NCBI GenBank assembly: GCA_022605425.2
Contig: CM061251.1
Coordinates: 713,001 to 777,000 of the forward strand
Direction of reading: 5' to 3'
Origin: Hamiltosporidium tvaerminnensis
Taxonomy: Eukaryota > Microsporidia > Dubosqiidae
DNA length: 64,000 bases
A program made the translations under genes and the position numbers. Below the pieces are notes generated by a model, which saw nothing but the letters and a program-made list of their open reading frames with translations, was not told where the DNA came from and searched no databases. How positions within the stretch are numbered: position 1 is the stretch's first letter; each line of letters begins with the position of its first letter. Shown here piece by piece: positions 1 through 64,000 of the stretch.

Positions 1-449
1 TTACTAAAGAATATAAATTACTTATTTTGAGTAAGATCATGTTTTTTTGAGAAGAATGATAACTTCATAGTTTTTAAATTTATTTTTGTATTTCAAGTTT
101 TTTTTATTTAATTTAATTAATAAATTTTAAAAATAAAAAGAGAAATAAGAAGTAATAGAAATAAAGGTACTCATTTAAAATAAATTTTAAAAAAATTAGA
201 ATTACAAATTTAAGATATTAAAAAATATTTTATTAAAATTTTAGGAAAATAATCGAATCAGAAATTTATTTGAACATCAGCTTTAACAATTTAAACAGAA
301 AAGATAAAAATTCATAAAACAATATCTTATTAGAATTATAAATTAAGAAATACGAAAATATTAGGAAATTTAACAGAAAAGATAAAACAATATTTTATTA
401 GAATTTATAAGTTTGTAACTGCAAGAAGATAAATTAATATTTATTATAA
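1..449. other. AT-rich gene-free stretch
   Basis: No supported gene. It is almost pure A/T, with a short imperfect direct repeat: a block around 290-345 (aacagaaaagataaaa followed by caatatcttattagaat) recurs around 368-408. It lies downstream of the minus-strand gene ending at 450. Confidence 0.6.
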
Positions 450-1928
450 CTATTTGAAAATCAATGAGGATACTTTATAAGCTCCACTACCGAACTGCAT
501 GGCTTTTTTAATAAGACCTGCTACTCTATTAAAACCGTGTTTAATTAATATTTTACGTAAAATATATTTATTTCCGTATATTTGAGAATTTTGATTTATA
601 AGCATATCTTCAGGTAATTGTAAAGAAATTTCTATTAAATTTTTATCTAAAAATAAAAAAAAGGGTTCGATATGAAAATAAGATAATAATCTGTCATCTC
701 TGCCCAAATTTCTATCCCAAATACCACTAACTTCATCAAAAATCATACTTTTTAATTTTGTAAAATCCTTTCTAAATTTTTTATAACCGCCAAAAAGTTC
801 ATCAGCTCCTGTTCCGACAAAACAATTTGGTGAAAATTTGGATGCTTCTTTTGCAGTAAAAAATAATGTCATTCCTATGTTCAAATCCATAGGTGTTTTC
901 TTAGGAAATATAAGATTTTTTATAATTTTTATATTTTTTAAAATGTTTTCATTGTCAATATTGTTTTCTATAAAAATAAATTTTCTATTTTTATAGTTTG
1001 ACTTTAATTCTTTAAATGCTAAAATTCCCATTTTACGATCAAACTGTTTTTTATCACCAAGAAAAGATGTGTTTATAAGATAAATACAAACATTTTCTGG
1101 TAAAATTTGATTTAAAATTATAACTAATATCATTGAATCTATTCCCCCACTAAAGAATACAACACAGTCAGATTTTATATTAAAATTTCTCATGGATGAA
1201 ATCAGCTGATTCTCAATAATATTTACATAATTTGTTTCATTTTCTAAAAAAATATTTTGAGTTGAATTTTTTAAAATTGAAAAATAAAAATCAAATTTTT
1301 TGGTTCTAAAAAGTTGTTTGGCGGTATTCGAATAAATATATAAAAACGATGGATCAACCTCATTTTCAAAATCAAAAGAAGATACAGTAATTCCATTATT
1401 AATAGAAAATCCTAAACTCTTTTTTCCAATGTCATCTTTAAAAAAATATATAAAATTTTTGTAAAATAATATCGTTGAATAGTCAGCTATATCCTTGTTT
1501 ATTTCATTATAAATTTCATGAATAAATTTTAATTCCAGTCCAATATCGAATCTAATATTTTTTGGATTTTCGAAATTATTGTTTACTTTGTCCCATAAAT
1601 AATTATTTTCGTTATATTTTTCTATATCTTGAAATATATCACAATCGCAGATACAATTTTTATTATTTAAATTAAATATTTTCATTTCAATAATTTCACT
1701 TACAAATTTATTTTCGGAAATATCAGAATTGTATTTAATACCATTAAATAATAAAATATAATCTTTCATTATTGGTTCAGAATATTCATTAGATTTTAAA
1801 AATATATATGAAAAAATATTATTTTTATTCTTTTCATTCACAATACTAGCATAATTAAATACGGTTACATTCAATATTTCTTTTGTTTCTTTATATGAAT
1901 CTTGAGTAGACATTATCATACCGAACAT
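450..1928 (-). CDS. Asparagine synthetase domain protein, ASNSD1-like
   Basis: 492 aa. The C-terminal half is a PP-loop ATP pyrophosphatase of the asparagine-synthetase type: FFSGGIDSM at about residue 260, GTGADELFGGYKKF near 370, and a late DRNLGRDDRLLSYFHIEPF block followed by KKAMQFGSGAYK near 478. These late blocks resemble ASNSD1 (yeast YML096W type) more than true AsnB. The N-terminal half matches a weak class-II amidotransferase fold, but the protein begins MFGM where active family members begin MCG, so the catalytic Cys2 is Phe and glutamine hydrolysis is unlikely. The start at 1928 is supported by CCCT immediately upstream. Its substrate is unknown; the ASNSD1 family itself is poorly characterised. 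Family assignment is fairly sure, activity is not. Confidence 0.8.
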   Translation of the reverse strand: MFGMIMSTQDSYKETKEILNVTVFNYASIVNEKNKNNIFSYIFLKSNEYSEPIMKDYILLFNGIKYNSDISENKFVSEIIEMKIFNLNNKNCICDCDIFQDIEKYNENNYLWDKVNNNFENPKNIRFDIGLELKFIHEIYNEINKDIADYSTILFYKNFIYFFKDDIGKKSLGFSINNGITVSSFDFENEVDPSFLYIYSNTAKQLFRTKKFDFYFSILKNSTQNIFLENETNYVNIIENQLISSMRNFNIKSDCVVFFSGGIDSMILVIILNQILPENVCIYLINTSFLGDKKQFDRKMGILAFKELKSNYKNRKFIFIENNIDNENILKNIKIIKNLIFPKKTPMDLNIGMTLFFTAKEASKFSPNCFVGTGADELFGGYKKFRKDFTKLKSMIFDEVSGIWDRNLGRDDRLLSYFHIEPFFLFLDKNLIEISLQLPEDMLINQNSQIYGNKYILRKILIKHGFNRVAGLIKKAMQFGSGAYKVSSLIFK

Positions 1929-1929
1929 A

Positions 1930-1932
1930 GGG
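1930..1932 (-). promoter_or_regulatory. CCC start-proximal motif of the ASNSD1-like gene
   Basis: Reads CCC on the minus strand, one base before the ATG. It matches the CCC/GGG-type motif described upstream of microsporidian start codons. Confidence 0.5.
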
Positions 1933-4900
1933 CTATATAAACAAGGATTTATTAAATCTCAACGAGGCAGATATTCTTATTTAATTTAAGAAAAATAAAA
2001 GTTTAGAATTTAAATTTAAGAGAAATAAAAGTTTCATATTTAATTTTTACAATAAATATTTTATATTTCCTGTTTAAATCTGAATTTCTGGGATTTATAA
2101 TTAAAAATTCTTTTTCAGTTGTAAAGTTTGAGTTTTTAAAATAGATCTCATTCTAAATTTATAATTATTTGAATTCTTAAAGTATTCTATTTATAAGATA
2201 AGTTTAAGAAATTGATTTGGTGCTTAAATTTTAAGCAATTTTTAAAATAAGCTTTTAAATGGTTTTAATCAAACTGATTTTAACTTACATTTTGTTGAAT
2301 AAAAATTCAAACAAGATATCGATTTGATTAAAATTATTTAAAAATGTAGTATATCAATTAGTAATTCTGTCTTTTAGACTTAACATTTAAATTTGAAAAT
2401 TAAATTATTTAAATCACCGGACATAAAATTTTATAAATTTATAAGTATAAGTAAGGCAGTGTGCATTTGTCAATAACGGTTTTTATCTTTGAATCATACA
2501 ATGGAAATTCTGTTGAGTTAGCTTTGTTTTATAGTGATTATTATATATTAAGCCAAATCTCAATAATCCTTTAATATTTGTAAGAGTCGAGATATTATCT
2601 TTTCCATAGATCTTAAATAAAACGAAAACCTTCTCTTTAGGTCGTAAGAAGTAAAGAATAGAATGATAGATCTGACAGAAATTTGAATAGAACCTTCTTG
2701 ATGTTATCCTGTAAAAAGCAGACGTATAAAAATATCTTCTACTTTATAACACAATTACATCAACAAGTAATAATTTTTTAGGTAAATAAAGCCATAAAAT
2801 ATTAGACATGTACTTTTAGATTATAAGATCGCAGATAAGTATCTGGCAAATAATTTTAATTTGAACAAGAAATTGAAAAAATACAAAAAAGCGACAATTA
2901 GATAAATTATTTTAGAGATAGAGTGAATAAAACGCACAAATCGGCAATTAAACAAAAAAAAATATTTCTTTAGATCTGATATTTTAAAATATCTTAATTT
3001 ATAACCAAGAAAACATGCTATGCTTTCTTAGCAATAAAATGTTAAGCTCAGCTTTTAATAATAATTTATTAAAAAGAATTTTTATTTGTATATCTTTTCT
3101 GTTTCCTTTTAAAAAAATTTTTCGTCCATATTTAGTGACTGATTTTTAAATTATTAAAATACGAAATAGTACCATGCAGATATAATAGTATTGGCATCAA
3201 ATATCTTAAAAAGTTATAAAAAAGTTACTTTTATATGAAATAATTCAACAAATATAAATTTCTTATGGTTTATTTTACGTGATTTTCATTTACTCTTGCT
3301 TTTTAATCCTTAAATACAATATTTGAATTTGATTAAGAATTGATTAATCTTTTTTGAAAGAGAAATATTTTAATTGTATTACTTATAAAATTAGAATCAC
3401 AGAAAATAATTTGTTTAATATAAAACCTAAATGTGATAACCAACTATAGGAGTCAAAAAAAATTACAAAAACGCTATTTTTAAATAGAAACTTTTTTATT
3501 TTTTATATTTAAAAACCATGTTAAATTTCTTATCACATGCAGAGATTAACAATCTTGATACAGTTTTTTCTTAATATGGCTTTTGAAGAAAGTTTAAAGA
3601 ATATGTTTTATAAGTAAGTTGTTCTAACAAGGATATCTTCAAACAAATAGACTTATACTCAGAAATAAAAACAATCGTAGAGTAAATTATAATAACTAGA
3701 AAAGATATTTTTTAAAAAAACACAAAAAACAACCTTCTAATACTGAAGACTTGTTTTATAAAGAAAGATTGATAGATTAAGAAAGAAGAAATCTTAATAA
3801 TATTAAAGAAATAGGATTCAGATTATTATTCACTTTATCTACCGAATTTCAATGTAAAAAGTAACGTATAGAAATTCCAAACAACGCATCTGGGTTGGAA
3901 AATGAAGAATCTGCAGCTATGTCTCAAATTGATCAACTCGTATAATATATAATCAAATAAGTCATTTCTTACGATAACATCAATTGATGCAAAATATTCG
4001 TGGTATATCGAGAAAATTTATTGAGTTAATTAAAGGAATTAGAATAACGAAGATAACGGATATCTGAAATGTAGAGACCTTGGATATTTATTGAATTTCT
4101 ATTTTATTGCTCTATTAATATAGCTTAATATATTGTATAGTTGGCTATAATAAAATATTTAATTAGTCGTAAATTAAGGGATTAACAGAGTTTATGTTGA
4201 AAAATTAGCAAATTTGTTGAAATAGAATTTCTATGTTTGCATTACGTAAGGTTTTTAGGAAGAAATACAGAAATAAGATGTTCTAAACAATTATTCAAAC
4301 ATTTAATTTCAAAGCTGATAGAAATTGATTTTATTGTAAAAAAAACCGTTGAAATTATTGATAAAATCGTATTTCATCTATTAAATTATGAGGTTTGGTC
4401 ATTTATATACATCCAATCCAAACATATCTTAACGTAAAGTAAATATAAAATTTGCATTTTGTGGTATTAAAAATTAAAATAATCAAAAAAATCAGAATTC
4501 GAGGAGAGATTTCAGTCTAAAATAAAATCTAGAATTCTCCCAAGAAATAAAAAAGGGGCCTGTTTATAGCAATTTGAATAGAGTGCTATCATTATTAGCT
4601 TTCAATAATTCATTTTAGATCGAGATTTTTTTATTTCTAGAATGGAAAAATAAGCAGATTTTTTTCAGTATATTATTATATTCTGTTACAGAGGAGCAAT
4701 CTTCATAAAGATTCTATAATGTATCTATTTATAGGAACAAAATGTGAAGTTTTTTCAATATTAAACTGTATTAAAAACTGCAAATAAATCCAAATAGTTT
4801 AAAAGTTTAATTTGATGACGAAAAAGAATATCAAATTCATATTGAATACAGAACAAAAAAGCTATAAAAATGAAATACTGTTGTTATATACAGTTAATTT

Positions 4901-5893
4901 ACATTTTATACTTTAGTTTAGTATTCTAGTATGCAGACAAAATTTCTTTATATTGGTACGGTATTTATTTTCCAGGTTTTTCAGTTGATTTTTAAATCTA
5001 AAATTTTTAGCTTTTTATGTCATTTATAGTTTCTTTTTTAAAAATACATAGTAATGAATTCTTAGATCTTATAGTGTTATCATACTGATATATTTCTTTT
5101 TCGGATGTATTATTTTAAGATTTTTGATAGTAAAATAAGTGAAGTTTAATTTTTGCAGTTAGATTTTCTACTTTCGTTTCCATTACAGTCTGGCTTGCCT
5201 TTCATAATGGAATAAAACAATACTTTCTGTTTTGGAAATATAGTTTTGCCTAACATATTTATAACTGTAGTTTATTATAATTGAAGAAGTTTTTATTATC
5301 AGCCATTATCGCTTTTATTCAGAGAATATTTTCAAAGACCCAGCTGTTTTAATTATACTATCGTATCATATATTTCAACCCAAAAATATTCTTTTTTTGA
5401 TTCAATATTTGTGTATTATTAAGTTTTATAGAAGGAAAAATTAAAATAATGAAAATAGCCTCTAAGTAATAATTTATAAAAGAAATAAGTATAATATATC
5501 ATTATAAAAACATATTCTAAACCGTTATCTTATATTGGTGAGAGATACTCAATTTGAGATTTTAATCTTTTAATTTGCAGATTTACTCCTGTAATACTAA
5601 TCATTCCGCTCTAAAAAGACAGAAAACTCCATAAGTGTTTTAGATTCTAATAATAATTTCTCGAAGACTGTAATCCTATGAATTATATCGTAGAATATTT
5701 ATTTATTATCAATTTTGATTTAAATCGAGACGTTAATCAATAATATAGATGACCAAGAAGATAAGTTATAGTACTAATGTAGTTTTAATGATTTTTATGA
5801 TTATAAATATTTCAGACAGAAAAATATACGGAGTATTAAATATTTATTTATAGAAATAATATGTTAATTAAGTTAATAAATACACATTTTTAA
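1933..5893. other. AT-rich region without an intact gene
   Basis: About 4 kb of very AT-rich DNA with stops in all frames. The longest open stretch (4237-4437, plus, 66 codons) has no recognisable motif and no CCC start signal. No inverted repeats, tRNA or transposase signature was seen by eye. It may be decayed mobile or gene DNA. Confidence 0.5.
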
Positions 5894-5896
5894 TGA

Positions 5897-8155
5897 TTAA
5901 AAATTCATAAATATTAGATTTTCTTCTGAAAATAATTCTTCAATCTGTTGTAGTGTCTTTTTTTTGTAAGAACTTCCTTTGTTTATAAGTATTTTACAAT
6001 TTGAATTACTATTTTGTAGGAATTTAAACTTTTTGTATTTTATTTTAATAAATAAAATTTTTAATATTCTTAGATTTTTAAATTTCATGAGAGATTTCAT
6101 AAATTTATTTGATAAGTCTGAGGAAGAGCAATCTATATATTTTATTGTAGTATATATCGGGATGGAATCGGCTCTAAAAAAACAGTTGTTAATAAAGTGA
6201 CATCCAGATAAACTTAAATATTTCAATCGATCAATGTTCTCTATAGATTGTATGTCTTCTATTCTTATAGTATTTTTATCATATTTTAGTATTTCTAATG
6301 ATTTACAAATATTTTCATTTAATATGTAAATCAAATTTCCGCCATTTCTTGTTGTATTAGATAAATTAAGATTTTTTAATTTCAAAAATCCTATAAAAAT
6401 ATTTCGAGTTAAAATTCTAAAATATTTACCCGATAAATTAATTTTTGTTATGTTTTCTTTATTTGTAAATTCTAATGAATAGATAGAAAAGCTGATGGAA
6501 TTTAATGAGTAAGATAGATCTATTTTATCTAGAAATTCAGATTTTGTTACGTAAGTAAATAGAATAAATGGAAATTTGGTAAAATTGAGTGTGAAGTTTT
6601 GTACTTTAGAAAAACAATTACTTTGATTGGGAGAATATTCTGATGCGATATCAAATTCACAGTACTTAAATTTAAGTGTTTTTAAATGAGCAAAATTTAA
6701 TATTGAGTATAATTCTTGTTCATTGATGGTGAAAATATAGATTTTTAATATTTCTAAATTATTTTTGAAGCTTAAATTTGAAATATCAAAATCTTTACTT
6801 TTTTTTAAGTACGTGTAATGATATCCATGTAATATAATAGTTTTTAAGGACGAAAAATGATTTAAAGTAACAAATATTTCAGATAAACGTATAAAATCAA
6901 ATCTACACTCAAAATGAGTTAATTTATCAGAAAATATGTTTATAAAGTTTGAATCAAAAAAGAAAGGATCTGTTTTTTCTGTCATAAATTCTATTTTTAA
7001 ATTACCTAGTTTTTCAAAGTAAATAATATTTTGTTCAAAGACTGATTTCATATTAAATTCATAGATTTTTAAATATTTTAAATTTGGCAAACTTTCATTT
7101 AATAAAGGAAAACATTCATATGTAGAATCCTTTTTTAATGAATTTATAAATACAAGTTTTTTCAAATTAGTATAGGATTTCAATTCATAGAGATGTGATG
7201 AGTTTATAGTTGTATTTAAGAATATTAAAGTTTCTATTTTCTTAAAAGTGTCTATTCTAGAAAATATAATCAAAAATGTTAAACATATTACAAAAGAATC
7301 GAATTCTAATTCCTTAATAGAAGAATGTTCAAATAATTGTGATATTCTGTTCATATGTAGAAGATTATTTAAACTTTTTATATTAATTATTTTTAATCTT
7401 TTTATTTCGATTTTAGTTAGAATATATTTTATAAAATCTTGTTTTTTAGTATCTCCATCTATAATTTTATAAAGCTTTTGTAATATTGACTTAGTTAAGC
7501 AGAAAAAAATTTCATTTTTCAACATTTTATCAAATTCTATAATATTTTTTTTATTTTTATTAATAAAATACCTTCCAAAAAGTTCCTGGACATCTCTTTT
7601 AGTGAAGAAATGATATTTTAAAAATTGTTTAAATATAATTACAAATATATTTTGAATATTAGAATCAGAACAATAAAATAATCTATAATTTTTTAAATAT
7701 ATATAATCGATCAATCTTAAATTAATAATTTGACTATACATTAAAATTTTTATACTTTTATTACTTTCGTACTCAAATAATATTAGAAGATCAATCAAAA
7801 TTAAAAAGTTTTTTGCGTTTGATTTGCCATTTATGTAATCTTTACTATTTAACTGATGTAAAACATAAACGATGGTATCTAAATTATACTCTTTGATAAA
7901 TATATCATCAGTTTTTTCCAATTTATTTAATTTAATAAAGAAATCATTTGGATAGTAGAATATTAAAGCATCAGAATCCTTACATGTACTATTAGTATCA
8001 TTACATGCAAAAATAGAAATATAATTCTTCTTATTACAATTTTCTACTTTCATGTCTGTTTTATTGTCTGTTTTATTATCTATTTTATTTGAATTATATA
8101 TTTTTATTTCGGATGCAAGAATTCTGACAAAAATTAAACAAGGAATAAAATTCAT
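5897..8155 (-). CDS. Leucine-rich-repeat-like secreted or membrane protein
   Basis: The first ATG gives about 752 aa; the open frame runs one further codon upstream only through TTG. The N-terminus (MNFIPCLIFVRILASEI) is short and hydrophobic and could be a weak signal peptide. From about residue 270 to the end the protein shows irregular LxxLxL-type units (for example LKTIILHGYHY, LEILKIYIF, LKNLNLSNTT, LRILKIL) at roughly 22-28 residue spacing, so the bulk is a leucine-rich-repeat solenoid. Lys/Asn/Ile bias follows base composition. Such LRR families are common in microsporidia, often with signal peptides, and may act at the parasite surface or in the host; that role is inference. No CCC motif precedes the ATG. 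A second LRR protein lies at 17565-20426. Confidence 0.7.
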   Translation of the reverse strand: MNFIPCLIFVRILASEIKIYNSNKIDNKTDNKTDMKVENCNKKNYISIFACNDTNSTCKDSDALIFYYPNDFFIKLNKLEKTDDIFIKEYNLDTIVYVLHQLNSKDYINGKSNAKNFLILIDLLILFEYESNKSIKILMYSQIINLRLIDYIYLKNYRLFYCSDSNIQNIFVIIFKQFLKYHFFTKRDVQELFGRYFINKNKKNIIEFDKMLKNEIFFCLTKSILQKLYKIIDGDTKKQDFIKYILTKIEIKRLKIINIKSLNNLLHMNRISQLFEHSSIKELEFDSFVICLTFLIIFSRIDTFKKIETLIFLNTTINSSHLYELKSYTNLKKLVFINSLKKDSTYECFPLLNESLPNLKYLKIYEFNMKSVFEQNIIYFEKLGNLKIEFMTEKTDPFFFDSNFINIFSDKLTHFECRFDFIRLSEIFVTLNHFSSLKTIILHGYHYTYLKKSKDFDISNLSFKNNLEILKIYIFTINEQELYSILNFAHLKTLKFKYCEFDIASEYSPNQSNCFSKVQNFTLNFTKFPFILFTYVTKSEFLDKIDLSYSLNSISFSIYSLEFTNKENITKINLSGKYFRILTRNIFIGFLKLKNLNLSNTTRNGGNLIYILNENICKSLEILKYDKNTIRIEDIQSIENIDRLKYLSLSGCHFINNCFFRADSIPIYTTIKYIDCSSSDLSNKFMKSLMKFKNLRILKILFIKIKYKKFKFLQNSNSNCKILINKGSSYKKKTLQQIEELFSEENLIFMNF

Positions 8156-8776
8156 CAATTAAAAATTATGAAATTAATGTTATTTAATACTTTAATATTT
8201 TTTCAGAATTGATTCTCAATTATTTCTTTAGATGAAATTAACTTAAATATATTAAATTTGTAAAATAATTTGTCAGTTATATTGCGATAATTGGATTCTT
8301 AGTTTTTTAATAGATTATAATGCTTAATAATTTAATTTCAAATTATAGTTTATTCTTTAGAATATTTGTTCTAAATGCTCCTTTGTTTGAAAAATTTAAT
8401 TTTACAATTTCTTCTGAAAACTTGATCTTAAATTTAAAAATATTTCTAAGCTAAATTGATATAATATTCTTATTTAAAACATTCAAACGTGTCACAATTT
8501 TCATATTTTCTAGCTATTTTTGGATTCATTGTTCGAATATTTTTTTATAACTGATTAACATGATTATTTTAGCTGTTTTTGATTTGGTATTTAATACTTC
8601 TCTTCCATTAAGATAATCATATAATTTCTCCTTATTTAAAAAATAATTATGCGAGTATTCAATGCCGTTAGGAGCAATAACCAGATATAATAAAGTCTGA
8701 TTGAAGAGAAATTGACCATAAATCATTGTATAATTCATCAGATGTACCCAAAATCATGTTTTATATAGAAAAATAT
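8156..8776. other. AT-rich spacer between LRR gene and mariner
   Basis: Contains a 70-codon minus-strand open frame (8526-8738) that ends 39 bp from the mariner end. It could be the stump of a gene cut by the insertion, but no continuation was found beyond 10534 and no family is recognisable. Confidence 0.35.
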
Positions 8777-8778
8777 TA

Positions 8779-10532
8779 CTCCCTCTGTCCGGAAATATGG
8801 TATACATTCCAAAAAAACCGTAGATTATCGTGAATATAAAAAATAAATAGGCAACCGTCATGACATTGTCATAGTAAATATTCATGACAATATAACCTAA
8901 AATTTTTGACTTTAGTAATATCATTCTTAGTTAAAAAGTTACCGTTCAAACATCAGTGTTTCTTAAGGTAAAAAAAATTAGTGCCGCTGCAAGACGAATA
9001 TGGAAAATGTGGAAGAAAATTTGTTAAATTCAGAAAAAAGAGATTCAAAATATAAACAGATAACTAAAGAACAACGTCAAGGTATTTTAGAAAAATTATT
9101 ACAGCAGATGAAGGAGAATAAGTTAAAACACGGTGCCATCAACGAAGTTTCTTTTGCCTTTCAAGTTTCCCGGCTAACCGTTAGCAGAATTTGGCATGCA
9201 GCACAAACTCAATACAGAAAAGGCAAGATATGTGCCGATGTTTCTTCAAAAAAGAAAAAAAGATGCGGAAGAAAACCTAAAGAATATTCGAAAAATTTAG
9301 CGCAAATAAGGAATACACCATTAAATCGTCGAGGAACGCTCCGCAGTCTTTCCGTTGCAATTGTTATTCCAAAATCAACTTTGTTTGATATATTCAAGTC
9401 GGGAAAGTATATCAAGAGAATATCTTCTACAGTTAAACCAACTTTAACAGATAAAAATAAAATGGACAGATTGAAATTTTGCTTGTCTAAAGTAAATCTT
9501 GCTAATAATGGAGATTTGCTTTTTGATGATTTGTACGACTACGTTCACATCGATAAAAAGTGGTTTTATCTAACTAAAGTTAAGCGCTCTTATTACTTAA
9601 TGTTAAACGAAGAAAACCCGGAGAGAAACTGCAAAAGTAAGCGATTTATTACGAAAATAATGTTCATGGCTGCAGTAGCTCGACCACGCTATGATGCACA
9701 TAGAAAGCTTTATTTTGATGGGAAAATTGGAATATGGCCATTTGTTTATCAAGCACCAGCTCAAAGAAATTCTAAGAATAGGGCTAAAGGGACAATGATA
9801 ACAAAAAATGTGGAATCTGTTACAGCAGTACATTGCAAAAACATGATCATTGATAATGTAATTCCCGCAATTAAATCTAAATTTCCGCCAGCATACAAAA
9901 AGAAAATAATTTACATACAACAAGACAATGCAAAACCCCATTTTTCTGATAATGATGCAGATATTGTCGCTCTTGGTTCTGCTGATGACTGGAATATTAA
10001 ATTTAAGGCGCAACCGGCAAATAGCCCCGATTTAAATGTTCTCGATTTAGGTATTTTCAACTCCATATAATCGCTGCAACATGAAACTTCGCCACACACA
10101 ATAAACGAATTAATAAATTGTGTTCAAGATGCATTTCATCAATTTGAAGTGAATACTCTCGATAAAATTTTTACAAAATTGCAAGCATGTATAGAGTCAA
10201 TTATGTTAGCAGATAGAGGAAATAGCTATAAAATACCTTATTTAAGTAAAGGAAAACTTCGTCGCGAAGGTCGACTGCTAGAAAAATATGTATGTTCGAA
10301 AGAATCATAGGTTAAAGCCAAATCAAATTTCGAGTGAACTTATTAATTTTAATATTTATTTTTTTAAATTTTATAATATTTACATTAATATTTATTAAAA
10401 TGTTCAAATAAAGGTAATATAATAAACTTGTCACATACATTTTTTGATTTATTTTATTTTTTCGCAAATGTATACCATATTTCCGGACAAAAAAATCGCT
10501 AAAATGTATACCATATTTCCGGACAGAGGGAG
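8779..10532 (+). mobile_element. mariner-like element, plant-type DD39D
   Basis: The two ends are perfect 30-bp inverted repeats (8779-8808 and 10503-10532), starting CTCCCTCTGTCCGGAAATAT inward. TA dinucleotides flank both sides (8777-8778 and 10533-10534), the target duplication of Tc1/mariner elements. A third copy of the inner part of the repeat lies just inside the right end (about 10466-10489, same orientation as the right repeat). Length is 1,754 bp with one transposase gene. The CTCCCTC end is typical of plant mariner-like and Stowaway elements. Perfect ends and a single disabling stop suggest recent activity. Confidence 0.93.
9000..10310 (+). pseudogene. mariner DD39D transposase with one internal stop
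   Basis: Open from 9000 to a TAA at 10068-10070, then open again in the same frame to TAG at 10308-10310, giving 436 codons. An N-terminal helix-turn-helix region (about residues 20-70: ITKEQRQGILEKLL, FQVSRLTVSRIW) and a GRKPKEY basic patch precede the catalytic domain. Catalytic acidic residues are D185 (HIDKKWFY), D309 (QQDNAKPH) and D349 (NVLDLG); the last two have 39 residues between them, defining DD39D. Family members usually read HIDEKWF; here E is K. The stop replaces a Gln in the block usually read as AIQSLQ, one C-to-T change (CAA to TAA). The truncated 356-aa product keeps the whole triad but loses the C-terminal tail. Confidence 0.9.
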
Positions 10533-10534
10533 TA

Positions 10535-11600
10535 TATTTTTTTTTATCTAGATAGGGTTACAAGATAAACATTTTAATTAATTCCATAAGTAATTAATTA
10601 AAAAATATTTTCTAGATTTAATAAAAAAAATTGATTTTGTTTGAATTAATATTACGTTTTTAAAGCAAAAAAATGCAAACAATTCTCGTAAATTAAAATT
10701 TATTTTGATTTAAAACAGAAGGAAATATGATTTGAAAAGAAAATCTTAAATCGGTTTTAAGTGGCAAAAAATATTGCTAAATCGATAATAAATAAAATAC
10801 AAACATAGTTTATAGTATTTGAATTTTATAAAACAATGGATATAGCTCATAAAACACAATCAAATCATCTACTATTCAGGTATTTTCGAACTTTGATTTT
10901 TTAATTTTAAACAAAGAATTTTATTGTTTTCTTGAATTAAGTACACAACAATTTGACGGAAGAGCTTTAGAATCTATCAAGTGTGACCCTAAAGGAGTAC
11001 CAAAAGTTATCGAATTATAGATAAACAGAGAGTTGTTTTTTCGAAAGATGCGTGGTTAGGATATACAGTTAGCCTTCTAAAATGTTGGAATTTTTTAAGG
11101 ATTTGTGAATAAATAAAGGCACCAGAAGAAATTCTACTCATAAATCTATTATGTTACAAAGGAAACTTATATCAAGAATCGAAAGACTTTGTAAAACTGG
11201 TTTATGTTCAAAAATTTTATTTTCTGAAATAAATCAAAAATAGATATTGTTATTAAACATTCATATAGAAGTATTATAGCTTAAACCAGCGGAATTATTT
11301 AAGTTATAGAATGTAGTGCGTATGATATGTAAAAAACAAGGTTTCACCTTCGCCCAGAATGTCAAGAGCCTTGGCTTCCTCCCAGATCAAAACTTTTAGG
11401 AGACCTAGCTAGTAATTAGGTTATAAGTAAATATATACTGCTACAACTCTTAGGATTTTTTTAAAGCGAAGATTAATCAACTTATAGGCAGACATCTTCG
11501 GGATGAGAAGTACCAATAACCTCATTTGCTCTAATGAAAGGCATTAAAAGGCAGAATACGGGTTGTTAAAAGTCAAAAAAAACTTAGAAAATGCCTAACT
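10535..11600. other. AT-rich region after mariner, repeat traces only
   Basis: No intact gene. Around 11340-11440 a stretch (ctagctagtaattaggttata) weakly resembles the antisense of the ~690-bp repeat family found elsewhere, too diverged to call firmly. Confidence 0.4.
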
Positions 11601-11639
11601 TGCAAAAAAACATAAAAAATTGAAAATCTAAAACATATT

Positions 11640-11930
11640 TAAAGAATTTAGAAGAAAAAACGAATAATTATTGTGGTTTTATTGATTCTTCAGAGGACCA
11701 AAGAAAGTGAATTTTACGCACTGCGATGAAGCGGTCTTCTGCTACGTCCAGGATATAAGAGTATTTTGGGTTCTAGAAAGAAGTCATTAACACGTCAGTA
11801 AATTAGATAGCATTGGAACATTTAACAACTCGATGTTATAAAATGCTCGAAACAGAATATGCCAGACGGCATAACAAAAGTGTAAGATGCCTAGTTACAA
11901 TTTCTAAATATATAAAATTTTAAGTCTTTA
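11640..11930 (+). mobile_element. LINE relic, C-terminal part (R4/Dong-like)
   Basis: With frame changes the plus strand reads DEAVFCYVQDIRVF, then about 25 codons later MLETEYARRHNKSVRCL. This order resembles the region after the reverse transcriptase in R4/Dong-type non-LTR retrotransposons (a block around an EAFxxAIQDQVI..RNY core followed by TEYxxRHNxVAK). Stops and frameshifts are frequent, so this is a dead remnant. Clade is tentative. Confidence 0.45.
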
Positions 11931-12299
11931 AAACGAATTAGCAGTCAACAGCTAAACAAATTTTGTAGATGAAAATACGGAAATAAGTAAACATCAGATA
12001 CGAAATTGATTGCAAAATTTAAATAATAGATACCGAAAAAGATTTTTTAGATAAGATTAAAAGGAAAATAATACACAATCAAATAAGAAATGACTATAAA
12101 GATTGAGTTAAACAGATTAAACTCTAAAAATATGAGAAATTTGACAATAATTTGGATTTGTGTGATAAATTAAGTGTTCAGATATCTGAATGAATATTTA
12201 TGAGATATGTTTTAAAAAATACCACAATAAATATCTTTAAAGACCGCAAATACTTATGAATATATAGGAAATGTAAAGTATAGTATCCAATAAAAACAT

Positions 12300-24859: not shown

Positions 24860-26299
24860 TTAATCATATAAAATCGTAAGTATCATCCTAACTCCTGACA
24901 AACATAAGTCCCCCAGTAATTTTGTATGTATTTTAGCAATATTCTCATCATCAGAAGGCGTAGTATCATCAAACATCAAAACAACGTTTATAATATATTT
25001 TATGTATTCCTCATTTTCAAGAAATTTTTCAAGAAGTTGACTTTTAAATAAATCAAAAATCATTTTAAAATTCGAGCTGGCCTTATTTCCTTCTGATTTT
25101 ATCAAAATATATTTTTTCTTGCAAGCTTTAAGAAATTCTTTGATTAAATTTAATAGTTCGCTTGTAGTTTTCTTTTCTGTCTCAATCATAAAAATTTTGA
25201 TTCGATTTAAAAAAGCACTCGGTAAATTTAATATAAAGGGATGATTTAAAATCTTATCAATGTCTTTCAAGTTATCTATTGCATCATCTAAATATTTTAT
25301 AATAGAACCACTCTGATTTAAAACAGCATCTATGATTTTATCAATAAGAATCCATATAATACCTTCAAACTCTTTCGAAATCTTTTTTACATCTATTTCT
25401 TGATCTTTAACAGTTTCAAAGAAATCTTTTAGCATTTTTTTAAAGTTTTCCGAATCAGATATATATTTTGTTATTAATTGATCAATATTTGGGCGAGCTA
25501 ATGTGTCAGATACATTCTTTATTATTTCTAGTACCTCATTTTTACCAAAGGAATTGCAAGAAATAAAATTTATTGTATCAATAATGTTTTTTTTATCAAA
25601 TATATTGGCTTTTCCAAGCAAAAAAATCATGAAGTCCATAGATTCCTTCTTACTTTTAAAACTTATTTCTTCTACCTTTTTAGCCGAATCAGAACAATAA
25701 CTCATAGATACTTTTACAGAATTTTTTTTCATTTCAAACGTTTCATAAGAGCCTTCCCCATTCTTGGTGAATCCTTCTAATAAAGAAATTGTTTTGTTAA
25801 TAAAATTAAACTCAGATAAACCACCTGAAAGAAATATTCCAAGCTTAGTTAAAATAGATGGATCATAGCACTTCCAAAACTTTTTTAGGCGATCAATTGA
25901 AAACAAATACGGGAACATAACAATATTATAAATTTTTGCAACCAAGTCATCAACGTTAACACTTTCTAATATTTTCTTTTGGTTTTCTTTGTTTTTATCG
26001 AGAAAAATTTTACAGCACTTAAATAAGTCATCAAAATGTTGGTAAGAAAAGCATACACTTATATCAATAGCGTTTTGCTCTTTTATGTGTATTATGCCTA
26101 TGTTATTGTTGGTATTAACCCATTTCCTCAATCTTTTACATTGTGAGGAAGCCGTAAATTCATTGAATTCATTGAGAAGCTTTCGTTTCATTTTTATACC
26201 AAGGAAAAGTGAAAGTGACACGATCACTAGCGCAATTGAACATATGAATACTCCAATACCAAATATAATTTTATTCTTTCTTGTAAACACCATACCCAT
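24860..26299 (-). CDS. Paralogous single-pass membrane protein, copy A
   Basis: The first true ATG is at 26299, giving 479 aa; the open frame extends further upstream only by a TTG. The paralogue at 28925-30400 starts with the same MGM, which supports this choice. The N-terminus is MGMVFTRKNK followed by one transmembrane helix (IIFGIGVFICSIALVIVSLSLF) and a basic stop-transfer KMKRK. The rest is a helical, soluble domain of about 440 residues with conserved blocks shared with the paralogue: EFTASSxxKRLRK, the LSYQH block, FxxKxxISLL, ILTILYD at the C-terminus. No known domain is recognised. Topology (short inside tail, long body) suggests a membrane-anchored or exported protein. Upstream there is no CCC motif, but a GTAAATT-ATAAATATA-like block is shared with the paralogue. 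Confidence 0.75.
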   Translation of the reverse strand: MGMVFTRKNKIIFGIGVFICSIALVIVSLSLFLGIKMKRKLLNEFNEFTASSQCKRLRKWVNTNNNIGIIHIKEQNAIDISVCFSYQHFDDLFKCCKIFLDKNKENQKKILESVNVDDLVAKIYNIVMFPYLFSIDRLKKFWKCYDPSILTKLGIFLSGGLSEFNFINKTISLLEGFTKNGEGSYETFEMKKNSVKVSMSYCSDSAKKVEEISFKSKKESMDFMIFLLGKANIFDKKNIIDTINFISCNSFGKNEVLEIIKNVSDTLARPNIDQLITKYISDSENFKKMLKDFFETVKDQEIDVKKISKEFEGIIWILIDKIIDAVLNQSGSIIKYLDDAIDNLKDIDKILNHPFILNLPSAFLNRIKIFMIETEKKTTSELLNLIKEFLKACKKKYILIKSEGNKASSNFKMIFDLFKSQLLEKFLENEEYIKYIINVVLMFDDTTPSDDENIAKIHTKLLGDLCLSGVRMILTILYD

Positions 26300-28019
26300 C
26301 GTATTAAAAATGCTATTTATATTTATATAATTTACCCATTTAGGTACATTCAAACGAATTTAATTTATTTTTTTTAATATTTATTTTTATCATTAAAATA
26401 TTTTCGTTTTCGCCGATAAATTAAAAAAAATATTTAATCATTAATGTTTTATTTGACCAATTTCTTTTATATCAGAATAACATGTTTTTAATCTATAAAA
26501 TGTTTGATCGGCTGATTAAAATAAAAATGTTGTTGTAGAATATCTGGATCTATGGAATATAAGCACATAATATGGGTCTCTATTTCTATAATATTACAAA
26601 ATATTGTCTTATTCCAACCGATAAAAAATATTTTTGTTTTATTTTTATCCGGTATTATTTTTTATCTACTTAGTCAATTCAATACATTGTTAAAAAAAAC
26701 TATATATTTACATATTTTCTCAGATATTTTTATATATAATAAGGTACTTCTATAGATTAAACAAAAATATATATTTAAAAGACGAAAATAATATAGGCTA
26801 CAATTTCTATACTTCAAATACAAATTTTTCTTGCGTAATCAAAATGCGTAATTATATATTTAAAACCATAGCTATATATCTTGCATTTTGGAAAGATATA
26901 TAGAAAGTTTCTATATCCTATAAGCAATTTTATTGAATTTATTTCCACAATATTGCTTTTAATTCAATAAAATGTGGTAAATTCTATCAAAAAATTTCCA
27001 ATTCCATTTTGTCTAACTTTATCAATTGAATATTCAATAAAACGTTTTAATCAAACTAGACGTGAGCTCGTAGAATCGAACTTTCTTTTGCATTCATAAG
27101 AAAAACTTTCCAGAAATAATCTTAAACCAAATTATCTGAGCAAAGTTTCTCAACATTTTCAATGAAAATTTCTTTATATCGTCTAATATGTTTCTCGTAG
27201 GTTATTTTTAGTCTTTGATTTGCAAATTATTGCCCGCTTTGAGAAATTTACCAATAAAAACTTAAGCTTTATTAACTTGCCATATTTCTTCTTCTTTTAT
27301 ATTTACTTTCATTTCTTGCTAACTTCAGCTAGCGTTTTAATTTAGTCTTTTCTTTTTCCACCTATTTTCATTCAATTCTGTGTTTTTCTCGAAAAAATTT
27401 ATATTTGTGATTTTTGTATGAAAAAATCGTGCTTTTTAACAATATGTTGCATTGGTTATTCATTATATCAATTGTCAATTATTTTAATTAAAAATCCTTT
27501 GATTTAATCAAGTATAAAGTTCCACGAAGCTATTCAAGCAAAATTACTCTTTGGAATTATTATTGACAATTTGAATGAATTACCAGAAGCTTGTAAAAGC
27601 AGCAATCCTATCATACAATATTTTATGCAAATGTATATTCTTAGAAAAGAACGCTCAACAAAGTGATGTATTTTTTAAAAAATGAAAACGTTAGAAAAAT
27701 TAAAAAAATAAATTTATTACTTTATTCTTGATAAATAATACTATTTAGAAAAAAATTATGGAAATTTAGTATTGAAGATTTTGTTTAAAAAAATAGATTT
27801 TTTTAGTTTTTTAAGTTCAGTTCTACTCAGTATTATTGGTTAGGTAAGACTTATGGACAAATAGAAATAGACATGTCTTAATTGTGCACTCTTGTTGGTT
27901 TCTATAGTCTTTTAACCAATTAAACATTTCTAGGTGAGTCGGCGTCGTCGTCGGAACATTTCTGAATTATATAAATGCTTCATTCTTCATAGCATACTCC
28001 TTTATATTTAAAAATATCC
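26300..28019. other. Spacer between repeats and paralogue A
   Basis: A 67-codon hydrophobic plus-strand frame (26552-26755, MEYKHIIW...) lies divergent to paralogue A but has no CCC motif or recognisable family. Otherwise AT-rich with nothing supported. Confidence 0.35.
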
Positions 28020-28705
28020 CTCCTTTTAAAAAAGTAGCAAATGTTATATTTGTTTTCATGATATTAACGCATCTAGGTTTAAAAAAAACAATCAAATACC
28101 AAAAACAATTATTATTCTCTAAGATACCTATAACCCGAAGTCTTTCATCTAAAAGATGAGTAGAAGCCATTAAATAGCAAGAATATTACCATTGTTCGTT
28201 AATGTCTGTTGTAAAGAGTGTGATCGTGGGCTTAAACCCACCCGGGCTTCCTAATTCTAGCGGAATTGTCATTTACACTGGACTTATCAATAAAATAAAC
28301 TTTTATCTATATATATTTCAGAGATTTACATGGGGTCCACCTAGACAGTGCAATGTCATACCAACAGGTATAACCTACTACTTAGCTTTTCGGGCTTTAA
28401 AGAGTTTTATTTTTATATATCCTAGGCGCTAAGTCTTTAATCCGAGTGAGCAAGGCTAGGTTTCCATGCTTTTACATGGCAATTACCTACATGTTCAGCT
28501 GCGGCCTTTGATCCAGTTACATAAAAAACCCAAGTAAATTTGCAAAAAAAGTTTCTCCATTTCTTAGACCTCTCCTCCTCATAACAACTCCCATGGAACA
28601 ACCGAAGATGAAGTGTGGTTTTATTCCCACCAAAAATCCAAACAATGATCCTCACACACTCATTGCCAAACAGAAAGTTTTTTATGTGGTTATCCACCCT
28701 TTACT
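28020..28705 (+). repeat. ~690-bp interspersed repeat, copy 2
   Basis: The best-preserved copy; blocks as in copy 1. On its minus strand an 86-codon frame (28437-28697) is open, but the corresponding region is broken in the other copies, so coding is not supported. It sits between the two membrane-protein paralogues. Confidence 0.8.
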
Positions 28706-28924
28706 AATATTCTTATAATATATCTTAAATCCTGATAACATAAATTCTTAATGAATTTTAATAGTTATAGCAATTTTAATTATTGTGAAGAGGATACTAA
28801 ATCTTGAAATTTTACAAATATCAAGCAATTACAAATACCTAGCGATTTTAGGAAGCTAGATTTTTCATGTTTAAAAAATAAATATAAATTACAACTTAAA
28901 TTTATAAAATTACAGAAATAAACT

Positions 28925-30400
28925 TTAATCGTATAATATAGTCAAAATAACCTTAAAAAGCGATAAACACATTTCATCTCGTAATTTTATGTGCATTTTA
29001 AAAAGTAAATCATCGTCAGAACTAAAGTTCTCTAACATAACAACAATGTTTTTTAAATATTCTATCATTTCTTCATTTTCAAGGAATATTCCAATGAATT
29101 TGCTTTTAAAAAATTTAACGAACGTTTTAAAATCCTGATTGTTGTTCATTGTATTGATTTGAATATTTTTTTCGTTTATATTTTCTAGAAGTACTTTAAA
29201 TAACTTCAATAGCTTGATCGTAGTGTTTTTTTCGGTTTCAAAAATGAAAATTTTTATTTGCCTTAATATTTGTGAGGATATATCAAGTCTTTCTATTTCA
29301 TTAAAAAATTTGTTGAAACTTTCTATGGCATTTTCTGGTTCATTTATCCACTCCATAACGTCTTCTTTGTTTTCTAGATAAATATTAAGCAATTTTCTAG
29401 CAAACACCCAAGAAAATCTTTCGAATTCGTTTAAAATCCATTTTAAATCATTTTCTTCCTTTCTAAATTCTTGCAAAAATTCTGAAATCATTTTCTTAGG
29501 TTCTTCTGTAGCAGGAATATATCGACTAACTAACTTATCAATATCGGGGATAAATAGTATACCAAGAAAATTCTCTAATATATCTAGTAGAAAACCTTTC
29601 AATAAAATATCTGAAGAAATTTTTGTCAATGTATCATAAATATTGTTTAAATCAAATATGTTGGCTTTACTTAAGAGGAAGATAACAAAATCAGTTGTGT
29701 TTTTGCTTTTTAAACTGATTTTCTCCGTTTTTTCATATAAAAATTCTGCGTTCGTTATCATATCTGCAATTTTATGAATCTTTGATAATACATTAACAGA
29801 ATTATCTTTAATTTCAATCGTAATATAACCGAATTCGCCTTCATTTCTGCTCATTTCTTGCAATAATGAAATTATTTTGTCAATAAAATTGAATTCGGAT
29901 GCACCTCGTATGAGAACTAGTCCAAATTTTGTTAAAATATCAGGTTTATATTTCTTCCAAAAAATATTCAGTTTCTCAACAGACATCAAATAAGGAAGGA
30001 AAACAACATTATAAGATTTAGTCATTATATCATCTATTGTGTAACCTTCAAGTAATTTTTCCTTATTTTCATCATTACCGTATAAAAAAAGCTCACTGCA
30101 CTTAAATAGCTCATTGGCATGTTGATAAGAAAGACAAGGACTTATACTAAGCTTTCCTTCTTCTTTAATATTAAAAATACCTATATTTTTATTCCTATCA
30201 ATCAATTTCCTCAATCTTTTGGCGTAAGAAGAAGCAGTAAATTCATTAAATTCGTTAAACTGTTTTACTTCTTTTGAAAGTTTTTTCTTCGCCTTTACAC
30301 CACAAAAAAGTGAAATAGATCCAATTATCACAACAATGGTACCAATTAAGATCCCCAAACCAACTATTATTTTTTTCGTTTTTAAAATTTCCATACCCAT
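28925..30400 (-). CDS. Paralogous single-pass membrane protein, copy B
   Basis: 491 aa, starting MGMEILKTKK, then a transmembrane helix (IIVGLGILIGTIVVIIGSISLF) and basic KAKKK. It aligns end to end with copy A: KQFNEFNEFTASS-YAKRLRK, NIGIFNIKEEG, CLSYQHANELFKCSELFL, LPYLMSVEKLNIFWKKY, EFNFIDKIISLLQ, IDKLVSRYI, KIFIFETEKNTTIKLLKL, and the same VILTILYD end. Similarity is moderate, so the duplication is old or the genes evolve fast. Same strand, 2.6 kb apart, separated by repeat copy 2. Function unknown. Confidence 0.78.
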   Translation of the reverse strand: MGMEILKTKKIIVGLGILIGTIVVIIGSISLFCGVKAKKKLSKEVKQFNEFNEFTASSYAKRLRKLIDRNKNIGIFNIKEEGKLSISPCLSYQHANELFKCSELFLYGNDENKEKLLEGYTIDDIMTKSYNVVFLPYLMSVEKLNIFWKKYKPDILTKFGLVLIRGASEFNFIDKIISLLQEMSRNEGEFGYITIEIKDNSVNVLSKIHKIADMITNAEFLYEKTEKISLKSKNTTDFVIFLLSKANIFDLNNIYDTLTKISSDILLKGFLLDILENFLGILFIPDIDKLVSRYIPATEEPKKMISEFLQEFRKEENDLKWILNEFERFSWVFARKLLNIYLENKEDVMEWINEPENAIESFNKFFNEIERLDISSQILRQIKIFIFETEKNTTIKLLKLFKVLLENINEKNIQINTMNNNQDFKTFVKFFKSKFIGIFLENEEMIEYLKNIVVMLENFSSDDDLLFKMHIKLRDEMCLSLFKVILTILYD

Positions 30401-30952
30401 AGATTTTTAAAACAATATATATTTATCCAATTTACTATATAAAGGGTATTACTGGCAAATTTAATTAATTTTAATTTTTTTATGCTTAAAGATATAAAAA
30501 TTATTTATATTCCAAAAAAGTATTTTAACGCATTTATTTCTTTTATCAGCATTAAAAAAAATTTTAAAAATTAATTAACTGATTAAAATAAATCGGATTC
30601 TCTTTAGTTTTTTTGTTCGTGACATCAATTATGAAATAGAAAGCCTTTTTAATGAAGGAAATATCTTATTTGGGGAAATATATGTTAGCACCAACTAATA
30701 TTACATGTAAATCGATATAAACTAATTTTTAATTAGAATAAGCTACATTTGTACTGAACAATATAGTTATATCTCTGTATAAGTTTTTTACAATTACAAA
30801 CTTAGATAAACATTGTATTTATAGTATGTTATACAACACAAATATAAATACGCTTAGAAAATGACTACAAATAACTAAATTTTACCTAAAAAATATGAAA
30901 TTCTTTCTATGAATTAAGAAATTTATACAGAAAAAGTATTTATTATCTTTGC
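30401..30952. other. Upstream region of paralogue B
   Basis: AT-rich, no gene. The promoter-proximal block at about 30415-30450 resembles that of paralogue A. Confidence 0.35.
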
Positions 30953-31290
30953 TTAAAATGTAAGTCTCTGAAATATATCTTAACAGGAAATTTATTGGGT
31001 TCAGAAAGTGTAGAGTAAGTGGCAAGGCTGCATAGTCTTGGGGGAGCCCAGGAGGGGCTTCGGTCTTCGATCACACTCCATGCAACGGACATTAACGAAC
31101 TTCAGGAAACTGCATCGCCTATTAATTAGGTTATACATACCCGGTAGATAAAAGTATTTGGGACGTAGGTATCGCTGGAGGTATAGATATAGTGTTGGGG
31201 TTGCAGTCGTATATCTTAAACCTAGAACTGCGTTGATGTCATGAAAACAAATATAACACTTACTACTGCTTTAAAAAAATGTGATACTTT
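30953..31290 (-). repeat. ~690-bp repeat, 5' half only, inverted
   Basis: Reversed relative to the other copies: the complement reads the gtgttatatttgttttcatgac block, the acgcagttctaggtttaaga block, then tccgttgcatggagtgtgatc and ends at tttcagagacttaca. The other half is missing, so this copy is broken near its middle. Confidence 0.7.
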
Positions 31291-31627
31291 TGAACAAAGA
31301 TATTTGCTAAAATTTATGAGTGTATTATAATTTCCATATAAGTTTGCTTGAAGTTTAAAGTATAGAACCGTTGCCTATAAAAATATATGTTTTCTAAACA
31401 AACTCGAGACTTTAACCTATCCATAACTTTTTAAAAAAGCGATTTCAGCTAAATATTATAATTTGTATCATTGGTATAATTATATTTTGTTTTTGGATCA
31501 GTTGCCTGGAACAAAACCAAAGATTTTGATTATTAAAAACCTTAAATTTATAATAATAAATTAGTAGAATAATTTAAAATAAATTTTACGTACCTTTGAG
31601 TATATAAATATAGTAAATATCACAAGA

Positions 31628-31844
31628 TGTAGAGGATGTATGATCATTTAAAAACCATCTCCTTGGAAAAGTGTGTATTGAAATAGGGTGAAGATTATTG
31701 CTGTCATGATGGTGGATATAAGGCACATTGGATCTATAGGGTAATTCCCGATAATTCCGGGTGTACCAGATTAAAAGAAACAAATGGAAACCTTCCATTT
31801 TTTCATCCTCGATACTGAAAGGTAAAAGAGAACTGGAATAAATA
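31628..31844 (+). mobile_element. Short retroposon (SINE-like) with target duplication
   Basis: About 217 bp flanked by identical direct repeats agtaaatatcacaaga (31612-31627 and 31845-31860). The plus strand ends in the box ATCCTCGATACTGAAAGGTA followed by an AATAAATA-rich tail. The complement matches 45446-45662 over nearly its whole length. The long target duplication and tail indicate retroposition through target-primed reverse transcription. No pol III promoter was firmly seen. Confidence 0.7.
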
Positions 31845-31860
31845 AGTAAATATCACAAGA

Positions 31861-33139
31861 CTAGAAATTAATATTTTAACGTTATTGCTATACCAACCTT
31901 ATTCTGTGTTACAAACATTCTTGAGGTATACATCATTATATTAAACAATTAAAATCTGTCTATAAAAACATTCTTAGAAAACTCGGTTTCTATAGACGTT
32001 GTTTCTCCTTAAAATATTATCATTTTTATAGAAAAGTAATATTACTTGAAGATATTTTAGGAACAAAATCGATCCCCAATGAAGTAAAATGTACGATATT
32101 CCTTTTTTTTGAAATACAAAAAATTCTGCAGAAGAAATTCTCGCGTTTTATTGTAACGAGAAATTTTCTTGTTAGTGATAATGACACATCCTATTGATTC
32201 TAATGATCTGTGAAGTTATGCTCCTCGATTTATATATTCCGATAGAGTCTCATGCTATATTAAGACTTAAACATGCAATGAGATCTTCAAATATATACCA
32301 ATGGAATTTTAAAATTTTTTTTATTAATGATAAACAAAGATTGATATAGTATCATCTGACAGTAAGAAGTTGTAAAACAAAAACTTACCGAAAAATTTTC
32401 TCTTGGATTTTAATTCATTAGCTAAAGGCATGACACTCTAATTTTCTAGAATAATTGACATAAAGAGAATAGTAATATTCACTTTTCCTGATTATACAAT
32501 ACAGATGTTCCAATATAAAAGAATCAAACACAAAGCCTAGATTCTTCTTGTAAAATGTTGAATTTCTCTCTAATAATATCAATTTTACTTCACTACAATG
32601 ATCTTAACCATTTACAAAATGCGTGAAATAATATTCGTTAAAATACAAGGTATTCAATATAGTATTAAAAATAAATATGAACTAGATTAAGCATTTATGT
32701 AATATTTTGAGATATGATTGGATTATCCCCTTTGGAAAATTCAAGTTTCAAAACAATTTATAATATTTACAATATAATATCCTCAATAAGAAATTTAGGT
32801 TTATAAAGAATAATTATTTTTTGTATGAAAGCTTTAACTCTAAATGCAAATATTATCTATTTGATGAAATATTTAAAATTTTTCTATTGTTTTTCTAATT
32901 CATGTTTTTCTCTATGTTTTAAAAAGATGTGATACTTTTAAATAAAGTTAAGCCATATAAAGAATGTATATAAATCAAATGTAAGTTACAATTTAGATTT
33001 TTGAGTTATAAAGACATTTACTTTTCGAAAACACAAGTTTCCAAACTTTAAGTCAACTATCTATATAATAATTTAACAGCTAATTAACCTTAGGAATAAT
33101 CTTTGAATATATTATAAGTAAAAACTAGTGTGGATTTTT
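31861..33139. other. Gene-free AT-rich stretch
   Basis: No gene. About 32925-33060 resembles DNA flanking the inverted repeat fragment at 31290 (atgtgatactttt block), suggesting another diverged repeat piece. Confidence 0.35.
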
Positions 33140-33159
33140 ATTACCTACTTGTATTGTTA

Positions 33160-33660
33160 AACCATGATTATTACTTACTTACTTAATCAATAGAATTACG
33201 GCTCATTAAGAACCCTGACGTCATTTATTATAAACTTCTGCCTATCAAGATTAAGGCTATTTCTTTTCCAATTAATATTAAGGATTCTGAAATATTTTTA
33301 ATATCATCAAATCACCTGGTTTTCGAACGACTCAAATGTCTTCGACCTTCGGGCGAATATATACATCCTTTTTAAATACTCTATTTTATAACATTCGTTC
33401 AAGATGACCCAGTAGTCGAAGTATAGTTCTTTGCATCTCGTTTACCAATCCAGTATTTAGATATAAATTTTAAAGCTCGATGTTATTACGAATTCTCCAA
33501 TCTAATTGCTGATTTCTTATTAGTCCGTATATTCTCTGTAGTATTTTTCATTCCCACATGCCTAGTATCGCTTCATTACGCTTTGTCAACATCTAAGTTT
33601 CGCAGTAGTATATCACTATGGGTTCAAGAATAGTCTTTTATATTATTTTTTTGCTTTTCC
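33160..33660 (-). mobile_element. LINE 3' end relic
   Basis: Broken minus-strand frames read RNEAILGMWE-KILQRIYG, WRIRNNIEL, then MQRTILRLLGHLERM. This is the C-terminal signature of RTE/CR1-type LINE polymerases (W-R-N-EL ... RLxWLGHxxRM). It ends, on the minus strand, in a TAAG microsatellite (about 33168-33184), a usual LINE tail. Only the last ~170 codons and 3' end are present, that is a 5'-truncated insertion. Confidence 0.7.
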
Positions 33661-33861
33661 ATCTGAAAAGTGTTGATTTTAAGATTTTCTGTGAAGCCAA
33701 AACATGCATTCTTTTTTTCTTTAACTCTCTATTTTATTTCTACATTATTCTCTTTGATATTACAACTTGCTTTATATAAGTCCTTCCTTAAATTCACATC
33801 TTTATTCCCCTTTCCACTATTCAGTTTAAAAAATTTTTCACCAAAATATAAAAAAAAGTCG

Positions 33862-33864
33862 CCC
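33862..33864 (+). promoter_or_regulatory. CCC start-proximal motif
   Basis: CCC 16 bases before the ATG at 33881, separated by an A-rich leader. Confidence 0.4.
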
Positions 33865-33880
33865 TAAAAAAAAGAAAAAA

Positions 33881-34429
33881 ATGTCCAAAAAAATACAATT
33901 CAACGATATATCAGACCTAAACGAAATATTTAACGTAATTGAAGAAATATTACCGCCAAAAAAAGAAGAAGACATTTTATTTCTAAAGAAACTTCGATCG
34001 ATTCTAAAAGCAAATTCCTCATTTACCAAAGAAGAACCCAAAGACACTATTTTGTCAAAAATAGCTGAAAAAGAAGAAGAAAGAGATATTAAAATGGTTG
34101 ATTTGGCTTTTTCAAGAAGAGATCTTCCTTTACAATTGTCAGTCGAGTACCAAAAAAACATACAAGCAGTAAAAAATCAATTACAAGAATTTAAAGAACA
34201 GAAATCTATAAACGAAACTACATCTCGCAAATCCTCTCATAAATCTCTGTTCCCACCAGAATATTATAATAATATTTTAAAAGACATTTTACATATAAAA
34301 AATCAAATACCTGTTTACAAAACAAAATTAGACCGAACAAAAGAAATTATTTTAAGTGAACAAACAGAACCTAAGAGTTGTAAACGTAGTATGTTTGACA
34401 CAATAAATAATATTTTTAATGAAGAATAA
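33881..34429 (+). CDS. Hypothetical 182-aa helical protein
   Basis: Not recognised. Charged, largely helical, with Lys/Glu-rich stretches (PPKKEEDILFLKKLRSIL, EKEEERDIK) and a C-terminal half with predicted coiled-coil character (EYQKNIQAVKNQLQEFKEQ; NNILKDILHIKNQ). No transmembrane segment, no signal peptide, one cysteine. The start is supported by the CCC motif and the A-rich leader. It is the first gene of the housekeeping island. Length and composition fit a small structural subunit of a nuclear complex, but that is guesswork. Confidence 0.7.
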   Translation: MSKKIQFNDISDLNEIFNVIEEILPPKKEEDILFLKKLRSILKANSSFTKEEPKDTILSKIAEKEEERDIKMVDLAFSRRDLPLQLSVEYQKNIQAVKNQLQEFKEQKSINETTSRKSSHKSLFPPEYYNNILKDILHIKNQIPVYKTKLDRTKEIILSEQTEPKSCKRSMFDTINNIFNEE

Positions 34430-34819
34430 ATAGGTTCTTTAATAAATATTGTAAATATGGTTTTCATCAATAAAATACGTCTTTAATAATTTTAATTTGA
34501 TATTTTTTCCATTGAAATATATTCTTAAAATCATCTTTTATTTAAATCTTTTTCTATTTAATTTTTACATTTATTTAAATCTTTTTCTATTTAATAATCT
34601 TTCCATTGAAATATTTCTATTTAATAATCTTTACATTTATTTAAATCTTTTTCTATTTAATAATCTTCTTTTCTTTAAATCTTCTTCTAGGTAATAATCT
34701 TTACATTGAAATATTTCTATTTAATAATTTTTTTTTCTTTAAATTTATTTCCCCTAAAATCTCTATTTCAATTTAATAATCTCTACTTTTCTATTTTAAT
34801 AATTTTAAAGATTGTAAGA
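34430..34819 (+). repeat. T-rich imperfect tandem repeat
   Basis: From about 34530 to 34760, units built from atttaaatctttttctatttaa and ccattgaaatatttctattt recur with variation. The open frames across this block are repeat artefacts. Confidence 0.6.
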
Positions 34820-34822
34820 CCC
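34820..34822 (+). promoter_or_regulatory. CCC start-proximal motif
   Basis: CCC directly abutting the ATG at 34823; it selects this ATG over the upstream in-frame one at 34706, which lies in the repeat. Confidence 0.5.
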
Positions 34823-35047
34823 ATGGATGTGATTATAGAAGTAGATGACTTATTATTGGGTAATGAAGAATTAAAAATATTAAATTATAATGAAGAATGT
34901 ATGGAGATGAGGGTTAAAATAGGAAATAAAATATTTTTAACTAAAATTATAGAAATAAATACAACTAATGTATTAAAATATGTGGAACATAATGTTTTTT
35001 CAAAACATAAAGCTATAATAAAAAAGGAAAATGAAATAAAAATTTAG
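34823..35047 (+). CDS. Hypothetical 74-aa protein
   Basis: Begins MDVIIEVDDLLLGNEELKIL and ends KKENEIKI. I do not recognise it. Short alternating hydrophobic segments (MEMRVKIGNKIFLTKIIEI) suggest a small beta-rich fold. The open frame continues upstream to 34706 through T-rich repeat DNA; the CCC abutting the internal ATG and the composition change make 34823 the likely start. Its last codons and stop recur in the tandem repeat that follows. Confidence 0.55.
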   Translation: MDVIIEVDDLLLGNEELKILNYNEECMEMRVKIGNKIFLTKIIEINTTNVLKYVEHNVFSKHKAIIKKENEIKI

Positions 35048-35400
35048 AAATTATTTAAAACACAAATGGAAATAAAAAAATTTAGAAATTTGGAAATTAA
35101 GGATTTAGAAATTATTTAAAATACAAATGGAAATAAAAAAAAATAGAAAAAATAAAATTTACAAATTAAGGATTTAAAAATATAAAAATTCCTTTACAAA
35201 AAAAATCGACATAAAACAAATGGAAATAAAATTTACAATTGCTAATTTACAAATAAAAAAATATAAGAATATAAGAATATAAGAATATTTTAAAACACAC
35301 ATGGAAATAAAAAATAAAAAAATATAAAAATATAAGAATATAAGAATATTTTAAAACACACATGGAAATAAAAAATAAAAAAATATAAAAATCTTTTAAA
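35025..35400 (+). repeat. A-rich minisatellite following the 74-aa gene
   Basis: Units containing atggaaataaaaaaa and tttagaaatt repeat from the gene's end; the first unit includes the terminal codons and stop (gaaataaaaatttag). Later, from about 35250, a ~60-bp unit (atataagaatattttaaaac plus acatggaaataaaa) repeats. Confidence 0.6.
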
Positions 35401-35470
35401 ACAGAGCAATAATTAAAAAATAAAAATCTAATTTATTTTTTTTTTTAACCAAAAGTAATAAAAATATTTT

Positions 35471-35707
35471 TTATGAATTCTCCATTTCTTTTAAAAATAA
35501 TTCTTTGTTTTTCTGCTTGTTTTGTATTTTTTCCTGTCGTTTGACTTCTTTCTCATTTTTTTTAGATTCGTCTTTGGCACCAATAGCCCAAAACTTAGTA
35601 AGTTCTTCTTCTCTCTTTTCATCTTCCTTTCGTTTTTTTTCTTGTTCGCGTTTTTCCTTCTTTAGTTTTCCTTCTAATTTTTTTTCAAAATTTCTGGTTT
35701 TTCCCAT
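35471..35707 (-). CDS. Lso2/CCDC124-like ribosome dormancy factor
   Basis: 78 aa, starting MGK. Nearly all Lys/Glu/Arg and helical, with a single Trp in KFWAIGAKDESKK followed by EKEVKRQEKIQNKQKNKEL and a KEME end. This order (basic N-terminus, W-x-x-GAK/S-KK, RQEK, KEL-L-KEE) is that of yeast Lso2 and animal CCDC124, small proteins that bind idle 80S ribosomes at the tRNA/mRNA channel and aid recovery from dormancy. A microsporidian Lso2 is known from a Paranosema spore ribosome structure. The usual family is about 80-220 aa; the short length matches Lso2. Unlike its neighbours it lacks a CCC before ATG. A generic charged coiled coil is the alternative. Confidence 0.68.
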   Translation of the reverse strand: MGKTRNFEKKLEGKLKKEKREQEKKRKEDEKREEELTKFWAIGAKDESKKNEKEVKRQEKIQNKQKNKELFLKEMENS

Positions 35708-35870
35708 TTTTTTTTGTTGAGTAAGAAATAGGAGTTCTTTTTTAAAAAAAATTTATTTTTTTATTTATTTTGTAACATAAAGTTACATTGGCTGGTTGTT
35801 TTTATTTACAAATTGTTCTTATCGTTTACTGTTTAAAGATTAGAAATACCTTTTGATTGGTTATTTTATT

Positions 35871-36375
35871 TTTGGAATTTTTAAAAACTGACAAAGAATA
35901 CTGAAATCAAAAAAAAATTGTGTTTAAATTTATTTTACTTTCAATTTATAAATATTCGAGCATTTGAAAACTTTGGAATTTTTAAAAACTGACAAAGAAC
36001 TGAAATCAAAAAAAATTTTGTTTAAATTTATTTTACTTTCAATTTATAAATATTCGAGCAGTTGAAAACTTTGGAATTTTTAAAAGACACAGTTTTAAAT
36101 TTTTAAAAAACTAAAGAAAAAATATTTCTAAAAACAGAATTTTATATTTTTAAAAAACTAAATAAAAAATATTTCGAAAAACAGAATTTTATATTTTTTA
36201 CAAACGAAATGAAAAAATATTTTACAAATGAAATAAAAAAAATTTTAAAAAAATGAAATAAGAAAATATTTTTTACAAACGAAATAAAAAAATATTTTAC
36301 AAATGAAATAAAAAAATATTTTAAAAAAGGAAATAAAAAAATATTTTACAAATGAAATAAAAAAATATTTAAAAA
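35871..36375. repeat. Tandem repeats, two kinds
   Basis: 35871-36085: a ~101-bp unit (ggaatttttaaaaactgaca to gcagttgaaaacttt) in 2.1 copies. About 36100-36375: short units around acaaatgaaataaaaaaata repeated many times. No gene. Confidence 0.65.
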
Positions 36376-36449
36376 AACAAATATAACAGTTAAATCCATC
36401 ATAAAAATATAATTTCTTTAATTATTTTATATTTCTTAACAAATACATT

Positions 36450-36452
36450 CCC
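36450..36452 (+). promoter_or_regulatory. CCC start-proximal motif
   Basis: CCC directly before the ATG at 36453. Confidence 0.5.
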
Positions 36453-36778
36453 ATGGATGATTTTAAAGATTTAAAAAGATTTGAAAACGATAATTTAATT
36501 GGTTGTAAAGAAAGAATATTTAAAGTAGAAGAAATATTTCCATTTAAAATATATTTCTGTCCAAATAATATCGGTGTAGTAACACTACTCAACAAAAACA
36601 TGAAATACAGTTTTTATGGCGTTGAAATTAATAAAAAAGTAAAAAAAAATTTGAATTTATTGAAATTGAAAATAAAAAATATGGACTGCCATTTAAATGT
36701 AAAATAATTGAATTACAAGAAAATAATAACGAATATTTTACAGAATATATTGCTATTGTTTTAAGATTTGGTAAATAA
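36453..36778 (+). CDS. Hypothetical ~108-aa protein, apparent frameshift
   Basis: The first frame runs to 36707 (84 codons) but becomes low-quality Lys/Asn/Leu sequence after a run of nine A (36641-36649). Moving to the next frame at that run gives a sensible end: FEFIEIENKKYGLPFKC, then NEYFTEYIAIVLRFGK, stop at 36776-36778. The A run is where an insertion/deletion in the read or a real mutation is most likely. The product would be a small beta-rich protein with IYFCPNNIGVVTLLN in the middle. Family not recognised. Strong CCC start motif. Confidence 0.55.
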
Positions 36779-37107
36779 GATTTCAATTTCTAAAAAATAT
36801 ATTTTCATATTTCTGTTTCTTTCAATTTCTATTTAAAAATATATTTTCTTATTTCTGTTTTTTAAAAATATATTTTCTAATTGATTTCTTATCTATTTTT
36901 ATTAAATAATTTCTAATTTCTTGTTCTTTTATACTACTTTCTAAATTCTGTTTCTTCAAAATATAATTTCGTATTTCAATTTCTTAAATATATTTTCTTA
37001 TTTCTATTTCTTAAAAATATTTTTTCTCTTCATAATATCAATTTTCTTTCTTCAAAATATATTTCCTCTTCTAAATATTTTTTTCTCCTTCATAATATTT
37101 TATTGTT
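36779..37107. other. T-rich spacer with simple repeats
   Basis: Short units around tatttcttaaaaatatattttct recur. No gene. Confidence 0.5.
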
Positions 37108-37111
37108 CCCC
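37108..37111 (+). promoter_or_regulatory. CCCC start-proximal motif
   Basis: CCCC four bases before the ATG at 37116. Confidence 0.5.
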
Positions 37112-37115
37112 TTAA

Positions 37116-37487
37116 ATGAATAACAAATATGAAAGTTTTTATTCATTTTATATAAAATCAGTTGTAAACACAATAAAAGAAAAAAAATTTACAGATCAAT
37201 TGAAATATATTTTAGAAAATAAAATAAAAATAATAATTATTGATTATTGTGGTTTAATATTAAAATTATATCCATATTTTGTAAATATTGATATGGAATA
37301 TTATTATGTTTATGATGTGTATAAATGTAAAAAAGAATTGAATGAATTGTTTTCTTATGGTGATATTGTATTTGTATTTATAGATTTTACTATAAATAAA
37401 ATGTGTGGTAATTCTGATATGTGTGAGTGTGGATATTGTAGGAAATACAGTGATAATGTTTTAATATTTTCTAATTTAAATATTTAA
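37116..37487 (+). CDS. Hypothetical 123-aa protein
   Basis: Not firmly recognised. Begins MNNKYESFYSFYIKSV; a central hydrophobic strand IKIIIIDYCG is followed by YYYVYDVYKCKKEL, DIVFVFIDF and a Cys cluster CGNSDMCECGYCRKY that could bind a metal. The strand pattern (IIIDYCG then a D-x-Y-K after a second strand) faintly resembles the N-terminal DHH-like fold of Cdc45, but the family's other motifs and about 400 residues are absent. The CCCC motif supports the start. Confidence 0.55.
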   Translation: MNNKYESFYSFYIKSVVNTIKEKKFTDQLKYILENKIKIIIIDYCGLILKLYPYFVNIDMEYYYVYDVYKCKKELNELFSYGDIVFVFIDFTINKMCGNSDMCECGYCRKYSDNVLIFSNLNI

Positions 37488-37587
37488 AAATATATTTTTA
37501 TAGAATGGAATATATTTGATATTTTACCAATATATTATGTTTAATAATTTATTTTAATATTTGATTTGAAATTTGACTTAATATAAA

Positions 37588-38176
37588 AATACCTAAAAAT
37601 TTAATTTAATTAATAAAAACAATACCTAAAAATTTAATTTAATTAATAGAAACAATACCTAAAAATTTAATTTAATTAATAGAAAAATAACTAAAAATTT
37701 AATTTAATTAATAGAAAAATAACTAAAAATTTAATTTAATTAATAGAATCAATAACTAAAAATTTAATTTAATTAATATAATCAATAACTAAAAATTTAA
37801 TTTAAATAATAGAAAAACTTTTACAAATATAAAAATACCTAAAAATATTATGAAAACATAAATGTGATTTGTAAAAAGCCAACCAAAAAACCTAAAATAG
37901 TAACAAAATAAAAAAATATAAAATTAGAATCCTAAATTAAAATAAAAAAATATAGAAAATACTAAAAAATATAGAAAATACTAAAAAATATAAAATTAGA
38001 ATCCTAAATTAGAAATAAAATTTTATTTAAAAATACTAAAAAAATATAGAAAATACTAAAAAATATAAAATTAGAATCCTAAATTAGAAATAAAATTTTA
38101 TTTAAAAATAACAAATTTCTATCTAAAATACTAATATAAAATACTAAGAAATATAAAATTAGAAATAAAATTTTAT
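37588..38176. repeat. Two adjoining minisatellite arrays
   Basis: 37588-37815: about seven units of ~33 bp around acctaaaaatttaatttaat. 37920-38176: units of roughly 50-75 bp built from ctaaaaaatataaaattaga and aaataaaattttatttaaaa, reaching the 3' end of the tRNA synthetase gene, whose final codons (region aacaaattttgctatct) have a near copy at about 38108-38121. Confidence 0.7.
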
Positions 38177-39619
38177 TTAAAAATAACAAATTTTGCTATC
38201 TTTGATAAATTGAAATTCTACTTTATGACCAACCAACTTTCTTATATTAGAAACATTATATTTTATCATCGTAGGTCTTTCAAGTGACAATCCCCATCCT
38301 AAGACACGTACATTATCTTCAAATCCCATAGGTTTAAGCATTTCTGGTCTAAACACACCAGAATTACCAACTTCAATCCATTTTTTTAATCCTTCGTGGT
38401 AAGCAAAAACTTCCATACTTGGTTCCGTGTACGGATTATACGCGGGTTTGAATTTTATTCTGTCCATATTTAATTTTCTAAAAAATTGTTTAATTATTGC
38501 CATCAGATGTCCCAATCCTATATTTTTACCTACAACCACTCCTTCCACCTGATGAAACTCTGCCAGGTGTGTGGCATCTACACTTTCGTTTCTAAAAACT
38601 TTATCGATTGAAAAATATTTTCCCGGCACAAAATCTTTTGCAGCCAACTGATATAGCAATCTACAACTCGAGGCAGTAGTATGTGTTCGTAGAACAGGTC
38701 TTCTTGTTTCTTTTTCATCAAATTCATACAAATAACCACTTGAGCCGTATCCTCCTCTCATATGAACATTTTTTACTCTTTCCAGGTATTTTTCAGGCAC
38801 TACTTCGTCTGTAAATTCATCAGTCGTAAAAAAAGTATCGTGAGAATCACGAGAAGGATGGTTCTGTGGTTGAAATAAAGCATCAAAATTCCAAAAACTG
38901 GTTTCCACGTATCTATTGGTCGGCATTTCTTCAAATCCCATTTCTAAAAATATTTTTCTAAATTCTTCTCGTATTTTCATCATCGGATGTAATTCACCAG
39001 CCATTGGCAAAATTCCAGAAGAATCAAAATTGTAAGATTTAAAACTCTTAGCCTTATAACTTCCATCCAACACCATTTTATGTGTCAAATCAGTTTCTAA
39101 CTTCTCTATCTCATTACAATAATTCACACCTCTAAATATAGAATATTCAACTTTTTTCTTTTTTACAATTAATTTTCTTTTAATCAACGAATTTAGCATT
39201 TCAACCGATATTTTTTTACTAAAATTGTTACAATTTATTTCTTTTAAAGATTCACACACATCATCAGTAATTTCACAAACATTTTTATAAATTCGATCTC
39301 CTCTCTTAACTACCCACTGCTTTTTAAAAGCATTCAATTTTCCAATTTCATATTTTTTTGATTCCTCAATTTCCATTCCCTTAGAAGATATCAAATTATA
39401 AAAAATATATTCATGACTTCCATTCTCTAATATAGAATTACCCTCATCGCTTAATACATAATAGTACTCATCATTAGAAATGTATTTTATTAAACCTTTA
39501 CTCTCAAGACTCATAAGTGTCCCTGTTATACTTTTACCATCTTCAGATATTCCTTTGGATGTAATTGAAGATGAAATGTATAATTTATTAAGAATTAGTT
39601 TTGCTATTTCTTCATCCAT
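38177..39619 (-). CDS. FRS2: Phenylalanyl-tRNA synthetase alpha subunit
   Basis: 480 aa, full length for the cytosolic eukaryotic/archaeal type. It forms the catalytic subunit of the alpha2-beta2 enzyme that charges tRNA-Phe. The N-terminal ~170 residues carry winged-helix-like DNA/tRNA-binding repeats (SITGTLMSLESKGLIKYI). The class II core follows: GELHPMMKIREEFRKIFLEM (about 207-226), FWNFDALFQPQNHPSRDSHD, motif 2 FRNESVDATHLAEFHQVEG (about 340-358), the Phe-site region EVFAYHEGLKKWIEVGNSGVF, and motif 3 GWGLSLERPTMI (about 443-454). ACCC lies just before ATG. No disruption seen. Confidence 0.97.
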   Translation of the reverse strand: MDEEIAKLILNKLYISSSITSKGISEDGKSITGTLMSLESKGLIKYISNDEYYYVLSDEGNSILENGSHEYIFYNLISSKGMEIEESKKYEIGKLNAFKKQWVVKRGDRIYKNVCEITDDVCESLKEINCNNFSKKISVEMLNSLIKRKLIVKKKKVEYSIFRGVNYCNEIEKLETDLTHKMVLDGSYKAKSFKSYNFDSSGILPMAGELHPMMKIREEFRKIFLEMGFEEMPTNRYVETSFWNFDALFQPQNHPSRDSHDTFFTTDEFTDEVVPEKYLERVKNVHMRGGYGSSGYLYEFDEKETRRPVLRTHTTASSCRLLYQLAAKDFVPGKYFSIDKVFRNESVDATHLAEFHQVEGVVVGKNIGLGHLMAIIKQFFRKLNMDRIKFKPAYNPYTEPSMEVFAYHEGLKKWIEVGNSGVFRPEMLKPMGFEDNVRVLGWGLSLERPTMIKYNVSNIRKLVGHKVEFQFIKDSKICYF

Positions 39620-39624
39620 TTTAT

Positions 39625-39627
39625 GGG
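39625..39627 (-). promoter_or_regulatory. CCC start-proximal motif of FRS2
   Basis: CCC five bases before the ATG on the minus strand. Confidence 0.5.
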
Positions 39628-39654
39628 TTATTTCTTTTCAGTTTTCTACTTTCT

Positions 39655-39770
39655 TTATAAAAAAATTTATAAGAGAAGAGATTTATAAGAGAAGAGATTT
39701 ATAAGAGAAGAGATTTAAAAGAGAAGAGATTTATAATTTAAAAAATTTATAAGAGAAGAGATTTATAAGA
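39655..39770. repeat. 18-bp tandem repeat
   Basis: Unit ttataagagaagagattt repeated about five times with small changes, in the divergent FRS2-KSH1 intergenic region. Confidence 0.7.
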
Positions 39771-40060
39771 GAAATTGAAGATAAGAAATTTTGAGAAATA
39801 AGAAATTTTGTAAAAATAAAATAAATTACTAGTAATAGATAAATATTTATAAAAAAAAAATGTAAAAAATATAAAATTTAAAATTTAAAAACCTTTTTTT
39901 TTATTTTAAATTCCTAATTATAAAAAAAATATTTCTTAAAAAAAAGCATAAAAATAGAAAATAAAATAAATGTTTATTAAAAATTTAAAGTTTATTTAAT
40001 TAAAAAATTTTTTTTTCTTATTATAAAGAAGAAATAGATTATAAAAATAAAAAATATAAT

Positions 40061-40212
40061 TTTTTATCATATAAAAGGTATTTTTAGTTTTTATTTTATT
40101 CAAAGCTGTAATAATTTAAATATTTATTTTTTCTTTTAAAAAAAAAACATTTTATACAAATTACCAAATATGAATAAAATAAAAACTAAAAATACCTTTT
40201 ATATGATAAAAA
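40061..40212. repeat. Perfect 42-bp inverted repeat, MITE-like hairpin
   Basis: Left arm 40061-40102 is the exact reverse complement of right arm 40171-40212, with a 68-nt AT-rich loop. The outer end starts tttttatcatataaaaggta. No coding capacity. It sits between the divergent FRS2 and KSH1 promoters. A miniature transposon or a cruciform/hairpin RNA source is possible; clear target duplication was not seen. Confidence 0.7.
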
Positions 40213-40418
40213 AAGTTTGAAAAATATAACAGTTTTCCTTCTACTAATTATAAAAAATTTAAAGATTTACTTCTATTAATAAAATAATTAAATAAAGAAA
40301 TAAAGAATTCCTATTATTCTCATTTATAAGTATTTTTTTAAATAAATAAAAATCTACTTTCCTTAAAAATAATTAAATATTAAAATTATAAAGAAATAAT
40401 AAAAAAATATATTTCAGA

Positions 40419-40421
40419 CCC
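40419..40421 (+). promoter_or_regulatory. CCC start-proximal motif of KSH1
   Basis: CCC six bases before the ATG at 40428. Confidence 0.5.
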
Positions 40422-40427
40422 TTTTAA

Positions 40428-40652
40428 ATGTCTGCCTTATTTAACTTTGATTCTTTAATGAGAGTTAGTGTTTTAGTAATTTGTACTTCTACTTATATAA
40501 AAAAACATTTTCCTTCTATGATATCTAAAGAAAGTAAAGGTATTTCATCTGTATTTTATAAATCTTCTGTGATTGGAGAGAGACTTTCTCCGTATGTAAG
40601 TATTACATGTATAGTATTTGGTTTTATGTCGTTGAAATCTTTGGTTTTTTAG
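40428..40652 (+). CDS. KSH1: Kish/TMEM167 homologue, early secretory pathway
   Basis: 74 aa, the usual size of the family (about 72-74). It starts MSALFNFDSLMRVSVLVICTSTYIKK, has the central SKESKGISSVFYKSSVIGERLSP, and a second membrane helix YVSITCIVFGFMSLKSL. The order MSAxFNF-SL, ICT-AYI, GxxxxFxK-xxIGER-SPYV is diagnostic of Kish A/TMEM167 (yeast Ksh1), a small Golgi/ER membrane protein needed for secretion. Two transmembrane helices are evident. No break. The last six codons and stop are copied in the tandem repeat downstream. Confidence 0.92.
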   Translation: MSALFNFDSLMRVSVLVICTSTYIKKHFPSMISKESKGISSVFYKSSVIGERLSPYVSITCIVFGFMSLKSLVF

Positions 40653-40800
40653 AATAAAAAAATATTTTTCTTGTTTTTATTGATTGTGGTGTTTTATTGT
40701 AGAAATCTTTGGTTTTTTAGAATAAAAAATATTTTTCTTGTTTTTATTGATTTTGATATTTTATTGTAGAAATCTTTGGTTTTTTAGAATAAAAATATTT
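40634..40800 (+). repeat. 67/68-bp tandem repeat containing the KSH1 3' end
   Basis: The block gaaatctttggttttttaga starts at 40634 (inside KSH1, encoding its last residues and stop), 40702 and 40769. The unit is followed each time by taaaaaatatttttcttg and a T-rich stretch. Confidence 0.85.
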
Positions 40801-40821
40801 TATTTATGCATATTCTTGAGT

Positions 40822-40870
40822 TTTTGGCTTCAAAACCGAGAGGTAAAAGTGGACTAGAAAAGTAAGTAAG
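40822..40870 (+). repeat. 5'-truncated short retroposon end
   Basis: Reads aaaaccgagaggtaaaag and ends gaaaagtaagtaag, matching the 3' box and TAAG-type tail of the retroposon at 31628-31844. Only ~50 bp remain. Confidence 0.5.
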
Positions 40871-40899
40871 TTGGTTTTTCCAAAAAAGAAATGTAAAAA

Positions 40900-41110
40900 A
40901 ACAAAAATATATTTTATTTATGCATATCTTAAGTTTCTTCGTTGTAAAAATATAGAAAAATTTAAAAAATATATTTTATTTATGCATATCTTAAGTTTCT
41001 TCGTTGTAAAAATAGAAAAATTTAAAAAATATTTTATTTATGCATATCTGAAGTTTCTTCTTTGTAAAAAGATAGAAAAATTTAAAAAATATATTTTATT
41101 TATGCGTATT
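40900..41110. repeat. ~60-bp tandem repeat at the Tom20-like gene 3' end
   Basis: Unit centred on tatttatgcatatcttaagt followed by ttcttcgttgtaaaaatag recurs at about 40915, 40977, 41036 and, degenerate, 41098 where it overlaps the stop codon of the next gene (tttatgcgtattcattttt). The plus-strand frame across it is an artefact. Confidence 0.75.
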
Positions 41111-41429
41111 CATTTTTCTTTTTTGTCAAAACATTAAGTAATTCAGTGTCATTTGGATTTATTTCTTCCAATATTTGTGACCAATCACAATTTAGAACCT
41201 GGTATGCGTACATATAATATTCAGAGGCTAGGTTTTTATCACCAGATGATGCTAGTCTTTTGGCTTCGTTTAAAGTTGTTTTTATCACTTCGTTTTCTGA
41301 TGAACTTTTTTTCTTCACATATAAGTCTGAAAGATAATTTTCATCGTTTAAAAGTTTATTGAATTGGTATTTGTAAAATCTATAAATTAAATAAAAAGAA
41401 ATTGAAGTAAAGAAAAATTTTCGTAACAT
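41100..41429 (-). CDS. Small membrane-anchored protein, Tom20-like
   Basis: The ATG at 41429 (CCC five bases upstream) gives 109 aa; the longer frame to 41444 has only a TTG. The N-terminus MLRKFFFTSISFYLIYRFYKYQF is a membrane anchor with flanking positive charge. After a linker rich in Lys/Ser comes a helix pair NEAKRLASSGDKNLASEYYMYAYQ followed by DWSQILEEINPNDTELLNVL. This arrangement (N-terminal anchor, then E-x-x-RL--G---A--YY-A---- and L-----P----- ) resembles the single TPR-like repeat of the mitochondrial import receptor Tom20, here for the mitosome. Similarity is by pattern only; another tail- or signal-anchored TPR protein is possible. Confidence 0.5.
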   Translation of the reverse strand: MLRKFFFTSISFYLIYRFYKYQFNKLLNDENYLSDLYVKKKSSSENEVIKTTLNEAKRLASSGDKNLASEYYMYAYQVLNCDWSQILEEINPNDTELLNVLTKKKNEYA

Positions 41430-41433
41430 AAAA

Positions 41434-41436
41434 GGG
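41434..41436 (-). promoter_or_regulatory. CCC start-proximal motif
   Basis: CCC on the minus strand, four bases from the ATG at 41429; decides that start. Confidence 0.5.
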
Positions 41437-41566
41437 ATGGTCAAGTTGTATTTTTTTAAAGCGGCGTTTTTTAAGTTCGATTTAATAAATTCTATGTAAT
41501 AAATATATTTTGGTAAAATAGAATATTTAATATTTTTTTAGAATGAAGAGATTGGTTTCGAAATTA

Positions 41567-41712
41567 AATAAATGATGAAATAAAGCTGTGATCAAATGAA
41601 TATATTTATAATTCAAGTTTTGTACATTACGAACATAAAATAAATGATGAAATAAAGCTGTGATCAAATGAATATATTTATAATTCAAGTTTTGTACATT
41701 ACGAACATAAAA
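41567..41712. repeat. 72-bp unit in two copies
   Basis: Block beginning aatgatgaaataaagctgtg at 41571 and again at 41643, identical over the whole unit, hence a recent duplication. Confidence 0.9.
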
Positions 41713-41739
41713 TGTTGTTATGAAACCAGCAATAATAAA

Positions 41740-44690
41740 TAATGCCTTCTAACGGAATAAATAATGACTACTGAATCACAGAAACGGACGCAAAACAACA
41801 TTTGCTACTTGGAATTTACGCATCTTGCTGGGGGCAGGGGCATTCAAAAACTTACAAATTAATTTGAGAGATCCATATTACTGTGGTAGCTATTCAGGAA
41901 ATTGGATAGAAGGATACCATAACAATGGACGGCAACCAGCGCACCATGTTTATTAGTAGCAGCTAAATAAGCGAGTTTGGAACGGAATTTAGAGTACAGA
42001 AGAAATTTAAATCTAAAGTAATAAATTTTGAATCTGTAAATGGGAGACTTTGTGCAATACAACTCAAAATGAGACACTTTAACGACTATAATTTTATTGC
42101 ATGCTCCAACTGAAGAATTCAGTAAAAAATACAAAGATTCTTTCTATGAGCAGTTAAAAAAACTAAACAGTAATACGCCTAGAGACGATGGGAAGCTTAT
42201 TTTAGGAGATATTAACGCAAAGGTAGGTAACGAATAAGAATGAAAGCCTATAACAGGAGGGAATGGTTCTCATAATATGTGTAATATAATGTTCTACGGC
42301 TAGGGTATTTCGGAACTGGGTCGAATTTGAATATTGCAAGTATTAACTTTGAAATGCAAGAGAATTCATACGACTACGTGGAAATCACCTTATGATATCT
42401 CTAACAATCAGATTGATCATGTCTTAATTGACCTGAGGCACGGTAGTGATATTCTTGATGTTCGAACATACAGAGGAGCTGATGTTGATTCTGACAATTA
42501 CTTGGTGGTAGTGGACTATCTAAAGACTATCTACGCAAAAAAAAAAGAAAGAGAGGCTAAGTCTGATAGAAAATTGTCAGTAGACAAGTTAAGCAATAAT
42601 CAAGAGACCAGGGAAGGCTATCAAGTACAACTCGAGGATATTTCATGTGAGGTGACAATTAGAGACATTGAAAGGCATTGGGGCGATTAAAAAAGCAATT
42701 AGAAACGCGCCTGAAAAAACCGAAGTCATGAGCCGAAAATCAGGCTGGAACCATGGTTTGATGAGGAATTTAAAGAGGATCTGGAGAAGAGACGGATCGC
42801 TTTGTGAAAGATGCATCAAATGGCCTTAGAGACCCACGAGAAACCTTCCACATAGAAAGCTGGAAAGCAAAACGCATCTTAACGCGAAGAAGAGGAAGAG
42901 TGAAAAAAAAAATTCGAGTTTGGAAACTTTCAAATCCTGGGAAACGGTATAAGGTACCAAGAGTCAAAAGGTGTAAAGCGAGTTTTTTTACGGACACGAT
43001 CTATTGCAAAGCCAAAAAAGGAAAATACTTAGAGACCTAGCAGAATTCTTGAGTAGATAGGCAGAATACTTCTCCGAACTTCTGAATAATAATGCGTTGG
43101 ATGAGAGCTTTACTCTGAGATAGGAGAATGTAGAAGCTGTCGAACCCACTTTTACAGAAGTAGGGGATATCGTTTTAAAGCTAAATAATCACAAAGTATG
43201 TGGATAGGACCCATTGCCAGAGTAGTTTTTTAAATATAAATGAGACAGATTGACCGAAGAGATGTATAAACTGGTGATCGAGATCCGGAAACGAGAGATC
43301 ATGCCCCGAAAGTAAAACACTGGTCTGACCGTGCCATGTTACAAGAAAAAAAGATAAATCAGCAGCAGTAATTATAGGGGAATTTTGCTTTTAAATGCCG
43401 CTAAAAATATTTTCAATAATTCGTGCCAAAAGATTGAAACCCAGAGGAGGAAGTGTAAGCAAAATACCAGTGCGATTTAGATTTAATATATCGAGACGGA
43501 TCAGATGTTTGGGCCGAGGATAATTATGGAAAGGGGTATTAGTTTAATGTAACAGTGCATAAGTTATTCATAGACTTCAGAGCGACTATATCCAGTTACT
43601 TAGGAAACCTTTTCAGTTTAATGCAAAATGTGTTTAGTTTTTCCGCTAAACTCAAAAATTCACGAAAATAACATTAAAGGCAACAAATAGTAAAGTTTAA
43701 TTAAAATTGAACTATTTGGCTTTTTTGTTGTGAAAGAAGACCTGAGACAAGACGATTCACTCTCGACACTTTTCTTAAATCCGGAACGAATCGCAGTACT
43801 AAGGATGTGTCTTATTAATCCCGGATTAAGTATTTTACACAGGAAATGTGAGAAGCTAAGTTTTTCTGATGATATGGCTTTGTAGCGACGAAGTAAGACG
43901 TATGTAAAAAATGTGGACACGGTTAGAATTGAGGCTCAGCAAATAGGGCTGAGAATTGTTAAACCAGGACCGAAGTAGATGATAAATAGTAGAAGCGCCA
44001 CGAAATGGAGATATATGGACGATTTCCACGGATTTGAAAGGGTTAAGCAGTTCACATACCCGGGTCTAGGTAACGAAAATAATGAAGTAACTGCGAAGAT
44101 TCAAGCAAGGATAGTAGAGTAAAACCGGTATTACTATAGTTTTAATAGTACCCTGAAGTTCTCGCTAATTTCAAAGCAACTCAAAATTAAGATGTATCAA
44201 ACGATTATCCAGCCGATGGTAACCTACGGTTCGGAAGCATAGACCTTACAATAAAGAACCAAAACACTTTCAAGAGTAGCGAATGGAAAGTATCACGAAA
44301 AATCTACTGCGCAGTTTGTGATGGCTCCGTGTAGAAAATCAGAACTAACACGGAATTGGAAATGATCTAAAGAGGTCTTTCAATAGTGAATGTAAATAAA
44401 GAAAGGCGGTCGAGATTACTTGGACGTCTTCAGAGGATAGATTTTAATATGGTTTCCAAAAAAGATTGAATTTTGATGCGAGAGAGACAGGGATTACCAA
44501 GCGTACGGAAAAGGTGGATAGATGATGTCGCAGCCGAGCTTTAAAATCTCTAAGGTCACAATTAGAGAGCGGAAGCGTATCATACACAATAATGACGATT
44601 GACCTTGTTGCACTAACCAAGGTTCTGCAAGAAGTGTAGCGCCAATTATGATCAAAGAACATAAAATGAAATGCAAGGATTTATTTAGAA
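41740..44690 (+). mobile_element. Decayed RTE-like non-LTR retrotransposon
   Basis: Plus strand, many stops and shifts. Endonuclease remains: TFATWNLRILLGAG near 41790-41840, a YSGNW block, then NNQIDHVLIDLRHGSDILDVR and GADVDSDNYLVVV (42400-42520, within an open 118-codon piece at 42334-42690). Reverse transcriptase remains: SNYRGILLLNAAKNIF (about 43360), YQCGFRF, FIDF near 43570, LSFSDDMAL near 43860 (the FADD box), then RVKQFTYPG and MYQTIIQPMVTYGSEA near 44190-44240. C-terminus: RRSRLLGRLQRIDF and RKRWIDDVAAEL (44400-44540). The order endonuclease, reverse transcriptase, WLGH-type tail is that of RTE/CR1 LINEs. Confidence 0.85.
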
Positions 44691-44789
44691 ATTATATTTA
44701 AAATGGTTTGTTTATAATATTCAGTGATAATATTTTAAAACACTGACTTTAAGTCTATTTGTATGTTAGCTCTATAGCAAAAGATATTT

Positions 44790-44850
44790 ACTTATTTTAC
44801 TTCTCTTATACCTCTCGGTGTTGAGGATGAAAAAATAGAACGCCTTGAAA
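44790..44850 (-). repeat. Truncated short retroposon end beside the LINE
   Basis: Reads tacctctcggtgttgaggat preceded by atttacttattttacttctc, the reverse complement of the 3' box and tail of the 31628-31844 retroposon. Only the end is present. Confidence 0.5.
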
Positions 44851-45445
44851 AATATATATAATTTGGTAAAATACATTATATTTTTCTGTAAAAAAAATAT
44901 GTGCAGATTAGTTTATTTGAACCTAAAAATATTGATATTCAAAAAAGAATCCTAAAATAGATTTTTTATCTTAGAATTTAGTAAATAAAGAGAAGCACAA
45001 TAGATGACATATGTAAAATATTTTGTAATAAGAAAAAATAATATATGATACAGACCTATCCACTACCTATTCCCAGCCAAATTAAATGCAAAATAGAATA
45101 AAATCATATAGATAAATTTTATTACTAAACTTTTAAGTAATAAGCTTTAAACGTTTTCGTTAATCTATTTCATAGTTAGAAAGAAGGAAAATATATTGTG
45201 GTTCTTCCAAAAAAGATTCTTTTTGAAATAAAATAGATTGTGACAAATATAGAATTAGAAAATTTTTAAATTATATTAATTTTACTTTTCAACATGATTG
45301 CAACCAAAAAACATGTTTTTTAAAACGAGAAAAAAAATTTAAAAGCATCTACGGCATATGTTGACAATACTATAATAAAATCAATGACGTAAAATTAAGA
45401 GATAAGGCAAGAAGAATCCTTTTCCTTTTTATACATCTTACTGGT

Positions 45446-45662
45446 GCTTACTTCTTATTCCATTACTTTTTACCTCTCAGTGTCGAGGATGAACAAATGA
45501 AAAACTTCCATTTTTTTAAATATGTTGTACTCGGATTATAGAGGATCAACCATAGATCCGATGTGTTTTATATTCTACCACAATGGCAGCAATTATTTTC
45601 ACACGTATTATACACACTCATTACTAAGCAGATGGTTTTAAATGTTGTTATCATCTCTTTAT
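45446..45662 (-). mobile_element. Short retroposon (SINE-like), second copy
   Basis: Matches the complement of 31628-31844: tacctctcagtgtcgaggat, then tccattt, agatccgatgtg, ggcagcaattattttcacac. It is flanked by tcttactggt at 45436-45445 and 45663-45672, a 10-bp target duplication. Confidence 0.65.
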
Positions 45663-45672
45663 TCTTACTGGT

Positions 45673-47790
45673 ACTAATGAAATAAAATAAATTGATTGGT
45701 AAAACATCAGAACTATCAGCTGAATTAAGGAAGAGCAAAAGAATTCCTGTTAAAACGTGTAGAGATTGTCGAAACCTCCGGGTTTGGGGAAATTTATGTA
45801 TAATTCAGACGATCTTTCGATATTATAGGTAAGAAATGATTAAGTGCAAAATTTTTACGTGCATAAATAATCAACAAGTATATACTGCTTCAGATTTATC
45901 TTAATAGCTCAGAATTGCTACATAAACCTTTATTTAAAGTATCATTGCAAACGAAGTCCCCATCAAGTGTCTATTGCACTTAAAATCTCATTTTTCTTGA
46001 AATGCACCTGGTATTCTATAAAGCGATAATTGAAACTAGAAACGAACGGTTAAAACAAATATTTGCAAATAATGACATTATTTATTTCGAAAAGATAATT
46101 ATTTATAAAAAAAGACACATTGAGAGATGCAACCAATGAATTCTACCGTCTTGAAATATGTCAAAAATTATCTAACCGAATGTGATGGTCGATTTGTAGA
46201 AAAAATTATGTTTATCTCAGATTAAACGTGGGTTAGATCCTCTGTATAAGGTATCGAGAAAAGTATCCAGTGGTTTTATAAGCGGAAACAATTTTAAATT
46301 CAAGAAATGTAAAACATACAAATAACATCTTTAAGATTCGAGAGTATAGAAATTTTAAAACATAGTTTAAACAAGCATTGTGCTGCCTTTAAATAAATAT
46401 CAAGTGTATTTAGGCGTAGAATTTCAAATTACATTAAATTCTTGCAACAATCACAATTAAAAACGGGGTGAGATGTTGGTTCGTATAAAAAGAAATACGG
46501 ATGTATATTCAGTTTTAACATCAATCAATCACGATGTAGTATGTTGGTTCGTATAAAAAGAAATACGGATGTATATTCAGTGTTAACATCAATCAATCAC
46601 GATGTAGTATGTTGGTTCGTATAAAAAGAAATACGGATGTATATTCAGTGTTAAAATCAATCAATCACGATGTAGTGCTATAAGAAAGGTATGCTGATAG
46701 AAAAAAAAGACAAAAAAAGTTATGATTGCGCTAATTGAAGAACTGCTTGGTAAGTTGTTAATGGATCTAGGAATAATACTTTTTTAAAGAATGTGACACG
46801 GAAGGCAGAAGTTTGTGAAAAAAAATTGCTTTTAAACTATCATTATGATGAATTATCTCATATTGAGTACAACATGGATGATTAAGGCTTTAACCACAAA
46901 ACAGCCCTTTTTATTTAGGCTGTTAAGTCAATTCATATAATTTTTTTTAATTGCATGCTGAATATTTCAATATTTTACTGTCTATTTGCATTTATTAAAA
47001 AATGAATACAATTGAATATGATTACAAGCAAGAAAGTATGAAAAAAATAATTTAATTGTATAAATTGATCTAGAGTATCATTCTAATTTTTATGTGAATA
47101 AATTCGACACTTATTACGATCTTTAAAATGATAGCAGAATAGACCAAAATAAAATTTATTAACTTGTATTGAAATTTTTAAATGGCATTCACATACAAAT
47201 AAAATTAAATTCAAAAGAACTTTTTCAAACCAATGAAAATACGTAAATCAAAAAAATTGTAGGATTAATTGAAAAAATTTGTTTATAACCACAATAAATA
47301 TTCCTTTGATTAAATAATTTTAAAATTCAAATATTTGATATGTAATCTAAAAAATACATTCTAAGTATAAAAGTTCCATTGTACAACATATCTATAAATC
47401 AGAAATTAAAAACGAATTTTTGTTAAAAAACAAAAAAAAATCGATAGGTATCAGCAATCATAATAAAACACCAAAATAATTTACTATACTTTAGAATCGA
47501 GGATGTACCAGAAATTCAACGAGATATGTTGTAAATAAGTATCCATAGAGAAGAGAATTAAATTACAATGAGAAGGAAGCAACCCAAAAAGAAATGAAAT
47601 CCAGTAAAATTCAAAGATTTAAATCAGAAATAATTTTTAAAAAGGGAATTATTTAGAGAAACAAATCAATAAAATAAGATAAAATTTCAACGATAACGAT
47701 ATTCTTCGTATGAATATAAATTCTAATTAAGTTTCTTATTTTTAAAAGTAAAATTTTTTCAACCTTCAATTTATTTTAAATTAAAAAATC
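45673..47790. other. Gene-free AT-rich stretch
   Basis: No gene recognised apart from the tandem repeat at 46473-46676. It is the 3' flank of the RRM gene. Confidence 0.45.
46473..46676. repeat. 68-bp tandem repeat, three copies
   Basis: Units start atgttggttcgtataaaaag at 46473, 46541 and 46609, nearly identical (one T/G and a few end differences). Less AT-rich than the surroundings. Confidence 0.9.
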
Positions 47791-49089
47791 TCAGATATTT
47801 TCTTCATTAAAACGAGATGGTCTCGGTGCATCAGAAATAGAATAATCCACCCTTACTTCACGACCAAGTATAGATTTACCAAGAAGACCTTCTTTTGCTG
47901 AAATAGAAGCATCAATAGATGAAAAATAGACAAACGCAAATCCTCGAGAATCACCAGTTTCTCTGTCTTTAACCAAATGAACGTTATCATATGCAACATC
48001 TGGAATATTTTCCATTAAAAAATCTTTAACATCTTCGATTGTTGCTTGCACTCCCAAACCAAAAAGTCCAATGACTTTAGACGGTGGTGGATTTACTGGG
48101 ACCGGTCTTTTGGTTCTTTTGTTCCCGAATTCGTCCCCAGATCTACCTCGTCTTGAATCTCTTCGATCGATGGAATCTTCGTAGAATGCTTCTCTATCTC
48201 TTCCCTCTGACCTTCCTCGGTATCCTCGTCTACCTTCAGTTCCGTATCCTTCTCTCTTATAAGAAGAACCGCCTCTTCTAAAATCATCACGGCCTCCTTC
48301 ACGACCATATGAACCCTCTTCGCCGGGTCTTCCTCTTCTAAAATCAGTGTTTCTTTCATAACGATCATCTTCTGGTCTAAAATCACCAAAAGATCTGTCT
48401 TCGTCATATCTTCTGGGTGGTTTTCGTTCATCAAATCCTCTTTCCCTATCTTCAGCATACTCATCGTTAAGTCTTCTTTTTCTTGGATATTCTGATCGGT
48501 TGTTCCTCTCGCCATCCCATCCTCCGGTTTTTCGTTCACGTCCTTCACTGGACCACTTACCATCATCCTGTCTTCTTTCTCGTTCACCACCCTCAGATCT
48601 TCTGGATGGTCTTCCTTCTTCCCATCTTTCTTTATTTCGACCACCATAAGCCCGTTCTCCATCATATGAGTCACCTCTACGGCCTCTTCCGGTGTCATAC
48701 GAATTATTTCTTTGATCATCGAATCGCCTCGGTGGTCTACGATCTGATCGCCCATAATTATCATTTCGATCAGATTCATATTTTTTCTTATTCGACGAAA
48801 AATCTCCATCATCATTTCCCCATCCTTTAATAACAGGAACATCAGCATCATCAATATTTCTTTTCACTTCACCTTCACTTCGACCCATACTTCTTTCATT
48901 TTGATTGTCAAATTGTGAATAATCATTATCACCATCTCTCTTACTTCTACTATCAGTATCCCATCTACTTTCTCGCCCTTCGTATGTAGAATTTTCTTTT
49001 GAAGTATCAGATTTCTTCTCATTATCTTTCTTTGTATCCCATTCTGTATTTTTTTCAACCGTTTGACTTGTTTCTGTTTCTCCACTCAT
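47791..49089 (-). CDS. Arg-rich RRM protein, Transformer-2-like
   Basis: The ATG at 49089 gives 432 aa; the frame extends to 49128 only through GTG. CCCC lies 11 bases upstream. Residues 1-90 are Glu/Lys/Ser-rich; about 90-335 is a low-complexity region full of RR, RD, RE, RGG and DDR (GRGRRGDSYDGERAYGG; REGGRDDFRRGGSSY). A single RRM ends the protein (about 338-425): RNP2 VIGLFGLG, RNP1 SRGFAFVYF, and GREVRVDYSIS. The set LFGL, RETG-SRGFAFVYF, RVDYSIS closely follows Transformer-2 SR proteins, which bind exonic enhancers and aid splicing. An eIF4B/RGG-type translation or mRNP role is the alternative. The purine-rich codons create a long spurious frame at 48093-48854. Confidence 0.85.
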   Translation of the reverse strand: MSGETETSQTVEKNTEWDTKKDNEKKSDTSKENSTYEGRESRWDTDSRSKRDGDNDYSQFDNQNERSMGRSEGEVKRNIDDADVPVIKGWGNDDGDFSSNKKKYESDRNDNYGRSDRRPPRRFDDQRNNSYDTGRGRRGDSYDGERAYGGRNKERWEEGRPSRRSEGGERERRQDDGKWSSEGRERKTGGWDGERNNRSEYPRKRRLNDEYAEDRERGFDERKPPRRYDEDRSFGDFRPEDDRYERNTDFRRGRPGEEGSYGREGGRDDFRRGGSSYKREGYGTEGRRGYRGRSEGRDREAFYEDSIDRRDSRRGRSGDEFGNKRTKRPVPVNPPPSKVIGLFGLGVQATIEDVKDFLMENIPDVAYDNVHLVKDRETGDSRGFAFVYFSSIDASISAKEGLLGKSILGREVRVDYSISDAPRPSRFNEENI

Positions 49090-49099
49090 TTTGAAATAA

Positions 49100-49103
49100 G
49101 GGG
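49100..49103 (-). promoter_or_regulatory. CCCC start-proximal motif of the RRM gene
   Basis: CCCC on the minus strand, 10-14 bases before the ATG at 49089. Confidence 0.5.
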
Positions 49104-49189
49104 TAATTTTTTTTAAATTTATTTGCACAAAAATTTTAAAAAAAGATAAATTTCTACAAATTTCTACAAATTAAAAAACGTATTTAAAA

Positions 49190-49445
49190 AAAACATAAAT
49201 CTTACACAGAGTATCGTTCATATATAAAAACATAAATCTTACACACCGATCCATTTATATAAAATAATATAAATCTTACACAGAGTACCATTCATATATA
49301 AAAATATAAGTATTACATCAAAGTATCATTCATATATAAAAATATAAGTATTACATCAAAGTACCATTCATGTATAAAAACAAAAATCTTACATACCGAT
49401 CCATTCATATATAAAATACCATTTATATAAAAAGTATTATTCTCT
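49190..49445. repeat. Imperfect tandem repeat upstream of the RRM gene
   Basis: About six units of 40-60 bp built from aatcttacacagagtac and cattcatatataaaaa, with variants. Confidence 0.7.
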
Positions 49446-50480
49446 TATCATTTTATAATTCATGATTGTATTATCATTCTAATTTAAATTACATTAATAG
49501 ATCAAAGAACCATTTTTTTGTAAAAATATAATTTTACATTAAATTACGTTAAAATATTTGCTTATTCAACACACAAGTACAATACTTACTATTCACTGAA
49601 ATAAAAACATAGTTTGAATTCTTTGTATAAACCCGAATCAGATCATGATAATATCTAAATATTTCATTTCGTTTGCACATTTTTTTAAATATTTATAATT
49701 TTTACAAACCAATCAAAACAGCAAAAATCGTTAAATTATACAATACTTCTCATAAAAATTACTTTAAAATTGTAAATTCTTTAAAAAGAACATTTTACTC
49801 ATAATCATATAAACAGTAGACTTGTTAATAACTATATTCCTGTTCAGAAGTAAAATCAAATGAATTATTTTAATAATTAAATAATATTTTTAAAGTCTCT
49901 TCATTGTATATAATAAAGTATAAATTATTGTAAATTCATTTGAAAAAATATTTGAAATTCTAGATTTTTAATACAATTTTTAAAAAAGTCGATTTAATCT
50001 AAAAATTATTAAACTGAATATATAATATTTATATATTGATATAATTGCTAATTATGTGTATTATTCTTCAATTAATTTGTATTATTTTATATTTTAAATG
50101 TTTTTCTTTACTTTGAAGAATGTGGTTATTTTTATCTAATTTTTAAGAATATTTATTTCGTATATAAAACTAAATATGAATACTTACCAATATGATGAAC
50201 TGTTGTGTTATAAATAAATAAAAGAGTTTTATTATTAAGTTTGGATGGTAATTTTTTATACATTTTTATTCTTCTCGGATTCAAATGAATTATTTATTTA
50301 ACCTGCAAACCATTTGTTCTTTTTTGGTAGTTTCATGTAAATTCTATTTCTTAATTTACTTAAAAGATTTCTACTGGTAAAGTTGATTTTTTTTTTATAT
50401 TTTGTTATATTTGAAACTGGATATTAGAATATTAAAATATGGCCCTTGCAATACTTTTTTTTATTTAAGAATATTTCTTT
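49446..50480. other. Gene-free AT-rich stretch
   Basis: Nothing supported on either strand. Confidence 0.4.
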
Positions 50481-51188
50481 CTTTTTAAAACAGTGGCAAT
50501 TGTTATATTGTTTTCATGACTTTAACTCAGGTTCTAGGGTAACTTAAATAACTGCTTTCTCAAAACGCCATTAAAATCCCTGCGATATCTACTTCTCAAA
50601 GGCTTTCATCTACCAGGTGTGTAAAACCTTCTAATAGACGAGGCAATGGCTCGAAGTTCGATGATGTCTGTTCCATGGATTGTGATAGAAGCCCGAAGCT
50701 TAACCAGATATCCCCTGAACTATGCAGCATTTCCACTTACTCTACACTTTCTGAACCCAATAAAGTTCTAGCTAAGATATATTTCAGATACTTTTATGGA
50801 TCTAGTTAACAAGGCAATGCCATACCAACAGGTATAACCTGCTACTTAGCTCTCCCGGCTTTAAATGGTTTTTATTTTTATATCTTACAGGCTCTAAGTC
50901 TTTTACCCGAGTAAGCAATGCTAGGTTTCCATGCTTTAACATTGTAATTAATTACCTACAATTTCAGCCGCAGTCTTCAATCTAGTTACATAAAAAATTA
51001 AAAAAGTAAATTTGGAAAATGAAGTTTCGCCATTTCGTAGACCTTCCTCTCCTCGTAGAAACATCCACGGACTAACCAAAAATTAGTGTGGTTATATTTC
51101 ACCAAAAATCCTAACATTATTTCATACATCAATTCACCTATTCCATACCAAGCTAAAGGTTTTTATTCTGGTTATATCCACTCTCTAA
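50481..51188 (+). repeat. ~690-bp interspersed repeat, copy 3
   Basis: Full series of blocks: gtggcaattgttatat, gtctgttccatgg, ccataccaacaggtataacc, tttacccgagtaagcaatgc, atctagttacataaaa, tttcgccatttcgtagacct, tgtggttatatttcacc, ending in a ttatatccactctcta region. Confidence 0.8.
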
Positions 51189-53214
51189 TATAGATATTTA
51201 AATTTAAAGCATATTTTGGAATTGTAAAGTATTTGATACATGAATAAAACTTTATAAAAAAAACATTTGTTTACATTTTTTTCTTTTGATTTTTAGAATT
51301 TTTATATTTGAATTATCGATTAATATTAAAAGAAATACATTGAATCCATTCGAATATTTTATTGGTAAAATTGAGATGTTTTTAATCTAATTTCAATTTG
51401 CGTTTATTTATAGTATTATTGGTAATACTCACTTGAATGTGGTTTTTAACCCGATATAAAGTAAAAAAATAATAGATGAAAATAATACGTTAAATATTTT
51501 ATTAAGAATCATAAAAGGTATGTTTCTTATTTCTTTTCCTCTGAAGTAAGGGGTAAAAATTACTCAAGAACGCTTTTCAAGGATTCATTAACCTTAAAGG
51601 CATTCCAACCTCTTTCATTTGGTCTCTTTATAGTCCAGGCTTATCACCATAAAAATATATGCTCGAAGGTAATGTTCCTAAAATTTCCTCAACGAATTCG
51701 TAGGCTTTTCATTCTTTTTAGAGACAAATTCCTCCTCAGACTTCTTAACCATCTGAGGAATTACAAAGTCAAAGCAGTCGAATAAATTCATGTATATCAA
51801 AACAATTTTAGCCCAGTGTTTTAGGGCATCGGTAAAACATATTTTTTTGTAAGGTATTTTTCGCAAAAAAAAATTTAAACTCATCTTTAAATAAATAATG
51901 ACTATTTACAGTCTGAAACTCGGTCTTATAGTTTTTTTTTAAAAGTTCTTTGTACAATATCTTTACATCGACTTTGTGGTAATCTATATTTTCCTCTAAA
52001 CTTTTGATATAAAAAATCTTCCCTTAGTTTGCCTATATCATCCTGTGTTTGGCTTAAGCCATTTTTTTCAAGCTCTTTTTTTATAAATTTTGTAGGAAAA
52101 AGTGTATTATCCATATCGAATACTAATACCTTTTCTTTGTAATCTATCGATGCAATTCTTGTATTAGAAAGAGATACATATGTCGTTTCGTCAGGAAAAG
52201 CTCCTAAATATACGAAATTGCTGCTAATCTTTTCTAAATAATTAAAAATGTTTTCAAACTTATCAAATGGTTCTGTTTATACTTAACTTAATAATTTTTT
52301 GTAGTGATTTTCAAAATATGCAAGACATTTCTTAGAAAAATCCGTAAAAACGATTTCTTTTGCTTTCTCATTCATATATTTTAAACTTTGGTCCATCATT
52401 TCTGACAAATTGGTTACAAAGTGTTCCTCGTGAAACGCCTTGTCAAAACCGGATATATAATACTTTTGAAAAACAATCTGGAACAATTCTGATATCCTTG
52501 AGTGAAACCCGTATGCTTGGTTTCAAATTTCCCAATCTATATCCATATTATATATATATTTGAGAATTTTATTATCCACACCATTAGCCTCCAAATTTTT
52601 TCGTCTAAGATTCGTTTCAACGGTATCTTGTGTTTCATTATCAAACTTAACTCTGTTTCAGTATTCCCAAACAAGAAATCATAAATGTATAACTCTTTTA
52701 TATTTTTATTCGGATTGGATTGTTCTTCTGATTTAATTCACATTTCGTAACTATATCAGTGTTAACGGATATCACGATATTATTTAAATCGTTTGCAATA
52801 ATCTCTTTGAATCTTCACTACAGCTTTCACAGATCTCTATTTTCCTTTTAAAATCATCAGACAAGTGTTGAGAGACATATGAATCAAAATTAATAAGAAA
52901 TTCATCTTTGTCATCTAAGTTTTTAACTGTTTGGCTGCTAAGCAATTATTGCAAGAACGCACGAAAACTGCGGGACTTATTTTCAATTGATGTTGTCAAT
53001 TTTTTTTTTTTATATATATATTGTTTCGCACAACTACAATGTAACAAGTGTTATTGATAACATAGAAAAACAAGTGGTCGTTAAAAATTAAAATTTATAA
53101 AAAGATAACTTAAAGTTTATTGATTTTCTCTTATGATCAGCACGTGAATCAATGATTTCGAATGATTCCGGCGTAGGCACTAGGTGATACATGATAACAA
53201 TTACTATCGATAAT

Positions 53215-53263
53215 ACACTAGGTAGTATCACATAATAAATTATTTTGTGATACTACCTAGTGT
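53215..53263. repeat. 18-bp perfect hairpin in piggyBac 3' region
   Basis: Arms acactaggtagtatcaca (53215-53232) and its exact complement (53246-53263) with a 13-nt loop. It lies just downstream of the transposase end and could act in termination or as a transposase-binding subterminal site. Confidence 0.75.
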
Positions 53264-53325
53264 TTTTCCGAACTTAAAGGATCGTTTTCATGAGAGTGAA
53301 AAATTCTGACTCTTACTTAAAAAAT

Positions 53326-55004
53326 TTATGTATTACAACTATGTTTTGCCGCACAAATAGCGTGAAGGCCTTTTTTACAACAAGCGCAAATAAAGTGGAA
53401 TCGCTTGATCCCGCTCCTTCTGTTGCTACACACCGCACATTGTCGTAAGTTACGACCCGGTAATTTTTCAAGCGCAAATTTATTAGTTGATGAAGATGGT
53501 TGTGTTGAAACGCTATTTTTATGGTACATCTACTCCTTTTCGATGTCGTCAATAATTTTCGATGTAAATTTGAGCCGGTTCATTTTTTTTTCAGTAGTGT
53601 TTGAAACATATAAAATATATGAGTTCAGCACCATTCTTCCAAATACGTCGAATACTACTTTCTTCCAATACTTGAGGGTTCTTCGCTCGTCTAAACACAC
53701 GTATAGCATTTTGTCGCACTCGTCCACACCACCCATGTATTTATTGTAGTCATGAATCATGCTTGGTTTCATCTTTTCGTATTCAAAATTCCCTTTCTTT
53801 TTCTTGATCGTCACACTATTAGTATCCGAATTTGATGAAATCAGTATGACTGGGTTTGGTTTGGACTTTTTGTCGCTGAAAGAGCACATCAATACATTTT
53901 CATGTGTCATGTATTTCGCTTCTCCTACGATTGCTTTCTTAGCTTCTGGAGGAATCTCTTTTCTGTTAGTCTAATTGTTCCAGTTAGATAGGTATTTTGT
54001 TTCAAAAGGGCTTTGGCCAAGCGTAAGCTTGTGTAAAAATTATCTGTAAACAGATGATAGCCCTTGAACAGATAATTGCCAGTTGAAAGCAATTTTCGCG
54101 CAACCGTAAATCCAAGGCCATATTTTTGTACTAAATCTCTGTCATCTGTATTTTTAGCACCTTTGTAGCAAAAAAAACCCAAGCAATATTTAGAAATCGA
54201 GTCGCACAACATCCAAAATTTTTTCCCCTATTTATGGTGTTTTTTGTTTGGGATGTATTGTTTTATGGCAGAATGACAGTGAGTACCAACTAACGACTCG
54301 TCGATAGATAATTGTTGATTTGGTATATAATTCCGCTGAAATACAGTATTTGCATGTTTGACAAGCATATCAAATCTGCCGCATGGGTCATAATTCGGAT
54401 GTCCTGGTTCAAATAATGACGTATTGTCAATCAAGTGAAAAAACTTCAAAATCAGTTGAAACCTATCCCTTGAAAACATTGTCCTAAACCATGGTAATTG
54501 CCGGGAACCTGTTGCCCAATAACTATCAATTGTTGGCCTTCTCGTAATCCCCATTTCGAGTAAGACTGCAATAAAGGCTTTGATTTCGTATATCGTTGTC
54601 GGCATCCACTTTTTTGCTCGAGAATTATTCAAAACAGTGTGCGAGGCAAAAAACTGGGTAGCATATCGATTTGTTTCCCTTACAATGGTTTCAAGGAGTG
54701 ATGTGGTAAAAGATAAATTGAAATATGTTACCGGTGAAGCATCGGGGGGAGGCGCACATCTAGGTCCAGGAGTCTCGAAAAAATTATTTGTTGCTTTGGA
54801 AAACACATTAGTCGGAGGAATATTCGTAAAAGTTGGTGTTTCCTCTGCTTCTGAAGATGAGATAGAAGACTCACTTTCAATCCTCAGTCTTTTTCTTCGA
54901 TGAGTTATAATAATGCTATCATCACTACTTGTGTCACCACCAATTTCACCATCCTCAGAATCGCTAGCAATCGAAACAACGTCCGAAATAATAGTCCGTG
55001 ACAT
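53326..55004 (-). pseudogene. piggyBac transposase with three lesions
   Basis: Begins MSRTIISDVVSIASDSEDG with a Ser/Asp-rich acidic head, then the DDE_Tnp_1_7 domain. The first catalytic Asp sits in LSIDESLVGTH, the second in LFTDNFYTSLRLAKALL, the third in YNKYMGGVDECDKM, so all three remain. The C-terminus is a cysteine-rich RING-like end (CAVCSNRRSG, FICACCKKGLHAICAAKH). Lesions: a TAG at 54228-54230 replacing the Trp usually found in the HKWG block, a frameshift near 53965-53970, and a TAG at 53530-53532 just before the Cys-rich end. Both sides of each TAG stay in the same frame. Recent inactivation. Confidence 0.9.
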
Positions 55005-55601
55005 GGTTATATTTTTTAAATAATATATAAAAACGGTAAAAAGTTAGTTTAGAATACACTCGTGTTACAAAGTACTCGCGAGGTCAGACTACGTTCAATT
55101 CCACGGAGCAAAAAGACACACTGTGACTGGCAGCGCGAAAGCGCTGCGTCGCTGTTTTCGAGACAAATGAACGAAGCGCATTCGCGCCGCGAGCAGTCAA
55201 ACGGTTAAAATATGTATTAATAATATCTTTAAATTCGCAAAAAACCGAATAGATGATCCGTGTTTTAAAATTAAAAGCCATAAAAAATACTCATCTTTTT
55301 TGAAATTTCTTTAAAACATAGAATTTCACTTTCGTTTGGTGTGATATGCATCATATTATTTTGCAAGGCCTTAATATATTATTGTAAAGCAAAACGATTA
55401 ACTTATTTTGAAATATGTGTTTTAAATATTGGTTCTTCTATGCTACTCGAAAGACTCTTTGATTTAATAGAATTCACAAAAAAAACAGCAACGTTATAGC
55501 AATCGGATTTGATCGCAGTTCAGATCTCTATTTTCGATTTTTATTACTTCAGAATCTTCTTTGGTACAAACAACAAAAAATATCCAGAATAAAATGCGCA
55601 T

Positions 55602-57179
55602 GGGTTGAATTTTTTTCTCTCTTTTTATACAAAAAATTTGATAAATTAAATATATAGTTTACTATTTTAGGTAATATTAAATTTCATATTTTGATCGAAA
55701 TGTAAAAAACTCATCTATTTAAATTATTTTTATTCTAGTAGTTATTTTTATTAATCTTACTAAATAATAAATCTCGTAAGCCATACAAATCCTCGTGCCA
55801 TACCAACCAATACACCTTTAAAATTTCTATAAAACCAAAAGCGATCTGAGGGTATGATGAAAGAAACTAATAAAATCAAATATTATAGTCTCAAACATTT
55901 CTTAATACATAAATAATCATTTTTTTCACCTGTAGTTTACTTCTCATCATAATATTACTTCCTCGTAAATATATTTTACGGAATGCCATACGGGCACTGT
56001 TATGCTTTGCCAAAAGACGATTCCTTTAATAAGTACTTAAAGGTTTAACAATGAATATTGTATATTAAAATGTTTTTCTGCTTTCTTTACTGTACTCATT
56101 TGGTAAATTATTAAAATATAAGTAAAAGAGTAAAAAAACCAAATATTTTTAAATCTTTTTGCTTTCTTAAAAGTGTATTTTAGCACAGAGATGATATTAT
56201 TATCATTTTTTAACATTTTTCTAAAAATATAAGAGAAGTGTCACATATACAAGAATTTAAGGAATTTAAAGAGAAAATATAAAGGAAATAAACATAAAAA
56301 AAATTAAATTAACTTTGACCAACATTTTTTAATCATTCTTATTTTATTTATATTTATTGATCAGTTTTCGAGTTCATTTCGTTTTGTTCTTTGAGATTTC
56401 TTTTTTTCTTCTAAAACTGTCCTCTCTAATTAAAAAAAACATAAATTATACTTTTTTCATATTACATGACTCGAAATTGTAAAATCCGCTGAATTCTTAG
56501 TTTTTCCAAATGTAAAAACTAATAGAGGAAACTATCCAGTGAGGTGTTAAAACTGGTATGGAATGCCAAAAAAATATTTTTTTTTAATTTATGATTTGGC
56601 GACAGTATTTTGATTCACTATATATAGAAATATATTTGAAAAAAAATGATCACAAATTTACCGAAATCGTATTATTTGAGAAAAAAATCGAAGCAAAATC
56701 TATAAAATTTAAATTCTGATATTAAATTTAATTGAACTATTTTAGAATAGATAAAACAATTTCATCAGATATATTTATACTTTCAAAATGCCCTAAATAT
56801 ATTTGTTGTGCTATATTTTTTTAGTTAAATCATAGAATTCTATTACTGAATCACGAAAAAACACAAATTTCTATCAAGTAATACATATTTAAGACGATTT
56901 GATTTGCTTATGGTTTTTCTTGATAAAATTACATTTTTTTTATTCAGTTAAACAGTATGCCATATTCGTTTTCTTTTTATCTTCTCAATTAATGCGTTGA
57001 TTAGTCAATTGCTTACTTCTTTGGAACCTATGGATTTATTTTTTTAGCTTAATGAAATATCATATAGTCTTGGCGAACATTTTTAATGATTATAAATGTT
57101 CGAAAAATTTGAATAATTGGGAAATTTGAGAATTTTTTTATAAATATTGTATAGCATACAAAAATAACAGAAAATAATC
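55602..57179. other. Gene-free AT-rich stretch
   Basis: After the pseudogene promoter (TATAAAAA on the minus strand at 55622-55629) nothing is supported. Confidence 0.4.
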
Positions 57180-57578
57180 CTAAAGTAAAAAAATCATAGA
57201 AAAAAGTACTACGAACGAAAAAGGTGTAAATTTATAAACCATGACCAATCCTTTCGTTTTTATTAATTGAAGCAATTTCCTTTTTCTGGAATTTCGAGTT
57301 ACAATGCCTTTTCCATGATGGCACTTGTACTTGTCAGATGTGCATCCAAATTTGTAGTCACATCGATTATTACTTGACACTTGGTTTTGCATGATACTCT
57401 GGGAAATTCTAGAATGAAATCTCGACCTTTGGAATTTTTTCAATACAAAAAAAACGTTTGAATTACATTTTGTAGATTGACTCCTCGCGTGTAACAGATT
57501 CAAGATTCCATGTTTGGTGTCTGAATTAAAAAGATTGGCATCTGTTTTTTTAAAACAAATTTCATAACGTTTTGCCAT
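57180..57578 (-). CDS. Unrecognised 132-aa frame, possibly a transposase fragment
   Basis: Starts MAKRYEICFKK. Basic with scattered Cys/His (CDYKFGCTSDKYKCHHGKG), and less AT-rich than its surroundings. The pattern KFQRSRFHSRIS followed by Cys/His residues faintly recalls FLYWCH/MULE zinc-binding heads, but spacing does not fit well and another frame also looks coding in part, so this is more likely a decayed element than a gene. No CCC motif. Confidence 0.2.
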   Translation of the reverse strand: MAKRYEICFKKTDANLFNSDTKHGILNLLHARSQSTKCNSNVFFVLKKFQRSRFHSRISQSIMQNQVSSNNRCDYKFGCTSDKYKCHHGKGIVTRNSRKRKLLQLIKTKGLVMVYKFTPFSFVVLFSMIFLL

Positions 57579-59462
57579 AGTGCGGCCTCTGTCAACATCT
57601 GGGATTTAAACTCTCAAGGTTCCACTTTTTTTAGTGGCAGAGTATATTAGATTGGAAGGTTTAAGCGTTTTCTATGGCTTGTTTTTAAGATTTTTTGCTG
57701 GAATATTTCTAATTTTTAATATGTTTAATTTTTTCGGTCGAATAAAACAAAAAATTTTCAAATTGCCTATTCGCTTTGGGCATTGTGTATAATACCCAAA
57801 TATTTAAATCACCCGTGTCATATATATATGTTTATGCATCTCTGCTAGATATATGAAGTGAATCTATGCATGTCGGTAGGTTCGAAGTTTATCTTCAACA
57901 GATTGTTTTGATATTGAATTAAATGGTTTCGAATTACCCTTTCCGTATTATAAGCCGACTAAAGATTTCTATCTTAAAATAAATTAGTGATTTCCAGGGT
58001 ATTTATAATAGGTTTTGTAATTTTAGTATATCATTTCCATCACGTTAAAAAATTCTAAAAAATGCATTCATTTTGAAAAATACACTCATCGCCAAATACG
58101 TATAAAAATTTTGTCTTAGAATAAACCTATTTAAGAATTTTCTTGTAGCTGCACTTGATTTCTATGAATGCTGTGAAATTTTGTTTCTTTAGTAAAATTT
58201 AGAGTTATGCGGTACTATTAAAAAGTTTTACATCAGCTTTAATCTGGCATATACTATTGTTTATCATGTAAATTCCAAAATTTCTTTACAAAAAGACTGA
58301 ATATCTCTTTTGTAGGCTCAACTATTTTTATTTCGAAAAAAGAAATGCAAATTTTGTTCTAGTGCTGAAATCTAGTTCATAATTCTTTTTAATTTGCTTC
58401 ATCTTTAGCTGATAATGTTCCACAAGGGTTATAAGTAGTAAATTCCTTTTGATGATCGCATTTTATAATTTTTGATGTTTCTTTCTAAGCAGTTTTAGAA
58501 ATTCTTCATATTTCTGCTTTATAACCAAATTACATAGAATTCCGTTTTCAATTTCAGATTTTATAAATTTAAATATTCTATTCTATATTTTTATTCCGGA
58601 ATCTCTTTGTTTACCATCATTTGTTTGATAGACTCTATTCACGTATGATGAAGTTTATGAAGGGTTTTCGCCTTAAATTGAGGCTCTTCTTTTGTATATT
58701 TTTTGTTTCTATCAAGAAATTAAAACGTGAAAAACCGCATTTTGGTTTCGTATCTCAATAAATTATTAGTATAACAGATCAAATCTTTGTAGCTGCAAAC
58801 ACTCTTTGAATTTCGGTTGTTTATACGTTTTTTTGATATTTACACACCCCATCATAGAACTTAAAGAAATCAATCTGATCTGGTGGAAAACCGTATATGT
58901 TAATTAACCAATGATTTCGCTTTTCATGGATTGTATAAAATATGTTTCTTGATTCAAAAGAATTAAAAATAATTTCAAATTCTCAAAAAGACAGTACTAT
59001 ATGCTTTCAAGTCAGAGCCCATTTTGGGATTCCATTGCTATCTTCTATTCGTAAAAAGCTTTTGATTACATGCTTTGCCTAAATGAAGAGTATTTGGTCA
59101 TAGCGTGCCAGTTTTATTAATTTATTTTTTTGTTTTCCAGCTTATTGGATATTGTATAGATTGAATCTGGTTTCATTAAAACCAATTTTATTCATTTATA
59201 TCGATATGAACTTAAAATTTTTAATAAAAACTGATATTTATGTAGATAATAGAAATACTTTTAATAAAATTAATATATTTGGATTTTTAAATTGAAAATT
59301 ATAGCGTTAAGATTTTCCCCATATAGATTATATCTCTTACAAATAGAAAAAGAAAAAAAAATACGTATGGTTCCATTGCTCTTCTGTATTTGAGTAAAAT
59401 TGGTCTTAATCTGTATTTTTAATAAATCAAACATGCTGCAATTTATTTTTCTCTGTTGATAA
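57579..59462. other. Gene-free AT-rich stretch
   Basis: No open frame worth calling; 3' flank of the HAD-domain gene. A B-box-like agtttaaatccc near 57600 (minus) has no tRNA fold around it. Confidence 0.4.
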
Positions 59463-61241
59463 TTATTCCAAGACATCTACCAATGATTCCCGTAAGACTT
59501 TAATTAATGATTCTTGAACTAAAAAGGCATTCCAACCTCTATTATTTGCCTCCACTATATTTTTAAGCATATTATCATAAAAATATATGTTTGAGGGCGA
59601 TGTTCCTAAAAAATTTTCAACAAATTCGTAGGCTTGATATTTTGGCTTTAAAATTGTTGAGTCTATGTATGCGATCTCTCTATGAACCACATGGTCAAAG
59701 CAATCAACTAAATTCATTTGTTTTAAAATATACTCGGCATGATATTGTGTTGCATTGGTAAAACATATTTTTTTAGCTTTCAAATGTTGTAGTTCTTGTT
59801 TAAATTCCTCTAAAAACGCTAGATGACTTTGAATTGAAAACAAAGATGAATTTTTTTCTTTGCAAAAAAAATTTCCGACAAGCTCTTTACATTTGCTTTC
59901 ATTGTACTCTTTCGTATTTTGAATAAATTTAATCATAAATGATTCTAATGGTTGGTCTGGATCTGTATAGTTAAAGCCATATTCGTATTCATTAAAATGC
60001 GCTTCAAATAATTTCGTAGGAAACAGGGTATCATCGATATCGAATACCAATACTTTTTCATTGTAACACATGGATTTAATGGGATTTAAAGATAATAATA
60101 CGTAGAAGGGACCAACACGCAAGGCACTAGAATATTCAGGATTGCAGATAAATTCCTTCAAAAAACAAGAAATGTTTTCAAATTCCAAAAATGGTTTTGT
60201 TGTCACATAAGACAATAATTTTTCCAAGTGATCTTCTAAATATGTAAAACATATTTTATAATAACTGTTAAAAATCATTTTGTTTGCTTGCTCATCACGT
60301 TGTTTAAGAATCTGGCTATATGCGTTTAAAATATCATCGTTAAAGTATTCTTTACAAATATCTTCATGGTAACTAAATGCATAATAGTTTTGAAAAATGG
60401 AACTAAATAATTCGATCATATTTGAATAGAAAAAATGTGCAGCCGAACAGCTTTTTGCATGCTGTAATATCGAATTTTTAAATTCTGTAAACATCATATG
60501 TATGTGATTTTTACATGAAGTATTTTGATCATATTTAATCGTATATTGAGTTATATCTTTAATATTGAATTCAGAATTAGTATTGCTAAACAATCTTTCG
60601 TAAATATTAGATGTGTCATAATTAGAATCGAGATTTGATTTTTTTTGTCGTTTGCATTCGCTTGTTAAAATGGTGTTAATACCGCACGGTTTCAAAATAT
60701 CCTTTAAATCTTTCGAAACAATATCCTTTTCTTCTTCTTGGATTTCTAACATAGCATTATCCGTTTGATCATCATATGTATAGTATTCAGAGGTAAAAAA
60801 ATACATGTATTTTGCGAATTCGCTTTGTGTATTAAAATTTGGGAAGTATTCCTTAAAAATGTTTTTAAATTTAGAAAACACAACGTAAATAATGCGCGTT
60901 CGGAAAACAAGTAACCATTTAAAAGATTGACACTTTTTAAAATATGTTGTAAAGCATAGCATTTCAAGTTCGTTTGATGTCAAATTATTTTTCGTTAATT
61001 CCAAAGACTCAATATATTCTTTTAGAACTTCAAAATTAACTTGTTTTGAAATTGGTGTTCTTACAATTAATTCTGTTTTTATTGTTCCAAACGTTTTATG
61101 ATTAAGAAAATGAATAAATAGAGCTGAAACATGGAATACAATCGGATTCGATTTCATTTCAGTTATCATATTATAGTATGTCTGAATTTCAGAATTTTCT
61201 TTGGAAAACTTTACAAATATAATCCATAATAAAATTTGCAT
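59463..61241 (-). CDS. Secreted-looking HAD phosphatase, pyrimidine 5'-nucleotidase type
   Basis: 592 aa. The N-terminus MQILLWIIFVKFSKENSEI is a likely signal peptide. Residues about 20-390 form a helical Lys/Asn-rich domain I do not recognise. A HAD domain follows: motif I FDIDDTLFPTK (nucleophile about D402, acid about D404), motif II KKICFTNATQYH (Thr/Ser position about 492), a Lys in STILKPKYQAY, and motif IV region IYFYDNMLKNI (about 550). The FTNA, KPKY and D-N-KNI pattern is that of yeast Sdt1/Phm8 pyrimidine 5'-nucleotidases, which usually are ~280 aa and cytosolic. In those enzymes motif IV is commonly D-D; here it is Y-D, so activity needs testing. TATAAAAA lies 20 bp upstream; no CCC. 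Confidence 0.8.
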   Translation of the reverse strand: MQILLWIIFVKFSKENSEIQTYYNMITEMKSNPIVFHVSALFIHFLNHKTFGTIKTELIVRTPISKQVNFEVLKEYIESLELTKNNLTSNELEMLCFTTYFKKCQSFKWLLVFRTRIIYVVFSKFKNIFKEYFPNFNTQSEFAKYMYFFTSEYYTYDDQTDNAMLEIQEEEKDIVSKDLKDILKPCGINTILTSECKRQKKSNLDSNYDTSNIYERLFSNTNSEFNIKDITQYTIKYDQNTSCKNHIHMMFTEFKNSILQHAKSCSAAHFFYSNMIELFSSIFQNYYAFSYHEDICKEYFNDDILNAYSQILKQRDEQANKMIFNSYYKICFTYLEDHLEKLLSYVTTKPFLEFENISCFLKEFICNPEYSSALRVGPFYVLLSLNPIKSMCYNEKVLVFDIDDTLFPTKLFEAHFNEYEYGFNYTDPDQPLESFMIKFIQNTKEYNESKCKELVGNFFCKEKNSSLFSIQSHLAFLEEFKQELQHLKAKKICFTNATQYHAEYILKQMNLVDCFDHVVHREIAYIDSTILKPKYQAYEFVENFLGTSPSNIYFYDNMLKNIVEANNRGWNAFLVQESLIKVLRESLVDVLE

Positions 61242-61260
61242 TCATTCAAAATTTTTGATG

Positions 61261-61268
61261 TTTTTATA
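61261..61268 (-). promoter_or_regulatory. TATA-like box of the HAD-domain gene
   Basis: TATAAAAA on the minus strand 20 bp before ATG, conserved with spacing 21 in the broken paralogue (55622-55629). Confidence 0.4.
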
Positions 61269-61299
61269 GAAAAAAAAATGATAAATTAAATACATATTT

Positions 61300-62252
61300 T
61301 ACTCTTTATAGTAATCCACTAATTTTCTCCTTTTAGAAATTCAAATTGGCTACCCAAAGCATGAATTTTTTAAATATTGATGCAAAGAATTGAAAGCGCA
61401 ACTATAGTTGAATAGTTTGTTTAGATATTTTTTATTTTTGATAGTAAATTATTGTAATTATACCTCTCACTGAATTTTAATACAATTTATATTTTTTTCT
61501 AATTATGATTTATCAAATTTTGTTTTAATTAACTTAATTGGGTAATCGAGTTGTGAAAAAAATCTAAATATTAGATTAAAATTTGAATCCAAACAAAAAA
61601 TAAACAGTAAGAAACCATATCTTTATTTAAAGAGTGGGAGGTGTAAATGCAGTTTTTAATACCCCCGTTTCTTTTTTTTTCAATTAAAAAGATAAAACAC
61701 GGTAAAAATTTTCTACATGTATATTAATTTAGCAATGAAGAAAAAATTGTTTTTATTCTTTATTTGGTGGATAAAAACATCATAGAAGTTAGAGGCCAAT
61801 GTCATAACCTATAGAAATTATATAGAAAAAGAACAAAAAAAATATTAAAAATTATAGAAATAAGATGTCTAATAAGAAAAATTGGAAACAAAATTTCTTT
61901 ATTCCATGATCTTAAACACCCCGCTCTAAAAAATTTTTTGTTTCATTTCCCTGTGTATTTTTGATTTTTGAAATACTTCATTCGTTTAATCGAGTAATGT
62001 TGCGACGCCTCATCTCAAAATGTTTAATTGGTTCGAAAAATGTAAAACATAACCAAAAGAGCTCATATTAAAAATATAACTATTCTAAGTTGTTCATAAA
62101 TCTTACGTAACAAATAATAGTGAGTAAAAGTAGAATCTAAAACACTCGGAGACGTTAATTAGTCCAAAAAATATTGGAAACAAATTAAGTAAAAATCTTT
62201 TCTAGATTGTAGTATGTGGAAAGAATAATCTAAATATATTTTTTTTGAAAAC
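61300..62252. other. Gene-free AT-rich stretch
   Basis: Nothing supported. Confidence 0.4.
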
Positions 62253-62968
62253 ATTACATTTTTTTCAAATAGTGGCAAGTGTTACATTTGTTTTCATGGC
62301 ATTTACGCAGTTCTAGGTTTAAGAATAACTGCTTCCCAAAACCCCCATCGGTACCCCCTAGATACCTAAATCTCGCAGAATTTCATCTAAAAGTAGTAGA
62401 AACCAATTATTAGACGAGTAAGTTGCCCGTAGTTCCTTAATATCCGTTCCATAAAGTGTATCGTAAGCTGAAGCCCCCCTGGGCTCCCTCTCCCAAAAAA
62501 ATAAAACTACACAGAATCCCGATTTACTCTACTCTTTGTGAATCCAATAAAGTTATAGCTAAAATATATTTCAGAGACTTACATGGTGTACATCTTGACA
62601 GTGCAATGCTATACCAACAGGTATAACCTGCTACTTAACTCTCCTGACTTTATGGAGTTTGGTTTTCTATATCCCAAGCACTATATCTTCTAACCCGAGT
62701 GAGTAGAGCTATCTCTATACTTTTACATGGTAATCGCCTTTAACTTCATCTGCGTGTCCGTGATCTAGTTACATAAAAAAATACAAATAAATTTGTAAAA
62801 GCAGTTTCGCCATTTCGTAGACCTCTCCTCCTATACAAATTTACATGAAATAACCGAAAATCTAATGTGGTTTTATTCTCAACAAAAATTCAAACAATGG
62901 TTTCGTACATCAATATACATATTTATTACCAATCAAAAGAGTTTTATTAGGATTATCCTTGCTTCACC
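62253..62968 (+). repeat. ~690-bp interspersed repeat, copy 4
   Basis: Full series of blocks: agtggcaagtgttacatttg, acgcagttctaggtttaaga, atccgttccataaagtgtat, ctataccaacaggtataacc, ctaacccgagtgagtaga, gatctagttacataaaaaaa, tttcgccatttcgtagacct, tgtggttttattctcaac. No lasting ORF. Confidence 0.82.
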
Positions 62969-64000
62969 AAGAAAAAACAATAGATCATATTTTTTTCTAC
63001 GTTCTTAGTTTTTTAGTTTCAAAGAAAAGGTAATTTAAATCAATTTGGTAGGCCTTTTTTCAAATAATTTTTAGTTTATAACCAATTGTAAAAAACAATT
63101 GATTCTTTTTTTGCCATTACTCTGTGTAATTTAGTTTCATTCTAAATAATAATTGCATCAAACAATTTTGTTTGAAAAATATAGAAGTTTATCTTTGACA
63201 TAATTAAAAGGCTTATATAAAAATTTGTATGAAATTTTACGATAAATAAGTAACTAATGTAAATTTTGTTAAAAAATTTGTTTTTCAGACAATGAAAACA
63301 CTTCAAAAGAATAATTTTTTTTGAGACAGGGAACGAGATCGAATAAAAACAGATTTTAAGATAAACCGACTGAATATAAAAGGCTTAGCGTAAGCTCTTA
63401 AGAATCGGGGGGAAATAAAACAAACGAAAGATATATTCTGGTTAAAAGATAAGCCATATTTTTATCTGGGAATTACTCAGAGCGACTAAAAAATCAATTA
63501 TGAAAGACCAAAAAATATATGGGACACAGACCAGTTGAGAATATCAAAGACTAATTGAAAAGATTGAGAAACTATAGCTCAGATATTGAAGTTTGAAATT
63601 ATAATCGACATGTTCTTATTTAGTTTTGTTAGATGTAAAATAAAGGTCTTTTCAACGAGTTTAACAGTAAGTAATTCATAAATAATCTATATTTTGCAGT
63701 AAAAAATATTTTTTCATCGCATTTCTAGAATTTAATTATTCCACCAGTTTAACATTTTTGTACAATAGTTAATTAATAAAAAAATATTTAAAAGTTATTT
63801 TTATATAAATCGATTGTTAAAAAACTTATCTTATGATCGAAACAGTGTTTCACAAAAAAATGTTTGAAAAATGGTAAAATGGATTATCAAAATAGATATT
63901 TTAAATTGAAATGCTACACGTAATTTAGACACAATTTGAAAAATATACTTGAATCGGATTATATATTTAAATTTTAAACGCTAAAACCATAATAGAAATC
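62969..64000. other. Gene-free AT-rich stretch
   Basis: 63300-63600 is somewhat less AT-rich with short broken plus-strand frames (WLKDKPYFYLGITQSD), possibly a relic of a mobile element, not identified. Confidence 0.35.

What the first reader, a model, noticed from the sequence alone, without database searches (positions are those of the whole stretch)
52923..55208. piggyBac insertion exactly inside a secreted-HAD paralogue, reconstructable to the base
TTAA duplications and matching 13-bp inverted ends bound the element. Joining the flanks at a single TTAA gives an uninterrupted minus-strand frame over the site (EFKDIINTYF then KNLDDKDEF), aligning with KFKNIFKEYF and NFNTQSEF of the intact gene at 59463-61241. 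The target was therefore in frame at this point when hit. Decay in the 3' part may be later.
Basis: seen in the sequence. Interest (0 to 1): 0.75.

Follow-up and report, generated by a model that had tools for sequence, protein, structure and literature searches.

The report
Jumping gene inside a decaying gene
A piggyBac jumping gene sits inside a duplicated phosphatase-like gene of a water-flea parasite, and a sister species has the same gene without it: a well-preserved example of a known kind of event.

Summary
The insertion is real. A 2278-bp piggyBac element (52927-55204) lies between TTAA duplications (52923-52926, 55205-55208) in a minus-strand HAD-family gene related to the intact gene at 59463-61241. 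The genome matches the Hamiltosporidium tvaerminnensis assembly and holds 10 full copies, 4 short internal-deletion derivatives and 1 old relative. A 488-aa H. magnivora protein (P0003), 89-90% identical to the left flank, reads across the exact site, so the sister species has it empty. Flanks were compared apart, never joined; the codon boundary falls at the same point in both TTAA copies.

Corrections: the ends agree at 11 of 13 bases. Local frame does not show that the gene was intact when hit: damage lies on both sides and is denser than in the element (7-9 frameshifts in 1413 bp of left flank against 3 private indels in 2278 bp), so much decay probably came first (P 0.01-0.11 by method). 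'Secreted' was not testable with a predictor. The transposase groups with bee and wasp piggyBac, a pattern already in print for microsporidia (PMC4202319). Good example, ordinary kind.

The parts
52923..52926 (.). TTAA target-site duplication, left copy
52927..52939 (+). left inverted end, CTGTTTGGCTGCT, with a change at position 2 not seen in the other full copies
52927..55204 (-). piggyBac element, 2278 bp, one of 10 full copies in the genome
53207..53271 (.). hairpin inside the element downstream of the transposase frame (32-nt arms, 88% complementary); the reverse-strand self-match of this stretch is seen in the other 9 full copies
53326..55004 (-). broken piggyBac transposase gene (DDE_Tnp_1_7); pieces 54228-55004 (258 aa) and 53530-53910 (126 aa) match Pfam; 1 frame-changing indel, 1 in-frame indel and 2 stops against the open copy L008
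   Evidence: the lower end is taken from the frame positions
55192..55204 (-). right inverted end, CCGTTTGACTGCT
55205..55208 (.). TTAA target-site duplication, right copy
51512..52922 (-). 3' part of the interrupted HAD-family gene (7-9 frameshifts, 3 stops against P0003)
55209..55601 (-). 5' part of the interrupted HAD-family gene (4 frameshifts, 2 stops against the intact paralogue)
59463..61241 (-). intact tandem paralogue, 592 aa, HAD domain at residues 396-555

Best explanation
A piggyBac transposon inserted by its usual TTAA-duplicating route into a HAD-family gene of H. tvaerminnensis, after that lineage parted from H. magnivora, as one of about ten insertions of similar age. Shown: TTAA duplications, family ends, ten full copies, and a sister-species protein that reads across the site. 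Inferred: that the insertion followed the split (rather than being lost without trace in H. magnivora), that the target was probably already losing its frame when hit, and that the element came horizontally from an arthropod-like source. The transposase of this copy and the target gene are both broken now, so the copy most likely only marks the event.
For: TTAA on both sides here and in 8 of 10 full copies; 27 TTAA+end matches against 0 reversed; 10 full copies, star-like, 10-19 private substitutions each, 138 in all, against 12 columns with shared variants; DDE_Tnp_1_7 match E 1.6e-33; P0003 of H. magnivora continuous over residues 30|31, exactly at the site; same codon boundary within both TTAA copies; lesion density higher in the flanks than in the element.
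Against: 2 of 10 full copies lack TTAA on both sides: one has TTAT twice, one has no clear duplication. P0003 is a predicted protein; its DNA was not seen, it lacks most of the N-terminal part, and aligning its first 30 residues to the right flank needs 2 frameshifts in 88 bp, so the orthologue may be decaying too. The order 'decay first' has P up to 0.11 when scaled by homopolymer runs, and the flanks are richer in A+T than the element. No reads or other isolates were examined at this site.
Confidence: 0.9

Rival explanations
1. The gene was intact and in use when hit; the insertion killed it and all other lesions came afterwards (the strong form of the reader's ordering).
For: The frame is the same on both sides of TTAA; P0003 of the sister species is open for 488 aa over this region; the tandem paralogue is intact; the homopolymer-scaled test reaches P 0.11 in its mildest form.
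Against: 7-9 frameshifts in 1413 bp of left flank and 4 in 395 bp of right flank against 3 private indels in the 2278-bp element; P 0.043, 0.011 and 0.0098 by length.
Confidence: 0.3
2. The insertion is older than the species split and was lost by clean excision in H. magnivora.
For: piggyBac is known for excision that restores TTAA (recalled, not from a call).
Against: This copy has only 19 private substitutions in 2278 bp, while the left flank differs from P0003 at about 10% of residues and the intact paralogue from its H. magnivora counterpart at about 6%. These are different measures, so the comparison is rough.
Confidence: 0.06
3. Assembly artefact: the repeat was misplaced into this gene.
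For: Repeats are a known cause of misjoins; no reads were examined.
Against: Exact TTAA on both sides, changes private to this copy, flanks that match successive parts of the tandem paralogue, a position well inside contig 6; the published assembly used PacBio, Nanopore and Illumina reads (PMC10542269 section 10).
Confidence: 0.02

Closest known systems
piggyBac superfamily DNA transposons, with those of microsporidia in PMC4202319 (passages read; its table gives 3 piggyBac families for H. tvaerminnensis)
   Same: DDE_Tnp_1_7 transposase, TTAA duplication, short inverted ends; nearest named relatives are in Hymenoptera, as reported there for other microsporidian piggyBac
   Different: This family's transposase groups with P0050 (unnamed) and a bee, Hylaeus, next to a wasp, Mischocyttarus. 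Whether it is one of the 3 families of that paper was not tested.
MITE-like derivatives of piggyBac
   Same: 4 short copies in this genome keep both element ends, or one end where cut off, and share the same internal deletion
   Different: Few copies; only the TTAA and end features were checked
HAD hydrolases of the pyrimidine 5'-nucleotidase / SSM1 group
   Same: The C-terminal domain of the intact paralogue matches PF00702 above its cut-off and SSM1-type solved structures at E 3e-4; the H. magnivora proteins are named 'putative pyrimidine 5'-nucleotidase'
   Different: About 390 N-terminal residues without a Pfam match at E 0.001; TIGR01993 scores 64.6, below its cut-off of 142.9

Membership tests
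piggyBac superfamily | Transposase with DDE_Tnp_1_7 domain | tested here: met
   PF13843, E 1.6e-33 and 3.9e-8 in two pieces of this copy; the open 561-aa copy L008 finds 473 proteins at E <= 0.001, best 120 listed, all 120 with PF13843 precomputed
piggyBac superfamily | TTAA target-site duplication | tested here: met
   Here and in 8 of 10 full copies, and in 3 of 4 short copies on both sides; exceptions TTAT/TTAT (L007) and unclear (L002)
piggyBac superfamily | Short terminal inverted repeats | tested here: met
   11 of 13 bases in this copy, 12 of 13 in the common family ends
piggyBac superfamily | Precise excision and movement | not testable with these tools
   Needs an assay or several isolates
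HAD hydrolase superfamily | HAD domain with DxDxT-type motif | tested here: met
   Intact paralogue: PF00702 40.2 bits against cut-off 26.4, motif DIDDT
Pyrimidine 5'-nucleotidase (TIGR01993) | Score above the curated cut-off | tested here: not met
   64.6 bits for the paralogue and 39.6 for P0003, cut-off 142.9
Secreted proteins | Cleavable signal peptide | tested here: inconclusive
   Only hydropathy was computed: a short hydrophobic N-terminus, best 9-mer 2.63; no predictor on hand

The most novel reading that the evidence does not exclude
A piggyBac acquired from a bee- or wasp-like source spread in one burst through a Daphnia parasite; one copy is still open and may still jump, its insertions differ between isolates, and genes already decaying, such as this HAD paralogue, carry datable marks of the burst.
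Probability: 0.3. Interest if true: 0.45.

Novelty: new member of a known kind. Interest (0 to 1): 0.3.

Why it matters
It is a base-exact gene-disruption event in a large, repeat-rich microsporidian genome, with an intact tandem paralogue and an uninterrupted sister-species protein as controls. Such sites let one ask whether transposons kill genes or mostly land in genes that are already dying, which bears on how parasite genomes shrink and grow. The kind of event itself is well known.

Tried and rejected
Counting ends within the window was a weak test, so a genome-wide pattern with a reversed control was used. The protein search with the 258-aa transposase piece excludes full-length relatives by length, so it was repeated with an open copy from elsewhere in the genome. 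P0049, a fused protein of another H. tvaerminnensis record, looked like an insertion polymorphism, but its junction is not at an element end; left open. Other copies inside long open frames: among the 10 full copies no clear case was found by open-frame length alone; the longest edge-open stretches were 97 and 67 codons on opposite strands at L034, where only about 500 bp of each flank was held. Literature: Hamiltosporidium + piggyBac gave 2 papers; microsporidia + piggyBac + transposable element + horizontal gave 18; Hamiltosporidium + transposable element + pseudogene gave 0; a search on TTAT sites of piggyBac gave 1 paper, seen in the listing only and not on the point. A search for the divergence of the two species and passages of PMC9778854 gave no usable number. 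No DNA of H. magnivora or of other H. tvaerminnensis isolates at this site was looked at.

Full report
What the window is. The window lies at G000:C6:713001-777000 of a genome of 21,638,905 bases in 17 contigs. That matches the published H. tvaerminnensis assembly, 21.64 Mb in 17 contigs (PMC10542269; abstract and section 10 read). The intact gene at 59463-61241 is 94% identical to a H. magnivora protein, and 131 residues of a protein named H. tvaerminnensis match contig 16 at 99%. The species is therefore an inference, but a firm one. It is a microsporidian parasite of Daphnia (host as given in the table of PMC4202319).

Observation. TTAA stands at 52923-52926 and 55205-55208, with 2278 bp between. 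The two 13-bp ends agree at 11 of 13 positions; one difference is a change of this copy alone at position 2, the other a constant difference between the two ends of the family. The genome search gave 10 full copies, 4 short derivatives that share the same internal deletion (3 complete at 432-438 bp, 1 cut off) and 1 old relative at 73-74% identity. TTAA plus the end motif with at most 1 mismatch gives 27 places, against 0 for the reversed pattern. Of the 10 full copies 8 have TTAA on both sides, 1 has TTAT on both sides and 1 has no clear duplication.

Age. The copies form a star: 10-19 private substitutions each, 138 in all, against 12 columns with shared variants; pairwise distances are 1.0-1.8%. 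This copy has the most, 19, with 3 private indels. Of the 10 full copies one (L008, contig 3) keeps an open transposase of 561 aa. Against it this copy has 1 frame-changing indel, 1 in-frame indel and 2 stops in the coding stretch.

Target. The flanks were examined apart. Against the intact paralogue the right flank matches residues 1-133 and the left flank residues 135-583. In both TTAA copies the codon boundary falls after the second base, so the frame is the same on both sides; by chance alone this would happen once in three, so P0003 is the stronger evidence. A search with the intact paralogue returned 3 proteins, all named H. magnivora. One, P0003 (488 aa), is 89-90% identical to the left flank over 453 aligned residues and reads across the site without a break: residue 30 is the last on the right flank and 31 the first on the left. 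It is most likely the orthologue of the interrupted gene and shows the site empty in the sister species, at protein level. The genome search with the paralogue gave 18 matches, several being pieces of one gene, among them another broken member on contig 2 at 653469-655036.

Was the gene alive when hit? The left flank shows 7-9 frameshifts (by penalty) and 3 stops in 1413 bp against P0003; the right flank 4 frameshifts and 2 stops in 395 bp against the paralogue. The element has 3 private indels in 2278 bp. If all flank lesions were younger than the insertion, such an excess has P 0.043 (7 left), 0.011 (9 left) or 0.0098 (7 left + 4 right) by length, and 0.011-0.11 over nine combinations when scaled by homopolymer runs of at least 4, 5 or 6. 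The right-flank count is against a paralogue, not the orthologue, so it may include lesions older than the species split. This leans towards decay that began before the insertion and is not proof. Against it: P0003 is a predicted protein that lacks most of the N-terminal part and needs 2 frameshifts to align with the 88 bp before the site, and A+T-rich genes may gain indels faster than the element (GC 0.29 and 0.26 against 0.37).

Origin of the element. The open transposase has its best match in P0050, an unnamed protein (91%, full length); the best named one is of a wasp, Mischocyttarus mexicanus (79% over 86% of the query); the best 120 of 473 were listed. A partial bee protein, Hylaeus volcanicus, is 88% identical over 182 aa. 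In a tree of 35 rows the Hamiltosporidium protein groups with P0050 and Hylaeus (support 100/96; the Hylaeus row fills 40% of the columns), next to Mischocyttarus. The one other microsporidian row, a partial Vairimorpha apis protein, falls in another branch, which speaks against shared microsporidian inheritance but rests on one row. Horizontal exchange of piggyBac between microsporidia and insects is already in print (PMC4202319, passages read), and the table of that paper lists 3 piggyBac families in H. tvaerminnensis. PMC7313128 (passages read) repeats the point for Anncaliia.

What it does. Nothing active is claimed for this copy: transposase broken, one end changed, target gene broken on both sides. 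The mechanism of its arrival is the ordinary TTAA insertion of piggyBac (superfamily knowledge, recalled) and its traces are shown here.

Verdict. Reading 'in frame at this point' as 'intact target' is not supported. It is a tidy member of a known kind.

Noticed in passing
L007, G000:C13:636557-638847: A full copy of the same element has TTAT, not TTAA, on both sides: an unusual target site.
   Followed up: partly
L035, L036, L037, L038: Four short derivatives keep the outer 187 and about 246 bp with the same internal breakpoint (one is cut off), so a deleted form seems to have been moved several times.
   Followed up: partly
L040, G000:C16:241516-241908: P0049, of another H. tvaerminnensis record, fuses 131 residues of this gene to a transposase piece, while no element copy was found on contig 16 here; the junction is not at an element end, so it may be a chimera or a gene-model error.
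   Followed up: partly
L012 and L018, G000:C2:653469-655036: A second broken member of the HAD family, with stops inside the match.
   Followed up: no
L011 and L014, G000:C2:1623931-1625704: A further HAD paralogue is matched as two adjacent open frames of 484 and 159 codons, so it may also be frameshifted.
   Followed up: no
window 53207-53271: A near-palindromic hairpin with 32-nt arms inside the element, also present in the other full copies.
   Followed up: no
window 9000-10070: An open 356-aa frame with DUF7769 and a weak Tc3-type transposase match, probably a Tc1/mariner-like element.
   Followed up: no
window 24860-26353 and 28925-30400: Two long open frames that look alike with a hydrophobic N-terminal stretch (by eye); the first has no Pfam match, the second was not scanned.
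   Followed up: no
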